Below, one piece after another: positions 1 through 64,000 of a stretch of 64,000 nucleotides of DNA. The notes beneath the pieces are model-generated. The model made no database searches. It was not told the DNA's origin and saw only the letters and a list, made by a program, of their open reading frames with translations. The DNA lies in NCBI GenBank assembly GCA_014653375.1, contig JACWEP010000001.1, positions 1 to 64,000 on the forward strand. Direction: 5' to 3'. A program made the translations under genes and the position numbers. This stretch comes from Pelagibacterales bacterium SAG-MED48 (GTDB taxonomy: Bacteria > Pseudomonadota > Alphaproteobacteria > Pelagibacterales > Pelagibacteraceae). Positions within the stretch are counted from its first letter, which is position 1, and each line of letters starts with the position of its first letter.

Positions 1-120
1 GTGTTGCAGTAATCAAAGTTGGTGGTGCAACTGAAGTTGAAGTTAAAGAAAGAAAAGATAGAGTTGAAGATGCTTTAAATGCAACTAGAGCTGCTGTTGA
101 AGAAGGAATAGTAGTTGGTG
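1..120 (+). repeat. Exact 120-base inverted copy of part of groEL (probable chimera)
   Basis: Read on the plus strand, these bases match the coding strand of the complete groEL gene (minus strand, 4439-4558) base for base, and they encode the same stretch beginning [14 protein letters not shown]. Identity stops at base 120; from 121 the sequence is unrelated to groEL. A perfect copy with no flanking homology, at the very edge of the window and in opposite orientation to its source 4.3 kb away, is typical of a multiple-displacement-amplification or assembly chimera. A recent real duplication is the alternative and seems much less likely. Confidence 0.85.
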
Positions 121-200
121 TTGGAACTCTGTTGTTTGCCTTTGGAATTGGACCTTGTATCGCTTTGAGTTTATTTTTAGTTGATAGATTGTTCAGTTAG
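121..200 (+). pseudogene. C-terminal tail of a membrane protein (YczE/YitT-like?), 5' part missing
   Basis: The frame running out of the groEL copy continues here for about 26 codons. It encodes a hydrophobic stretch with a Gly-Thr-Leu...Gly-Ile-Gly-Pro pattern and stops with TAG at 198-200. The pattern resembles the last membrane segment of YczE/YitT-type integral membrane proteins, but the piece is too short for a firm family call. The stop interlocks with the typA stop as TTAG (197-200), the same arrangement seen at other convergent pairs in this window. This end is therefore probably native and only the upstream part has been lost at the chimeric junction. Confidence 0.4.
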
Positions 201-2023
201 GCAGCAGCGCCAGATTTTTCACTCTTTTTTCTATCGTGAGGATTAAGAATAGCTTTTCTTAGTCTAAGAGACTTAGGTGTAATTTCTAAAGCTTCATCAG
301 TATTCAGCATACTTAATTGTTCAGCAATTGACATTTGTCTTACTGGAGTTAGTACAACATTTTCATCTGTACCTTGCGTTCTCATATTTGTTAATTGCTT
401 GCCTTTCATAACATTAATAATCATGTCGCCAGGTTTTGGAGTTAGTCCAACAATCATTCCCTCATAAACAGGATCGTTATGAGTTACAAACATTTCACCT
501 CTTGCTTGAAGGTTAAATATTGCAAATGCTACTGCTTTTCCAGTAGACATTGAGATTAAAGCACCGTTTTTTCTTCCATCCATTTCACCTTCAAATTTTC
601 CATAACCATGAAAAATTCTATTTATTACGCCAGTACCCTTAGTTAAAGTTAAGAATCTGCTTGTATAACCCATTAGGCCTCTTGTTGGTGCGTGGAATAC
701 CAATCTTTTTTTATCTTTTCCAGTATCTTTAAGGTCAAGCAGTTTTCCTTTTCTTCTATTCATCGAGTCAATTATTTTTGATGAAAATTCTTCATCTAAA
801 TCAACCGTAATTTCCTCAATTGGTTCCAATTTGTCATCGTTTTCGTCTTTTTGGAATAATACTTTTGGAGGGCTCACTGTCATTTCAAAACCTTCACGTC
901 TCATTTGTGTAAGTAAAATTTCAAGCATTAATTCGCCTCGACCACTAATAACAAAAGAATCGACATTTGCATTTTGGGAAAATGTAATACCAACATTATT
1001 TTGTGCCTCTGAAATTAATCTATCTCTAATTTGTGTACTTGTTAATTTTTTACCTTCAGTTCCTGCTAGAGGAGAACTATTAACACTTATGGTAATAGAC
1101 ATAGTGGGTGGGTCTATTGGGGTTGCAGGTATTGGATCATTTAATTCAGGATCACAAATAGTGTCAGCAACATTAGCTTTTTCTAGTCCAGCAATTACAA
1201 CAATATCTCCAGCCTCTCCAACTTCAATTGGAACTTTTTTAGTTCCTTCGTATCTAAAAATTTTAGTTAATTTACCTTCGTCAACTTTTTCACCTTTAAG
1301 ATTTATTGCTTTAATTGGTTGGTTAGCTTTTGCAGTTCCTTGAGATATTCTTCCAACTAGACTTCTTCCTAAAAAACTATCTGCGTATAATAAAGTAGAT
1401 AGCATAGCAAAAGGTTTAGTTTTATCTAACTCAGCAGGCTTAACATGTTCAATAATCAAATCTAATAGTGGGTGAAGATTTTCTCTTGGACCATCTACTT
1501 CTTTACTAGCCCATCCAGATCTTCCACTTGCATATAAAACTGGAAAATCTAATTGTTCTTCATTTGCATCTAAGCTTACAAATAAATCAAAAGTTTCATC
1601 TAAAACTTCGTTTGCTCTTTGATCTGCTTTATCTAATTTATTTATTACAACAATTGGTTTTAATCCTTGTTTAAGAGCTTTGGCTAATACAAATTTTGTT
1701 TGAGGCATTACACCTTCTGCAGAGTCAATTAAGAGTAATGCACCATCTGCCATACTCAAAACACGCTCAACTTCAGCCGCAAAATCTCTGTGTCCAGGTG
1801 TATCTATAATATTTACTCTAGAGTCTTTCCAGTTAATTGAAGCAGGTTTAGCTAAAATTGTAATGCCTCTTTCTTTTTCTAGCTCTCCTGAATCCATCAA
1901 CCTTTCATCAACCACTTCATTCTCTCTGAATGAACCACTTTGTTTCATTAGGTTATCAATCATGGTTGTTTTTCCATGGTCAACGTGTGCAATGATGGTG
2001 ATGTTTCTGATGTTATTGCTCAT
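197..2023 (-). CDS. typA: Ribosome-associated GTPase TypA/BipA
   Basis: This is a translation-factor-type GTPase of the EF-G/LepA superfamily. It binds the ribosome and helps 50S assembly and growth under stress or cold. It is full length at 608 residues. The G1 motif HVDHGKTT lies near residues 13-20, a switch region with ERGITI near 51-56, DTPGH near 75 and NKLD near 128. These are followed by the beta-barrel domain II, two alpha/beta domains and the TypA-specific C-terminal domain ending in a basic [15 protein letters not shown] stretch. It is transcribed away from the DEAD-box helicase, and its stop interlocks with that of the truncated upstream ORF. Confidence 0.97.
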
Positions 2024-2215
2024 AATTTGTGGCTCTTATACATTAATTCTTTGATTTAAAAACTTAAAAAAAGACAGTATTTATGGGGTAAATAGAAGTT
2101 AATAAAAAATTCATTTCTTGTGATTGTTTTAAAAACATATAGATATCGCTATGAAATTAGACGTATTAAAGGATTAAGAGCACATCTCCTTAAATTTTAA
2201 AAAATCTAAACATAA
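2024..2215. promoter_or_regulatory. Divergent intergenic region typA / DEAD-box helicase with a leader hairpin
   Basis: At about 190 bases this is the longest non-coding stretch in the window, and it must hold the promoters of both divergent genes. A possible plus-strand promoter is the TTGTGA...TATAGA pair around 2117-2145, which is weak. Bases 2166-2173 (TTAAAGGA) can pair with 2187-2194 (TCCTTAAA), with one mismatch and a 13-base loop, just upstream of the helicase start at 2216. No Shine-Dalgarno sequence sits directly in front of that ATG. A structured leader would fit a cold-responsive helicase, but this is inference only. Confidence 0.4.
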
Positions 2216-3826
2216 ATGGAAAATTTTAAATTATTCAAAATAGAAGATTCGTTAAAAAATTCATTACAAAAAATGAATTTTACAAAGCCAACCCCTATTC
2301 AGGGTATGGCAATACCTGTTGCCTTAGAGGAAAAAGATATTTTAGGAACCGCACAAACAGGTACTGGTAAGACTTTAGCTTTTAGTATTCCATTAATTAA
2401 TAAATTAATTTTAGATAAAAATGCCTTTGCGTTAGTTATGTGCCCAACAAGAGAGTTAGCTACTCAGGTAATGGCAGCAATCAAGAGTATTATTAGTGAT
2501 AAAATTAATATTAAAACAGCTTTGCTGATTGGTGGCGAAGGTATGCAAAAACAACTTAGACAACTAGGAAATAGATCAAGAATAATAGTAGGGACTCCAG
2601 GAAGAATTAATGATCATTTAAAGAGAAAAAGCTTAAATTTATCAGCAACAAAATATTTAGTCTTAGACGAAACTGATAGAATGCTTGATATGGGCTTTAC
2701 CCCACAAATTGAAATGATTTTAAAATTTGTGCCAAAAGATCACCAAACATTATTATTTTCTGCAACATTACCTCAAAATATTTTAAGAATTTCTGAAAGG
2801 TATCTAAATAAACCTGAGAGAATATCTACAGGAAATACTTCAGTTCCAATTGCAAAAATTAAACAGGAAACTCTTCAAGTTTTTAAAGAAAATAAATACG
2901 ATGAATTAATTGATCAATTTTTGGCAAGAAAGGGTTCTATCTTAGTTTTTGTTAAGACCAAAAGAGGTGCTGACAAAATGGTTAAAAAGCTTAAAGAAGA
3001 GGGACATTCTGCTGATGCAATTCATGGTGATCTTCGTCAAAGCAAAAGAGATCGTGTTATCAATTCCTTTAGGAAAGGTTTAAAAAGAATTTTAATAGCA
3101 ACCGATGTTGCTGCAAGAGGTCTTGATATCCCATTGATTCAGCATGTAATCAATTATGATTTACCCCAAGTTCCTGAGGATTACATTCATAGGATTGGAA
3201 GAACTGCAAGAGCTGGATCAGAAGGATCTGCATTAACTTTTTTGACATCAGATGACCGATCAATGTGGAATTCAATAAATAAATTAATTGATCCAAACTT
3301 TAAATCAGCACCAAGTGGATTAAGAAGAGATTCAAAAAATAAAAGAAGAGGCAAGAAGCCAAATAATAAAAAAAATAAAGCTAGAGAAGAAAAAAGATCT
3401 TATGGAAAAGGTAGACAAGATAGATCTTCAAATTTTAGAGTTAAACCAAAATCTTATAGTAAGGATAGATCAGACAGACCATTAAGAGATGGTGAGAAAA
3501 AAGGTTTTGGTTTTAAAGGGAAATCAAGTTTTAGAAATAAACCAAAATCTTATGGTAAAGATTTATCAGATAGACCTTCAAGAGATGGAGAGAAAAAAAG
3601 TTTTGGTTTCAAAGGAAAATCAATTTACTCAAAAAAAAATAACTCAAAACCAACTGGCTTCACAAACAATCCCAATTATTTTGGCAGAAAATCATCAGAA
3701 AATACATTTTCAGATTCAGAGAAAAGAAAAGTTGGTTTTAAGGGAAAGAAAAAATTCAAGAGCAGAAATAGCAGACCAAAAAACTTTAGTTTTAAAAAAC
3801 ACAGTAAAAAAAGAGCTAAATCTTAA
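2216..3826 (+). CDS. DEAD-box ATP-dependent RNA helicase (RhlE/CsdA type)
   Basis: This protein unwinds RNA duplexes, acting in ribosome assembly or mRNA turnover. The Q motif (FTKPTPIQ, ~22-29), Walker A AQTGTGKT (~46-53), PTREL (~77), DETD (~151), SAT (~183) and HRIGRTARAG (~325-334) are all present, giving two complete RecA domains within about 370 residues. The remaining ~165 residues form a Lys/Arg/Ser/Gly-rich, low-complexity basic tail with two tandem 32-residue repeats, probably a disordered RNA-binding extension. RhlE, DeaD/CsdA or SrmB cannot be told apart here. Its stop overlaps that of a tiny convergent ORF by four bases. Confidence 0.95.
   Translation: MENFKLFKIEDSLKNSLQKMNFTKPTPIQGMAIPVALEEKDILGTAQTGTGKTLAFSIPLINKLILDKNAFALVMCPTRELATQVMAAIKSIISDKINIKTALLIGGEGMQKQLRQLGNRSRIIVGTPGRINDHLKRKSLNLSATKYLVLDETDRMLDMGFTPQIEMILKFVPKDHQTLLFSATLPQNILRISERYLNKPERISTGNTSVPIAKIKQETLQVFKENKYDELIDQFLARKGSILVFVKTKRGADKMVKKLKEEGHSADAIHGDLRQSKRDRVINSFRKGLKRILIATDVAARGLDIPLIQHVINYDLPQVPEDYIHRIGRTARAGSEGSALTFLTSDDRSMWNSINKLIDPNFKSAPSGLRRDSKNKRRGKKPNNKKNKAREEKRSYGKGRQDRSSNFRVKPKSYSKDRSDRPLRDGEKKGFGFKGKSSFRNKPKSYGKDLSDRPSRDGEKKSFGFKGKSIYSKKNNSKPTGFTNNPNYFGRKSSENTFSDSEKRKVGFKGKKKFKSRNSRPKNFSFKKHSKKRAKS
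3443..3634 (+). repeat. Two tandem 96-base (32-codon) repeats in the helicase tail
   Basis: Copy 1 covers 3443-3538 and copy 2 covers 3539-3634. Both encode KPKSY-x-KD-x-SDRP-x-RDGEKK-x-FGFKGKS with few substitutions. A weaker echo, KRKVGFKGKKKFKSRN, follows near the C terminus. The copies differ at several synonymous and non-synonymous sites, so the duplication is not brand new. Confidence 0.9.
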
Positions 3827-3936
3827 GATTTTTTAGTCTTTTCTTTTTTTTGTTTTCTCTTTTCTTTCAGACTTAATTTCGGTTTTTTACTTACGCTAGA
3901 GTCTTTAAATGATTTTCCGCTATATCTTTTTGACAT
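3823..3936 (-). CDS. Tiny basic hypothetical protein, 37 residues
   Basis: A 37-codon ORF begins with ATG at 3936 (MSKRYSGKSFKD...) and ends with TAA at 3823-3825. It is very rich in Lys, with Ser/Arg, and has no membrane segment, so it might bind nucleic acid or the ribosome. Its stop is interlocked with the helicase stop (TTAA, 3823-3826), the same pattern as at certain genes in this window, which favours a real gene. It lies downstream of the groESL terminator. I do not recognise the family. The Shine-Dalgarno sequence is weak. Confidence 0.5.
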   Translation of the reverse strand: MSKRYSGKSFKDSSVSKKPKLSLKEKRKQKKEKTKKS

Positions 3937-3960
3937 ATCTTAATCTTATAACAGCTTAAC

Positions 3961-3992
3961 AAAAAAAAAGGGCAGTAAAAACTGCCCTTTTT
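3961..3992. terminator. Bidirectional intrinsic terminator, groESL end
   Basis: GGGCAGT (3970-3976), an AAAA loop and ACTGCCC (3981-3987) form a perfect 7-bp GC-rich stem. An A9 tract precedes it and a T5 tract follows, so either strand gives a hairpin followed by U residues. It lies 24 bases past the groEL stop and can also stop reading from the plus strand. It is the only convincing intrinsic terminator I see in the window. Confidence 0.9.
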
Positions 3993-4016
3993 AAATTTTG
4001 AATTGAGTAGAAATGA

Positions 4017-5696
<1,680 letters not shown>

Positions 5697-5701
5697 TTAA
5701 A

Positions 5702-5992
5702 TTATTTACCTGAAATACCCATAATGTCAGACTCTTTCATTATGCTGTATTCTTTACCATCAATTTTGACTTCAGTTCCTGACCATTTGCCAAATAAAAC
5801 TTTGTCACCAACTTTAACATCCATTGGAATTAACTTTCCATCTTCTGTTTTTGCACCACCACCAACAGCAACTACTTTACCTTCTTGAGGTTTTTCTTGG
5901 GCTGTATCTGGGATAATTATTCCACCAGCAGTTTTTTCGCTGCTGTCTAAAACTTCGATTAATACTCTGTCATGTAACGGTTTAAACTTCAT
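5702..5992 (-). CDS. groES: Co-chaperonin GroES (10 kDa)
   Basis: This is the heptameric lid of the GroEL chamber, normal in size at 96 residues. It begins [15 protein letters not shown] and has the mobile-loop region ([19 protein letters not shown], ~17-35) and the roof beta-hairpin region near [13 protein letters not shown]. An AAGGAG site lies at 5998-6003, five bases before the ATG. It is the first gene of a two-gene heat-shock operon with groEL and is preceded by a sigma-32-like promoter. Confidence 0.99.
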
Positions 5993-6018
5993 AAATTCTC
6001 CTTTTAAATATGGAACTC

Positions 6019-6046
6019 ATATAGATACTGCCTTAGCTATTTCAAG
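6019..6046 (-). promoter_or_regulatory. Putative RpoH (sigma-32) promoter of groESL
   Basis: On the minus strand CTTGAA (6041-6046) is followed after 16 bases by CTATAT (6019-6024). This is close to the alphaproteobacterial heat-shock pattern CTTGAC-N17-CYTATNT. It lies about 27 bases upstream of the groES ATG, leaving a short leader with the ribosome site. No CIRCE inverted repeat (TTAGCACTC-N9-GAGTGCTAA) is present, so HrcA control is not indicated. Confidence 0.6.
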
Positions 6047-6113
6047 ATAAGATAAGTAATAAGTTACTAAAAATGCTAGGAAATTGAGGATTTTATGGGT
6101 TATACCTTAAAAT

Positions 6114-6932
6114 ATGACTAAAAATATAGATATTGAGGGTTTAAGCTCAATTGCTGATAATTATGATCTTTTTTATATAGATCTATGGGGTGTTGTTCAT
6201 AATGGAATAACACTAAATGAAAAAGCAATCATAGTGCTAAAAGAGTTATTAAAAATGAAGAAGGATTTTGTTCTTTTAACTAACGCACCAAGACCAATCC
6301 AACCCGTTAAAATATTCTTAGAAAAAATGGGAATGAAAGAAGAAATTAGAGAACACGTCTTTACCTCAGGTGAAGCAGCTCTTAATTATCTTAAAAAATT
6401 TTATTCTTTAGAAAAATTTTTTCATATAGGACCACCTAGAGATTTTGATTTATTTTATAACTTTAAAAATTATAAATCAGAGGATCTTGATAATAGTAAA
6501 TACTTATTATGTACTGGTTTATTTGATGATCATGATACAGATTTAAACTTTTATAAAGAATTGCTTGAAAAACAAATTAGCAAAAAAATGATTTGTACAA
6601 ATCCTGATTTAATAGTTGATAAAGGAGATAAAAGAGAGTTGTGTGCAGGATCAGTTGCAATGGTTTTTGAAAAAATGGGTGGTGAAGTTATTTACTTTGG
6701 TAAACCATACCCTGAAGTTTATAATCAATCTTTTGATAACAATAACAAAAAAATTTTATCTATTGGAGATAATTTAAATACAGATATTAAAGGTGCAAAT
6801 CTTCTAAATTATGACTCTCTATTAATATCTAATGGTATTCATAAAAATGAAATAAAAGATAAAGGAATTGATGAGATATCAAAACAATATGAGTCAATCG
6901 TTAATTATATGCAATCAGATTTAAAATGGTAA
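6114..6932 (+). CDS. HAD-superfamily class IIA hydrolase (NagD-like)
   Basis: This is a phosphatase of the NagD/pyridoxal-phosphatase branch, substrate unknown. The nucleophile motif DLWGVVHNG lies at ~24-32, the Thr motif LLTNAPRP near 54-61, and a late acidic motif GDNLNTDIKGA near 230-240. Its length of 272 residues fits the alphaproteobacterial TIGR01459-type family, which commonly sits between groEL and ribF as here. Its 3' end overlaps ribF by seven bases, so the two are probably co-translated. A phosphatase beside ribF could act in flavin metabolism, but this is inference. Confidence 0.88.
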   Translation: MTKNIDIEGLSSIADNYDLFYIDLWGVVHNGITLNEKAIIVLKELLKMKKDFVLLTNAPRPIQPVKIFLEKMGMKEEIREHVFTSGEAALNYLKKFYSLEKFFHIGPPRDFDLFYNFKNYKSEDLDNSKYLLCTGLFDDHDTDLNFYKELLEKQISKKMICTNPDLIVDKGDKRELCAGSVAMVFEKMGGEVIYFGKPYPEVYNQSFDNNNKKILSIGDNLNTDIKGANLLNYDSLLISNGIHKNEIKDKGIDEISKQYESIVNYMQSDLKW

Positions 6933-7849
6933 AATTATATCAAAATTTTGATTTAAAAAAAAATGATAAAGGGTCAATAATTTTAATTGGTAATTTTGAT
7001 GGCGTTCATTTGGGACATCAAAAATTATTTAAACAGGCTCAATTCTATAAAAAAAAATATAATTTAAAAATTGGAGTAGTAAATTTTAATCCAATGCCAA
7101 AAATGTTTTTTAATCAATCTTTAAAAAATTTTAGACTTTCAAGCATAAGTCAAAAAATAAATTTACTAAATAATCAGAATGTTGATTTTATTATTACAAA
7201 AAAATTTGATAAAGTTTTTTCAAAAACAAAATCAATTAATTTTATTAAGAATATTTTATCCCAAAAACTTGACGCCAAATTTATATTTGTAAGTAACAAT
7301 TTTAGATTTGGAAATAAAAGAGAAGGGGATGTTAAGCTACTGATTGAAAACCAAAAAAAATATAATTATAAAGTAGTTAAGCCAAAACCTCTTACAGTAA
7401 ACCATAAGATAGTATCCTCCTCTTTAATTAGAGGCTTTTTAGAAAAAGGTTTTTTAGAAAAAGCCAATAAACTTTTAAATAGAAAATGGTCTATAGAGGG
7501 AGTTGTTCAAAAAGGTAGACAAGTTGGAAAAAAAATTGGTTTTCCTACATGCAATATAGATATTAAGGATTATATCTTGGCAAATCCTGGAGTTTATGCT
7601 GTTAAGGTTTTAAGAAAAAATAATTCTAGATATATAAAAGGAATAGCAAATCTTGGCTATAGACCCACATTTAATCAAAAAAAATTATTATTAGAGGTCC
7701 ATTTATTTAATTTTTCTGGCAATCTTTATAATAAGTATTTATCAGTTGAGTTTTTAAAATTTATAAGAAGAGAAAAGAAATTTAAAAATGTTAATCAATT
7801 AAGAGCTCAAATCAAAACTGATTTAAGTATCGCAAAAAAAGCAAAATGA
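6926..7849 (+). CDS. ribF: Bifunctional riboflavin kinase / FAD synthetase
   Basis: It converts riboflavin to FMN and then to FAD. The N-terminal nucleotidyltransferase domain carries GNFDGVHLGHQ (~22-32) and a second signature, SSSLIRGFLEKG (~165). The C-terminal kinase domain has GRQVGKKIGFPTCNI (~198-212) and a closing beta-barrel with LGYRPTF. Both domains are complete in 307 residues. It overlaps the HAD gene upstream by seven bases and ileS downstream by an ATGA, so it lies within a single operon. Confidence 0.96.
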   Translation: MVKLYQNFDLKKNDKGSIILIGNFDGVHLGHQKLFKQAQFYKKKYNLKIGVVNFNPMPKMFFNQSLKNFRLSSISQKINLLNNQNVDFIITKKFDKVFSKTKSINFIKNILSQKLDAKFIFVSNNFRFGNKREGDVKLLIENQKKYNYKVVKPKPLTVNHKIVSSSLIRGFLEKGFLEKANKLLNRKWSIEGVVQKGRQVGKKIGFPTCNIDIKDYILANPGVYAVKVLRKNNSRYIKGIANLGYRPTFNQKKLLLEVHLFNFSGNLYNKYLSVEFLKFIRREKKFKNVNQLRAQIKTDLSIAKKAK

Positions 7850-10578
7850 GCAATTCACAAATAAATCTTCCAAAAACAGCTTTTTCTATGAAAGCTAATT
7901 TACCAGTAAGAGAGCCTGAAATTTTAGAGTATTGGAAAAAAATAAATCTTTATGAAGAATTAAGGAGCTGTAGTAAGGGCAAGGAAAAATTTGTTCTTCA
8001 TGATGGCCCTCCATATGCGAATGGCAACATTCATATGGGTACTGCACTAAATAAAATTTTAAAAGATATAATTGTAAAATTTCATCAAATGGATGGTAAG
8101 GACTCTATATATGTCCCGGGGTGGGATTGTCATGGTCTTCCAATTGAGTGGAAAATTGAAGAACAATATAAAAAAAATAAAAAAAATAAAAATGAAGTAC
8201 CGATTGTTGAGTTTAGAAAAGAATGCAGATCCTTTGCTGAAAAATGGATAGAAGTTCATAAAACTCAATTTAAAAGACTAGGAGTTATTGGTGATTGGGA
8301 AAATTATTATTCAACAATGAGCTTTGATGCAGAAGCACAAATTGTAAGAGAGCTAGGTAAATTTTTAAAGGAAGGAAGTTTATATAGAGGTTTTAAACCT
8401 GTCTTGTGGTCAACGGTTGAAAAGACTGCTCTTGCTGATGCTGAGGTTGAATATCAAGATCATAAATCAGATACAATCTATACATCATTTCCTGTAAAGT
8501 CATCTAATATTAAGGAACTAGAGGGTAGTGAAATTATTATATGGACTACAACTCCATGGACAATACCTGCAAATAAAGCTTTAGCCTACAATGAAGCTCT
8601 TGATTATATGTTGATAGAATTAAATGATGATGGTGATTTTAAAAATAGAAAAATAGTAATTGCAGAAGCTTTATTGGAATCAGTTATTAAAGATTCTTCA
8701 ATAAAAGATTTTAAAGAAATAAAAAAATTTAAAGGTAAAGATCTTATTGGTACTATCTGTAATCACCCTTTTTTTAATCTGGGTTATGAACATGAAATTC
8801 CGATGTTGGAAGCAAGGTTTGTTACAACAGAACAGGGAACAGGTATTGTTCATTGTGCACCAAGTCATGGTCCTGATGATTTTAATTTATGTTTGAAGCA
8901 TGGAATTAAAGCCATTGAAACAGTCGATGGTGATGGAAAGTATACAAAAAATGTTCATTTATTTGAGGGTAATCATATTTTTAAGGCTAATCCTATCGTT
9001 ATAGAAAAACTGAAAGAACAAAAAAAATTATTAGCAAATGGAGAACTAGTTCACTCTTATCCACATTCATGGAGATCTAAAGCTCCGCTTGTTCATAGAG
9101 CAACACCTCAATGGTTTATATCCATGGAAAGTCACAAATTAAGAGATAAAGCATTAAAAGCTCTTGATGAAACTACTTTTTATCCTAGCAAGGGAAAAGA
9201 TAGATTAAAAGCAATGATAGAAACTAGACCTGACTGGTGTGTTTCTAGACAGAGAGTTTGGGGAGTTCCTCTTCCAATTTTTATTAATAAGAAAACAAAA
9301 GAAATCTTAGTTGATGATGAGGTTAATTTAAATATTGCAAATATTTATGAAAAAGAAGGCTCAGACTGCTGGTTTTCAGACAATCCACAAAGATTTTTAG
9401 GCGAAAAATATAAGGCTGAAGATTATGATAAACTTAGCGATATAGTAGAGGTGTGGTTTGATAGTGGCTCAACTCACTCATTTGTTTTAGAAAAAAGAGA
9501 AGATTTAAAGTGGCCAGCATCAATGTATTTAGAGGGATCAGATCAGCATAGAGGGTGGTTTCATTCATCACTTCTTGAATCTTGTGGAACCAGGGGTAGA
9601 GCACCGTTTGAGTCTATTTTATCACATGGTTTTGTTGTAGATGGCAAAGGTTTAAAAATGTCAAAATCACTTGGCAATGTAATTGCTCCAGAGGATATCT
9701 TAAAAAAATATGGAGCTGATATTTTAAGAATTTGGGTAGCATCATCTAATTATGCAGAAGACCTAAGAATTGATCACTCTATTTTAGATCAACATGCTGA
9801 TTCTTATAGAAAAATTAGAAATACATTCAGGTACTTACTTGGAAATTTAAATGACAATTTTGAAAAAATTGATTTAGATAAAATAGATACAACTCATTTG
9901 CCAGAGCTAGAACAGTTCATGCTTCATAAGATATATTCATTAAACTCAAATTTTAAAAATTATTTTAATAATTATGATTTTCATAATTTATATAAAGAAT
10001 TATTAAATTTCTGCACTGTTGATTTATCAGCTTTTTATTTTGATATAAGAAAAGATACTTTGTACTGTGATCCATTAGACTCAAAAAAAAGACAATCAAC
10101 AATTTTATTATTAAATGTAATTTTAAATTCTTTATTAAAATGGTTTGCACCAATTCTTTCATTTACAACTGAAGAAATCTATAAATTACTTCTTGACGAT
10201 AATAAAAGTATACATTTAGAACAATTTTTAAAATTTCCAGAAAATTTTAAAAACGATAAGCTTAATCAAAAATGGTTAGATCTTATTAAGATAAGAAATA
10301 TATGCAATATTAGCATTGAAGAAAAAAGAGTATCCAAAGAAATTGGGTCAAGTTTAGAAGCAAAATTAGTAATAAATTTAGATAAAAAACTATCTAAAAT
10401 TACTAAGAATATTGATTTTTCAGAGCTATGCATTACATCAAGTGCTGAAGTTATTTATAATGAAAACTCAGAAACAAGTGCTCTAACGAGTAAGGCAAAA
10501 GGTTCCAAATGTCCAGTATGTTGGAAAATTACCGAAGAAGCCTGCTCAAGAAAAGCTTGTCCAAAACATTCTGAATGA
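7846..10578 (+). CDS. ileS: Isoleucyl-tRNA synthetase
   Basis: This class I synthetase charges tRNA-Ile. It has the HIGH-like motif [11 protein letters not shown] (~56-66), a CP1 editing domain containing the [10 protein letters not shown] stretch (~235), the KMSKS loop (LKMSKSLGN, ~605) and an anticodon-binding domain. The C terminus has a zinc-type cluster CPVCW...C...C. At 910 residues it is at the short end of bacterial enzymes, but no domain appears missing. Its start overlaps ribF and its stop overlaps lspA, each by four bases. Confidence 0.98.
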
Positions 10579-11078
10579 TAATTAAAAATTTAACAAAAAA
10601 TTTTTATATTAATTTATTTATTATATTTTCAATTTTTATAATTGATAGGATTACAAAAATTTATGTAGTTAGCGTTAATAGCAAAAATTCATATGAAGAT
10701 TTATATTCATCAAAATTTTTGAACATACATCTTATTTGGAATGAAGGGATTGCATTTGGTCTTTTTTCATTTAATTCAAATAACTTATATAATTTGTTAA
10801 CTTTAATTATTTCAATAATAGTAATTATTATTTTAAAAATGATTATTAGTAGTTATGGCATTAAAAAGTATGGGCTAATGATGATATTTGGAGGTGCTTT
10901 AGGAAATCTATTTGATCGTATTTTTTATAAAGCCGTTCCAGATTTTATTGATTTTCACATAGGTGAGTTCCACTGGTTTGTCTTTAATGTAGCCGATATA
11001 TTCATTACTATAGGTGTGATTATTATGATAATATTTGAGTCAATTTTAAATGGGCAAAAAAAAAATGAACATATTTAA
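10575..11078 (+). CDS. lspA: Lipoprotein signal peptidase (signal peptidase II)
   Basis: This inner-membrane aspartyl protease cuts prolipoprotein signal peptides after Lgt has acted. Four hydrophobic segments are visible. The conserved box NEGIAFGLF (~54) and the catalytic aspartate motifs GALGNLFDR (~108) and FNVADIF (~137) are present. The length is 167 residues. It is translationally coupled to ileS (ATGA overlap), and the gene right after it encodes a lipoprotein, which would be one of its substrates. Confidence 0.96.
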
Positions 11079-11382
11079 AAAATTTATTCTTCTAAATTTT
11101 ATTCTTTTATTAGTTTCGTGTGGTACGGCAAAAGATGCATTCATAAATCAAAAAAAGAGAAGTACAGATGAATTTTTAGTAGAAAAAAAATCACCACTTG
11201 TAATGCCACCAGATTATAACGAATTACCAATCCCAAAAGAAAAAATAGAGCAGACAGATATAAATGAAAATGAATTTAAAACTTTAATAACTCAGAAAAA
11301 TCAAGACACTAAATCTGACAGTAATGAAGATGTTAATAAAAATTTTGAGGAATTGTTATTGGATAAAATTAAGAAAAATTAA
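11065..11382 (+). CDS. DUF3035 lipoprotein, BamF-like outer-membrane assembly factor
   Basis: This is a predicted outer-membrane lipoprotein. I chose the second ATG (11065) because it puts a compact signal peptide ([10 protein letters not shown]...) directly before the lipobox LLVSC, with Cys at residue 19. The longer start at 11050 only adds MGKKK. The mature part has the motif R-x-x-DEF-x-V-x-x-x-x-PL-x-x-PP-D ([19 protein letters not shown]), known from the DUF3035/BamF proteins linked to the alphaproteobacterial BAM complex. The rest is charged and probably disordered. It lies between lspA and pgi, overlapping both. Confidence 0.75.
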
Positions 11383-12536
11383 TGCTTACATCAAGAATTT
11401 CTTTTAAAAATTTTAAATTAACAAAAAAAAAATCCCCACTAGTTAAAAAAAAACTCTTAGCATTAATTAAAGAAAAAAATGAAATTATAAAATCGTTAAC
11501 TAAAGATTATAAAAATAATTTTAATTATAAAAGCTTAAAAAAATTTAAAAACTCTTTAGAATATAGAGTTATAGGAATGGGAGGATCCTCATTAGGAGCT
11601 CAAGCAATTTATGATTTTTTAAATTTTAAAATAAAAAAAAAATTTTTTTTTGTTGATAATTTAAAAAAAAACTACTCAAAAAAAAATAAAAATTATACTA
11701 ATTTAGTTATTTCAAAATCAGGCAATACAATCGAAACAATTGTAAATGCAAATCTTTTAATTAAAAAAAAAGATAAAAATATCTTCATTACCGAAGATAA
11801 AAAAAATTACCTTCATATTCTAGCTGAAAGATTAAAAGCTGATATTGTCCATCATAATGATTATATTGGTGGAAGATATTCAGTTTTATCAGAAGTTGGT
11901 ATGTTGCCTGCCGAGTTAATGGGTTTAAATGTAAATAATTTTAAGCAACTTAACAATTTAATTAAAAATAAAAACTTTTTTAACGCTTTAATTTCAAATG
12001 TTAGCTCAACACTTTATTTTATTAAAAATAAAAAATTTAACTCAGTAATAATTAATTATGATGAAAAATCAGAAAATTTATTTAAATGGTATCAGCAATT
12101 AATCGCAGAAAGCTTAGGTAAGCAAAATAAGGGTTTATTTCCTATTATCTCCAGTATGCCAAAAGATAATCATAGTGTGATGCAACTTTATTTGGATGGT
12201 TTTAAGAATAATTTTTTTACCTTTTTTTACGTAAATGAACATAAATCTGAAAAATTAAATAATAGCCAGATACTCCCAACTAAGGATTATTTAAAAAACA
12301 AAAATCTGCAGGACATAATTTTTGCCCAAAAAAAAGCTACAGAGAGTATTTTTAATAAAAAGAATATACCCTTTCGAAGTTTTGAAATTAAAAAAAGAAA
12401 TGAGAAAACTTTAGGGGAATTGTTTTGTTTTTTTATTTTAGAAACAATTTTGATTGGAAAGTCATTAAATTTAAACCCATATGATCAACCAGCTGTAGAA
12501 TTAATAAAACAAGAAACTAAAAAATTATTAATTTAA
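11382..12536 (+). CDS. pgi: Glucose-6-phosphate isomerase, short form
   Basis: It interconverts glucose 6-phosphate and fructose 6-phosphate. The first SIS region has GMGGSSLGAQAI (~65-76), the sugar-phosphate loop SKSGNTIET (~109-117) follows, then GGRYSVLSEVG (~161), a later DNHSVMQLYLDG region and a C-terminal QPAVELIKQETKK containing the likely catalytic Lys. At 384 residues it is much shorter than the usual 450-550, although the active-site segments can be traced. The start shares one base with the lipoprotein stop, and the 3' end overlaps convergent rsmD by nine bases. Confidence 0.85.
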   Translation: MLTSRISFKNFKLTKKKSPLVKKKLLALIKEKNEIIKSLTKDYKNNFNYKSLKKFKNSLEYRVIGMGGSSLGAQAIYDFLNFKIKKKFFFVDNLKKNYSKKNKNYTNLVISKSGNTIETIVNANLLIKKKDKNIFITEDKKNYLHILAERLKADIVHHNDYIGGRYSVLSEVGMLPAELMGLNVNNFKQLNNLIKNKNFFNALISNVSSTLYFIKNKKFNSVIINYDEKSENLFKWYQQLIAESLGKQNKGLFPIISSMPKDNHSVMQLYLDGFKNNFFTFFYVNEHKSEKLNNSQILPTKDYLKNKNLQDIIFAQKKATESIFNKKNIPFRSFEIKKRNEKTLGELFCFFILETILIGKSLNLNPYDQPAVELIKQETKKLLI

Positions 12537-13094
12537 ATTTGTTAGAAATATAATTTTCGAAATACCATATTTTTTTTCATCAATAATTTCAAAGTTTTTT
12601 GGTAGGGAATTTTGTTCATTTTTATGTCTATGAACTATAATTATTCCATTTTTCTTAAGGATTTTTTGTTCGTCAATATCAATTAATACTTTATCTAAAT
12701 TCTTATTTCTGTAAGGAGGGTCTAAAAAGATAATATCAAACTTATCCTCCAGTTTTAAAAATATATCACTATTATATATATCTTTTTCAATGATCATATA
12801 ATTTTCAATAGATTGTAAATTTTTTAAATTTTTTTTTAAGATTGGTAAAACACCACTATAATTTTCAACAAAAACTACTTTTTTTGCATCTCTGGATAAA
12901 CACTCAATACCAAAAGAGCCCACACCAGAGAATAAATCTAAAACATTTGAATTTGATAAGTTTACCTTTAATTTATTTGAATGTTTAATAATATTGAATA
13001 TTGACTCTTTTGTTAAATCTTTTAAAGGTCTTGTTTTGATGTCTTTAGGATCAGAAATTTTTTTACCTTTAAATGACCCAGATATAATGCGCAT
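12528..13094 (-). CDS. rsmD: 16S rRNA (guanine966-N2)-methyltransferase RsmD
   Basis: It methylates G966 of 16S rRNA during 30S assembly. RIISGSFKGKKI is at the N terminus, the SAM loop LDLFSGVGSFGIECLSR lies near 50-66, and the catalytic DPPY is near 125. The length is 188 residues. Its start shares one base with the purD stop, so the two form one operon. The 3' end is convergent with and overlaps pgi. Confidence 0.93.
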   Translation of the reverse strand: MRIISGSFKGKKISDPKDIKTRPLKDLTKESIFNIIKHSNKLKVNLSNSNVLDLFSGVGSFGIECLSRDAKKVVFVENYSGVLPILKKNLKNLQSIENYMIIEKDIYNSDIFLKLEDKFDIIFLDPPYRNKNLDKVLIDIDEQKILKKNGIIIVHRHKNEQNSLPKNFEIIDEKKYGISKIIFLTNLN

Positions 13095-14356
13095 TAATCT
13101 ATTACTTTATACCCAATATCTTTTCTATAAAAACCACCTGTCCAATTTAATTTATCTAAATTTTTTATTATATTTTTCTTTGCGGTAGTAAAATTGTCAG
13201 AAATTGATACAAAATTTAAAACTCTACCACCAGTAGCATAAATTTTATTATCCTTTTTTGTTGTTCCAGCATGAAATAAATTTTCATTAATATCTAATTT
13301 AATATTATCTAAGTTTTCTATTTCTATATTTTTTTTAAATTCATCAGGATAGCCTTTAGAACACATGACAACACATATACTTTTTTTATCAGACCAATTA
13401 ATCTCAATTTTATCAAGCGTTTGATCACAACACGCCAATAAAATATCTGTTAAGTTAGTTTGAAGTTTTGGAAGAATTGTTTGGCATTCTGGATCACCCA
13501 TACGAACGTTGTATTCAATTAAATAAGGCTCATCATTAACAATCATTAAACCTGCATATAAAAAACCCTTATAATTTGTTCCAAGTTTTGAGAGACCCAA
13601 CAAAGTTGGCTGAATAATTTTTTTTAAAATTTTTTCTTCTAATTGATTGTTTATCAATCTTGAGGGAGAGTATGCACCCATTCCTCCGGTATTCTTGCCT
13701 TTATCTCCTTCAAGAACTCTTTTATGGTCTTGTGCAGTGTCAAAACTTTTTATAGTTTTTCCATCACTAATTATAAAATAACTCATTTCTTCACCTTCTA
13801 GAAATTCTTCAATTAAAATTTTTTTAGCTACGCCAAATTTTCCATTAAATATTTCTTCAATAGCCATACTAGATTCTTTCTCATTATTACAAATATAAAC
13901 ACCTTTACCTGAAGCTAAATTATCAGCTTTTATTACGCTAGGATATTTAGAACTATCTAAAAATTTTTTTGCATCTATTTTATTGTTTAGGATTCCAAAT
14001 TTAGCTGTTGGAATATTGTATTCTTTACAAAGTTTTTTTGTAAAAATTTTTGAACCTTCAAGTTGAGAGGCTATTTTATTAGGTCCAAAAACCTTAATGT
14101 TAAATTTTTCTAAATAATCGACTACTCCATTAACTAATGGTTGTTCGGGCCCAACAACTACTAAGTCAATTTTGTTTTCATTTAAAAAATTATAGAGATT
14201 GTCAAAGTCATTAATATCTAGATTTATGTTTCTAGCAATTTCAGAGGTACCAGCATTCCCAGGTATACAATAAATTTTTTCTATTTTTGCAGACTTAGAA
14301 ATGGATACTGCTAATGCGTGTTCTCTTCCACCACTTCCTAAAATTGCAATTTTCAT
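13094..14356 (-). CDS. purD: Phosphoribosylamine-glycine ligase (GAR synthetase)
   Basis: This is step 2 of purine biosynthesis, joining glycine to phosphoribosylamine using ATP. GSGGREHALA lies at 7-16, the ATP-grasp fold follows with VIKADNLASGKGV (~141) and GGMGAYSPS (~225-233), and a metal-binding segment YNVRMGDPECQ lies near 281. Its length of 420 residues is normal. It is transcribed with rsmD and is divergent from the DUF2093 gene across only 23 bases. Confidence 0.97.
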   Translation of the reverse strand: MKIAILGSGGREHALAVSISKSAKIEKIYCIPGNAGTSEIARNINLDINDFDNLYNFLNENKIDLVVVGPEQPLVNGVVDYLEKFNIKVFGPNKIASQLEGSKIFTKKLCKEYNIPTAKFGILNNKIDAKKFLDSSKYPSVIKADNLASGKGVYICNNEKESSMAIEEIFNGKFGVAKKILIEEFLEGEEMSYFIISDGKTIKSFDTAQDHKRVLEGDKGKNTGGMGAYSPSRLINNQLEEKILKKIIQPTLLGLSKLGTNYKGFLYAGLMIVNDEPYLIEYNVRMGDPECQTILPKLQTNLTDILLACCDQTLDKIEINWSDKKSICVVMCSKGYPDEFKKNIEIENLDNIKLDINENLFHAGTTKKDNKIYATGGRVLNFVSISDNFTTAKKNIIKNLDKLNWTGGFYRKDIGYKVID

Positions 14357-14379
14357 AATAATATTTATATATCTTATAA

Positions 14380-14571
14380 ATGATAAATAAATTAGCTAAA
14401 CTAAAATTTTTACCTAACAATTTTGAAATTATTGAAGAGGGAGACCATGTAATTTGTGCGATTTCAAAAAAAAAAATACCCTTAGAAAATTTAAATTATT
14501 GGAATGTAGATAAACAAGAAGCTTACTATTCGTATATAGAGTCTTCAATTGAGCGTGAAAAAAAAAATTAG
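14380..14571 (+). CDS. DUF2093 family small protein
   Basis: This 63-residue cytoplasmic protein has the DUF2093 pattern: a GDHVICAI strand, then IPLENLNYWNVDKQEAY. Function is unknown, and the family occurs mostly in alphaproteobacteria. The Cys and Trp positions suggest a small beta fold. It is read alone on the plus strand between divergent purD and convergent lpxL, with four bases to the lpxL stop. Confidence 0.8.
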   Translation: MINKLAKLKFLPNNFEIIEEGDHVICAISKKKIPLENLNYWNVDKQEAYYSYIESSIEREKKN

Positions 14572-14575
14572 ATTA

Positions 14576-15436
14576 CTAATCTTTCCATCTGTTGTGAGTC
14601 CAAATCCACTGATCTATATTTCTTAGAATCATTCTTTCTAATAAATTATTAAGATATTTAGTTATTTCTAGAACAGATTTATTTTTATCTATTTTAATTG
14701 GCTTTGAAACAAACATCTTAAAATAATTATTTTTTCTTCTTTCAATATAAACAGGAACTAATTCACAGTTATATTTTTTTAAAAGTTGAGCAGGTATAGT
14801 TGTTGTAGTTGCTTGATTATTAAAAAAATCAATTTTTTTACCCTCCCTAACGCGTTGATCAATCATTATTGCTATAGACTTTCCTTTAATTATGTTTTTA
14901 ATTATTTCACGGCTACCAGCCCTACCTTTTTTAATCTGATTTTTGCAAATATTTTCAGTTCTGATTTGTTCCATAGTTTTATTTAAAAAAAAATTATTAA
15001 GTGGTCTGTAAATAGTAGCCAATTCAATTTCTGCCTTTTCAATTTGCATAGCCATTAGTTCAAAATTATTAAAATGACCTGAAATAAAAACAGCTCTTTT
15101 TTTTGTTTTTTTTAAATTGTTTAAATGCTCTAGACCTTCTATGGAAATATATTTTTTCAATTTATCATTTCTAAAATTTTTAAGGTGAACATATTCAGCA
15201 AAAATTCTTCCATAATTACCTAAAACATCTGAGGCTATTTTTTCAAGATTATTTTGTTTTTGAAGGTTTGCTTTTTGTAAATTTTTTATAATTAGTTTTT
15301 TTGATCTAAATATTGGGCCAATTATTTTTCCAATTAAAAATCCTAAATTTGATGAGTATTTATAACCAATAATTTTAAAAAAAATAAACAAAACCTTTAT
15401 TAAAATAAATTCTATAAAGTAGACTATTTTTTTCAT
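14576..15436 (-). CDS. lpxL: Lipid A biosynthesis acyltransferase (LpxL/HtrB family)
   Basis: It transfers a secondary acyl chain to Kdo2-lipid IVA at the inner membrane. A hydrophobic N-terminal segment is followed by the catalytic H-x4-E motif (SGHFNNFELM, ~118-127), an IDQRVREG segment (~193) and the typical C-terminal WIWTHNRWK. The length is 286 residues. It is the last gene of the msbA-waaA-lpxK-lpxL run and overlaps lpxK by four bases. It could also be called LpxM, but a single copy here and its place next to lpxK favour LpxL. Confidence 0.88.
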   Translation of the reverse strand: MKKIVYFIEFILIKVLFIFFKIIGYKYSSNLGFLIGKIIGPIFRSKKLIIKNLQKANLQKQNNLEKIASDVLGNYGRIFAEYVHLKNFRNDKLKKYISIEGLEHLNNLKKTKKRAVFISGHFNNFELMAMQIEKAEIELATIYRPLNNFFLNKTMEQIRTENICKNQIKKGRAGSREIIKNIIKGKSIAIMIDQRVREGKKIDFFNNQATTTTIPAQLLKKYNCELVPVYIERRKNNYFKMFVSKPIKIDKNKSVLEITKYLNNLLERMILRNIDQWIWTHNRWKD

Positions 15437-16356
15437 AACTTAGTTATTAAAATTTTTTTTAAATTTTTAATATTCTTAATTTCTAGCTTAATTTTTAAAA
15501 ATTTAATATTTTTTCTTTCTAATTTGTTCAAACGAAAAAAATCTTTCTCAGTAGTAATTAAAGAAAGGTTTTCTTTTTTTGCTTTTATTTTTAATCTAGT
15601 TATTTCTTTACTAGGTATTTTGTAGTGATCTGGATAAATCACTTTTTCTTTAACAGAAAATTTGTACTTAATTAGAGTTTTTTCAAATTCATGAGGATTA
15701 CCAATCCCACAAAACATTAGATATTTTTTTTTTAAATTAAATTTATTTAAATTTTCTTGTTTATATTTTCCTTTAAAAATTTTAAGATTTTTATTAATGG
15801 ACTTAAGTTTTAAATAAAGTTTTTTATTCTCTGTCTCTCCATTTAAGAATGCAATATCATATTTTTTTAACCGATTTAAGTTTTCTCTTAAAGGGCCAGC
15901 TGGTAATAAATATTTATTTCCCAATCCATCTTCTGTATTAAAGCAAACAATTTTTAATCCATAATCAATACTTTTTTGCTGCAATCCGTCATCAAGAATT
16001 GCTAATTCAAATTTTTTTTTTGATGCTAAATATAATGCTTTTTCTCTATCATTTTCACTTATGACTGCCCCTTTTGTTTTTAACAAATTTATTTCATCTA
16101 ATTGGTCTGGGTAATTTTTTTTTATGAATATTGTTTTGAATTTTTTCTTAAGTAATTTTTGAATTTCAATTGCCAAAGACGTTTTTCCTGTACCGCCAAG
16201 GTATATGTTGCCTATGCATATTGTTTTAATAAAAAACTTTTTTTTGTAAGATAATTCTTTAAATATATTTATTGTTAACGTAATGATTGAAAGTGGATAA
16301 AGTAATAATGAAATAAAATTTTTAGATTGCCAAAATAAGGGTTTTACAAACTTCAT
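15433..16356 (-). CDS. lpxK: Tetraacyldisaccharide 4'-kinase
   Basis: It phosphorylates the 4' position of the lipid A disaccharide precursor. An N-terminal membrane helix is followed by the P-loop GNIYLGGTGKTS (~48-59), the metal-binding DDGLQ (~136-140) and the C-terminal segment TTEKDFFRL. The length is 307 residues. It overlaps both neighbours by four bases, so it is tightly coupled with waaA and lpxL. Confidence 0.95.
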   Translation of the reverse strand: MKFVKPLFWQSKNFISLLLYPLSIITLTINIFKELSYKKKFFIKTICIGNIYLGGTGKTSLAIEIQKLLKKKFKTIFIKKNYPDQLDEINLLKTKGAVISENDREKALYLASKKKFELAILDDGLQQKSIDYGLKIVCFNTEDGLGNKYLLPAGPLRENLNRLKKYDIAFLNGETENKKLYLKLKSINKNLKIFKGKYKQENLNKFNLKKKYLMFCGIGNPHEFEKTLIKYKFSVKEKVIYPDHYKIPSKEITRLKIKAKKENLSLITTEKDFFRLNKLERKNIKFLKIKLEIKNIKNLKKILITKL

Positions 16357-17591
16357 GTTAAATACTTATTAATGTAAAATAGATTCTTGTCTAGAATTTG
16401 CTTTCCAATTTTAGTTATTTTATTAATATTTTGCTCGTTATTTTTGTGGTTTAACTTTTTGATTATAGCTCGTTCCATTTTTAAAATACTGGAAGTAGTA
16501 GATGACATTTTATTCTTCTTTAAAAAAGAATATATCTCTTTAAAATTATCAACATGTGGGCCATTAATTATAAAATTTCCAAACCTTGCTGGTTCTAATG
16601 GATTTTGTCCACCATGAGCAATTAAAGACCCACCCACAAAAGCTACATTAGTAAGGCTATAAAATTTAGATGAAATCCCATAACTATCTACCAAATATAT
16701 ATCAGTATCAATTTTAAGCTTTTGATTTGAAGAGTGGGCTATTGTCTTTAAACCAAGTTTATTCATATCATTAATTATCTCAGATGATCTATTTATATGT
16801 CTTGGGATAATAATTGTAATAATTCTTTTATTGAATTTTTTCAGTTCTTTATGTAATTTTCCTAAAAAAATTTCTTCACTTTTGTGAGTGCTAGCTGCAC
16901 ACCAAGTTTTAAAATTTTTAAATTTACTTTTTAAATCTTTGCTATCTATTTTTTCTAGATTTTTTTTCCCATAATATTTAAGATTGCCTGCAACTTTAAT
17001 ATTTTTTACTTTCATTAATTTTAGATATTTTAAAGTTTCTAAATTTGATGGTAGTGCTAAGGTAATTTTACTAAATACTTCTTTTGCAAAATTAGGAAAA
17101 ATTTTCCATCTATTTAAAGTTTTTTTAACTATTCTTGCGTTTAAAATAATTATTGGAATTTGTTGTATTTTTAAGTTTTTATACATATTTGGCCATATCT
17201 CAGAATCTACAAAAATTGCCAGTTCTGGTTGCCAGTATTTTATAAATCTTTTTGTTAAAAAATTATTGTCTAATGGAAAATAAACATGAAAAGTTTTTTT
17301 CAATTTTAGTTTAGTAAATATTTTTGCAGAACTGGTTGTCGTAGTTGTTAAAATAATACTTTTAATCTTTTTATTTTTTTCAAATTTTTTGATTATAGGA
17401 ATTACACTCATTAGTTCGCCTATACTCGCAGCATGTATCCAGAGTTTATTCTTAATTTTTTTTTTTGAGTATATACAAATTTTTTCTTGAAATCTTAATG
17501 GATCTTCTTTTCCTTTTAATATTCTATAGAAAAAAATTATTGGTGAAATAACAACAACTAGATTAGTTAATACAGCGTAAAAAAGATACAT
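16353..17591 (-). CDS. waaA: 3-deoxy-D-manno-octulosonic acid transferase (Kdo transferase)
   Basis: It adds Kdo residues to lipid IVA. The N-terminal membrane anchor, WIHAASIGE (~50-58, including the catalytic Glu), RHINRS, and a GT-B C-terminal domain with AFVGGSLIAHGGQNPLEPA (~313-331) match the WaaA/KdtA family. The length is 412 residues. It shares one base with the msbA stop and overlaps lpxK. No gene for inner-core heptose is visible nearby, which fits a minimal Kdo-lipid A surface, although the window does not prove it. Confidence 0.95.
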   Translation of the reverse strand: MYLFYAVLTNLVVVISPIIFFYRILKGKEDPLRFQEKICIYSKKKIKNKLWIHAASIGELMSVIPIIKKFEKNKKIKSIILTTTTTSSAKIFTKLKLKKTFHVYFPLDNNFLTKRFIKYWQPELAIFVDSEIWPNMYKNLKIQQIPIIILNARIVKKTLNRWKIFPNFAKEVFSKITLALPSNLETLKYLKLMKVKNIKVAGNLKYYGKKNLEKIDSKDLKSKFKNFKTWCAASTHKSEEIFLGKLHKELKKFNKRIITIIIPRHINRSSEIINDMNKLGLKTIAHSSNQKLKIDTDIYLVDSYGISSKFYSLTNVAFVGGSLIAHGGQNPLEPARFGNFIINGPHVDNFKEIYSFLKKNKMSSTTSSILKMERAIIKKLNHKNNEQNINKITKIGKQILDKNLFYINKYLT

Positions 17592-19333
17592 TAATTATGT
17601 TTTATCTGTCTTTGGTAATAATTTTTATAAATTTTTGACTTATCTAAAAGTTCATCATGTTTTCCAGAGTCGATAATTTTGCCATTATCAACTACATAGA
17701 TATTGTCTGAATTAAGTATTGTTGAAAGTCTATGAGCAATTACTATTGTAGTTTTGTTTATAGTTAACTTATCTAGTGCTTTTTGGATCTTTTCCTCGGT
17801 ATCAGAGTCTAATGATGATGTAGCTTCGTCTAATAATATTATTCTACTATTTTTTAAAAAAGCTCGTGCAATTGATAATCTTTGTTTTTCTCCTCCAGAT
17901 AATTTTACTCCATTTTCACCAATCATAGTTTCAAAACCATTTTCTAAATTATCTATAAACTCATCACACATAGATAATTTTGCAGCTTCTAAAATATCTT
18001 CTTTATAGGCATCTGGTCTTGCATATTTAATGTTATTTAAAACAGTATCGTCAAATAATGTAGTATTTTGATCAACTATAGAAATTTGATTTCTTAGAGA
18101 CATTAAATTCACTTTAGATATGTCCTGATTATCAAAATATATATTTCCGCTAGTTGGTAAATAAATTCTAGGTATCATATTCAGCAAGGTAGATTTTCCA
18201 GATCCACTGTGACCAACTAAAGCTGTCATTTTTCCACCAGCAAATTTTACAGATATATTTTGTAGAACTTTATTTTCAGGATTAGACTTATAGGAAAAAT
18301 TTATATTATCTAAAACTATATTACCTTCTTCAATAGTTAGTTTTTCACCTTGCTCGTTTAAATTGATTTCATTTTTAATATCAATAATTGGGAGAATTCG
18401 CTCTGCAGCTGAAAAACCTTGCGAAATTGCAACATTTACTTTTGTAAGTGTTTTTACAGGTTGATAAGCCAACATCATTGCGGCTAGAAAAGAGAAAAAA
18501 TTGTTAATTGCTAGTTCGCCACTTATTATTAATTTACCTGAATAAAATATTAAAGCAGCAATCATTATACCTGTTAAAATTTCCATGATGGGTGCAGATC
18601 TAATGTATACGGCTGCAATTTTTGCAGATTTTTCTTTTAAATCATTTACAAATTTTTCAGATCTAGATTTTTCAAAATTTTCTCTTTGAAAAATTTTTAT
18701 AATTTTGTGATTTTTAAACAAATCAATTAAGTACCTATTTAAATCTCCAGATTTTTCTTGTGCTTGAGTGGTGACTTTACCCATTCTTTTTCCAAGAATT
18801 TTTGCAGTTATAGTGGCAAGAGGTATCATAATGATTGCAATTAAAGATAGTTTCCAATTTTGAAAAAACATCACACAAAGCAAACCTACTAATGTAAGTC
18901 CATCCTTAAAAATACTTAAATAGGCCTCAGATAATAATCTTGTTATTTGCATAACATCAAAGTTTAGATTTGAGATATATTTACCCGAATGTTTGTTTTC
19001 AATAATTTCTGTATCCGCTTTAATAAATGATTTAAGCATATCAGTTTGTAACATTTTTTTGACTTCTTCAGACACGTTAATCATTATTAATTTTGCAAAG
19101 TAAAGAGAGACTCCTTTTGCACTAAAAGCAATTATGATAGCCAGAGGAATTAAGATTATTAAAGTTTGATCTTTATTGATAAATATTTTTTCTATTGCTG
19201 GATCAAGGAGCCAAGCTGTTGCTGATGTACTTGCGGCTACAATTACAGAAAAAAAAGCAGCTAGGATAATCTTACTTATGAATTTACTCGTGTAATTTTT
19301 ATAAAGCCTTTTAAATATTTTTGATTTTATCAT
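17591..19333 (-). CDS. msbA: Lipid A export ABC transporter, MsbA-like
   Basis: This half-transporter fuses a six-helix membrane domain (~1-310) to an ATPase. Walker A GHSGSGKST (~375), signature LSGGEKQR (~480) and Walker B IILLDEATSSLD (~500) are all intact. Its length of 580 residues is normal. Being first in a run with waaA-lpxK-lpxL supports a role in flipping lipid A rather than generic drug export. It is four bases downstream of ubiA. Confidence 0.93.
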   Translation of the reverse strand: MIKSKIFKRLYKNYTSKFISKIILAAFFSVIVAASTSATAWLLDPAIEKIFINKDQTLIILIPLAIIIAFSAKGVSLYFAKLIMINVSEEVKKMLQTDMLKSFIKADTEIIENKHSGKYISNLNFDVMQITRLLSEAYLSIFKDGLTLVGLLCVMFFQNWKLSLIAIIMIPLATITAKILGKRMGKVTTQAQEKSGDLNRYLIDLFKNHKIIKIFQRENFEKSRSEKFVNDLKEKSAKIAAVYIRSAPIMEILTGIMIAALIFYSGKLIISGELAINNFFSFLAAMMLAYQPVKTLTKVNVAISQGFSAAERILPIIDIKNEINLNEQGEKLTIEEGNIVLDNINFSYKSNPENKVLQNISVKFAGGKMTALVGHSGSGKSTLLNMIPRIYLPTSGNIYFDNQDISKVNLMSLRNQISIVDQNTTLFDDTVLNNIKYARPDAYKEDILEAAKLSMCDEFIDNLENGFETMIGENGVKLSGGEKQRLSIARAFLKNSRIILLDEATSSLDSDTEEKIQKALDKLTINKTTIVIAHRLSTILNSDNIYVVDNGKIIDSGKHDELLDKSKIYKNYYQRQIKHN

Positions 19334-19337
19334 TTTC

Positions 19338-20204
19338 TTAAATTAATTTACCTACTAGAATATTTGTAAAAATAATTAGTCCTAAAATATTGTTACTTTT
19401 AAATTTAATCAGACAATCAAGTGATAAATTTGTATTTAATCTTGATATTTGAAATACTAAGAGATGTAAAATTGGCACAATCATAAATAAAAAATAATAT
19501 ATTTTAAAATTCATCAATATACCGATTAAAAATAGCGAAATAATAAACATGCAATATGAAAAAAATAGAAATTTTTTTGGGTCATTTTTAAATTTTATTG
19601 AAGTTGACTTTACTCCTATTATTTCGTCATCTTTAATATCTTGAAATCCATAAATTGTGTCGTAACCCAGTGTCCAAAATATGGCCCCTAAATAAAATAT
19701 TATTGGAATTATTGAAATTTCACCATTAATCGAGATCCAGGCTAGAACCAATCCGTAGTTAAATGTAATACCTAGAAATAATTGAGGCCAATAAGTAATT
19801 CTTTTCATTAATGGGTAAGTAAATGCTAGTGGCATTGAAATTAAAGCCATCAAGATTGTGAATTTATTAAAGTTGATTAATACTAAAAAAGCAATTCCAC
19901 ATAATATAAGAGCATAAGTAGAGGCATGTTTAACAGAAACTTTACCAGAAGCGATGGGCCTATTTTTAGTTCGTTCAACTTTTTGATCAAAATTTTTATC
20001 AGCAATATCATTTACAATACACCCTGCAGAGCGCATTAATATAGAGCCAGATAAAAAAAGTGCAGAATAAAAAAAGTAATTAAATAAATTGGAGTTAAAA
20101 TCATAAACTAATGTTAACCCCCAGAGACATGGCCAAAATAAAAGCATAAACCCGATTGGTCTTTTTAATCTAGTGAGTTCTATAAATAAGTTTATTTGGT
20201 TCAT
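19338..20204 (-). CDS. ubiA: 4-hydroxybenzoate polyprenyltransferase
   Basis: This integral membrane prenyltransferase attaches the polyprenyl tail to 4-hydroxybenzoate in ubiquinone synthesis. The first Asp-rich motif NDIADKNFD (~65-73) followed by RTKNRPIASG, the second motif DTIYGFQDIKDD (~180-191) and about eight hydrophobic helices are visible. The length is 288 residues. It feeds quinone to the cytochrome bc1 and aa3 complexes encoded further along. Confidence 0.95.
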   Translation of the reverse strand: MNQINLFIELTRLKRPIGFMLLFWPCLWGLTLVYDFNSNLFNYFFYSALFLSGSILMRSAGCIVNDIADKNFDQKVERTKNRPIASGKVSVKHASTYALILCGIAFLVLINFNKFTILMALISMPLAFTYPLMKRITYWPQLFLGITFNYGLVLAWISINGEISIIPIIFYLGAIFWTLGYDTIYGFQDIKDDEIIGVKSTSIKFKNDPKKFLFFSYCMFIISLFLIGILMNFKIYYFLFMIVPILHLLVFQISRLNTNLSLDCLIKFKSNNILGLIIFTNILVGKLI

Positions 20205-20253
20205 ATTTTACTTGTAAATAACAAAGGCTAGTTTCATAATCAAACTGATTCGT

Positions 20254-20664
20254 ATGAATATAGATTACACAGTCACAGCTCTTATGTTTCCAGCAATTCC
20301 TTTGTTGATGGGTGTTTATAGCAATAGATTTCATACATTAAGTGGTCTAATTAGAAAAATTCACGATGCGCATGTATTTGAAAAACACACACCACCTGAG
20401 TGGAAAGCACAATTTATTAATTTGAATAAAAGAATTAGTCTTTTAAAATTTACAATATTGTTTGCAGCTTTTGGATTTCTCTTTAACATGCTTACTGTAT
20501 TTGGTCTTTATTTAAATGAAATATTTATAGCTAGATTAATTTTTGGATCTTGTTGTTTATCTATGATTATTTCAATTATTTTTTTTATAATAGAAATTCA
20601 AATCTCCACCCGAGCTTTACAGCTTCATATGTCTGATATGGATATTGATCAAGAAATAATGTAG
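20254..20664 (+). CDS. DUF2721 family membrane protein
   Basis: This 136-residue protein has three predicted membrane segments (~8-24, ~65-88, ~95-118) and the DUF2721 pattern FPAIPLLMGVYSNRFHTL with a following RKIHD. Its function is unknown. It is divergent from ubiA across 49 bases, and its stop abuts the convergent quinone oxidoreductase stop with no spacer. Confidence 0.75.
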   Translation: MNIDYTVTALMFPAIPLLMGVYSNRFHTLSGLIRKIHDAHVFEKHTPPEWKAQFINLNKRISLLKFTILFAAFGFLFNMLTVFGLYLNEIFIARLIFGSCCLSMIISIIFFIIEIQISTRALQLHMSDMDIDQEIM

Positions 20665-21636
20665 TTATGGAAGTATAACCACAGGACCAGTTAATAATCT
20701 TGCCTCTAAATCTTCATGGGCTTTTTTTACTTCAGTTAAATAATATTTTTTAAAGACTTCTACTTTTATTTTCCCTGATAAAATTGCGTCAAAAACTTTT
20801 GTAGCTGAGTCTTCTAATTCTTTTCTTGTTACTGTGTAGTGTGCTATTGAAGGTCTTGTAAAAAAAAGACCCTTAGCATTTATATGTTTTTTAATATCAA
20901 GTGTATGAACGTAGCCAGATGCATTTCCAAAAGCTACCATCATTCCTCTAATCTTTAAACATTCAATAGACCCTTCAAAAGTTTTTGCACCCACGCCATC
21001 ATAGACAACATCAATTCCATTTTTTCCAACTATTTTTTCAACTTCTTCAACAAAATTATTATCAGTATAATTAATTACATGGTGACACCCATTTTTTTTA
21101 GCAATAGCTTCCTTTTCTTTTGAACCAACAGTCCCAATTACAGTGCATCCAATTGCATTTGCCCACTGGCATAAAATTTGTCCAACACCACCAGCTGCAG
21201 CATGAAATAATACTTTATCACCTTTTTTTACTGCATAACTTCTATGAAGTAAGTATTCTGCTGTTATTCCTTTTAACACTATGCATGACGCAATTTCATT
21301 TGAAATTCCATCTGGAACAATTACTAATTTTTCTTGTGGCATTATTTGTTTTTCTGAATAAGCACCTATAGGCATTGATGCATGACTTACTCTGTCTCCA
21401 ACTTTAAACAAATCTACTTCAGAACCAATTTCCTCTATTATTCCACATGCTTCAAGCCCAATACCGCTTGGAAGTGGGATGGGGTATAATCCCGTTCTAT
21501 GATAAACATCTATGTAGTTAACAGCGATAGATAAATTTTTTATTAAGACCTCTTTTGGACCTGGTTTTCCAATTTCTATATCTGATAACTCTAAAACTTC
21601 AGGACCACCAAATTTTTGTATTTGTATTGTTTTCAT
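20665..21636 (-). CDS. NADPH:quinone oxidoreductase (zeta-crystallin-like MDR family)
   Basis: This is a medium-chain reductase of the quinone oxidoreductase branch. The GroES-like N-terminal domain has NYIDVYHRTGLYP (~40-52). The Rossmann motif AAAGGVGQILCQWA (~146-159) and a later YDGVGAKTF segment follow. No structural or catalytic zinc cysteine cluster is visible, as expected for Qor proteins. The length is 323 residues. It shares one base with the pirin stop, so the two are co-transcribed. Confidence 0.9.
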   Translation of the reverse strand: MKTIQIQKFGGPEVLELSDIEIGKPGPKEVLIKNLSIAVNYIDVYHRTGLYPIPLPSGIGLEACGIIEEIGSEVDLFKVGDRVSHASMPIGAYSEKQIMPQEKLVIVPDGISNEIASCIVLKGITAEYLLHRSYAVKKGDKVLFHAAAGGVGQILCQWANAIGCTVIGTVGSKEKEAIAKKNGCHHVINYTDNNFVEEVEKIVGKNGIDVVYDGVGAKTFEGSIECLKIRGMMVAFGNASGYVHTLDIKKHINAKGLFFTRPSIAHYTVTRKELEDSATKVFDAILSGKIKVEVFKKYYLTEVKKAHEDLEARLLTGPVVILP

Positions 21637-22472
21637 TATTTAACAAATGTATCATTATGATAATCTTGCACTGCTTGCAAGATTTCTGCTTTAGTATTCA
21701 TCACAAAAGGCCCCCCTCTAGCAATTTCTTCATTAATAGGTTTTCCTGAAATCACTAAGAACTTAGCATTTGATTTAGCTTTCACAGTTAAATCCTCTCC
21801 TCTAGTTAATAGTATTAAAGTACTATCTTTAACATTGTCATGCTTATTTTTGCCAATTTCAATTTCACCGGTCACTAAATAAATAAAAGTATTATGGGTT
21901 GACAGTAATTTGAAATTAAATTCTTTATCTTTATTTAATTCAACATCAAAATAAACTGGTTCGACGTTATGACCTTTAACAGGGCCCTCGGCATTTTCAA
22001 ATTTTCCCGCAATCACTTTGACAGTTTTATCATTATCTTTATGAACACTCATTTTGTCTGCATCAATATAAATATATTCAGGCTTACTCATCTTCAATTT
22101 AGCGGGCATATTTATCCATAATTGAAAACCATGAAGTTTGCCTTCTTTCATCGCTGGCATTTCAGAATGAATTATTCCACTACCTGTCTTCATCCATTGA
22201 ACATCTCCTGCAGTCATTCTACCTTCACCACCAGTGCTATCTTTATGTTCAAAATCTCCAGCCAACATATAAGTGACTGTTTCAATTCCTCGATGAGGGT
22301 GGGGCGGAAAACCCGCAATATAATCTTCACTATTTTCTGATCTAAACTCATCTAACATTAAAAATGGATCAAAGTAATTTGGCTCAACACCAATACTTCT
22401 TTTTAATTTTACACCAGCACCATCTGATGCTGGAATAGGGTCAATAATTTTACTTACTTCAATATGTTTCAT
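21636..22472 (-). CDS. Pirin family protein (bicupin)
   Basis: This protein has a two-domain cupin fold, with quercetinase or redox-regulatory roles in relatives. The N-terminal metal site is visible in FPPHPHRGIETVTYM (~55-69, His residues) and in SGIIHSEMP (~97-105, His and Glu). The length is 278 residues. It precedes a quinone oxidoreductase in the same operon, suggesting quinone or electrophile chemistry, but the substrate is unknown. Confidence 0.9.
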   Translation of the reverse strand: MKHIEVSKIIDPIPASDGAGVKLKRSIGVEPNYFDPFLMLDEFRSENSEDYIAGFPPHPHRGIETVTYMLAGDFEHKDSTGGEGRMTAGDVQWMKTGSGIIHSEMPAMKEGKLHGFQLWINMPAKLKMSKPEYIYIDADKMSVHKDNDKTVKVIAGKFENAEGPVKGHNVEPVYFDVELNKDKEFNFKLLSTHNTFIYLVTGEIEIGKNKHDNVKDSTLILLTRGEDLTVKAKSNAKFLVISGKPINEEIARGGPFVMNTKAEILQAVQDYHNDTFVK

Positions 22473-22508
22473 AATTTAGAAGTAGTTAATAAATTTCTAA
22501 TTTCAATG

Positions 22509-22748
22509 TTACTTTTTATTATGTGATCCATCACAAAAAGGCTGATTATCTGTTTGTTTACATGAACAAAAAAACTTTTTTTTAGTTTCTTCAGCTTTAT
22601 ATATGACTGGGTTAAACTCAGTTCCTTCATGAGAGTCATCACAAAAAGGCTGATTTTTCGATTGGCCACATGCACACCAATAATAAGATTTACCTTTTTC
22701 TACTTCAACTGCAATTGCACTATTTCCTGCTCTTTGTCCTTTAGTCAT
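22509..22748 (-). CDS. Twin CDGSH-type iron-sulfur protein
   Basis: This 79-residue protein carries two zinc-finger-CDGSH (mitoNEET-like) modules. Module 1 is CACGQSKNQPFCDDSH (~29-44), whose motif reads CDDSH. Module 2 is CSCKQTDNQPFCDGSH (~60-75). Each has the 3-Cys/1-His set (C-x-C...C-x-x-x-H) expected to bind a 2Fe-2S cluster. It lies in a minus-strand run with a HAD dehalogenase upstream and pirin and Qor downstream, suggesting a redox role. Start chosen at the Met before TKGQRAG. Confidence 0.9.
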   Translation of the reverse strand: MTKGQRAGNSAIAVEVEKGKSYYWCACGQSKNQPFCDDSHEGTEFNPVIYKAEETKKKFFCSCKQTDNQPFCDGSHNKK

Positions 22749-22769
22749 TTTACCCTTTCGATTAAAAAA

Positions 22770-23432
22770 TTAAATTATATCAATTAATTTTTTTAAATTT
22801 TCAATTTCATTTTGAGGTTTATAATCAAGATTATCAAAAATATTATTATTTCTGTTTACCCAAACAGAATTAAAACCAAAATTACCTCCACCAGATACAT
22901 CCCAAGTATTGGCACTTAAAAAAGTAACCTCATTTTTTTCAATATTATATTTGTTTACTGGCATATCGTAAACTTTAGAATCTGGTTTATAAATTCCGAC
23001 TTCTTCTATTGAAAAAAGATCATCAAATAAATTATCTAAATTATTGCTTTTAACTAATTGATTAAGAAGGGCAGGTGTACCATTTGAAAGGATAGCAAGC
23101 TTAAAATTTTTTTCTTTAAGTAATTTTAAAACTTCAGGTACTTCTTCAAAAGGTGATAAAATTTTATAAAGATCTAATAATTCATTTCTCATCGAAGAGT
23201 CTATTTTGTAAGCTTTCATAGACTTATCCAAACTATCTTCAGTCACTTGCCAAAAGTCTTTATGTCTTTTCATTAAACTTCTAAGCCAAGTATATTCTAG
23301 CTGAGTGGTTCTCCAATAATTTGCAAAACCTTCCCACTTATCACCAATTTTATCTTTACATTTTTCTGCAGCTGAGTTGACATCAAATAAAGTGCCATAT
23401 GCATCAAAAATTATTGCTTTAATATTTTTCAT
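22770..23432 (-). CDS. Haloacid dehalogenase, type II
   Basis: This is an L-2-haloacid dehalogenase-like HAD hydrolase of 220 residues. The nucleophile motif is FDAYGTLFDV (~9-18), the Ser/Asn motif LSNGTPALL lies near 115-123, and a late motif SANTWDVSGGGNFGF (~173-187) matches the dehalogenase variant. The substrate in a marine oligotroph could be a halogenated organic acid, but this is inference. It is divergent from rsmE across 16 bases. Confidence 0.88.
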   Translation of the reverse strand: MKNIKAIIFDAYGTLFDVNSAAEKCKDKIGDKWEGFANYWRTTQLEYTWLRSLMKRHKDFWQVTEDSLDKSMKAYKIDSSMRNELLDLYKILSPFEEVPEVLKLLKEKNFKLAILSNGTPALLNQLVKSNNLDNLFDDLFSIEEVGIYKPDSKVYDMPVNKYNIEKNEVTFLSANTWDVSGGGNFGFNSVWVNRNNNIFDNLDYKPQNEIENLKKLIDII

Positions 23433-23448
23433 AAACTAATTTATTAAT

Positions 23449-24150
23449 ATGAGTAACATTAGATTATTTTTTCAAAAAAGTTTATCAATTAATTTAAAGG
23501 ACAAGCTTGATAAATCCCAATCTCACTACATTTCTAAAGTTATGAGAATTAAAGAAAGTGAAGTCTTTTCTTTATTTAACAGTAATGGAGAATGGGAAGC
23601 AAAAATCTTAAATATTTCAAAAAGCTTAGTTGAATTCAGTATTACAAAACAACTAAGACAAAAAGAATATCCTAAAGAGCTATGGTTGGCTTTTTCACCC
23701 ATCAAATCAAATTATTTTAATTTTATGATTCAAAAAGCAACTGAGTTAGGAGTTACAAAGTTTTTGCCTATTATTTTTGATCGAACAGTTGTTAGAAAAA
23801 TAAATAAAGAGAGATTGGAAAAAGTTATTATAGAAGCTGGCGAACAATCTAATCGAATTAATATTCCATCTATCGAGGAGCCTAAATCATTAAAAAAATT
23901 TTTAGATGATAAAAAAATGGATTTAATTTTCACAGATCTTAATTCAAAAACAAATAAACTAGATTTAAAAAAACTTACTAATAACCCAAGTTGTGTTATT
24001 GTTGGTCCAGAAGGGGACTTTTCTGAGACTGAAAGAGAAGAGATTCTTTCATATAAAGGTGTTCAGGCTATTAAAATTAATGAAAATATTCTTAGATCAG
24101 AAACTGCAGTTATTTCAGCTCTATCAATCATAAATTACGCAATTAATTGA
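23449..24150 (+). CDS. rsmE: 16S rRNA (uracil1498-N3)-methyltransferase
   Basis: This SPOUT-fold methyltransferase modifies U1498 of 16S rRNA. An N-terminal PUA-like region is followed by QKATELGVTKFLPI (~90-103) and the SAM knot VGPEGDFSETE (~183-193) with a closing LRSETAVISAL (~213-223). The length is 233 residues. It lies 60 bases upstream of ctaC and probably has its own transcription. Confidence 0.94.
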   Translation: MSNIRLFFQKSLSINLKDKLDKSQSHYISKVMRIKESEVFSLFNSNGEWEAKILNISKSLVEFSITKQLRQKEYPKELWLAFSPIKSNYFNFMIQKATELGVTKFLPIIFDRTVVRKINKERLEKVIIEAGEQSNRINIPSIEEPKSLKKFLDDKKMDLIFTDLNSKTNKLDLKKLTNNPSCVIVGPEGDFSETEREEILSYKGVQAIKINENILRSETAVISALSIINYAIN

Positions 24151-24210
24151 TATTTTGTCGCGAAAACTAAAGTGTAATTTTTTAAAAGACGATCTATATA
24201 GTGTTAAAAA

Positions 24211-26662
<2,452 letters not shown>

Positions 26663-26694
26663 TAAATAATTTAGATTTTTTAAACCAAGAATTA

Positions 26695-27606
26695 ATGATT
26701 AAGTCTAAATTAAAAAATAGAAATTTAAGCCAGGAAGATGTTTTTAATTTTTCTGAGCTTTTTAAGCTAATGAAGCCAAGAGTAATGTCATTAGTTATTT
26801 TCACGTGTGCTGTAGGTTTATTGATGGCACCAAATATAATTCCAACTAAGGATGCAATTATAGGAATTATATTAGTATCAATAGGTGCGGGAGCGGCAGG
26901 AGCACTGAATATGTGGTACGAGTCTGATTTAGATGCATTAATGACAAGAACTTGTCTAAGACCAATACCAACTGGTAAAGTTAATAAAAATCAAGCCTTG
27001 GTATTTGGTATAGCTCTTTCAATATTTTCTGTAATTGCACTTGATTTTTTTGCTAACAGGATATCTGCAGGCTTATTATTATTTACCATCTTGTTTTATG
27101 TGTTGGTTTATACAGTTTGGTTAAAGAGGTTAACTCCACAAAATATAGTAATTGGTGGAGCTGCAGGTGCTTTACCGCCTGTTATTGGCTGGACTATAGC
27201 CACAAATTCTCTTTCATTAGAACCTTTAACATTTTTTTTAATAATTTTCTTTTGGACGCCATCTCATTTTTGGGCATTAAGCCTATATAAATCTGACGAT
27301 TATAAAAAAGCTAAAATTCCAATGCTTCCATTAACTAATGGTATTGAGAGCACAAAGCTTAACATATTTATATATTCTTTAATTATGCTTCCAGTAATAA
27401 TTATGCCCTATGCAATTGGTTTTGTTGGTTTGGTATTTTTAATTCCATCATTAATTTTAACTTTTTACTATAATTTTTTATGTTTTGAGCTTTACAACTA
27501 TAAGAAAAACAAATTTAATGCAAAAAAAGCAAAGTCAATATTTGGATATTCAATTTTATATTTGTTTCTGATATTTGTTCTTTTTTTAATTGATAAAATT
27601 TTATGA
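26695..27606 (+). CDS. ctaB: Protohaem IX farnesyltransferase (haem O synthase)
   Basis: It makes haem O from protohaem for the oxidase. This UbiA-superfamily membrane enzyme has LMKPRVMSL (~26-34) and the Asp-rich motif NMWYESDLDALMTRTCLRPI (~87-106). Multiple helices follow, with a second motif FWTPSHFWALSLYKSDDY (~191-208). The length is 303 residues. Its stop overlaps the next small ORF by ATGA. Confidence 0.97.
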   Translation: MIKSKLKNRNLSQEDVFNFSELFKLMKPRVMSLVIFTCAVGLLMAPNIIPTKDAIIGIILVSIGAGAAGALNMWYESDLDALMTRTCLRPIPTGKVNKNQALVFGIALSIFSVIALDFFANRISAGLLLFTILFYVLVYTVWLKRLTPQNIVIGGAAGALPPVIGWTIATNSLSLEPLTFFLIIFFWTPSHFWALSLYKSDDYKKAKIPMLPLTNGIESTKLNIFIYSLIMLPVIIMPYAIGFVGLVFLIPSLILTFYYNFLCFELYNYKKNKFNAKKAKSIFGYSILYLFLIFVLFLIDKIL

Positions 27607-27728
27607 TAACACCTGATAAAAAAACTAAAAAAAAAAATGTCTTAACTGCATTAACCATTATAGCATTTATGATATTTTTATTTGTGTTCACTTTATATAA
27701 TGTTGGAGTTTTTGATAGACAGCTATGA
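27603..27728 (+). CDS. CoxF-like small single-helix protein, 41 residues
   Basis: The ORF starts MITPDKKTKKKN, has one membrane helix (~13-32) and ends NVGVFDRQL. It overlaps the ctaB stop by ATGA (27603-27606) and the ctaG start by ATGA (27725-27728), so it is translationally coupled on both sides. That strongly supports it as a real gene. Position and layout (short basic N terminus then one helix) match the CoxF-type proteins found between ctaB and ctaG in alphaproteobacteria, whose function in oxidase assembly is unclear. Confidence 0.8.
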   Translation: MITPDKKTKKKNVLTALTIIAFMIFLFVFTLYNVGVFDRQL

Positions 27729-28258
27729 TAAAGAAAAAAACTTTAACACCTGTTTTACTTGGAGGAGTTTTTTTTCTAATGCTAGGACTATCATTTGCTG
27801 CAGTTCCACTTTATGACATGTTTTGTCGTATAACAGGATTTGGTGGAACCACACAGTTATCTAAGGAAGCTCCTAATATAGTATTAGATAAAATTGTAAG
27901 TGTTCGATTTGATACTAATGTGAATAATCTTACCTGGGACTTTAAGGCTAAGTCAAATGTTATAGATGTTAAGGTTGGCCAAGTTAATAGGATAGAATTT
28001 GAAGTAGAAAATTATGGAGATGAGACCACTTATGGTGTTGCTAGCTTTAATGTTTCGCCTTCAACCTTTGGAAAATATTATAGTAAATTAGGTTGTTTTT
28101 GCTTTGAAAAACAGGAGTTAAAAGCTGGTGAGAAAGCAACTTATGTTATGACTTTTTATTTGGATCCTGAACTGGTGAATGATCCAAGCACAAAAAATCT
28201 TCATGATGTAACTATGTCGTACACTTTTTTCTCGACAGATTACTATAAACAATCATAA
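27725..28258 (+). CDS. ctaG: Cytochrome c oxidase assembly protein CtaG/Cox11
   Basis: This copper chaperone delivers CuB to subunit I on the periplasmic side. One N-terminal membrane helix (~9-27) is followed by VPLYDMFCRITGFGG (~27-41) and the copper-binding KLGCFCFEKQ (~118-127). The length is 177 residues. It overlaps the small CoxF-like ORF upstream, and ctaE follows after nine bases. Confidence 0.97.
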   Translation: MIKKKTLTPVLLGGVFFLMLGLSFAAVPLYDMFCRITGFGGTTQLSKEAPNIVLDKIVSVRFDTNVNNLTWDFKAKSNVIDVKVGQVNRIEFEVENYGDETTYGVASFNVSPSTFGKYYSKLGCFCFEKQELKAGEKATYVMTFYLDPELVNDPSTKNLHDVTMSYTFFSTDYYKQS

Positions 28259-28267
28259 TCACGAAAA

Positions 28268-29056
28268 ATGTCAGCTGAAAAAAAACATGATTACCATTTA
28301 GTAGACCCAAGTCCTTGGCCAATCTACGTATCATTCTCTTGCTTAGTATTAGCAATAGGATCAATTTATTACATGCATAATGATGTTTCTTGGGGAATGT
28401 ATCTTGGCTTAGCTTTAGTGATTTATGGAGCATACATGTGGTTTAGAGATGTTGTAATAGAAGCTGAGCATCAAGGACACCATACTCCCGTAGTTCAAAT
28501 TCATCATAGATATGGAATGACATTGTTTATTGCATCTGAAGTTATGTTTTTTGTTGCATGGTTTTGGGCTTATTTTGATGTAAGTTTATTTCCTAATGAG
28601 TTTGTTGGAAATGTTTGGCCTCCAAAAGATATAGAAACTTTTGACCCATGGGATATTCCTTTAATTAATACATTGGTTTTATTACTTTCAGGCACGACTG
28701 TAACCTGGTCTCATCACGCATTATTAGAAGATGACAGAAAAAGCTTTATTCAAGGATTAACACTGACAGTTATCCTGGGTTTTTGCTTTACTTTGCTTCA
28801 AGCTTACGAATACCATCATGCAACATTTGATTATTCTGGTCATATTTATGGTGCAGTTTTTTATATGGCAACAGGTTTTCATGGTTTCCATGTAATTGTT
28901 GGAACTATATTTTTAGCAGTATGTTTGTGGAGAGGAAAGCTCGGTCATTTTAATAAAGATCACCATTTTGGATTTGAAGCAGCTGCATGGTATTGGCATT
29001 TTGTTGATGTCGTTTGGTTATTTTTATTTGCTGCAATATATATTTGGGGAAGTTAA
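28268..29056 (+). CDS. ctaE: Cytochrome c oxidase subunit III
   Basis: This is a structural membrane subunit that stabilises proton pumping. Seven hydrophobic helices are visible, with the conserved FIASEVMFFVAWFWAYF region (~91-107), the LSGTTVTWSHHAL segment (~139) and the C-terminal WYWHFVDVVWLFLF (~240-253). Its length of 262 residues is typical. Confidence 0.98.
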   Translation: MSAEKKHDYHLVDPSPWPIYVSFSCLVLAIGSIYYMHNDVSWGMYLGLALVIYGAYMWFRDVVIEAEHQGHHTPVVQIHHRYGMTLFIASEVMFFVAWFWAYFDVSLFPNEFVGNVWPPKDIETFDPWDIPLINTLVLLLSGTTVTWSHHALLEDDRKSFIQGLTLTVILGFCFTLLQAYEYHHATFDYSGHIYGAVFYMATGFHGFHVIVGTIFLAVCLWRGKLGHFNKDHHFGFEAAAWYWHFVDVVWLFLFAAIYIWGS

Positions 29057-29066
29057 TATTTAATCC

Positions 29067-29720
29067 TTGAAGAATAAGTTTTTATTTTCAGTTTTTGTTT
29101 ATTTTATTATTCTAGTGCTTTTATCATTAGGATCATGGCAGCTATATAGATTAAATTGGAAGCTAGACTTAATATCAGAAATTGAAAATTCTTTAAAAAT
29201 TAATCCAGTTGAGTTATCAAAATCTAATAATCAAAATTATTTGAGAATAAAAACTTCTGGGACAGTTGATTTTGATAAACAAATTTATTTATATAATTTA
29301 AATAATAGTGGAAAACCTGGATTTGAAGTAATCAATCCTATTTTAATAGGCAATGAAAATTATTTGATTAACAGAGGATGGATACCTTTTGATAAAAAAG
29401 ATAAAGCAGAAATTAATTTAATTAATACAAATCGTATAATTGGAACACTGAAAAAACAATCTAAAGCAAATTCATTTAAACCTAAAAATGACATAGAAAA
29501 AAACTATTGGTTTACATTAGATAGAGATGATATTTTTTCCTATACTGGAAAAAAGTTTTCTAAATATATCATATATATAAATGGAGATTATAAGACACCA
29601 GAACCCAAAGTGATTACTGCTAATATTTCAAACAACCATAAAAAATATGCAATTACTTGGTTTTCAATGGCGATTTCAATTCTTTTAATATATTTATATT
29701 TTAGGAAAAAAAATTATTAG
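29067..29720 (+). CDS. SURF1 family cytochrome oxidase assembly protein (TTG start)
   Basis: This factor assists haem a insertion or subunit I assembly. It has the SURF1 layout: an N-terminal membrane helix ending LGSWQLYRLNWK (~22-33), a central domain with GKPGFEVINP and NRGWIPFDKK (~103), and a C-terminal helix. The only plausible start is TTG at 29067, since no early internal Met exists and the helix would be lost otherwise. The length is 217 residues. It directly abuts thrC. Confidence 0.88.
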   Translation: MKNKFLFSVFVYFIILVLLSLGSWQLYRLNWKLDLISEIENSLKINPVELSKSNNQNYLRIKTSGTVDFDKQIYLYNLNNSGKPGFEVINPILIGNENYLINRGWIPFDKKDKAEINLINTNRIIGTLKKQSKANSFKPKNDIEKNYWFTLDRDDIFSYTGKKFSKYIIYINGDYKTPEPKVITANISNNHKKYAITWFSMAISILLIYLYFRKKNY

Positions 29721-31100
29721 ATGAAATATATAAGCACAAGAAATAGTAAAGAAACATTTGAATTTAAAGAAGTTTTTATAAAAGGGTTGGCAGATGATGG
29801 TGGTTTATTTATACCTCAGTCACTCAATAAGTATAGCGATACAGATATTAATAGTTTTAGAGAACTTGAATATAATGAGTTAGCAAAAAAAATTATCTCT
29901 ACTTTTATTGGTGATTTTATGAATGAGAATGATTTAAGTAAAATCATTGATAAATCTTATTCAGTTTTTAGAAAAAAAAATGTTGTTAACTTAATAGAGG
30001 TCGGAGACAGGTCTGTACTTGAGTTATTTCACGGCCCTACTTTAGCTTTCAAGGACGTTGCAATGCAACTCTTAGGCAATTTTTATGAATATTATCTCAA
30101 CAATGAAAATCAAAAAATTAATATTGTTGTAGCAACTTCAGGAGATACTGGAGCAGCAGCAATAGATGCCATTAAAGGAAAAAAAAATATTAACATATTC
30201 GTTCTTCATCCGCATAATCGTGTTTCATCAGTTCAAAGAAAATTGATGACAACTGGAAAAGAGCAAAATGTATTTAATATTGCAATTAATGGAAACTTTG
30301 ATGATTGCCAGAATCTAGTTAAATCAATGTTTGCTGATAAGAGTTTTTCAAATGAAATTAAAATGTCTGGAGTTAATTCAATCAATTGGGCAAGAATTAT
30401 TGCACAAAGTGTATATTATTTTTATAGTTATTTTTTAGCAAAAAAAAAAGATGAGCCTGTAAATTTTTCAGTTCCTACTGGAAATTTTGGAGACGTGTAT
30501 GCTGGATATTTAGCAAAAAAAATGGGTCTTCCTATTAATAAATTGATTGTTGCGACTAATCAAAATGATATTTTGCATAGAGCTATTTCAAAAGGTAGTT
30601 ACGAGGTAGAAAAAGTTGCAGAAACTATTTCTCCAAGCATGGACATACAAATTGCAAGTAATTTTGAACGACTTATATACGATTTAAACAATGGTGATGA
30701 TATGCAAACAATTAATGTAATGAATGATATTAAAGAAAAAGGCAAGTATATAATTGATCAACAAAGATTAGATAGAATTAACAGTGATTTTTTATCTTCA
30801 AAAATGAACGAAGATGAAGTTTTAAAAACTATTAAAGAAGTTTATGAAAAATTTGATTTAGTTTTAGATCCACACAGTGCGATAGGTTACGGAGCTTTTG
30901 ATAAAGTTAATATAAGTGGAAACAATATAGTTTTGGCTACAGCGCATCCTTGCAAGTTTCCTGATGCAATAAAAAATGCTATAAACTTAAAAGCTGAACT
31001 ACCTAAAGAACTAATGTATATTTTGAGCGAAAAAGAAAATTATGATATTATCGATAATAATGTTGATAAAGTAAAACAACACATAAAAGAAAGAATTTAA
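29721..31100 (+). CDS. thrC: Threonine synthase
   Basis: This PLP enzyme converts O-phosphohomoserine to threonine. The N terminus MKYISTRNS is typical, the PLP lysine lies in HGPTLAFKDVAMQ (~101-113), and VATSGDTGAAAIDA (~138-151) is the phosphate-binding segment. The length is 459 residues. Homoserine kinase (thrB) lies only 2 kb away on the other strand, so both final threonine steps are in this window. It shares one base with the peroxiredoxin start. Confidence 0.97.
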   Translation: MKYISTRNSKETFEFKEVFIKGLADDGGLFIPQSLNKYSDTDINSFRELEYNELAKKIISTFIGDFMNENDLSKIIDKSYSVFRKKNVVNLIEVGDRSVLELFHGPTLAFKDVAMQLLGNFYEYYLNNENQKINIVVATSGDTGAAAIDAIKGKKNINIFVLHPHNRVSSVQRKLMTTGKEQNVFNIAINGNFDDCQNLVKSMFADKSFSNEIKMSGVNSINWARIIAQSVYYFYSYFLAKKKDEPVNFSVPTGNFGDVYAGYLAKKMGLPINKLIVATNQNDILHRAISKGSYEVEKVAETISPSMDIQIASNFERLIYDLNNGDDMQTINVMNDIKEKGKYIIDQQRLDRINSDFLSSKMNEDEVLKTIKEVYEKFDLVLDPHSAIGYGAFDKVNISGNNIVLATAHPCKFPDAIKNAINLKAELPKELMYILSEKENYDIIDNNVDKVKQHIKERI

Positions 31101-31585
31101 TGAATATAAAAGAAAATGATAATTTACCAAATTCAGAAGTTTTTGTTCTTGAAGACGGAGAACCAGTTAAAAAAACTATTGAAGATTTATTTAAAAATAA
31201 AAAAATAGTAATATTTGGTCTTCCAGGGGCTTATACGTCGGTATGCTCTGCTAAGCATTTACCTGGTTATGTAAATATGAATGCAAAATATAAAAAGAAA
31301 GGAATTGATCAAATTATATGCATTTCGGTAAATGACCCATTTGTAATGAATGCCTGGGGAAAAGAGAATAGTGTAGGGGATAAAATTTTAATGATAGGTG
31401 ATCCATTTTTAAATTTTACTAAGGCAATAGGTGCCGATGTAGATAAAAGTGGCAGAGGTCTTGGTGTAAGATCAAATCGATATACAATGCTAGTAGATAA
31501 TATGAAAGTTGTTAGACTGCAGGAAGAAAAAGATACAGGGTCTTGTGAAATTTCAGCTGCTGAAAATTTTTTAGAATTAGTTTAG
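31100..31585 (+). CDS. Peroxiredoxin, Prx5/AhpC-TSA type
   Basis: It reduces hydroperoxides. The peroxidatic Cys lies in PGAYTSVCSAKHLPGY (~43-58), which is the Prx5 sequence type (P-G-A-x-T-x-x-C). The Arg partner lies in VRSNRYTMLVD (~122-132). A second Cys in the GSCEISAAE segment near the C terminus could be resolving. The length is 161 residues. Its 3' end overlaps convergent rnhA by nine bases. Confidence 0.94.
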   Translation: MNIKENDNLPNSEVFVLEDGEPVKKTIEDLFKNKKIVIFGLPGAYTSVCSAKHLPGYVNMNAKYKKKGIDQIICISVNDPFVMNAWGKENSVGDKILMIGDPFLNFTKAIGADVDKSGRGLGVRSNRYTMLVDNMKVVRLQEEKDTGSCEISAAENFLELV

Positions 31586-32002
31586 ATTTGCAGCCTTTTT
31601 AGCTAACAAATCAACTTTTTCATTCATTATATTGCCAGCATGAGCTTTAATCCAATTCCATTTAACATCTAAAGATTTATTTAAATCATAAAGCTCAATC
31701 CACAAATCTTTATTTTTTACATCTTCTTTTTTTGAGGTTTTCCAATTATTTACAACCCATTTATTAATCCACTCAGTTATTCCAAGTTTTACATATTGAG
31801 AGTCTGTATAAATTTCAATTTGTTCATTTGATTTCATTTCTTTTAAGGCGTTAATCGGAGCTAATAGTTCCATTCTATTATTTGTGGTATCTTTTTCACT
31901 ACCACTAATCTCTATATTTTCCCCATTTTTGCTTATAATTGCTGCCCAACCTCCATCCCCAGGGTTTTTTAAACACGAACCATCCGTATAAATCTTAATC
32001 AT
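31577..32002 (-). CDS. rnhA: Ribonuclease HI
   Basis: It degrades RNA in RNA-DNA hybrids. The four catalytic acids are visible in IYTDGSC (~4-10), NRMELLAPI (~42), YTDSQYV (~65) and a final Asp in NEKVDLLAKKA (~127). The length is 141 residues. It shares one base with the thrB stop. The ispH-thrB-rnhA order is also found in other alphaproteobacteria. Confidence 0.97.
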   Translation of the reverse strand: MIKIYTDGSCLKNPGDGGWAAIISKNGENIEISGSEKDTTNNRMELLAPINALKEMKSNEQIEIYTDSQYVKLGITEWINKWVVNNWKTSKKEDVKNKDLWIELYDLNKSLDVKWNWIKAHAGNIMNEKVDLLAKKAANLN

Positions 32003-32967
32003 TAGATCAAATAATCTTTATAATAGACTAACGTATTATGTGTAATAAGTTTTTGATAATATTCATTTGGATCTTTAATTTGTATTAATGCAGTTTTGGG
32101 AGTATTTGAATAATCATAAAGTCTAGTAAGAAAATATCTCATTGCAGCACCTCGACATAAAATATTTAATGATTTTTTTTCTTTAAGAGAAATTTTTTTA
32201 ATACTTTCATATCCTTTAATTAAACTTTTGATTTTTTGTTTGTTAATTTTGAATTTTGATTTTTTATTATCAAAACATAATGCGTTAATACAAATAGCGA
32301 TTTCATACATAAAATAATCATTTGCTGCAAAATAAAAATCAATAATTCCTGAAAGTTTGTTTTTATTAAAAAAAATATTATCTATAAATAAATCACCATG
32401 AATAATGCCTTTCGGTAGTTTTTTTGGCCAATTTTTCTTAATTTCTTTTAGATTATTTACTAAAAATTTTTCTAAATTGCTAAATTTATTAGATCTAAAC
32501 TTTATGCTTTTTAGCAATGGATCTAAATTTTTAATACCAATAGAGTTTTTTCGTGATAGATTAATATTTTTTGTGACCAAATGCATTTGAGCAATTATCT
32601 TACCAACTTCAAAACAATTTTTTAAGTTGAGTTCATTCTTATCTTTGCCTTTCAAGAAAGAAACAATACAGGCCGTTTTATTTTTTAGTTTTATTAAGTA
32701 TTTACCATTATTATTTTTTAGTGGCTTAGGACAATTAATTCTAGAATTATTTAATTTATCCATTAATTTCATAAAAAATGGTATCTCTTTATTAGAAACT
32801 CTTTTTTCAAAAATTGTTAATATAAATTTTTTATTTTTTGACTTTAGTAAATAATTTGTATTTTCAATTCCTTTTTTGATACCTTGAAAACTTATGATTT
32901 CCTCAATACCAAATTGTTTATTTATAAAAGAAATATCGCCTTTATTTATTTTAGTGTAAACAGCCAT
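32002..32967 (-). CDS. thrB: Homoserine kinase (APH-fold, ThrB type II)
   Basis: It phosphorylates homoserine before ThrC acts. It belongs to the aminoglycoside-phosphotransferase-like kinases, shown by the Brenner-type motif GIIHGDLFIDNIFF (~187-200) and the metal-binding GIIDFYFA (~207-214). The N-terminal lobe YTKINKGDISFI is typical for this ThrB class. The length is 321 residues. Its place between ispH and rnhA, with thrC nearby, supports the assignment over a generic phosphotransferase. Confidence 0.93.
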   Translation of the reverse strand: MAVYTKINKGDISFINKQFGIEEIISFQGIKKGIENTNYLLKSKNKKFILTIFEKRVSNKEIPFFMKLMDKLNNSRINCPKPLKNNNGKYLIKLKNKTACIVSFLKGKDKNELNLKNCFEVGKIIAQMHLVTKNINLSRKNSIGIKNLDPLLKSIKFRSNKFSNLEKFLVNNLKEIKKNWPKKLPKGIIHGDLFIDNIFFNKNKLSGIIDFYFAANDYFMYEIAICINALCFDNKKSKFKINKQKIKSLIKGYESIKKISLKEKKSLNILCRGAAMRYFLTRLYDYSNTPKTALIQIKDPNEYYQKLITHNTLVYYKDYLI

Positions 32968-33912
32968 TTAATTTAGTTTTTTTGGGACTTTAAATATTAC
33001 GTTTTCTTTGATTATTTCTACTTCATTTATAGTGACAGTAAATCTATTTTTTAAATTATGAATAAAGTTTTTCACTAAAATTTCTGGTGCTGATGCACCC
33101 GATGAAATACCAATAGTATTTGAGTTTTTAATTTCCTCGTATGGAATTATACTTTTTGAATGGATTAACTGAGAATTTGCACATCCTGATTTTTTAGCTA
33201 CCTCAACAAGTCTTACTGAGTTTGATGAGTTTCTACTACCAATTACAAAAAATATATCACACATTTTTGCAATATTTTTAACTGCCATTTGTCTATTTGT
33301 TGTAGCGTAACAAATATCCTCTTTAAAAGGCTCTCGTATTTTAGGAAATTTTTTTTTTAAAATTTTTATTATTTCTTTAGTGTCATCCACAGACAAAGTA
33401 GTTTGAGTAACAAATGCAATTTTTTTGTCTACTTTGGTTTTGTAATTTTTAGCCTCATCTTCATTTTGAATAAGGTCAATACTTTCATTAGGTAATTGGC
33501 CCATTGTACCCACAACCTCGGGATGGTTTTGATGTCCGATTAAAATTATATGATAACCAGCCTTATTAAGATTTTCAGCTTCTCTATGAACTTTAGAAAC
33601 CAATGGACATGTGGCATCTATATAAGACATTTTATAATTTTTTGCATCGTCTGGTATTTGTTTTGGTACACCATGTGCTGAAAAAATAACAGGTCTTGAT
33701 CTATCTTGAATTTCTTCTAGCTCTTCAACAAATATAGCACCTTTCATTTTTAAATCATCAACAACAAATTTGTTATGAACAATTTCATGACGTACGTAGA
33801 CAGGAGCTCCATATTTTTTAATTGATTTTTCTACAATCTCAATAGCTCTTTCAACACCAGCACAAAAACCTCTTGGGGCTGATAATAAAATTTTAATTTC
33901 TTTGTTTTTCAT
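32968..33912 (-). CDS. ispH: 4-hydroxy-3-methylbut-2-enyl diphosphate reductase
   Basis: This last step of the MEP pathway yields IPP and DMAPP. The three iron-sulfur cysteines lie in APRGFCAGV (~13-21), IDATCPLV (~100) and ICYATTNRQ (~202). The His motifs SAHGVP and GHQNHPEV are present. The length is 314 residues. It overlaps the blh stop by 20 bases, so isoprenoid supply is coupled directly to the carotenoid and retinal genes upstream. Confidence 0.98.
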   Translation of the reverse strand: MKNKEIKILLSAPRGFCAGVERAIEIVEKSIKKYGAPVYVRHEIVHNKFVVDDLKMKGAIFVEELEEIQDRSRPVIFSAHGVPKQIPDDAKNYKMSYIDATCPLVSKVHREAENLNKAGYHIILIGHQNHPEVVGTMGQLPNESIDLIQNEDEAKNYKTKVDKKIAFVTQTTLSVDDTKEIIKILKKKFPKIREPFKEDICYATTNRQMAVKNIAKMCDIFFVIGSRNSSNSVRLVEVAKKSGCANSQLIHSKSIIPYEEIKNSNTIGISSGASAPEILVKNFIHNLKNRFTVTINEVEIIKENVIFKVPKKLN

Positions 33913-34837
33913 TTTTTTCTAATAAATATTCCAGCAATATATGTGGAAAGGTTAATGACGCCAAACCTATAAATATTATCTTTAATATTGAACTGCTCAA
34001 ATCGTAGCTATTATTTAATAGATAAAGAGCTATTAAGCAAAAGATTGCAGTTAGAGCAGTCAATGGTAAAGATTTTTTTACAAAAATTTTTAAGCCATTA
34101 TTAAAATCATTTTTATCTATTTCATAAACAAGAGTAATACTATGTCTAATTGAGTGTAAAAAACAAAAGTAAATAGTAAACGCTAACAAAGGAGATAGAT
34201 AATAATTTAATATTATAATTGAAAAATAATCTAAAAAAATTGTTAATTTTTTAATTTCAAATTCTTTCAAAAATAAATAAATACTAGATAGGGTACTTAA
34301 AATAATTCCTATAGGTAATATTTTATTCTTTTCTATAAAACCTAAGGTTGAGTAAAAAATTTCATTATTGACTAGTAAATACTTAAATATAGTTACAGTT
34401 TCATCAAAGTGAAAAAACATTGGAGCGAAAATTATCAAGAGTCCTTTAAAAAAAAATAATAATTGATTAAAATATGAATTTTTACTGATTAAAAATTGAG
34501 TATCTTCTTTGCCAAAATGAAAAGAAGCAACAATCAAAAAAATTATTAACGAAATAGAGGGTATAGTTGTCCAAATAACAATCACAGAAATAGTTATAAA
34601 AATATATGAAAAATAAAAAATAGAAATTTTTTTAATATTTAGAATATTAAAAAGTTTTTTACCCTTTATATGGTCTAAAGATCCATGGGATACACCAATA
34701 GTTAAAATTAGTAGCAAACATATTAATGGTGAAATACTAAAATTATTTATTTTAAAAATTATTAAAGAAAAAATATATGACAATAAAAAAAAAATAAAAG
34801 AGTGATTTAAATTAATTTTTTTAATTTTATTAATCAT
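33893..34837 (-). CDS. blh: Beta-carotene 15,15'-dioxygenase, Brp/Blh family
   Basis: This integral membrane enzyme cleaves beta-carotene to two retinal molecules, the chromophore of proteorhodopsin. About eight or nine hydrophobic segments and the iron-binding-type His motifs GVSHGSLDHIKG (~48-59), ASFHFGKEDTQF (~104-115) and CFLHSIRHSITL (~224-235) are visible. The length is 314 residues. It lies in the order crtI-crtB-crtY-blh, one base after crtY, which makes the assignment strong. No proteorhodopsin gene lies in the window. Confidence 0.94.
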   Translation of the reverse strand: MINKIKKINLNHSFIFFLLSYIFSLIIFKINNFSISPLICLLLILTIGVSHGSLDHIKGKKLFNILNIKKISIFYFSYIFITISVIVIWTTIPSISLIIFLIVASFHFGKEDTQFLISKNSYFNQLLFFFKGLLIIFAPMFFHFDETVTIFKYLLVNNEIFYSTLGFIEKNKILPIGIILSTLSSIYLFLKEFEIKKLTIFLDYFSIIILNYYLSPLLAFTIYFCFLHSIRHSITLVYEIDKNDFNNGLKIFVKKSLPLTALTAIFCLIALYLLNNSYDLSSSILKIIFIGLASLTFPHILLEYLLEKNEKQRN

Positions 34838-34838
34838 A

Positions 34839-35903
34839 TTAAAATAATTGTTTTAGAAAAATCCACTTTGGCATTTTAGAAATTATAGAGATATCTTCAT
34901 ATATGCTACTTCTATTTGATAAAAAATTTATAACTGTATTTGATGGACAGTTAAACATTTTGTAAAATATTTGTGCCATTTTTTTAGGGTTATTTTTTAG
35001 AACTTTAAGAAAAATGTTATCTAAAAATTGATATTTTTTATCTAATGAAAAAATTTTTGTTTTTGTAATATTCTCTATATTCTCCCTAATATATCTACTT
35101 TGTTCTTGGATGTTTAAAAATGTATACCCAGTACTGAGTCTTGTCATATTTCCAGCGGTACCAATTTCCATTTGATTTAATTTTTTAATATTTTTTGGAT
35201 GAAATAGAGGAATGGCACCAGTCTCCTTAAAATTAATCTTATAATTTTTAATTTTTAATTTATTTTCAATATAATTTTTTAATTGTTTGTCATAATCTTT
35301 TAATGAATTGTCATTTAGATTGGAAATCCATGTCGTTTCTATAAGTGCCTTTGTTTTAGAGAAGGGTAGTGTATAAAAAAAGTGAACATTATCTTTTTGA
35401 TCACAATCAAAATCCATTAAGTTGAATATTTCATCATCAAAAAAATCTTTATTTGTTTCGATTTCTATTCCTGAAAAATGTTGCCATAAATTATTTTTAC
35501 TTTCTTCTAGGTCACTAACGCTGTTAAAAACAAAAGAATTTTCTGTATTTATTTCCCTAATACTTTTAAAAAAATTAACATTAGTATTCTGTTTTAATTT
35601 ATTGATTATTTTTTGATAAAATAAACCGCTATCAATAGTTTGATAGGGTGTGTTTAAACATTCAACATGTTTTGTATTTTTTGGGATATTAATTGTAAAG
35701 GTACCCCAGCTTTTTTTAATACAATCATCAAAGTTATGAGGAGTAACGCGCCAAAAAGACCAGGTTTTATCTTTTTTGTATTCATCTCTTGGTTCAATAA
35801 TTGCTAGAGTTTTATCTTTTAGCTTTTGATGGATATCGAGCTCATATGCAAGAGATAGTCCAGCACACCCACCACCAATTATTATATAGTCAAATTCTTT
35901 CAT
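34839..35903 (-). CDS. crtY: Lycopene beta-cyclase (CrtY)
   Basis: It converts lycopene to beta-carotene. The FAD-binding GxGxxG-type motif IIGGGCAGLSLAYEL (~8-22), the family signature KTWSFWR (~46-52) and a later GTAGNMTRLSTGYTF (~247-261) match CrtY. The length is 354 residues. It overlaps the crtB stop by 14 bases and is followed by blh. Confidence 0.94.
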   Translation of the reverse strand: MKEFDYIIIGGGCAGLSLAYELDIHQKLKDKTLAIIEPRDEYKKDKTWSFWRVTPHNFDDCIKKSWGTFTINIPKNTKHVECLNTPYQTIDSGLFYQKIINKLKQNTNVNFFKSIREINTENSFVFNSVSDLEESKNNLWQHFSGIEIETNKDFFDDEIFNLMDFDCDQKDNVHFFYTLPFSKTKALIETTWISNLNDNSLKDYDKQLKNYIENKLKIKNYKINFKETGAIPLFHPKNIKKLNQMEIGTAGNMTRLSTGYTFLNIQEQSRYIRENIENITKTKIFSLDKKYQFLDNIFLKVLKNNPKKMAQIFYKMFNCPSNTVINFLSNRSSIYEDISIISKMPKWIFLKQLF

Positions 35904-36741
35904 CTAGATTTAATTCCTCACCAATCAATAAATGATCATGTTGAATATAGTCATCATTTTTATTTATTAATAACAGTTTAATTAGGTCAAAAACAGAAAG
36001 AAAAGTTTCAATTATTTTTTCAAGATTTGAAACATAAATCTTTCCAGATTTTCTATAATTTTCTAAATTTTTTTGTTTTAAAATTTTATATCCAATTTTT
36101 CTATAAACTCGTCTTGCAACTAAGATAGAAAATCGAAAGCTTATTGGGATTTCTTTAATTGATTGAAATGAGTTTTCATAAAATTTTTCTGCAAGCATTA
36201 AAGTCGATTTAATCTCTTCAAAGTTTTCATTTATATAAGATCTATTAATTCTTAAATCCTCTATAACATCTCTTGATATATTTGTTAGTTGCATCGCTAT
36301 ACCTAAATCAATTGCTGATTTTAAAGAACTTTTTTTACTTACTTTTAAAATTTTTGCCATCATCAGTCCAACTGTTCCAGCAACTCTGTACGAATAAATT
36401 ATTAGTTCTTTTTTTGAATTTAATTTTACTTTTTCACTGATGTCAGATTTAATGCCCTCAAATAAATCATGAATAATTTTTAACGAAATATTAAATTCAT
36501 CAATAAGACTCCACATATTTTTAATAATAGGATCATTGAAATTTTTGTTATTAAAATTATTTTCAAACTTTTTGAATTCATTTTCCTTAAATTCAATTGC
36601 AGCCTCATCGTCAGCGATATTATCTACAACTCTACAAAAATCATATAATGCTGAACATTTTTGATATGTTTGTTTTGGTAAAAAAAAACCCGCCCAATTA
36701 AAAGATTTGGCATAAATTGACAAGTAATTTTGGTTTGTCAT
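35890..36741 (-). CDS. crtB: Phytoene synthase
   Basis: It condenses two GGPP molecules into phytoene. The first Asp-rich region DFCRVVDNIADDEAA (~29-43) and the second, LTNISRDVIEDL (~152-163), are intact. Tyr/Arg-rich RSYINENF follows. The length is 283 residues. The start shares one base with the crtI stop. No crtE (GGPP synthase) adjoins the cluster, so the precursor must come from a gene elsewhere. Confidence 0.96.
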   Translation of the reverse strand: MTNQNYLSIYAKSFNWAGFFLPKQTYQKCSALYDFCRVVDNIADDEAAIEFKENEFKKFENNFNNKNFNDPIIKNMWSLIDEFNISLKIIHDLFEGIKSDISEKVKLNSKKELIIYSYRVAGTVGLMMAKILKVSKKSSLKSAIDLGIAMQLTNISRDVIEDLRINRSYINENFEEIKSTLMLAEKFYENSFQSIKEIPISFRFSILVARRVYRKIGYKILKQKNLENYRKSGKIYVSNLEKIIETFLSVFDLIKLLLINKNDDYIQHDHLLIGEELNLDERI

Positions 36742-38201
36742 TACAAAATTTTATCTAAAACCTTTGCAGATGATAAAACTCCTGGCACACCAGCTCCTGG
36801 GTGTGTTCCTGCGCCAACAAAATAAAGACCATCATAAATTTCTGACTTATTATGAAACCTAAAGTAAGCAGATTGGGTGAATTTTGGTTGTATAGAAAAT
36901 CCAGATCCAAACTTTGTATTAAGGTCTTTTTCAAAATAATCTGGTGTTAAATAGAAATCTTCAACAATATTATTTCTTAGATTTGGCATTAAATCATTTT
37001 CCATTTTATCTATGATTAATTTTTTCATTTTGTCACCCTCAATGCTCCAATCAATTCCTGATTGATTATTGGGTACGGGTACCAAAACATAGAAACAATC
37101 ATTTCCCTCAGGTGCCATAGACTTGTCTGTAGCAGAAGGTCTATGAAGATAATAACTGATATCGTTGTTTAATTTCTTTTTGTCAAATATGTCATCAAGA
37201 TGTTCTTTATATTTACTGCCAAATTTTATTGTATGGTGCTCAACATTGTCATAGATTTTCTTTGTTCCAAAGTAATACACAAATAGTCCCATAGAATATT
37301 CCATTCTTTTTTTTTTCCATTTAAACAAAAATGAATTATCATTTTTTTCATCTAATAATTTTTCATAGACAGCAGGCGGATCTGCGTTACAAATAACATT
37401 ATCTGCATCTATGTAGTCATGGTTATCTAATTGAATACCGGTAATTTTATTATTTTTTGATAAAATTTTTGTTACTTCATTGCCTTTAATAACTTTTATA
37501 CCAACTTCATTCATTAATTTTTCAAAACCTTTTATTATATTGCCAGTCCCACCCATTGAGTAATGAATCCCCCATTTTTTTTCCAAGTATAAAATTAACC
37601 CATAAATTGAAGTTGTTGTAAATGGATTTCCTCCAACCAAAAGAGGATGCATACTTAACATTCTTCTTAACTTTTCATTTTTTATATATGAAGATACTAA
37701 TGAGTAGACTGATTTGTAGCTTTTAAGTTTTAATAGAGATGGTAATTGTTGCATCATCACGAATGGTTTATCAAAAGGAATATCGGCAAGTTCTGTAAAA
37801 CCTTTGTCAAAAATTTTTTTTGTAAAATTTACTAATTTTTCATAACCTTTGACGTCTTCTTTATTTAGTTCTTTAATTTGAGCTTTCATTTCATTTTCAT
37901 TGCCTGAATAATTAAATTTAGACTTGTCTTCAAAAACAAACTGATACCAAACTTTAAGAGGAGATAGCTTAATATAATTTTTTGGATTTTTTTTAAATAA
38001 TTCAAATAATTCATTAATTAGATAGGGTGCCGTGATTACGGTTGGACCTCCATCAAATATAAATCCATTTTTTCTAAATACTCTTGCTCTACCTCCAAGA
38101 TCTGGATGTTTTTCAATTAATGTAACTTTATGACCTTTGGCTTTGAGCCTAAGTGCAGCCGCAATACCCCCAAAACCAGAGCCAATAACAATAGAATTCA
38201 T
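36741..38201 (-). CDS. crtI: Phytoene desaturase
   Basis: It introduces four double bonds to turn phytoene into lycopene. The N-terminal FAD motif GSGFGGIAAALRLKAKGH (~7-24) is followed by LGGRARVF and DGGPTVITAP (~51-60). The C-terminal signature VGAGTHPGAGVPGVLSSAKV (~461-480) is typical of bacterial CrtI. The length is 486 residues. It follows atpF by 39 bases with no clear terminator between. Confidence 0.97.
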   Translation of the reverse strand: MNSIVIGSGFGGIAAALRLKAKGHKVTLIEKHPDLGGRARVFRKNGFIFDGGPTVITAPYLINELFELFKKNPKNYIKLSPLKVWYQFVFEDKSKFNYSGNENEMKAQIKELNKEDVKGYEKLVNFTKKIFDKGFTELADIPFDKPFVMMQQLPSLLKLKSYKSVYSLVSSYIKNEKLRRMLSMHPLLVGGNPFTTTSIYGLILYLEKKWGIHYSMGGTGNIIKGFEKLMNEVGIKVIKGNEVTKILSKNNKITGIQLDNHDYIDADNVICNADPPAVYEKLLDEKNDNSFLFKWKKKRMEYSMGLFVYYFGTKKIYDNVEHHTIKFGSKYKEHLDDIFDKKKLNNDISYYLHRPSATDKSMAPEGNDCFYVLVPVPNNQSGIDWSIEGDKMKKLIIDKMENDLMPNLRNNIVEDFYLTPDYFEKDLNTKFGSGFSIQPKFTQSAYFRFHNKSEIYDGLYFVGAGTHPGAGVPGVLSSAKVLDKIL

Positions 38202-38240
38202 TTTTCTAATTTATAGTTTTTTGAAGAAAATGTAAGAGTA

Positions 38241-38738
38241 TTATGAGTTAATTTTTTTTAACTCTTCTTTAGTTTCATCTAAATTTTTTTGAAACACTGC
38301 ATCTAGTTTAGATTTATCAACTGATGTAGTAATAATCTTTTTAACAGAATCTACAGCAATTTTAATTGATGCGTCCTTTATCTCTTTAATTGCCGCTTCT
38401 TTCATTTGACTTATTTTATTTTCAGCTAAGTTTTTTTTTATTTCTGAAGATTTATGAAACTTATCATTTAACTCGATAATTAATTTGTCAGAATCTTTTT
38501 TAGCATCTTCAAGAATTTGATTACTTACTGATTGTGCAGAGTCTAATTTATGTTGAGCATTATCAAGCAATGTTTTTGCTTCTGTTCTTAATTTTTCACT
38601 CTCATCAATTTCATTTTTAATGTCAGAAATCATTTTATCCAACATCTCAGTAACTTTTTGAGGAATCTTAAGATAAATTAAGGCTCCAAAAAAAATAATA
38701 AATGAAACAGCTACCCAAAAAGTTGCATCAATTACCAT
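38241..38738 (-). CDS. atpF: ATP synthase F0 subunit b
   Basis: This is a peripheral stalk subunit with one N-terminal membrane helix (TFWVAVSFIIFFGALIYL) and a long amphipathic coiled coil. I chose the internal ATG at 38736-38738 (MVIDATFWVAV), because it starts the helix correctly and follows a GGAG site within the end of the b' gene. A longer in-frame reading to 38813 would add 25 unlikely residues. The length is 165 residues. It overlaps the b' gene by 11 bases. Confidence 0.92.
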   Translation of the reverse strand: MVIDATFWVAVSFIIFFGALIYLKIPQKVTEMLDKMISDIKNEIDESEKLRTEAKTLLDNAQHKLDSAQSVSNQILEDAKKDSDKLIIELNDKFHKSSEIKKNLAENKISQMKEAAIKEIKDASIKIAVDSVKKIITTSVDKSKLDAVFQKNLDETKEELKKINS

Positions 38739-39318
38739 AGTATTTATCTCCGTTTCTTCTCGACAAATCGTCAACAATTGCAGATATGCTGCTATTATTA
38801 ACTTCAGCACCAATAAGCTTTTGTATTAGTTCTGATGAGGTTTCTATTGCTATCATGTTAATTTTATCAGGAGCACTTTCACGTAAATTATTTATTTCTT
38901 GCTCAGCTTTACTGATTTCCTCATCGATTTGCTTGTCTAAAACTTCTCTTTTGGCACCAATATCTTTTAAAACTTTTTCTCTTGATTGGCTGAAGATGTT
39001 TTTGGCCTCAAGTTTACTTTTAGAAATAATTTCCTCATATTCTTCAAGCTTAGCTTCACTATCTTCCCTTTGTTTCTCTGCAGCCTCAATATTTTCTAGT
39101 ATTTGAGATTTACGAGACTCTAAGTTATTACTAATTTTCGGCAGTATTAGTTTAGATAAAACTACATACAGAATTCCAAAAGTTAATGTTAACCAAAAAA
39201 TCTGTGAAACCCAAAACTCAGGATTTAATTGAGGCATACCTCCGCTTTCAGCTGCAAAAGCTTCCTTAGAAAATAGGAAGCTGAAAAATATTGACTGAAA
39301 ATATATTTTTTTAATCAT
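38728..39318 (-). CDS. ATP synthase F0 subunit b'
   Basis: This is the second, divergent b-type stalk subunit found in alphaproteobacteria and phototrophs. After an apparent signal-like segment (to ~22) comes GGMPQLNPEFWVSQIFW, one membrane helix (~37-57) and a charged coiled coil rich in Glu and Lys. The length is 196 residues. Its last codons (NGDKYYGN) contain the GGAG ribosome site of atpF. The c subunit gene lies five bases upstream. Confidence 0.92.
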   Translation of the reverse strand: MIKKIYFQSIFFSFLFSKEAFAAESGGMPQLNPEFWVSQIFWLTLTFGILYVVLSKLILPKISNNLESRKSQILENIEAAEKQREDSEAKLEEYEEIISKSKLEAKNIFSQSREKVLKDIGAKREVLDKQIDEEISKAEQEINNLRESAPDKINMIAIETSSELIQKLIGAEVNNSSISAIVDDLSRRNGDKYYGN

Positions 39319-39323
39319 TAAAT

Positions 39324-39551
39324 TTAAAACGCAAAAAGAATGATTAATGCAACTACTAATCCAAATAATCCTGTTGCTTCTGCAAGTGCAAATCCTAAAA
39401 GCAAATTAGGAAACTGTTTTTGTGCAGCAGAAGGATTTCTCATCGCTCCTGATAAATAGTTTCCAAAAATTATTCCAATACCAACACCGGCACCAGCTAA
39501 AGCTATTGCTGCTAAACCTGCTCCGATCATTTTTGCTGCTTCTAATTCCAT
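39324..39551 (-). CDS. atpE: ATP synthase F0 subunit c
   Basis: This is the rotor ring subunit, 75 residues in two helices. The glycine-rich first helix (GAGLAAIALAGAGVGIGIIFG) is followed by the polar loop RNPSAAQKQ. The proton carboxylate is the Glu in FALAEATGLFG (~54-64). The residues around it (Ala after Glu, no Gln/Ser/Thr set) point to a proton-coupled rather than a sodium-coupled ring. Confidence 0.97.
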   Translation of the reverse strand: MELEAAKMIGAGLAAIALAGAGVGIGIIFGNYLSGAMRNPSAAQKQFPNLLLGFALAEATGLFGLVVALIILFAF

Positions 39552-39569
39552 TATATCCTCCTATGTTAG

Positions 39570-40304
39570 TTAATGGTGTAAATTTAATGCATCATTTAAA
39601 TAGATGCAGGTTAAGATTGCAAAAACATATGCTTGAAGAAAAGCAACTAAGATCTCCAAACCTGTTAACGCAACCGAAAAACTCAGTGGAAGCCATCCAC
39701 CAACTATCCCAAGACTTATTACAAAGCCTCCGAAAACTTTCATCATTGTGTGACCTGCCATCATATTGGCAAATAATCTAACTGATAAACTGACCGGTCT
39801 ACTTAAATAAGAAATAACTTCAATCACAACTATTAGTGGAAGTAATACCGCAGGTACTCCGCTAGGAACAAATAATTTTAGATAACCAAAACCATGTTTT
39901 GCAAATCCAACAATTGTTACTCCAATAAATATAAAGGCAGCCAATACAAATGTCACGATGATATGGCTAGTCACTGTGAAGGTGTAAGGTATCATTCCAA
40001 ACATGTTACAAAATAGCACAAACATGAAAAGAGAAAAAATAAATGCAAAATATGGTTTTGCTTTTAGTCCAGCAGTATCACTAATCATTTTTGATACAAA
40101 TGTATAACTAAGTTCTGCTAGTAGCTGAATTTTATTTGGAAGAAGTGAATTTTTTTTTGAACCAATATTAAAAATTATTAAAATTGCTAAAGAGCTTATA
40201 ATCATAAATAAGCTTGCGTTAGTAAATGAGATGTCAAAAGCACCTAATTTTATTTCTGGTCCAATTCTATAAACATTGAATTGGGTCATTGGATTTGCTG
40301 CCAT
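39570..40304 (-). CDS. atpB: ATP synthase F0 subunit a
   Basis: This is the stator channel subunit that passes protons to the c ring. Five or six membrane helices are visible. The essential Arg lies in SLSVRLFANMMAGH (~172-185), and a conserved Gln/Tyr occurs in the last helix region LQAYVFAILTCIYLNDA. The length is 244 residues. It follows atpI by ten bases. Confidence 0.97.
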   Translation of the reverse strand: MAANPMTQFNVYRIGPEIKLGAFDISFTNASLFMIISSLAILIIFNIGSKKNSLLPNKIQLLAELSYTFVSKMISDTAGLKAKPYFAFIFSLFMFVLFCNMFGMIPYTFTVTSHIIVTFVLAAFIFIGVTIVGFAKHGFGYLKLFVPSGVPAVLLPLIVVIEVISYLSRPVSLSVRLFANMMAGHTMMKVFGGFVISLGIVGGWLPLSFSVALTGLEILVAFLQAYVFAILTCIYLNDALNLHH

Positions 40305-40314
40305 AAATTTTTAT

Positions 40315-40590
40315 CTATTTTTGCATATTTTTAGCAGACCTAATTACATTGGTTATACCCGCAACCACACCCACAAAAAAAAATATTAATATAAACCAGG
40401 GTTTAGTACCAAAGGTCTTGTCAAAAATAAACCCAATAATTGTCCCAACTGCTACTGCCGAGACCAATTCAGTGCTCAATTTGAAGGCTGTTCCAATAGA
40501 TGATGGATTATCTTTTTTATTATACAAATTTTTCTTCGAAATCTTGTCTTTTGCAATCTCTAAGCGAGTTTTAAATGGATCTTTTGACAT
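40315..40590 (-). CDS. atpI: ATP synthase assembly protein AtpI
   Basis: This 91-residue protein has a charged N terminus and two membrane helices (~46-64, ~69-85) separated by FDKTFGTKPW, the usual AtpI/AtpQ layout. Relatives help assemble the c ring. It heads the F0 cluster atpI-atpB-atpE-b'-b, and smc lies nine bases upstream. The F1 genes (atpHAGDC) are not in the window, so the operon is split, as is common in alphaproteobacteria. Confidence 0.85.
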   Translation of the reverse strand: MSKDPFKTRLEIAKDKISKKNLYNKKDNPSSIGTAFKLSTELVSAVAVGTIIGFIFDKTFGTKPWFILIFFFVGVVAGITNVIRSAKNMQK

Positions 40591-40599
40591 TTAAATAGT

Positions 40600-43173
40600 T
40601 TAAGCAACCATACTCTCTGCTTTTTGTAAATCAACAGCAACTAACTGACTAATCCCTTTTTCTGGCATAGTAACCCCATAAAGTCTGTTCATTTTGGACA
40701 TCGTTAGTGCATGGTGAGTAACAATAATAAATTTGGTATTTGTAATTTTTATTAACTCTTCTAGTAAGTTACAAAATCTCGTCACATTGGCATCATCTAA
40801 TGGTGCATCAACTTCATCTAATACACAAATAGGAGATGGGTTAGTTAAAAAAACTGCAAAAATTAAAGAAAGAGCAGTAAGAGCCTGTTCACCGCCTGAC
40901 AATAAAGTTATTGATTGAAGCCTTTTGCCTGGAGGACTGACTAACATTTCTAAACCAGCTTCCAAAGGGTCGTCAGAGTCTACTAATTCCAGTTTGGCAT
41001 TTCCACCATTGAATAGTTTTGTGTAAACTTCGTTAAATTTTCTATTAACTTTTTCAAATGCTTCAATTAGTCTTTCTCTTCCTTTTTGGTTTAGTTCATT
41101 AATACTATCTTTTAATTTTATTATTGCCGTTACTAAGTCAGCACGATCTTGTTCCATCTTTTTAATTTCATCTTCATATTTACTTGTTTCCTCATCAGCT
41201 TTTAAATTAACTGATCCTAATTTTTCTCTTTCTTGTTTTTTTTTATCTAAGGCATCTTCTTGATCAACAGCATCAGGTAATTCTTCAATGCCATTTAAAT
41301 TTGAATTTTCTAAAATATTTTCTTCAGATAAATCAAGTTCAGAATTTATTCTATCTAATAGATCACTTTTTCTTTTATTTAACCCTTCAATAGTTGCCCC
41401 AGAGCTTGCTTTACGTTCTCTGATTTGGATCGATTGCTCTTGTATCTCGTTTAGTTGTGATCTTAATGACTCAATTGTTTGATCAGTTTCTTCTATAACT
41501 ACATCATTATCAATTTTATCTTTATCTGAAATTCTAAGGTTTTCTGAAATTTGACCTTTTCTTTCAGCTTGAACTTTTGGCTGATTATCTAATTCTGTTA
41601 ATTGTGTTGCAAATTTATTTTTTCTTTCTGTTAACTCTGCAACCATCTTTTCTGAGTTTGCTAGTAAGTTTTTCCAACTTTCAATTTCAGTTTCGATAGT
41701 TTTAATCCTTTCATTACGCTTAATAGACTCGTTTTTAATAGATTGATTTTTACTATATGCATCAGCATATTTTTCTTGAAGTAGTTTTATATTTTGTGAT
41801 TTTTTATTTACACTTAATAGCTCGCCTCTGCTTTTTTCATCTTTTAAATTACTTAAAAAATTATCTAGCTCTATATTACACCTGTCAAGTAGGGTTACAG
41901 CTTGATTTATTTCGTTATTATCAATCAATTCCTTCACTCTATCTATAGAGTTTTTAACATTTTTAATTGGTCCTACGCTTATATTTAAGGTTCCTTCAGC
42001 AATAGCACTAACGACTTCATCTACTGCTTCTTGTTCTTTTTTAAGTTCTCTCTTCGCGTTCTCTAATTCGTCGTTTGACAACTTTTCAGTTTCAAAATAT
42101 TTAGAATCTATATCTATTAGATCTGCTTTTTCTTCTTTAAGTCTTTTTTCGTTTGAATTTGCATCAATAATAATTCCTCTCTCTCTAGAGATATCTTCGT
42201 CGAGAGTTTGAATTGATCCTTTAATACTCTCAATTTCATCTTGAATTCTAGTATTTTCTTCATCTAGACTTTGAAGTTCAAGATTAAGTCTCTGAATTCT
42301 TGATAAATTCTCAATATTTTTTTCACGCAGAGGTGAAACTTTATCTGTTGCTAATTTAATTAAGTTTTCAAGTTCAGATATTTTACTGTTAAAACCCTCA
42401 ACTTCTCCCTCAGCTTCATTATTAATTTCATTCTCAATTTTAATTTCTTTATCAATTTCTAATAATTTTAAATAATATAGTCCAGCTTCAATTTTTTTTA
42501 TTTCTTCAGTAATTAATTTATATTTGGTAGCTTCTTCAGCTTGTTTTTGAAGATTTGCTAATTGTTTTTCTTGCTGTCTTCTAAGTTCATCTGCTCTTCT
42601 AAGATTATTTTCTGCCGCACCCAACCTAAGTTCAGCCTCGTGTCTTCTAACATGTAAACCTGAAATACCGGCAGCTTCTTCTAAAATAGCTCTTCGATCA
42701 GTTGGTTTTGCAGTTACTAATGCACCAATACGTCCCTGACTAATCATTGATGGAGAGTGAGCCCCTGTAGATAGGTCAGCAAAAAACATCTGAGCATCTC
42801 TTGCTCTTACTTCTTTATCATTAATATAAAATTTAGAACCTTTATCTTTTTCAATTTTTCTTCTAACACTAATTTGATCAAATTCACGATATTGAACTGG
42901 TCCTTCATTATTTTTATTATCAACATCAATAGAAACTTCAGCAATATTTTTAGAGGCCTTGTTTGATGTACCGGAAAAAATTACATCTTCCATCCCAGAG
43001 CCTCGCATACTTTTTGCAGATGTTTCTCCCATGACCCATCTCAAAGACTCTACAATGTTTGATTTTCCACAACCATTAGGACCTACAATTCCTGTTAGAC
43101 CTTCTTCGATTAAAAAATTTGTTTTATCAGCAAATGATTTAAATCCATTAAGTTGGATTTTTTTAAACTCCAT
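40600..43173 (-). CDS. smc: Chromosome segregation ATPase SMC, unusually short, hinge not recognisable
   Basis: This is a condensin-type ATPase that compacts and segregates the chromosome. The N-terminal head holds Walker A GPNGCGKSN (~31-39). The C-terminal head holds the signature LLSGGEQ (~757-763), Walker B PICVLDEVDAPLDD (~781-794) and a switch His (THHALTMSK, ~819-827). The protein is 857 residues, against about 1150-1200 for typical bacterial SMC. Coiled coil runs ~170-380 and ~455-715. The ~70 residues between (383-455) contain only helical, charged sequence around NISVGPIKN, and I cannot find the glycine-rich globular hinge that normally dimerises SMC. Both head halves appear complete, so it is not a truncated gene. 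Confidence 0.93.
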   Translation of the reverse strand: MEFKKIQLNGFKSFADKTNFLIEEGLTGIVGPNGCGKSNIVESLRWVMGETSAKSMRGSGMEDVIFSGTSNKASKNIAEVSIDVDNKNNEGPVQYREFDQISVRRKIEKDKGSKFYINDKEVRARDAQMFFADLSTGAHSPSMISQGRIGALVTAKPTDRRAILEEAAGISGLHVRRHEAELRLGAAENNLRRADELRRQQEKQLANLQKQAEEATKYKLITEEIKKIEAGLYYLKLLEIDKEIKIENEINNEAEGEVEGFNSKISELENLIKLATDKVSPLREKNIENLSRIQRLNLELQSLDEENTRIQDEIESIKGSIQTLDEDISRERGIIIDANSNEKRLKEEKADLIDIDSKYFETEKLSNDELENAKRELKKEQEAVDEVVSAIAEGTLNISVGPIKNVKNSIDRVKELIDNNEINQAVTLLDRCNIELDNFLSNLKDEKSRGELLSVNKKSQNIKLLQEKYADAYSKNQSIKNESIKRNERIKTIETEIESWKNLLANSEKMVAELTERKNKFATQLTELDNQPKVQAERKGQISENLRISDKDKIDNDVVIEETDQTIESLRSQLNEIQEQSIQIRERKASSGATIEGLNKRKSDLLDRINSELDLSEENILENSNLNGIEELPDAVDQEDALDKKKQEREKLGSVNLKADEETSKYEDEIKKMEQDRADLVTAIIKLKDSINELNQKGRERLIEAFEKVNRKFNEVYTKLFNGGNAKLELVDSDDPLEAGLEMLVSPPGKRLQSITLLSGGEQALTALSLIFAVFLTNPSPICVLDEVDAPLDDANVTRFCNLLEELIKITNTKFIIVTHHALTMSKMNRLYGVTMPEKGISQLVAVDLQKAESMVA

Positions 43174-43181
43174 GCACTAAC

Positions 43182-43760
43182 TTATATCAGTTTTTCTAGA
43201 GCTTTTTTTAAATTTTTGTAATTGAGAGTTTTTTCGAACTTAGCGTCATTAATTATTATCGTAGGGGTAGAATTAACTTTGTAGTTTTTAACACCATCGA
43301 TTCTGTCATTTAAAACAAAATCCTCAATTTCCTGGTTGTTTAAGCAGGCCTTAAAATCAATATCAAACCCTTCATTCTTTAAAAATTTTTCAAGGTTCTT
43401 ATTTGCTTCTTCAGCTGAACTACCTTTGACCCATTTTTGTTGATTTGCATATAAACTATTTAATATTTTCGAATCACTATCATTTTTACATTGTGAAATT
43501 TTTGCAGCATTAAAAGCAGCTATATCTAAAGGAAAGTGTCTAAATTCAATTTTGGCTAAACCAGTATCTAGGTAATCTTTTTTAAGTTGCGGATATACGT
43601 CTTTATGAAAATTTGCACAGTAACTACAGGTTAATGATTCAAAAGCAATAATGGTTATTTTTGCATCTTCATTGCCTACAACAATTCTTTTCATGTCATC
43701 TGCATTTACAATTGTAATTGTGCTAAAAAATATTGTTATAAAAATTAGAATTTTTTTCAT
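43182..43760 (-). CDS. DsbA-like periplasmic thiol-disulfide oxidoreductase
   Basis: A cleavable signal peptide (to ~20, ITIVNA) is followed by a thioredoxin-fold domain with the CxxC active site CSYC (in ESLTCSYCANFHKD, ~46-59), a helical insert, and a cis-Pro segment VNSTPTIIINDAKF (~161-174). The length is 192 residues. It resembles DsbA/Com1-type oxidases. It overlaps the dciA stop by ATGA, so it is co-transcribed with dciA and smc. Confidence 0.9.
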   Translation of the reverse strand: MKKILIFITIFFSTITIVNADDMKRIVVGNEDAKITIIAFESLTCSYCANFHKDVYPQLKKDYLDTGLAKIEFRHFPLDIAAFNAAKISQCKNDSDSKILNSLYANQQKWVKGSSAEEANKNLEKFLKNEGFDIDFKACLNNQEIEDFVLNDRIDGVKNYKVNSTPTIIINDAKFEKTLNYKNLKKALEKLI

Positions 43761-44245
43761 TTTTCTTTAAATACTTTGGTTAATTCAATAAGTGACTTTT
43801 TAATTTTATCATTCTTAACATCATTAATTTTACTTTGGTATTTATTAATTGCGACATTTTCTTGGCCAGTCTCTTTTTTTTCAAAGATTTTTTGCTCATC
43901 ATCAAAGCTAATAAATTTCAGCTTTTCTATTACTGAATAACCAAAAAAACTATTCATTTTATCTAAAATTTCTTTTTTAGAATATTCCAAATCAACCTCA
44001 TGCCCTCTTTTTACCATTACCAATAAAGTGCTAACCCCAAACCTGTTAGAGTTCTTGAATGTCTTTGGATAACAAACTTTAAATAGTTCATCTCCAACAA
44101 TATATCTCCAGTTATCAAGTGTTTCAGAATAAATATGACCCTTCTTATTAATGATTTTTTTTACATTTTTAGGTAAAGTGTCCTTAAAAGATCTTAAACC
44201 TTGAATGGTTACATTTCCACGCTTAGTATTATTTTTAAATTGCAT
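43757..44245 (-). CDS. DUF721/DciA-like protein
   Basis: This DUF721-domain protein has its conserved core at DNWRYIVGDELFKVCYPKTF (~43-62) and VKRGHEVDLEYSKKEILDKM (~75-94). DciA relatives load or interact with the replicative helicase DnaB in bacteria that lack DnaC, but that role here is inferred. I prefer the start MQFKNNTKRG at 44245; an ATG four codons upstream (44257) is possible. The start abuts the mutY ATG on the other strand with no spacer. Confidence 0.8.
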   Translation of the reverse strand: MQFKNNTKRGNVTIQGLRSFKDTLPKNVKKIINKKGHIYSETLDNWRYIVGDELFKVCYPKTFKNSNRFGVSTLLVMVKRGHEVDLEYSKKEILDKMNSFFGYSVIEKLKFISFDDEQKIFEKKETGQENVAINKYQSKINDVKNDKIKKSLIELTKVFKEK

Positions 44246-45229
44246 ATGAAAGATCAAATAATAACAAATAAAATTCTTAATTGGTATGATATTAATAAAA
44301 GATCATTGCCTTGGCGAAAAAAAAACTCTTCAAAAAAAAGGCAATATTACACTTTAGTCAGTGAATTTATGCTTCAACAAACTCAAGTTGTAACAGTGAT
44401 ACCTTATTTCAGTCGGTTTATTAAAAATATTCCAGATCTAGAAACTTTAGCTAGTTTTGAAAATCAAAAACTTATTAAGCTTTGGGAGGGTCTTGGTTAT
44501 TATTCAAGAGTTAGAAATTTAAAAAAAACTGCTCAAGTCATTATTAAAGATTTTAATAAAAAACTGCCTGATAATTTTTTAGATTTAAAATCATTACCAG
44601 GTATTGGAGACTATACTGCAAGCGCAATATCAGCTATTGCATTTAATAAACCTTTTATTCCATTAGATGGCAATGTTGAAAGAGTTTTGAAAAGATATCT
44701 ATACTTAAAGAAAGAAAACCAAATACAAAAAGATAATTTAATCAAAAGTAAAAAGGTTTTAGGAACCTCAAGTAGATCAAGTGATTATGCTCAGGCACTA
44801 ATGGAATTAGGTGCACTAATCTGTAGACCTAACAATCCTCTTTGTGAAAAATGCCCAATCTCAAAAAACTGTAAATCCTTTGCTAAGCAAGATTTTATTT
44901 TAAATAAAATTAAAAAGATTAACAAAGATAAATACTTTTTACTCAAAGTTTATAAAAAAAATGATAAATATTTATTAGTCAAAAATAAAAATTTTAATTT
45001 TTTAAAAAATTTTAACATTTTTCCAATGCAGGAATTAATTAGACCTAAAAACTTTAACCAAAATTTAAATTTTAAAATGTCTAATATGAATATGAATATT
45101 GAGATTAAAAATGATAAGATCACTAAACCAATTCCGTTTTCTTATTGGATTAATCCTAAAAAAATAAAAAACTATACTTTACCAACTTTTACGAAAAAAA
45201 TTGTTAAATATTTAGAAAATCATAAATGA
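44246..45229 (+). CDS. mutY: A/G-specific adenine glycosylase MutY
   Basis: It removes adenine mispaired with 8-oxoguanine. Typical parts are ILNWYDINKRSLPWR at the N terminus, the catalytic Glu in SEFMLQQTQV (~36-45), the helix-hairpin-helix LPGIGDYTASAI (~109-120) with Asp in LDGNVERVLKRY, and the 4Fe-4S cluster C-x6-C-x2-C-x5-C in CRPNNPLCEKCPISKNC (~191-207). A start upstream at 44201 would add 15 residues unlike the family, so I use 44246 (327 residues). The C-terminal NUDIX-like domain appears short. The next gene overlaps by ATGA. Confidence 0.94.
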   Translation: MKDQIITNKILNWYDINKRSLPWRKKNSSKKRQYYTLVSEFMLQQTQVVTVIPYFSRFIKNIPDLETLASFENQKLIKLWEGLGYYSRVRNLKKTAQVIIKDFNKKLPDNFLDLKSLPGIGDYTASAISAIAFNKPFIPLDGNVERVLKRYLYLKKENQIQKDNLIKSKKVLGTSSRSSDYAQALMELGALICRPNNPLCEKCPISKNCKSFAKQDFILNKIKKINKDKYFLLKVYKKNDKYLLVKNKNFNFLKNFNIFPMQELIRPKNFNQNLNFKMSNMNMNIEIKNDKITKPIPFSYWINPKKIKNYTLPTFTKKIVKYLENHK

Positions 45230-46377
45230 AAAAAATTGCAATAATAGGAGCTGGCATTTCAGGTTTATTCATTGCAAACTTGTTTAAAGAAAATCTTGAT
45301 TACCAGGTAACTATTTATGAAAAAAATACTTCAATCAATCTAGATGAAGGATATGGAATACAGCTATCAACAAACAGCATCAGACTTCTTAATAGAATTG
45401 GATTTAATACTTTAGATAACAAAGATAGATTTAACCCTGAAAAAATCGATTTTTATGAAATTAATTATGAAAAAAAAATATGTGATCTATATATTTCAGA
45501 TTTTAATTCTGAAAATTGTAAATACACAACGTTAAAAAGATCTAAATTAGTTGAATTTTTAAAAGATAAATTGGAGGACAACATAATTAAGTATGATCAT
45601 AATATTGAAAAAATTGAAAAAAATAATAATCAAATAATTTTAACTTTTAATGAAAGTATTAAGGTAGTTTGTGATCATTTGATTATTTCTGATGGTGTTT
45701 TTTCTAAAGGTAAATCTTTAATTTCTAACAATTTAACAAAACCTACTTACAACGACTCGATTGCAATTAGAGGTAATATTTCAAGAAAAAACCTTAATAA
45801 TTTAAATGAAAAAAATATTTCTTTATTTATGGGGAACAATTTTCATTACGTAATTTATCCAGTAAATAACGATAATGAAGCTTTTAATTTTATTGGAGTT
45901 TTAAAATATAAATTAACAATAAATGAGCTTGATAATTATGGTCTTTTTAAAGAGGAAGGTTTCATTCAGAGTGTTAAAGACAAATTACAAAATAAAATAT
46001 CAGCAAATATTTTAGATAATCTTAATAATATTAAATGTTTTCCAGTTTTTGTTAGCAAAGGCTACCTTAAACCAGGTAATAATATCTTTTTAATTGGAGA
46101 TGCTTTTTTTGCTTTCCCACCTTCATTTGCTCAAGGAGCTTCTCAATCTATCGAAAGTGGTTCAGAGTTATTTGATAGTATTATAAATAATAAAAATAAT
46201 TTTTATGAAAATAGAGCTTCAAAAGTAAAAATGATTAATAATAGATCAAAACTAAATCAATTTGCTTTTCACGTATCTAACCCGATCATAGTTTTTTTTA
46301 GAAATTTCAGTTTAAAGATTCTAACAAAGAATAAGAAATTCTTAGAAAATTATTTGGGTAAAATTTATAAGAATTAA
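45226..46377 (+). CDS. FAD-dependent monooxygenase (UbiH/PHBH-like family)
   Basis: This is an aromatic-ring-type flavoprotein hydroxylase of 383 residues. The N-terminal Rossmann motif IIGAGISGLFIANLF (~5-19) and the second FAD motif LIGDAFFAFPPSFAQGAS (~288-305) are clear. A DG-like motif in LIISDGVFSKGKS lies near 154. It could hydroxylate a ubiquinone precursor or another aromatic compound; the sequence alone does not decide. It is co-transcribed with mutY. Its stop interlocks with that of ccrM (TTAA). Confidence 0.82.
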   Translation: MKKIAIIGAGISGLFIANLFKENLDYQVTIYEKNTSINLDEGYGIQLSTNSIRLLNRIGFNTLDNKDRFNPEKIDFYEINYEKKICDLYISDFNSENCKYTTLKRSKLVEFLKDKLEDNIIKYDHNIEKIEKNNNQIILTFNESIKVVCDHLIISDGVFSKGKSLISNNLTKPTYNDSIAIRGNISRKNLNNLNEKNISLFMGNNFHYVIYPVNNDNEAFNFIGVLKYKLTINELDNYGLFKEEGFIQSVKDKLQNKISANILDNLNNIKCFPVFVSKGYLKPGNNIFLIGDAFFAFPPSFAQGASQSIESGSELFDSIINNKNNFYENRASKVKMINNRSKLNQFAFHVSNPIIVFFRNFSLKILTKNKKFLENYLGKIYKN

Positions 46378-47444
46378 TTTTTGGAAATTAATCTTTGCCT
46401 TAGATAATCTATTGGAAATATTCTTCCATTAATATCACAATGCCAATAAGTCCAGCCATTACAGCTTTCAGCTCCTAAAATTGTTGCTGCAACTTTATGA
46501 ATAGATCCTTCAGTTTGTTCATGTTTAATACTTCCATCAGCCATAATTCTTGCTGTAATTTTTTTCTTATTATCAAAAATATTTGTACCAGGCTTAATTA
46601 TGCCAAGCTCTACAAGTGAGCCAAAAGGTATTCTTGGTTTAGATCTATTATTTTTTAAAGTATCTAAGAAATTATCTTCAATAGGTTTTGTATTTTTTAA
46701 TCTTTGTTCAGCTGCTTTAAAATAATTCTTTTCTTTTTCTATACCATAATAATTCCGACCTAATTTTTTAGCTACAGTGGCTGTTGTTCCTGATCCTAAA
46801 AATGGATCTAAAATCATGTCATTTTTATTGGATGATGCTAATAAAACCCTATGTAGCAGAGATTCTGGTTTTTGGGTCGAATGTATTTTTTTGCCATTTT
46901 TTTTAAGTCTTTCTGGGCCACTACAGATTGGTAAATTCCAGTTAGATCTCATTTGCAGGTCATCATTTAAACATTTTAATGATTGATAATTAAAAGTATA
47001 TTTTGATTTTTCACTCTTTGATGCCCAGATCAATGTTTCATGAGCATTGGTAAATCGTGTTCCTCTAAAATTAGGCATTGGATTATTTTTATTCCATATC
47101 ACATCATTTAAAATCCAGAATCCTAAATTTTGAATGGCAGTACCCACTCTAAAAATATTGTGATAACTACCTATGACCCAGATGGCTCCATCTTTTTTTA
47201 AAACTCTTTTGCATTCAGCTAACCATGCGTATGTAAACTCGTCATATTTTTTAAAATTTTCAAATTGATCCCATTTATCATTTACAGCACTGACTTTAGA
47301 TCTGTCTGGTCTAGTAAGCTCACCTTTTAACTGCAAATTGTATGGGGGGTCTGCAAAAACTAAATCAAAAGTTTCACTTGGAATTTTTTTTAATTCCTCG
47401 AGACTGTCTCCGTTAATAATTTTATTTTTAAAATCAGCTTTCAT
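46374..47444 (-). CDS. ccrM: Cell-cycle DNA adenine methyltransferase CcrM (GANTC)
   Basis: This is a beta-class N6-adenine methyltransferase of the CcrM family, which methylates GANTC in alphaproteobacteria. The catalytic DPPY lies in VFADPPYNLQL (~27-37), and the SAM motif DPFLGSGTTATVAKKLGR (~213-230) lies downstream, as in the beta class. The C-terminal extension (MADGSIKHEQ...CNGWTYWHC) is the RAMA-type domain typical of CcrM. I chose MKADFKNKIINGDSLE (47444) rather than an ATG eight codons upstream. The length is 356 residues. It is a solitary enzyme with no restriction partner adjacent. Confidence 0.92.
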   Translation of the reverse strand: MKADFKNKIINGDSLEELKKIPSETFDLVFADPPYNLQLKGELTRPDRSKVSAVNDKWDQFENFKKYDEFTYAWLAECKRVLKKDGAIWVIGSYHNIFRVGTAIQNLGFWILNDVIWNKNNPMPNFRGTRFTNAHETLIWASKSEKSKYTFNYQSLKCLNDDLQMRSNWNLPICSGPERLKKNGKKIHSTQKPESLLHRVLLASSNKNDMILDPFLGSGTTATVAKKLGRNYYGIEKEKNYFKAAEQRLKNTKPIEDNFLDTLKNNRSKPRIPFGSLVELGIIKPGTNIFDNKKKITARIMADGSIKHEQTEGSIHKVAATILGAESCNGWTYWHCDINGRIFPIDYLRQRLISKN

Positions 47445-47460
47445 TTGTATGAAGTAATTA

Positions 47461-47509
47461 GACTCCAATTGGATTCTTGGGTCAACCTGAGATTGAATTA
47501 ACTGGATTC
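47461..47509. promoter_or_regulatory. Cluster of three GANTC methylation sites upstream of ccrM
   Basis: GACTC (47461-47465), GATTC (47472-47476) and GATTC (47505-47509) lie within 49 bases, in the ~90-base gap between rnhB and ccrM. In Caulobacter the ccrM promoter is itself sensitive to GANTC methylation, so an autoregulatory site is plausible here. I see no convincing TTAA-N7-TTAA CtrA box. Confidence 0.6.
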
Positions 47510-47536
47510 GATTTGTGCTAATTTAAAAGTAGGTAA

Positions 47537-48109
47537 CTAGATATTGTGTGTCTTAAATTTTGATATAGGAGAGAAGGTTTTTCTATGATGTTTATTAATA
47601 CCAAGTTTTTTAATAGCTTTTAAATGTTGCTTTGTTCCATATCCAAAATTTTGATCCCAACCATATCCTTTATTTTTCTTAGCCAATGTAGTTATGAATT
47701 TATCTCTAGCAACTTTAGCAACAATTGATGCTGCAGAGATAGAAGCTATTTTTTGATCACCTTTAATTATTGCTTTTAAATCATAATTTTTTAAATCAGG
47801 AATTTTATTTCCATCAATTAAAACATGCGATGGTTTTTTTTTAAGTTTTTTGATAGCTCTTTTCATTGCAAGTAAGCTTGCTTGCAAGATATTGATCTTA
47901 TCTATTTCTTTGACTGATGCTTTGCCAACCGACCAAGTAGAATTTTTTTGTATATAATTTGATAATAATTCTCTTTTATTTTTACTGATAGTTTTAGAGT
48001 CTTTTAATAATTTTTTATTGATATTTTTATTTAAAATTACTGCTGCTGCATAAACCGGTCCTATTAGACTTCCTCTTCCGACCTCGTCGACACCAGCTGT
48101 AATTTTCAT
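47537..48109 (-). CDS. rnhB: Ribonuclease HII
   Basis: It cuts single ribonucleotides and RNA in DNA hybrids. The catalytic motif GVDEVGRGSLIGPV (~5-18) and the later IKGDQKIASISAASIVAKVARD (~113-134) with the GYG motif are intact. The length is 190 residues. Together with rnhA it gives the cell both RNase H types. Its ATG lies directly before the stop of the small upstream ORF. Confidence 0.96.
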   Translation of the reverse strand: MKITAGVDEVGRGSLIGPVYAAAVILNKNINKKLLKDSKTISKNKRELLSNYIQKNSTWSVGKASVKEIDKINILQASLLAMKRAIKKLKKKPSHVLIDGNKIPDLKNYDLKAIIKGDQKIASISAASIVAKVARDKFITTLAKKNKGYGWDQNFGYGTKQHLKAIKKLGINKHHRKTFSPISKFKTHNI

Positions 48110-48244
48110 TTAAATCATTATGAAGTGATAAATTAATAGTCCAACCAACACTCCTTTTATAAAAGAAACCCATATTAGACCATAATTAGAAATTTTAAGT
48201 TTTTTCCCCCACCAAGAAATATATCTTTTATGCAATTCAATCAT
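48110..48244 (-). CDS. Small single-helix membrane protein, 44 residues
   Basis: The ORF starts MIELHKRYISWWGKK, then has one hydrophobic helix (~27-42, starting at VSFIKGV), and stops with TAA at 48110-48112, directly next to the rnhB ATG. It lies six bases downstream of the glycosylase stop, so it fills the gap between two genes of one operon. I do not recognise the family. The tight fit and helix favour a real protein. Confidence 0.6.
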   Translation of the reverse strand: MIELHKRYISWWGKKLKISNYGLIWVSFIKGVLVGLLIYHFIMI

Positions 48245-48250
48245 ATCAAT

Positions 48251-48970
48251 TTAAATGACAATCTTCATTTCGGTAATTTTCTTTTTAATCTTTTTTAAAT
48301 CTTCCCATGAATATTTCTTATTTTCTGGAAATCTAATTAGGTAAGATGGATTAAACGATATCATCACAGGATAAGTTTTATTTTTTAATATTGTTTCTTG
48401 CCATTTTCCTCTTTCAGACGATATTTTACTATTAATACCTGTTACAGCTTCCATTGCCGAACTACCCATTAAAATAATAATTTTTGGATTAATGATTGAG
48501 ATATGTTCTTTTAAGAAAACCGAGTATCTTTTTATTTCTTGAGATGTAGGCTTTCTATCTTCAGGAGGCCTAAAGTTTATTGCATAACTGCAATAAATAT
48601 TTTGTCTTTTAATTTCTATTGCTAGTAGCATTTTATTTAATAATTCTCCAACCTCTCCTTTAAATGTTTTGCTGGATTTATCCTCTTCAATGCCTGGAGC
48701 TTCACCAATTAACATAATTGGACTATTTATATTCCCATCACCAAGAACAAGATTTTGAGAATTATTTTTTAAATTACAATTTTCGATTGAATTTATTTGT
48801 TGTTTTAATTTCTCTAATAATTCCAATTTATCATTTTGATTATTGTTATGATTATTTTCAACAATATTAAATCTATTTATGGGCTTATCTTTAAATATAA
48901 AGTTTGGCTCTATTGTATTTATTAATTCCTCGTCGAATTTGCCTTTTTGATTTATCGCTTTTTTAGTCAT
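48251..48970 (-). CDS. Uracil-DNA glycosylase, family 4-like (alphaproteobacterial type)
   Basis: It removes uracil from DNA. The family motif GEAPGIEEDKSSKTFKGEVG (~89-108) is a variant of GEAPG-x-x-ED, and the second motif region is INFRPPEDRKPTS (~137-149). The C-terminal MISFNPSYLIRFPE (~211-224) supplies the expected HPS-like loop, but with Asn in place of His. Only two cysteines are visible in the 239 residues, so the usual four-Cys iron-sulfur cluster of family 4 seems incomplete. It is divergent from the TPR gene across 11 bases. Confidence 0.82.
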   Translation of the reverse strand: MTKKAINQKGKFDEELINTIEPNFIFKDKPINRFNIVENNHNNNQNDKLELLEKLKQQINSIENCNLKNNSQNLVLGDGNINSPIMLIGEAPGIEEDKSSKTFKGEVGELLNKMLLAIEIKRQNIYCSYAINFRPPEDRKPTSQEIKRYSVFLKEHISIINPKIIILMGSSAMEAVTGINSKISSERGKWQETILKNKTYPVMISFNPSYLIRFPENKKYSWEDLKKIKKKITEMKIVI

Positions 48971-48981
48971 AGAATGATCAA

Positions 48982-50667
48982 ATGTTTAATAAACTAATTA
49001 AAATATTAGTAGCCCTTGTAATATTCTATCAGACACCTGTATATTCTAAAAGTGCTAGTTTTAATGACTTTAATTCAAGAGATTTAACAAATTATTTTTC
49101 GGGAATAATTGCATATGAAAATAAAGATAATACAGATGCACTAAAATTTTTTAATGCTTCTAAAGTCCTAACAAACAAACATGATATATATTTAAAAAGA
49201 TATGTGTATTCTTTAGTTTTAGAAAACAAAGTGGCTCAAGCCATCAATGTAATTAAAAATAGAAACAATAAAGATAACACAGATTTTTTTAATGCTTATA
49301 TCCTTTTAGTAGTCGATAGTTTAAAAAAAAATGATTTTAAAAAAGCTGAAGAATATTTAACTCAAAGCTTAAAATTTAAAAATCAAAGAAGATTTAATTT
49401 AATAATTTCTGAAACATTAAAACAATATGTTTACAGTTTTAAAAATAAGAAAATTTTATCTAATAAACAAAATTTTGGAAACTTATCTTTAATATCTCAA
49501 ATGTTTCAAAGATGTTATCTAAAGAAAAGTAATACTGGGTCTTTTTTTGTAAACTTGATTAATAATCAACAAGGAGATTATTCAAGATATATATTTTTTT
49601 ATATTAACTATTTAATAGAAAATAAAAAAATAGAAAAAGCTAAAGAGATTGCTGGACAACTTGAATATATTAATTCTACATTATTATTATCACAAAGTAG
49701 AAGCTGGATTGAAAATGGAAAATTTAAAGAGTTTAATAAAATTTTTTCATGCAACAACCATAATGATATTGTTAGTGAGTTTTTATTTTTAGTTTCAAAT
49801 CTTTATTCATCTCAGGATGATTTTGAAAATTCAAATTTTTACTTAAATTTGTCTAATTATTTAAATCCAAATTTCACATTTAATTTATCTCTTGTAGCTG
49901 AAAATTTTTATATGAATAAAGAGTATACTAAAGTCAAAGAAGTTTTGAAAAACTTTAATAAAGAAGATGAATTCTATTATTGGTTTAGAGTTAAAAAGGA
50001 AGCTCAAATGATTATTAAAGAGGATGGTTATGAAGATGGAATAGACTATTTAAGCACAAAGTTTAATAAAATTAAAAATCCAAATTTAAAAATGGTTTTT
50101 GATATTGCAAACTTTTATAAAAACGCAAAAAAGTATGAAGAAGCAATAGATTATTATACACAGATTATTTCATCATTAAGTGATAAGTCTGATATGAAGT
50201 CAGATTTACTCTATAGACGTGGTGGAAGCTATGAAAGAATGGGTAATTACGAAAAGTCTGATGAAGACCTGTTACATTCATTGAGAATTAATCCAGATGA
50301 CGCATATGCTCTTAATTATTTAGCATACTCCTGGTTGGAACGTGATTATAAGATTGATGAAGCTTTTCAAATGTTGGAAAAAGCATACGCAGCTAAAAGT
50401 GAAGATCCTTACATTATAGATTCAATAGGTTGGGCTTATTATTTAATAGATAATTATGTTGAGGCAGAGAAATATTTAAAAAGAGCAGTAGAATTAATGC
50501 CAGAAGACCCAATAGTTAACGATCATTATGGAGATATTTTGTGGAAATTAAATCGTAAAATTCAAGCAAGATATTTTTGGAATAATGTTTTAAGCTTTGA
50601 TGATACTGATGAAGATATAAGAAAAAATATAAATATTAAAATCATAGAAGGTCTTAAAAATAGCTAA
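48982..50667 (+). CDS. Secreted TPR-repeat protein
   Basis: This 561-residue protein has a signal peptide (MFNKLIKILVALVIFYQTPVYS) and repeated helical pairs. At least four clear TPR units lie in the last 200 residues, with marks such as YYTQIISSLSDKSD, LLYRRGGSYERMGNYEKSD, YALNYLAYSWLE and DPIVNDHYGDILWKLNR. It is probably periplasmic or outer-membrane-associated and mediates protein-protein contacts. Partner and function are unknown. Its stop abuts the ispE start. Confidence 0.85.
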   Translation: MFNKLIKILVALVIFYQTPVYSKSASFNDFNSRDLTNYFSGIIAYENKDNTDALKFFNASKVLTNKHDIYLKRYVYSLVLENKVAQAINVIKNRNNKDNTDFFNAYILLVVDSLKKNDFKKAEEYLTQSLKFKNQRRFNLIISETLKQYVYSFKNKKILSNKQNFGNLSLISQMFQRCYLKKSNTGSFFVNLINNQQGDYSRYIFFYINYLIENKKIEKAKEIAGQLEYINSTLLLSQSRSWIENGKFKEFNKIFSCNNHNDIVSEFLFLVSNLYSSQDDFENSNFYLNLSNYLNPNFTFNLSLVAENFYMNKEYTKVKEVLKNFNKEDEFYYWFRVKKEAQMIIKEDGYEDGIDYLSTKFNKIKNPNLKMVFDIANFYKNAKKYEEAIDYYTQIISSLSDKSDMKSDLLYRRGGSYERMGNYEKSDEDLLHSLRINPDDAYALNYLAYSWLERDYKIDEAFQMLEKAYAAKSEDPYIIDSIGWAYYLIDNYVEAEKYLKRAVELMPEDPIVNDHYGDILWKLNRKIQARYFWNNVLSFDDTDEDIRKNINIKIIEGLKNS

Positions 50668-51513
50668 ATGAGCTTTATTGAAGTGAAATCATTTGCTAAA
50701 ATTAATTTAGCATTGAATGTTACAGGTAAATTAAAATTATTACATAAAATTGAGAGTATTGTTTCGTTCATTAGTTTGAGTGATTTAATTTTTATTAAGA
50801 AAATTAAAGGACCCAACCATCGAATTTCTTTTTATGGAAATTTTTCAAAAAATATTGATAGTGATAATACCGTTGTAAAACTTTTTAAAATTCTTGATAA
50901 AAAAAAACTATTAAAAGATAGAAAGTTTCAGATTAGAATTAAAAAAAATATACCACAAAAAGCAGGACTAGGTGGAGGATCTATGAATGCATCAAGTGTT
51001 TTAAATTTCCTAATTAAAAAAAAAATTGTAAAGATCAGTCAAAAACAAATTCAAAATATTTCTAGTTTAATTGGTTCTGATGTAATTTTAGGAGTCAATT
51101 ATTCAAGTGCTATATTGAAATCTAATAATATGGTTAAAAAGTTTTCTAAGTGCCCTATATTTCATACACTCCTGGTTAAACCAAATTTTGGTTGTTCTAC
51201 AAAAGTAATTTATTCAAGAGTAAAAAAAATTACAAATTCCAAGTTTAATAATCCAAAAAAATTAATGTTTAATCCTGAGTATTTGGCAAGGCAAGAAAAT
51301 GCCTTGGAACTAGCTGCATTTTCTAGATACCCAAAACTCAAAAGAATTAAATCTTTTTTAGAAAATTTAAAAAACCCATTATTTGTAAGAATGACGGGTT
51401 CGGGCTCAGTAATAATTGCGTATTACCAGTCAAAAAAAGATTGTGAACTGGCAAAAGTTCAATTTAAAAGGAAATATAAAAATTATTGGTGCAATACATC
51501 AAAAACTATATAA
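50668..51513 (+). CDS. ispE: 4-(cytidine-5'-diphospho)-2-C-methyl-D-erythritol kinase
   Basis: This GHMP kinase carries out a central step of the MEP isoprenoid pathway. The N-terminal SFAKINLALNVTGK (~8-21), the ATP loop IPQKAGLGGGSMNASS (~95-110) and the C-terminal MTGSGSVIIA (~243-252) are clear. The length is 281 residues. It adds to ispH, also in this window. A T-rich run follows the stop before the tRNA gene. Confidence 0.95.
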   Translation: MSFIEVKSFAKINLALNVTGKLKLLHKIESIVSFISLSDLIFIKKIKGPNHRISFYGNFSKNIDSDNTVVKLFKILDKKKLLKDRKFQIRIKKNIPQKAGLGGGSMNASSVLNFLIKKKIVKISQKQIQNISSLIGSDVILGVNYSSAILKSNNMVKKFSKCPIFHTLLVKPNFGCSTKVIYSRVKKITNSKFNNPKKLMFNPEYLARQENALELAAFSRYPKLKRIKSFLENLKNPLFVRMTGSGSVIIAYYQSKKDCELAKVQFKRKYKNYWCNTSKTI

Positions 51514-51545
51514 TTTTTTTTTTTTGTGATATATGAAATAAATAT

Positions 51546-51619
51546 TGGCCCATGGTGAAGTGGTATCACATCTGTTTTTGGTACAGAGATCCGAGGTTCG
51601 AATCCTTGTGGGCCAGCCA
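51546..51619 (+). tRNA. tRNA-Gln (anticodon TTG), CCA encoded
   Basis: The 7-bp acceptor TGGCCCA pairs with TGGGCCA. A D stem (GTG/CAC), an anticodon stem TCTGT/ACAGA with loop TTTTGGT (anticodon TTG reading CAA), and a T stem CGAGG/CCTTG with loop TTCGAAT all fold. The discriminator is G at 51616, and CCA is encoded (51617-51619). The next gene, cca, starts only three bases later. Confidence 0.95.
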
Positions 51620-51622
51620 CAT

Positions 51623-52897
51623 ATGAATAACTTATTAGATAGAATTTTTTTTAGATCAAAAAACCTTGATTATATAAGTCAAAATCTAAAAGATATTACT
51701 AACCAGACGCCTGCCAATAAAATCTTTGAAGCTATTAATAACTATTCAGAAAGTAGTGAGATTAGATACGTGGGCGGATGTATTAGAAAGGTTATAAAAA
51801 AAGAAACTATTGATGATATTGATCTAGCAACAAATTTAAAACCAGATGAAGTCTGTGAGGCACTAAAAAAAAAAAATATTAATTTTTATGAAACTGGTGT
51901 TGAGCACGGAACAATAACTGCAATAATTGATAAATATAAATATGAAATTACCTCACTAAGAAAAGATGTAACAACAGATGGAAGACATGCAAAAGTTGAA
52001 TTTTCTTTAGACTGGAAAGAAGATGCTTCAAGAAGAGATTTTTCAATTAATTCAATTTATTCAGATGGTGAAGGAAATTTATTTGATCCAAATAATGGAA
52101 AAAAAGACTTAGATGAAGGTTCAATTAATTTTATTGGAGATACTGAGGATAGAATTAAAGAGGATTACCTAAGAATACTTAGATATATTCGTTTTTTTCT
52201 CAATTATTCAAAACATGAACATGACCCTGAAATAATTAAAGTAATAAAAAGAAATATTGATGGAATATCTAAATTATCTGGTGAGAGATTATTAGATGAA
52301 TTTAAAAAACTAACAAAATCTAATGGTTTTATAAAACTTTTTAAAGACAAAGATAGTTTGGAACTTATAGAAATTATATTTCCTCAATTAAAAAATTTAG
52401 AAAGATTTAAAAAATTAAATCCTTATGCAAATGATAATTTATTAAAAATTGATTTTATTTTTCTACTAGCACTCATGATAATTGATGGAACTGATAATAC
52501 TGATTACTTTTTTTATAAATTTAGTATGTCTAAAAAGGACCAAAAAAGATTAAAATTAATTGATCTTTTTTATAAAGAAAAAATTAATATTAAAAATTTT
52601 ACAGAAAAAAATTTTAATAAGATCTTTTATTATAATGGTAAGCAAGCTGTAAGTGATATTATTAATTTTAAGTTATTTACATCAAGTAAAGTGGAAAAAA
52701 AACTGATTAAATTAATGGAAACTTATCAAGATAAAGTAATCCCAACTATGCCAGTGGGAGCCAATTTACTTATGAATAAATATAATATTCCTGAAGGCAA
52801 AACATTGGGTAGTAAATTAAAAATGATTGAAGAAATTTGGGTAGGTAATAATTTTAATATTACTGATAAACAAGTCGAAAAAATTGCTAAAAATTAG
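51623..52897 (+). CDS. cca: CCA tRNA nucleotidyltransferase / poly(A) polymerase family
   Basis: It adds or repairs the CCA end of tRNAs. The nucleotidyltransferase motif is VGGCIRKVIKKETIDDIDLA (~50-69) with catalytic Asp residues, followed by TSLRKD, RRDFSINSI (~133-141) and the neck region EDRIKEDYLRILRYIRFF (~171-188). I place the start at MNNLLDRIFF (51623). An in-frame extension upstream would read through the tRNA. The length is 424 residues. The stop interlocks with that of greA. Confidence 0.92.
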   Translation: MNNLLDRIFFRSKNLDYISQNLKDITNQTPANKIFEAINNYSESSEIRYVGGCIRKVIKKETIDDIDLATNLKPDEVCEALKKKNINFYETGVEHGTITAIIDKYKYEITSLRKDVTTDGRHAKVEFSLDWKEDASRRDFSINSIYSDGEGNLFDPNNGKKDLDEGSINFIGDTEDRIKEDYLRILRYIRFFLNYSKHEHDPEIIKVIKRNIDGISKLSGERLLDEFKKLTKSNGFIKLFKDKDSLELIEIIFPQLKNLERFKKLNPYANDNLLKIDFIFLLALMIIDGTDNTDYFFYKFSMSKKDQKRLKLIDLFYKEKINIKNFTEKNFNKIFYYNGKQAVSDIINFKLFTSSKVEKKLIKLMETYQDKVIPTMPVGANLLMNKYNIPEGKTLGSKLKMIEEIWVGNNFNITDKQVEKIAKN

Positions 52898-53370
52898 ATA
52901 TATTTTACGTCTTTAATTTTAAAATTTTTAACTCCAGCCGGAGTTTTAATTTCTACTAAATCGTTTTTGTTTTTACCTATTAGTCCTCTACCTATTGGAG
53001 ATTGAAAAAAGATTAATTTTTGTTTCAAATCGGCCTCATCTTTCCCGACTATTTTATAACTAATTTTTTCTCCATTATCCAAATTTTCTAAAAAAACAGT
53101 AGAACCAAAAATTACTTTTCCATCATTATTTAATTTTGTAACATCAATAACATTTGCTCTAGCTATGATATCGTTGATTTCTGTTATTCTACCTTCGTTA
53201 TGAGATTGTTCCTCTTTTGCGGCATGATATTCAGCATTTTCCTTGAGATCCCCATGTGATCTTGCTTCGGATATAGCGGCCACTATTTCTGGTCTTTTCT
53301 TTTCTTTTAAAAAAACTAGCTCTTCTTCTAATCTATTCAAACCATTTAATGTGATTGGTTCTTTATCCAT
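52894..53370 (-). CDS. greA: Transcription elongation factor GreA
   Basis: It rescues backtracked RNA polymerase. The N-terminal antiparallel coiled coil (~1-75) contains the tip acidic motif EARSHGDLKENAEYHAAKEEQ (within ~35-56). It is followed by the globular domain with GSTVFLENLD and a C-terminal SPIGRGLIGK (~124-133). The length is 158 residues. It is three bases downstream of hemF. Confidence 0.97.
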   Translation of the reverse strand: MDKEPITLNGLNRLEEELVFLKEKKRPEIVAAISEARSHGDLKENAEYHAAKEEQSHNEGRITEINDIIARANVIDVTKLNNDGKVIFGSTVFLENLDNGEKISYKIVGKDEADLKQKLIFFQSPIGRGLIGKNKNDLVEIKTPAGVKNFKIKDVKYI

Positions 53371-53373
53371 TTT

Positions 53374-54201
53374 TTATTTCCATTTTGCAATTGGAGGTAA
53401 CGACATTAATATTCCTTCTACGTTTCCACCTGTTTGTAAGCCAAATTTTGTACCTCGATCATATAACAAATTAAACTCTGCATATCGACCTCTTTTAATA
53501 TACTGCATCTCTTTATCTTTTAAAGTCCATTTTTTTTTAATTTTTCTTTTGATAATATCATTAAATATCATTTGAAAAGTAACACCCACATCTCTTACAA
53601 ATTGAAAATCTTTCTCAAAATTTTTTTTTTTATAATCAAAAAAAATTCCACCAATTCCTCTAGCTTCATTTCGATGGGGTAGGTAAAAATATTCATCACA
53701 CCATTTTTTATATTTTTTGTAATAATTTTTATTATGTCGATCACACATTGACTTTAAGGTTTTGTGAAATTTTTTCTTTTCATTGATATCTTTGCTTGAA
53801 GGCGTAACATCCATCCCTCCTCCAAACCAATTTTGTGTCGTACAAATATATCTGGTATTGAAGTGCATTGCTGGGATATTGGGGTTTTTCATATGCATTA
53901 CAACTGATATTCCTGAAGCCCAAAATCTAGGATCTTTACTAGCTCCTGGAATTTTATTTTGAAATTCTATTGGAAATTTTCCATCAACTTTTGAAAAATT
54001 AACACCTACTTTTTCAAAAATCTTTCCGTCTTTAATAATTCTGTATTCACCACCACCTTCATCTTTGTCTTTATTTCTTTTCCAAGTAGTTGATTTAAAT
54101 TTTAATTTATTTTTTTCTAATTTGATAATATCATCACAGATTGCATTTTGGAGTAGCTTAAACCAATTGCTAGCCAGGTCTTTTTTAATATTTAAATCCA
54201 T
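53374..54201 (-). CDS. hemF: Oxygen-dependent coproporphyrinogen III oxidase
   Basis: It decarboxylates coproporphyrinogen III to protoporphyrinogen IX using O2. Conserved blocks are present: a GGGEYRIIKDG core (~50), ASGISVVMHMKNPNIPAMHF (~96-115), WFGGGMDVTPS (~126-136), RNEARGIGGIFFDY, and C-terminal YNLLYDRGTKFGLQTGG-like sequence with ILMSLPP. The length is 275 residues. It fits the haem demand of the oxidase and bc1 operons and an obligately aerobic life. Confidence 0.96.
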   Translation of the reverse strand: MDLNIKKDLASNWFKLLQNAICDDIIKLEKNKLKFKSTTWKRNKDKDEGGGEYRIIKDGKIFEKVGVNFSKVDGKFPIEFQNKIPGASKDPRFWASGISVVMHMKNPNIPAMHFNTRYICTTQNWFGGGMDVTPSSKDINEKKKFHKTLKSMCDRHNKNYYKKYKKWCDEYFYLPHRNEARGIGGIFFDYKKKNFEKDFQFVRDVGVTFQMIFNDIIKRKIKKKWTLKDKEMQYIKRGRYAEFNLLYDRGTKFGLQTGGNVEGILMSLPPIAKWK

Positions 54202-54675
54202 TTATATTATTTCTGTTTGTCTTAAACTTTCAGCTAAAACAATTGCAACTGAAGATGCAATATTAAGAGATCTAAAATTATTATTCATTGGTATTTTTAA
54301 TCGGTTTTCTGTTAATTGATGAATACTTTCTGGCACCCCAGCACTTTCACGACCAAATAATATTGTGTCATCTGAATTAAACTTAAATTTAGTATAAGAT
54401 ATCGATCCCTTTGTTGTCATCAATACAATTCTCTGATTCTTTTTAGCTTCAAAAAATTTATCTGAGCTTTGATAGAATTTAATTTGATTATGATCCATAT
54501 AGTCCATAACCACTCTTTTAAAGCGTTTATCTGTTAAAAGAAAACCACAGGGTTCAATTATTTCTAATTTTGCCCCCAAACATGCGCAAGTTCTAATTAT
54601 TGCTGCTGTATTTTGAGGAATATCAGGCTCATATAGTGCAATTATAGGTCTTAGAATTGTTGAATTCTGTGTCAT
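54202..54675 (-). CDS. trmL: tRNA (cytidine(34)-2'-O)-methyltransferase TrmL
   Basis: This SPOUT methyltransferase modifies the wobble position of leucine tRNAs. The YEPDIPQNTAAIIRTCA motif (~14-30), the FGRESAGVPE knot (~107-116) and the final IPMNNNFRSLNIASSVAIV (~131-149) are all visible. The length is 157 residues. It directly abuts hemF and is divergent from petA across 92 bases. Confidence 0.92.
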   Translation of the reverse strand: MTQNSTILRPIIALYEPDIPQNTAAIIRTCACLGAKLEIIEPCGFLLTDKRFKRVVMDYMDHNQIKFYQSSDKFFEAKKNQRIVLMTTKGSISYTKFKFNSDDTILFGRESAGVPESIHQLTENRLKIPMNNNFRSLNIASSVAIVLAESLRQTEII

Positions 54676-54767
54676 TCTATCAGTAGTAAAAATATTATTT
54701 TATATTATATGAATTCGTATATTAAGTAATTTAAATCAATATTAGACAAGATAAACAACTAAAATAG

Positions 54768-55277
54768 ATGTCAGATAAAAAACCAGAAAGACGAGATTTT
54801 TTATTTACTGCCTCATATGCTGTGGGAGCAGTAGGAGTTGCTGCAGTTGTTTGGCCACTAGTTGATCAGATGAATCCTGATGCTTCAGTAAAGGCACTAG
54901 CTAGCACAGAAGTTGATGTAAGTTCAGTTAAACCTGGAAACACCATCACAGTACTTTGGAGAGGTAAACCAGTTTTTATAAGAAGAAGAACCCAAGATGA
55001 AATTTCAGAAGCAAAATCTGTTAAGATGGAAGATTTAAAACATCCTGAAAAAGATGAGGATAGAGCAAAAGATCCAGAATGGCTAGTGATGCTTGGAGTT
55101 TGTACTCACCTTGGATGTGTACCTTTAAATGATAAGGGTGACTATGATGGTTGGTTTTGTCCGTGCCATGGTTCACACTATGATACTTCAGGTAGAATTA
55201 GAAAAGGTCCAGCACCGTTAAATATGGAAGTTCCTAAATATGAATTTGTTAACGCTAATACAATCAAAATTGGTTAA
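54768..55277 (+). CDS. petA: Cytochrome bc1 Rieske iron-sulfur subunit
   Basis: This is the electron-accepting subunit for ubiquinol oxidation. A Tat-type signal anchor with the twin Arg in ERRDFLFTA (~7-15) and a membrane helix are followed by the soluble domain. The 2Fe-2S ligands are in CTHLGCVP (~113-120) and CPCHGSHYD (~133-141). The length is 169 residues. It is the first gene of the petABC operon. Confidence 0.98.
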
Positions 55278-55282
55278 ATTAT

Positions 55283-56545
55283 ATGAGTGATCACGAATAC
55301 GTACCTTCATCAAAATTTGGAAAATGGTTTAACGATAGACTACCGTTACTTACATTGGCGAGTCATCTAACTGATTATCCAACTCCTAAGAATTTAAATT
55401 ATTGGTGGACTTTTGGTGGAATTTTAACTTTCTGTTTAATAACTCAAATTGTAACCGGTTTAACTCTTGCAATGCATTACATCGCACATGCAGATATGGC
55501 TTTTGAAAGCGTCGAACATATTATGAGAGATGTAAACTATGGTTGGTTAATTAGATATATTCATGCAAATGGTGCTTCAATGTTTTTTCTAGCAGTTTAC
55601 ATTCATATTTTTCGATCTTTATTTTATGGATCTTATAAATCTCCAAGAGAAATTATCTGGATTATTGGAATAATTATTTACTTATTGATGATGGCAGCTG
55701 CATTTATGGGTTATGTACTACCTTGGGGGCAAATGAGTTTTTGGGGAGCAACAGTTATAACTAATTTATTCAGTGCAATACCATTAGTGGGAGAAGGTAT
55801 TGTAACTTGGTTATGGGGAGGATATTCAGTTGATAATCCAACTTTAACAAGATTTTTTACACTTCATTATTTAATTCCTTTTTTAATTTTAGGTCTTGTT
55901 GTTTTGCATATATGGGCATTACATGTTCCAGGGAATAATAATCCAATTGGAATAGATGTTAAAAAACCATCAAAAGACACTGTGCCATTTCATCCATACA
56001 TAGTTATTAAGGATGGTTTTGCATTGCTAATGTTTATGATTGTCTTTGCATTTTTTGTTTTTTATTCACCAAATATTTTAGGCCACGCTGACAATTACAT
56101 TGAAGCAAATCCAATGGTTACTCCAGCTCATATTGTCCCTGAATGGTATTTACTACCTTTCTATGCAATTTTAAGATCGGTGCCTGATAAACTTCTTGGT
56201 GTAGTTGCGATGTTGTCTGCAATCTTGATATTAGCTGCTCTACCTTGGTTAGATACATCAAAAATAAGATCAGCTGTATTTAGACCACTATACAAACAGT
56301 TTTATTGGATACTTGTCGCCGATGTTTTGATACTAGGATACATTGGAGCAATGCCAGCCGAAGGTCTTTATTTACTAATAGCAAGAGTAGCGACAGCATA
56401 TTACTTCCTTCACTTTCTGGTTATTTTGCCTGTACTTGGGTTTAAGGAAAAAACTATACCAGTTCCCCTAAGTATTACAGAACCTATTCTTGGAGGCTCT
56501 CCAAATTTAGCAATGGCTAAAAACAAAGAAAGCCTAGATAAATAA
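55283..56545 (+). CDS. petB: Cytochrome b subunit of the bc1 complex
   Basis: It holds two b haems and the quinol oxidation site. Four haem His occur in helices B and D ([23 protein letters not shown] with HIHIF-like spacing, [10 protein letters not shown] and VVLHIWALH). The [12 protein letters not shown] signature (~288-299) marks the Qo site. Its 420 residues and eight helices match a mitochondria-like cytochrome b. Confidence 0.98.
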
Positions 56546-56546
56546 A

Positions 56547-57326
56547 GTGAAGAATTTTATTAAATTATTTTCAATTCTGGTCTTATTTTTTTTTACAATT
56601 ACCCAATCAAACTCAGCTGAAAAAATTGATTATTTAAAAACTGATTGGAGCTTTAAGGGACTTTTTGGTAAATTTGATAGGGGTTCGCTTCAAAGAGGCT
56701 ATCAGGTTTATACGGAAGTCTGTGCTGCCTGCCATTCGATGAAATATTTAAGTTATAGAAATTTAGGAGAAAAGGGTGGGCCAGAATTTTCAGAAGCAGA
56801 AACTAAAGCAATTGCAGCATCTTTTGAAGTAACCGATGGACCTAATGCAGATGGCGAAATGTTTGAAAGACCAGCAAAGCTATCTGATAAATTTGTAATG
56901 CCATATGAAAATGTTAAAGCTGCGCAAGCTGCTAATGGTGGTGCATATCCACCAGACATGTCAGTTTTAGTAAAAGCAAGAGGTGGTGGGGTAGATTATA
57001 TTTATTCATTGCTTCAAGGTTATGAAGAAGTACCAAGTGGAATGACATTAGATGAAGGTGTTCATTACAATAAATACATGTATGGAAATAAAATTAGAAT
57101 GTCTGCTCCACTTTCAGAAGATATAGTTGAATATGGAGATGGTACTAAAGCAACTGTTGAGCAAATGTCAAAAGATGTAACTACATTTTTAATGTGGGCA
57201 GCTGAGCCTCATTTAGAAGCTAGACATCAAATGGGTTTTAAAGCAATTGTGTATTTAATTATTTTAACTACCTTGGTATATTTTAGTATGAAAAAAATCT
57301 GGTCACGTGTTGAATCTGAAGTTTAA
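56547..57326 (+). CDS. petC: Cytochrome c1 subunit (GTG start)
   Basis: This is the membrane-anchored c-type cytochrome of the bc1 complex. A signal peptide (to ~24) is followed by the haem motif CAACHSMKYLSYR (~44-56), a Met-ligand region IRMSAPLSED (~181-190) and a C-terminal helix anchor (IVYLIILTTLVYF). Translation starts at GTG (56547), two bases after the petB stop. The length is 259 residues. The 3' end overlaps convergent ychF by 24 bases. Confidence 0.96.
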   Translation: MKNFIKLFSILVLFFFTITQSNSAEKIDYLKTDWSFKGLFGKFDRGSLQRGYQVYTEVCAACHSMKYLSYRNLGEKGGPEFSEAETKAIAASFEVTDGPNADGEMFERPAKLSDKFVMPYENVKAAQAANGGAYPPDMSVLVKARGGGVDYIYSLLQGYEEVPSGMTLDEGVHYNKYMYGNKIRMSAPLSEDIVEYGDGTKATVEQMSKDVTTFLMWAAEPHLEARHQMGFKAIVYLIILTTLVYFSMKKIWSRVESEV

Positions 57327-58376
57327 AACATCTCCATCTTTTACAATATAATCTTTACCTTCTAGTCTCATTTTACCGTTAGTTTTTGAATTAACCCACC
57401 CATCATTTGTAATAAAATCATTATAAGAGACTGTCTCAGCTCTAATAAATCCTTTTTCAAAATCAGTATGTATTTCACCGGCTGCTTTTGGGGCTGTACA
57501 GTTTTTTTGAATGGTCCAAGCTCTAGTTTCTTCTGGTCCAGACGTAAAATATGTATCTAGTTCTAAGATTTTGTATCCTTTTTGAATTAACAGACTTAAT
57601 CCAGTTTCTTTTAAACCAATCATTTCCATATAATTTTTTCTCTCGTTTGATTCTAGTTCATTAATTTGATTTTCTATATCAGCAGATACAATTAAAGTAT
57701 TTTCTTCACCAAATTTTTCTATAAATTTTTGAGTATATTGGTTTCCTTCCTGAACACTTTGTTCATCTACATTGCAAACAAATATTTTTGGCTTAATTGA
57801 CAATAAGCCGCTTTGATTAAGTAGTTTGTTGTCAAATTGAGATTTTAAAACTGATATATCTTTATCATTATTGATACAGTCCAATGCAACTTCCAATATC
57901 TTTAATTGTTCTTCATCAACATTTTTTTTGTTACTTTTTTCTAATCTTTTTTGGATAGACTCCAAATCAGCTAGCATCATTTCTGTTTCAATTATTTCAA
58001 GATCTCTAATAGGGTCTACAGTTGGATTAACATTTTGAATATCATCAGAATCAAAACATCTGATCATATGAATGATTGCGTCGACTTCTCTGATATGAGA
58101 GAGAAATTTATTACCTAATCCCTCACCTTTAGATGCACCTTTTACTAGGCCCGCAATATCAACAAATTCAATAGTTGTATTTATAATTTTTTTAGAATTT
58201 GAAACTTTTGATAAATTATTTAATCTTTCATCTGGAACAGGAACAACACCCACGTTTGGATCTATCGTACAAAAGGGAAAGTTTGCTGCTTGAGCTTTAC
58301 TCGAATTAGTTAAAGCATTAAATAAAGTAGATTTACCGACGTTGGGCAAACCAACAATTCCACATTTAAAACTCAT
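57303..58376 (-). CDS. ychF: Ribosome-binding ATPase YchF
   Basis: This Obg-related protein prefers ATP and binds ribosomes. The P-loop GLPNVGKSTLFNALTNSS (~8-25), DIAGLVKGASKGEGLGNKF (~73-91), a coiled-coil insert and the C-terminal TGS domain (AWTIQKNCTAPKAAGEIHTD, ~291-310) are all present. Its length of 357 residues is close to normal. It shares one base with the pth stop. Confidence 0.96.
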   Translation of the reverse strand: MSFKCGIVGLPNVGKSTLFNALTNSSKAQAANFPFCTIDPNVGVVPVPDERLNNLSKVSNSKKIINTTIEFVDIAGLVKGASKGEGLGNKFLSHIREVDAIIHMIRCFDSDDIQNVNPTVDPIRDLEIIETEMMLADLESIQKRLEKSNKKNVDEEQLKILEVALDCINNDKDISVLKSQFDNKLLNQSGLLSIKPKIFVCNVDEQSVQEGNQYTQKFIEKFGEENTLIVSADIENQINELESNERKNYMEMIGLKETGLSLLIQKGYKILELDTYFTSGPEETRAWTIQKNCTAPKAAGEIHTDFEKGFIRAETVSYNDFITNDGWVNSKTNGKMRLEGKDYIVKDGDVLNFRFNT

Positions 58377-58939
58377 TATTTAGTATTGTTTACGGTACTG
58401 GAGAATAAATCTAATTTTTTTTCTACCAGAATTGAAATAGAATTATTAATGTTGTCAGAAATCTTTTCTATATTTAGCATTTCATCCTCTTCGAAATTTT
58501 GAAGAACAAAATCACCAACTTCAATATTTTCTTTAGGTTTTCCAATCCCAATTCTCACTCTTGAGTAGTCTTTACCTATAAATTTATCAATTGATGCAAT
58601 TCCATTATGTCCTGCGCTTGATCCACCAAATTTTGCTTTAATCTTTCCAAATTCAACATCAAGATCATCATGAAAAACAATCACATCTTCTGCATCTATT
58701 TTAAAATATTCAATAAGCTCCCTAATACAGATTCCAGAATTATTCATAAAAGTTAAAGGTTTGATAGCATAAATTTTTTGATCTCCAACATTTCCAGTTG
58801 TAAGAAGCCCTTTAAACTTGGGTTTTTGTTTTGATAAGCCAAATTTTTTATTAATAGAGTCTATAATTTTAAAACCAACATTATGTCTATTATTTTCACT
58901 ATCTGGTGTTGGATTACCTAGACCTACAAATAAAAGCAT
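58376..58939 (-). CDS. pth: Peptidyl-tRNA hydrolase
   Basis: It recycles tRNAs from peptidyl-tRNA drop-off. The N-terminal VGLGNPTPDSENNRHNVGF (~5-23) includes the catalytic His. PLTFMNNSG (~61-69), VFHDDLDVEFGKIK (~89-102) and GGSSAGHNGIASI (~106-118) follow. The length is 187 residues. The pth-ychF pairing and rplY upstream are a common bacterial order. Confidence 0.97.
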   Translation of the reverse strand: MLLFVGLGNPTPDSENNRHNVGFKIIDSINKKFGLSKQKPKFKGLLTTGNVGDQKIYAIKPLTFMNNSGICIRELIEYFKIDAEDVIVFHDDLDVEFGKIKAKFGGSSAGHNGIASIDKFIGKDYSRVRIGIGKPKENIEVGDFVLQNFEEDEMLNIEKISDNINNSISILVEKKLDLFSSTVNNTK

Positions 58940-58976
58940 ATTTTTCTAATGGGTAGTAGTATTTAACTTTAACAGT

Positions 58977-59681
58977 TTATTTCTTCTCTTCAGAAGGTTT
59001 TTTATCATCACCCTCTTTCTTATCACCTTCAGCAGCTGTTTTGTCTCCATCTGTGGCAGCGGCCTCAGTTCCTGCTTCACCTTCTGCTGCTTCTGCTTCG
59101 GCTGGTTTCTCAGGTTCCTTCATAACTGTTGGTGCAGCAAGTGTTGCTATAACAAAATCTCTTCCTCTAATTGTTGGGGTAACATCTGTCTCTAAATTAA
59201 TAGACGATATTTTAAAACTTTCACCTATTTCAACTCCATCAAGATCAATTACGAGACTTTCTGGAATTTTTTCACTTGGACATCTTAATTCTACTTGTCT
59301 TCTAACGATGTTAAGAACACCACCTCTTTTTAAACCTGGTGACTTTTCATGATTAATGAATTGTACAGGTACTTCTATTCTTAATTTTACACCAGGAATA
59401 ACTCTTAAAAAGTCAACATGAATTGGATCATCAGTAATAACATGATATTTAATTTCTCTTGGAAGAACATTTTGAGGTTTTCCATCAACATTAAGTGTTA
59501 CTATATTTGATAAAAAATTTTCTTTCTCAATTAAAGCTTTTAATATCTTTTTTGAAATTGAAACTTTTTCATTTTGAGCCTCACCACCATATATTATAGC
59601 TGGAACATTCCCATTATTTCTAAGAACACTCAAATCACCCTTAGTTTTTGTGTCTCTTATGTTTGCGTCTAATAAATTCAT
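58977..59681 (-). CDS. rplY: Ribosomal protein bL25 (CTC/TL5 form)
   Basis: This is the 5S rRNA-binding large-subunit protein in its long, two-domain CTC form (234 residues). The L25 core has VPAIIYGGEAQNEKVSI (~27-43), a central DFLRVIPGVKLRIEVPVQF segment and a C-terminal beta domain. The last ~45 residues are low complexity, rich in Ala, Glu, Lys and Asp, and locally richer in G+C than the surroundings, giving a disordered acidic tail. The gene follows prs by 45 bases containing a small hairpin. Confidence 0.94.
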   Translation of the reverse strand: MNLLDANIRDTKTKGDLSVLRNNGNVPAIIYGGEAQNEKVSISKKILKALIEKENFLSNIVTLNVDGKPQNVLPREIKYHVITDDPIHVDFLRVIPGVKLRIEVPVQFINHEKSPGLKRGGVLNIVRRQVELRCPSEKIPESLVIDLDGVEIGESFKISSINLETDVTPTIRGRDFVIATLAAPTVMKEPEKPAEAEAAEGEAGTEAAATDGDKTAAEGDKKEGDDKKPSEEKK

Positions 59682-59688
59682 AAAATCA

Positions 59689-59703
59689 TGGGTTTTTAGC
59701 CCA
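59689..59703 (-). other. Small hairpin in the rplY leader
   Basis: TGGGT (59689-59693) and GCCCA (59699-59703) form a five-pair stem with a UUUUA-type loop, ending eight bases before the rplY ATG. It is too weak and lacks the following T run for a terminator. It could affect rplY translation, but there is no direct evidence. Confidence 0.3.
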
Positions 59704-59726
59704 AGTTCTTTAATAACTCAAGGTAA

Positions 59727-60659
59727 TTATTTAAATAAATCTGAAACAGATGTTGAGTTAGATATTCTTTTGATTGCTTCTCCCATTAAGGCTGAAATAG
59801 GCAGAACCTCAATGTTTTTAACACCTTTAATTTTATTATTATTGTCTATTGTATCTGTAATAACCAGATTTTTAATTACAGAATCTTTAATCTTTTTAAC
59901 AGCCTCACCACTTAATACCCCATGAGTAATATATACATAAACCTCTTTTGCACCTCTTACTTTAAGAGCTTTAGCGGCATTAACAATTGTTCCACCAGAG
60001 TCAATGATGTCATCAACAATTATACAAGTTTTACCTGTAACATCACCAATTACATTCATAACTTGTGATTGGCCAGGTTTTGGTCTTCTTTTGTCAACAA
60101 TAGCAAGTCCAACATTTAAAAGTTTACCTAATGCTCTAGCTCTTTCGGTACCACCAACATCGGGCGCAACACAAATAATATTTTTACTTTTTATCTTTTT
60201 TTTTATGTGTCTTGCAAAAATAGGAGTTGCAAACAAGTTATCAACTGGAATATCAAAAAAACCTTGAATTTGACCTGCATGTAAATCTACAGTTACAACT
60301 CTATCTGCACCAGCTTTAGTAATAAGGTTTGAAACAAGCTTAGCAGAGATTGAAGTTCTTGGGACAACTTTTCTATCCTGTCTAGCGTATCCAAAGTAAG
60401 GAATAACTGCGGTAATATTTTTTGCAGAAGATCTTTTTAGCGCATCTATACAAAGCAAAAGTTCCATTAAATTATCGTTGGCAGGTGATGAAACTGATTG
60501 AATGATAAAAATACTATTTCCTCTTATATTTTCATTTATCTCAACATAAATTTCACCATCAGAAAAATTTTTAATACTAGAGTTTACCAATTTAGATTTT
60601 AAATACTTTGCAATATTTTTACTAAGAGGTTTGTTGCTGTTTCCGGATAATAATTTCAT
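59727..60659 (-). CDS. prs: Ribose-phosphate pyrophosphokinase
   Basis: It makes PRPP from ribose 5-phosphate and ATP for purines, pyrimidines and His/Trp. [16 protein letters not shown] (~36-51), [10 protein letters not shown] (~92-101), [14 protein letters not shown] (~123-136) and the PRPP-binding [15 protein letters not shown] (~215-229) are all intact. The length is 310 residues. It is eight bases downstream of pgeF. Confidence 0.98.
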
Positions 60660-60667
60660 TAAAAAAC

Positions 60668-61426
60668 CTAATTAAGCATAATTATTGAAATATTTCTACC
60701 ATAATCATTATGTTTAAGCTTTAAAGCTCTTCTTGCACTAAAAAATTTATGTTTGATGTCAAAAGTATCAATTTTCAAAACATCTATATGTTTAATACCA
60801 TTTTTTTTAAGAGATGTATAAATATAACTGGTTAAATCAAAGTATAATTTTTTTTTATTAATTTTAAAAAACATTAAATTGTTTTTATTTTTTTTAATAA
60901 ATTTTTTTTTGAAATCTTCTTTAACTTCATAATTTTTTTGAGAAATTGAAGGACCTATTGCAGCAGTTATATCACTTAATTCACACCCTTTTTTTATCAT
61001 AAATTTAATTACATTATTTACAATGTCTTTATAGGCACCTTTCCATCCAGCATGAATAGCGGCTATTATTTTTTTTTTATCATCATAAATTAATATTGGG
61101 GAGCAATCAGCTGTCAACACAGCAATAGGCAAATATTTTTGATTGGTTATTATTGCATCAGCTTTAGGTTTTTTTTTATTTTTATATTTTTCATCAATAT
61201 AAATAAATTTATTGCTATGGATTTGATGAAGTAAAAAAATATTTTTTGCTTTACTGCTAATTTTTTTTCTAACTATATGTAAATTTTTTTTGACATTTGA
61301 TGTATTATCCTTTGAACCAGGTCCACAGTTTAAACTTTTATAAATGTTTTTTGATTTTCCACCAACACTGTTAAAAAAACCATGTTTTAAATTTTTTATC
61401 TTTAATAGTTTTTTTGACTCAATCAA
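60668..61426 (-). CDS. pgeF: YfiH/PgeF family multicopper-like protein
   Basis: This 252-residue protein of the DUF152/YfiH family includes peptidoglycan editing factors and purine nucleoside phosphorylase-like enzymes. The Cys/His motifs [12 protein letters not shown] (~109-120) and [10 protein letters not shown] (~127-136) hold the metal or catalytic residues, and [12 protein letters not shown] follows. Family function is debated; relatives were first called polyphenol oxidases. It overlaps midA by eight bases. Confidence 0.9.
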
Positions 61427-62474
61427 CCTGGAAGCCTGTATTAAATTTATTTTTTGTTTTTTTTATCAGCATTACCTTAAATAATTCACCCATTTGTTTT
61501 TCATCAATTAGACGTCTTATTCTATAGAACAAATCTGTTTTTTTTGAAAATGGTATATTTTCACTTACCATCTCTGCTCTTTGAAGTATTCCCATACTTG
61601 TTAGGAATTTTTTTTGATTACTAACAATTGAATTTAGATCACTAAATTGTTCAATAAATTTGTTAAATAAATTAAAGTTAATATTATAAGTTATATCTGA
61701 ATCTCCAATATCCTCTAAAACATTGGAATATTTATGATTGTTTATAGCTTGGAGGGTTTCATGCATTTTAGAATTCAAATATCCATAATCAATTATTAAT
61801 ATTCCACCATCATTTGTTTTTACTATGTTGCAAATATTTTTTAAGTATTCAAAAGCATCTGGTGAATACTCAATGATATTTTGATTTTTTGAAATTTCAA
61901 AATTAAGTTGTTGTTCAATCTTTTTAATATCTATTAATTGTTCTTTAAATTCAGCCTTATTTTCTTCCTTTAAATCTACAAATCGCTCAATCCAATTCTC
62001 TTTTTTTTTAAAAAATTGTTTAATTGGTAAAGCATCAAAAAACTCATTAGCTAAAAAAATTGTTGGATGTGAATTGACTGGTTTAATATCTTTGATCCAG
62101 CTTATTTTTTCTAATTTTAAATTCTCCTTTTGATTGTTTATTAAAAAATCACTTTTTTCATGTATTAAAAAGCTAGAGCTATTAAAACATTCGGGAAAAT
62201 TTTTGAGTGTAGCCCATATAACCTTCATCATTTCACCATTTCCAGCACCCAACTCAAGCAAATTAAATTTTTTAGGTGAACCAATACTTTTCCAAAAAGT
62301 TACTACCCAAATAGCAATTATTTCTGAAAAAAGTCTTGTAATATTTGGGGCAGTAATAAAATCCCCATCTTTACCAAAAGGATTTTTTTTCATGTAATAA
62401 CCCGAGTCTTTATCGTAAAGAGCAAATTCTATAAATTTATCTAAAGGTAAACTAGTAGGTCTGTTTATTTTCAT
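61419..62474 (-). CDS. SAM-dependent methyltransferase, MidA/NDUFAF7 family
   Basis: This DUF185-family protein arginine methyltransferase is related to mitochondrial NDUFAF7, which methylates a complex I subunit during assembly. The N-terminal LDKFIEFALYDKDSGYYMKK (~11-30), the SAM loop LLELGAGNGEMMKVI (~72-86), FLANEFFDALPIKQF (~135-149) and LIIDYGY (~226) are visible. The length is 351 residues. The complex I role here is inferred. It overlaps lgt by 23 bases. Confidence 0.9.
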   Translation of the reverse strand: MKINRPTSLPLDKFIEFALYDKDSGYYMKKNPFGKDGDFITAPNITRLFSEIIAIWVVTFWKSIGSPKKFNLLELGAGNGEMMKVIWATLKNFPECFNSSSFLIHEKSDFLINNQKENLKLEKISWIKDIKPVNSHPTIFLANEFFDALPIKQFFKKKENWIERFVDLKEENKAEFKEQLIDIKKIEQQLNFEISKNQNIIEYSPDAFEYLKNICNIVKTNDGGILIIDYGYLNSKMHETLQAINNHKYSNVLEDIGDSDITYNINFNLFNKFIEQFSDLNSIVSNQKKFLTSMGILQRAEMVSENIPFSKKTDLFYRIRRLIDEKQMGELFKVMLIKKTKNKFNTGFQVD

Positions 62475-63234
62475 TTTTAAGATAAAATAAAATTATTCCA
62501 ATCACAAAGAATATTAAGCTAATAATTTGTCCCATTGATAGTTCAAAAATTAAGTAACCTAGTTGTTCATCAGGCACTCTAACAAATTCAATAAAGAATC
62601 TAAATAGAGAATAAAAGATTAAAAATAACCCTGAAATCAAACCAGGTTTTTTTAGATAATCTTTATTTTTAAAGTACATTAATATTATGAATAATATAAC
62701 ACCCTCTAAAATTGCCTCATATAGTTGCGAAGGATGTCTTGATAAGTTATCAACCTGGATAAATGTTACAGCCCAAGGGATATCTGTAGGTGTTCCATAA
62801 AGTTCTGAGTTTATAAAATTTGCCAATCTTCCAAAAAAAATTCCAATCGGAGCCACCAATGAAACTAAGTCCATATATAAAAAAGAATCTTGATTATTTC
62901 TTTTTGAAAATAGAATGGTAGCAACAATTATACCTATCAAGCCTCCATGAAAAGACATGCCACCTTCCCAAACTTTAAAAATATCAAAAAGATTATTTAT
63001 ATAATAATTAAAATTATAAAAAATTATATATCCCAGTCTACCACCTATAATTATTCCAATCACTAGGTAGGTTACATAATCGTCAAATTTTTCATTTATA
63101 TCAGATTTTTGAATGAGTACTTTCTTACACAATAACCAACCAATAATAATTCCTGCAATGTATGCTAAAGAATACCACCTAATTTCAAATGATATAATTT
63201 GAAAAGCAACTGGGTCAAAATTATTGATGAACAT
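62452..63234 (-). CDS. lgt: Prolipoprotein diacylglyceryl transferase
   Basis: This is the first step of lipoprotein maturation, adding diacylglycerol to the lipobox Cys. Seven hydrophobic segments are visible. GGMSFHGGLIG (~90-100) and the signature GRLANFINSELYG (~135-147) are intact, and HPSQLYEA (~166) follows. The length is 260 residues. It complements lspA, found elsewhere in the window. Confidence 0.97.
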   Translation of the reverse strand: MFINNFDPVAFQIISFEIRWYSLAYIAGIIIGWLLCKKVLIQKSDINEKFDDYVTYLVIGIIIGGRLGYIIFYNFNYYINNLFDIFKVWEGGMSFHGGLIGIIVATILFSKRNNQDSFLYMDLVSLVAPIGIFFGRLANFINSELYGTPTDIPWAVTFIQVDNLSRHPSQLYEAILEGVILFIILMYFKNKDYLKKPGLISGLFLIFYSLFRFFIEFVRVPDEQLGYLIFELSMGQIISLIFFVIGIILFYLKNENKQTY

Positions 63235-63266
63235 TTTAAATAATACTTATAAGGTATATATTATAT

Positions 63267-63518
63267 ATGAAAAACTCTAAATTTATAATTGATAAACTCG
63301 GTAAGCTTTTTGAGCAAGGTATTATTTCCTCAAAAGATCTTAGTTCAGAGCTTTTTAATATTTTAAAATCAAAAAGAGATGAAATTGTTTTTAAGATGAA
63401 ACTTACAAGTAAAGATGAATTTGATGTTCTATCTAAAAGAGTTGAAAATTTAGAGAATAAAATAAAAAAATTAGAAATTAAGAAAAGAAAAAATACTAAA
63501 CAGGCAAAAAGATCTTAA
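63267..63518 (+). CDS. UbiK/BMFP-like coiled-coil accessory protein
   Basis: This 83-residue protein is predicted to be amphipathic helix then coiled coil. The pattern RDEIVFKMKLTSKDEFDVLSKRVENLE (within ~41-67) matches the BMFP/UbiK family, whose members help late ubiquinone synthesis. The C-terminal third is Lys-rich. It is divergent from lgt across 32 bases, and its 3' end overlaps the histidine kinase by 23 bases. Confidence 0.72.
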   Translation: MKNSKFIIDKLGKLFEQGIISSKDLSSELFNILKSKRDEIVFKMKLTSKDEFDVLSKRVENLENKIKKLEIKKRKNTKQAKRS

Positions 63519-64000
63519 CACGTAGCCCATTCATTTTAGACTTTTCAAGCATTATATTACCTCCATGTGATCTCACAATATCTGAGGCAATAGATAGACC
63601 GAGACCCACACTTGATTTAGAGTCCGCTCGTCCTTTATCTATCTTATAGAAGGGCTTAAATACATTTTCATATTCTTTACTTGGTATACCTGGGCCATCA
63701 TCGTCAATTATAATAAATAAATTTGTATTTTTTTTATTGAGTTTAATCTCAACTTTATTTGCATATTTTAATGCATTATCAATTATATTATTTAGACATC
63801 GATTAATTAAGTTTTTTCTACCACTATAATAAACTCTTGGTACCAGATCTTGTAAGATATTATTGTTCGCATATTTATTGATAACATCTTCTATTAATTG
63901 AGATAAATTAAATGCCTCATCTTTTTCCATGTATGATGAGCTGGTAAATTGGAGATATTCATTAAGCATTTTTTCCATTTCATTAATATCTTCAGTTAAT
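63496..64000 (-). CDS. Sensor histidine kinase, C-terminal part (EnvZ-like), cut by the window end
   Basis: The open frame continues past base 64000, so only about 168 C-terminal residues are seen. They include the end of the dimerisation helix (DINEMEKMLNEYLQF), the N box NRCLNNIIDNALKYA, the G1 motif DDDGPGIP, and the G2 motif SSVGLGLSIASDIVRSHGG. This is a complete HATPase_c domain. The EMEKMLNEYLQF wording resembles EnvZ-type kinases. The phospho-acceptor His and sensor domain lie outside the window. Confidence 0.88.
   Translation of the reverse strand, partial: LTEDINEMEKMLNEYLQFTSSSYMEKDEAFNLSQLIEDVINKYANNNILQDLVPRVYYSGRKNLINRCLNNIIDNALKYANKVEIKLNKKNTNLFIIIDDDGPGIPSKEYENVFKPFYKIDKGRADSKSSVGLGLSIASDIVRSHGGNIMLEKSKMNGLRVKIFLPV

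Follow-up and report, generated by a model that had tools for sequence, protein, structure and literature searches.

The Smc protein encoded in the window, by which is meant the whole stretch of 64,000 nucleotides analysed here from Pelagibacterales bacterium SAG-MED48, has no hinge domain, and this absence is confirmed. A hinge counts among the features that define SMC proteins, and what it does, be it dimerisation, the gating of DNA or the bypass of obstacles, is under debate. The gene is an intact open reading frame on the minus strand which, according to the list of open reading frames and its translation, encodes 857 aa; its product reaches 667.3 bits, in two stretches, against the NCBIfam model TIGR02168 (SMC_prok_B, cut-off 567.35 bits), a cut-off passed in 114 of 197 genomes of the order. 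The features of the gene and of its surroundings are as follows.

40600..43173, minus strand: smc gene, encoding the hinge-less Smc of 857 aa, stop codon included (open reading frame; TIGR02168, 667.3 bits)
42658..43173, minus strand: ATPase head, N-terminal half, residues 1-172 (AF2 places the first long helix from 173; boundary approximate)
43057..43083, minus strand: Walker A motif, residues 31-39, GPNGCGKSN (identical in all rows of a 15-row alignment)
42013..42657, minus strand: N-terminal coiled-coil arm, residues 173-387 (gapless against hinge-bearing Smc in the profile-profile alignment)
41833..42012, minus strand: apex, residues 388-447 (in place of the 135-aa hinge of the reference L168 together with 113 aa of arm before it and 105 aa after it)
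41911..41919, minus strand: predicted hairpin turn, residues 419-421 (AF2; pLDDT block means 59-77 over 391-450)
41104..41832, minus strand: C-terminal coiled-coil arm, residues 448-690 (AF2 and profile alignment; boundary to the head approximate)
40603..41103, minus strand: ATPase head, C-terminal half, residues 691-857 (alignment, AF2 and Foldseek matches to SMC heads)
40885..40902, minus strand: ABC signature, LSGGEQ, residues 758-763 (invariant in the 15-row alignment)
40792..40830, minus strand: Walker B and D-loop, ICVLDEVDAPLDD, residues 782-794 (D786-E787-V788-D789, DEVD, invariant in 15 rows)
43182..43760, minus strand: upstream neighbour, thioredoxin/DsbA-like (PF13462, 122.4 bits)
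43757..44257, minus strand: upstream neighbour, DciA (PF05258, 47.4 bits)

The first-pass annotation had described a protein of 857 residues with intact Walker A, signature and Walker B motifs and with coiled coil on both sides, lying beside a DsbA-like gene and dciA, and this description holds throughout: the reading frame has that length, the motifs are invariant in the 15 rows aligned, AF2 predicts long helices on either side, and both neighbours are recovered by their Pfam models on the same strand, an ATP synthase gene-1-like protein being encoded downstream. Among 109 hinge-less proteins of 780-900 aa the head motifs are kept in 100-109, depending on the motif, and the exact patterns are found in 109 (Walker A), 104 (signature) and 102 (Walker B). 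The annotation was equally right in seeing no Rad50-type CxxC hook, as a direct reading of the sequence finds no CxxC at the centre of the protein; among the apices of relatives CxxC occurs in 1 of 92, some Cys being present in 52 of the 92, and the Rad50 and ASRP models remain far below their cut-offs with the window Smc (Rad50_Halo, 51.7 against 1000 bits). A hook of the Rad50 type is rejected on these grounds.

The search with the Pfam SMC_hinge model (PF06470) that had been proposed for checking the absence gives no match in the window Smc, and this silence is uninformative alone, because at E <= 0.001 the model also misses the hinge-bearing Smc of a Rhodobiaceae (L168) and an alphaproteobacterial Smc of 878 aa (L154). 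It matches in 91 of 289 genomes of the class and in 10 of 14 control genomes, Caulobacter being outside those 10, so that its absence was rejected as proof of hinge loss in a class where it is insensitive. A tuned hinge HMM, built from 30 full-length alphaproteobacterial Smc proteins, divides 100 SMC proteins into 60 that score at most -1.2 bits or not at all, all of them from the Pelagibacterales, the window Smc included, or from the family f24, and 40 that score at least 70.4 bits; 30 of these 40 built the model, and the other 10 score 70.4-172 bits. In a second set of 80 named loci, 79 of them readable and partly overlapping with the first 100, 25 proteins carry a hinge (at least 73.7 bits) and 49 complete proteins do not (at most -0.8 bits or no match), 5 truncated proteins being excluded from the count.

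At the level of whole genomes, a six-frame search with a hinge profile of 23 rows finds no match in any of 197 genomes of the order, single-contig genomes among them, and matches in 181 of the 289 genomes of the class, some of which supplied rows of the profile. In the order, 184 of the 197 genomes drawn have an SMC_prok_B match, 180 of them strong (by count), and the 13 without an SMC match include incomplete drafts. One genome of 97% completeness (G131) has ScpA and ScpB and no Smc match. In the class, an SMC match stronger than 1e-50 is present in 194 of the 289 genomes (counted by eye), and the 13 of these that lack a hinge match are 3 Pelagibacterales, 3 members of f24 and 7 with SMC fragments, the last being set aside as they do not span the hinge. 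Likewise, a profile-profile comparison with the hinge yields a probability of 0.3%, and this in the head, not in the centre. Shortness itself was rejected as proof of hinge loss by SMCs of 865-881 aa that do bear a hinge (L089-L091, L154, L160 and L161), which include the families f31, presumably HIMB59, and f141. Thus, the claim that no hinge is recognisable stands on the tuned HMM, the six-frame search and the profile-profile comparison, none of which returned a hinge at the centre; the absence extends across many SAR11 genomes, as the annotation had supposed for a true loss, and the matches listed for the family and the order contain no full-length orthologue.

What was lost can be mapped by the profile-profile alignment of SAR11 and full-length Smc, in which residues 1-387 correspond one to one and without gaps, residues 388-740 of the full-length form have no reliable SAR11 counterpart, and the alignment resumes at SAR11 residue 448, equivalent to 741. 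Given that the hinge of L168 occupies residues 501-635, this amounts to one internal loss, in which 113 aa of the N-terminal arm, the hinge and 105 aa of the C-terminal arm are replaced by 60 aa, with breakpoints uncertain by some residues, the coiled coil being poorly conserved there. The remainder is 41% identical to the hinge-bearing alphaproteobacterial profile over 822 profile columns. Sister forms with 798 aa lack a further 59 aa, all of it at the apex, of which approximately 1 residue is left. In Bacillus subtilis, the viability of Smc arm lengths follows a 91-aa periodicity, and natural Smc arm lengths proceed in steps of ~100 aa (PMC5344682); the SAR11 loss of ~100 aa per side would be close to both values.

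AF2 monomer models of two proteins, the 857-aa window Smc and the 798-aa L120, predict that the tips of the arms end in a helical hairpin. In the former, a helix at 258-418 is followed by a turn at 419-421, a helix at 422-444, a break, and a helix at 448-529, with a further non-helical break in the C-terminal arm at 613-634; in the latter, the helices at 251-389 and 393-470 are separated by a turn at 390-392. The confidence of the models is moderate (pTM 0.46 and 0.48, the alignments being shallow), with pLDDT block means of 59-77 over 391-450 in the window Smc and of 82-88 around the apex of L120. The structures that Foldseek pairs with the model are SMC heads and SMC complexes, and its first 50 matches also include some chains of Rad50 and MukBEF. 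The SMC hinge is an alpha/beta fold, and no strands are predicted at the apex in either model, nor does a globular fold appear at the centre of these monomers, where the annotation had considered that one could yet be found.

That a hinge is present, having diverged too far for recognition, draws on the fact that PF06470 misses true alphaproteobacterial hinges, so that weak tools can miss; however, a domain of ~135 aa cannot fit into an apex of 60 aa, still less in the 798-aa class where this is 59 aa shorter, the apex is devoid of predicted strands, and the 10 hinge-bearing SMCs that had no part in building the tuned model score 70.4-172 bits all the same, which makes such a hinge extremely improbable. 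If a separate small protein provided the hinge, the retention of function would be explained, but the hinge profile finds nothing in six frames in the 197 genomes of the order, and we consider this highly improbable. As for a deletion in the assembly or a pseudogene, the source genome is indeed in 67 contigs and 75.56% complete; against this, orthologues of the same length are found in single-contig genomes (G035, with 95% identity, G017, G026, G043, G063 and G078), contradicting the assembly deletion that had been named as what would undo the claim, and the head motifs are kept in 100-109 of the 109 hinge-less proteins, so that an artefact or a decayed gene is hardly conceivable.

The hinge-less protein is most simply read as the condensin Smc of Smc-ScpAB, an orthologue and not a side paralogue, since the window Smc used as a query matches only itself in its own genome and the partners are kept. 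The search for scpA and scpB that had been suggested finds both in that genome, adjacent to each other (ScpA at G000:C45:30203-30856 and ScpB at G000:C45:30936-31397). In the order, 81 of 97 genomes have ScpA and 83 of 97 have ScpB, those without a match (16 and 14 of the 97, respectively) being mostly incomplete drafts, and ParB is found in 33 of 41 relatives, the own genome included. The match of ScpA to its Pfam model is weak and in many genomes covers the N-terminal part only; for this reason, the bridging of the heads by ScpAB is something we infer.

The lengths of the apex fall into a few classes. Among 92 distinct proteins of 780-900 aa from the Pelagibacteraceae (a non-random set, 20 members of which were picked to cover the forms, and from which L149 and truncated proteins were excluded), the apex has 46 (n = 21), 59/60 (n = 16), 105/106 (n = 52) or 131/132 residues (n = 3), and insertions or deletions are confined to three places, namely a head loop, the region around residues 614-633, and the apex. 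When apices of matched length are compared, conservation is lower in the apex than in the arms beside it in 7 of 8 comparisons and equal in 1 (for example, a similarity of 0.39 against 0.72); these comparisons are preferred to the apex block conservation of 0.31, which is unreliable because rows without those columns were counted as mismatches. A restricted length together with a freer sequence is as expected for a coiled coil under a length constraint. The classes recur across clades, with 9 parsimony changes on a quick tree without bootstrap, yet nine independent events were rejected, because the 46-aa apices of genus g3 are as similar to those of g1 (0.56) as the latter are among themselves (0.52). 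This likeness across genera suggests that the apex was passed between lineages, or that its polymorphism is old, rather than that it was invented repeatedly.

The explanation that we favour, and hold to be probable, is that of a core-only Smc-ScpAB condensin whose arms and hairpin tips hold it together in the absence of a hinge gate. The Smc heads would still engage with ATP and ScpAB would still bridge them, so that the ATPase core for the capture and movement of DNA would be retained; away from the heads, the pair would be joined through contacts along its arms and from one hairpin tip to the other, with no hinge toroid. The apex length classes would then reflect a demand for the correct arm length and phase, which experiments have found to be needed in the Smc arms of B. 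subtilis (PMC5344682). Such a complex, having neither a hinge gate nor long arms, would be poor at passing large obstacles, something that a small chromosome and ParB-guided loading could make tolerable. Work on other systems is consistent with this: the hinge of B. subtilis Smc can be exchanged for a zinc hook (PMC5344682), arm contacts have been proposed to help in dimerising hinge-less B. subtilis Smc (PMC5526789), and a Wadjet core without the segment from elbow to hinge still cleaves plasmid DNA if its ring is closed, an activity that its authors take as loop extrusion, and cannot bypass obstacles (PMC12647877). The ring of that core was closed by a disulphide whose reduction abolished activity (PMC12647877), and a contact along the arms and at the tips in SAR11 would therefore need to be strong.

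How much the tips contribute is where the remaining readings diverge. In a sharper form of the same explanation, the hairpin tips would be a dedicated new dimerisation module, in which two hairpins pack as a four-helix bundle, substituting one for one for the hinge and yielding a stable ring. Its attractions are that the apex is slightly richer in bulky hydrophobic residues (class means of 0.28-0.34, against 0.21-0.29 in the adjoining arms, as raw means), that a similar tip (KELI..N..A..LLD) can be seen by eye in apices of 46 and 105 aa, and that a zinc hook is able to replace the hinge in B. subtilis (PMC5344682). The lower conservation of the apex relative to its flanking arms, in 7 of the 8 length-matched comparisons, counts against a specific conserved interface, though; the tip sequence differs between apex classes, and the 798-aa form is predicted to have only a turn of three residues, all of which leaves the module possible and rather doubtful. 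At the other extreme there would be no contact beyond the heads, the ATP-engaged heads and ScpAB forming by themselves a clamp or bridge with no closed ring, instead of a ring-type loop extruder. The prediction of a bare hairpin at the apex of the 798-aa form would agree with this, as would the presence of CxxC in only 1 of 92 apices, even if 52 of them have some Cys; but the work on Wadjet indicates the need for a closed ring (PMC12647877), and restricted lengths of apex and arms are unexpected if the tips are free, so that we regard the clamp as unlikely.

With regard to its evolution, in a tree of the heads of 48 chosen proteins, whose bootstrap had not fully settled, the 16 Pelagibacterales rows form one clade (100/100) among hinge-bearing alphaproteobacterial Smc, and the window Smc as a query finds matches in 130 of 147 genomes of the family. 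The second hinge-less family, f24, which contains MarineAlpha6_Bin4, occupies a separate long branch, which in another of the trees adjoins a hinge-bearing long branch. The tree needs two changes to account for the hinge-less state of both groups, and a single origin has an AU p of 0.276; the claim of two independent losses was dropped for this reason.

Compared with B. subtilis Smc and the TIGR02168 type, SAR11 Smc shares orthologous heads and the head-proximal arms, with ScpA, ScpB and ParB present; it differs from the canonical form in having no hinge, in having lost the hinge-proximal arm on both sides, and in an apex predicted as a helical hairpin. A natural hinge-less SMC was already reported in 2025 from marine Actinobacteria (Sussfeld et al., PMC12153180). 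Those proteins resemble the present ones by description, in that they combine SMC heads and coiled coil with the lack of both a hinge and CXXC, and are abundant in the ocean; however, they are placed within Actinobacteria, neither SAR11 nor Pelagibacter is named in the text of that report, and in this text as drawn on here no analysis of ScpAB, of arm length or of apex classes was seen. SAR11 Smc nests among Alphaproteobacteria in a head tree whose 48 proteins included no actinobacterial sequences. The engineered Wadjet core, ecJET(core), is truncated in the SMC periphery in the same manner, with the difference that it is closed by a disulphide and that the SAR11 truncation is natural (PMC12647877). 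Rad50/SbcC and the archaeal SMC-related ClsN and Sph are also SMC-like ATPases with coiled coil and no SMC hinge, but these use a zinc hook (PMC9389158), and CxxC is found in 1 of the 92 SAR11 apices. Finally, Mini-Smc and Smc(zinc hook) of B. subtilis demonstrate that function is compatible with shorter arms and with a substitute for the hinge, although, unlike SAR11, the constructs considered here keep a folded dimerisation domain (PMC5344682). A search of the open-licence PMC literature found no report of a hinge-less Smc in SAR11 among the papers listed; the mapped loss, the kept partners and the apex length classes of the SAR11 case were likewise not found there, the hinge-less kind itself being known since 2025.

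SAR11 bacteria have been called the most abundant marine microorganisms (PMC10308909), and their Smc, with ScpA, ScpB and ParB, provides a natural system for asking what a hinge-free SMC motor can do and which contacts can close its ring, the four apex length classes being natural variants for the rule of coiled-coil length. Channel-less hinges have been linked to longer arms (PMC12647877); SAR11 goes in the opposite direction to this trend, having no hinge and shorter arms. It is conceivable, although we put this forward tentatively, that SAR11 Smc is a natural core-only motor, many members of which have no apex domain and which dispenses with a hinge gate and an enlarged lumen. The hinge might then be a dispensable accessory for the bypass of obstacles, which streamlined bacteria of the ocean (SAR11, MarineAlpha6 and Actinobacteria) discarded on more than one occasion, and arm length might be quantised in units of about one coiled-coil superhelical period. 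If so, the proposed trade-off, by which the loss of the hinge channel accompanies longer arms, would be broken by SAR11.

Absence of the hinge as called with the Pfam model is unreliable in the Alphaproteobacteria, because the curated SMC_hinge model, PF06470, matches only 91 of the 289 genomes sampled from the class, whereas a hinge profile tuned on alphaproteobacterial Smc matches 181 of the same 289. Nine Smc proteins are short, at 865–984 aa, and retain the hinge (loci L089, L090, L091, L095, L098, L099, L154, L160 and L161), and in these it is the arms that have been shortened, the hinge not having been lost. At the other extreme, four other members of the class (genomes G172, G303, G276 and G377) have unusually long Smc frames, of 1353–1531 aa, and Smc with long arms and channel-less hinges has been described in Acetobacter and its relatives (PMC12647877).

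In genome G052 (C2:149616-150794) a TAG lies in-frame within the smc gene, and two further smc copies appear to be frame-broken, that of L137, in which the reading frame stops at 277 aa, and that of L149, in which the length of the match is not divisible by three. A MarineAlpha6-type Smc is encoded in L156, a record titled Pelagibacteraceae bacterium SP38, a label that may be wrong.

One further gene in the window, judged from its sequence:

46374-47468 (-), putative DNA methyltransferase, apparently of the CcrM type

Finally, when the 289 genomes were searched with SMC_prok_B (TIGR02168), by our own count the best match in 91 had an E-value weaker than 1e-50, and another 4 gave no match; many Alphaproteobacteria, frequently ones whose genomes are small, may be without a true Smc.
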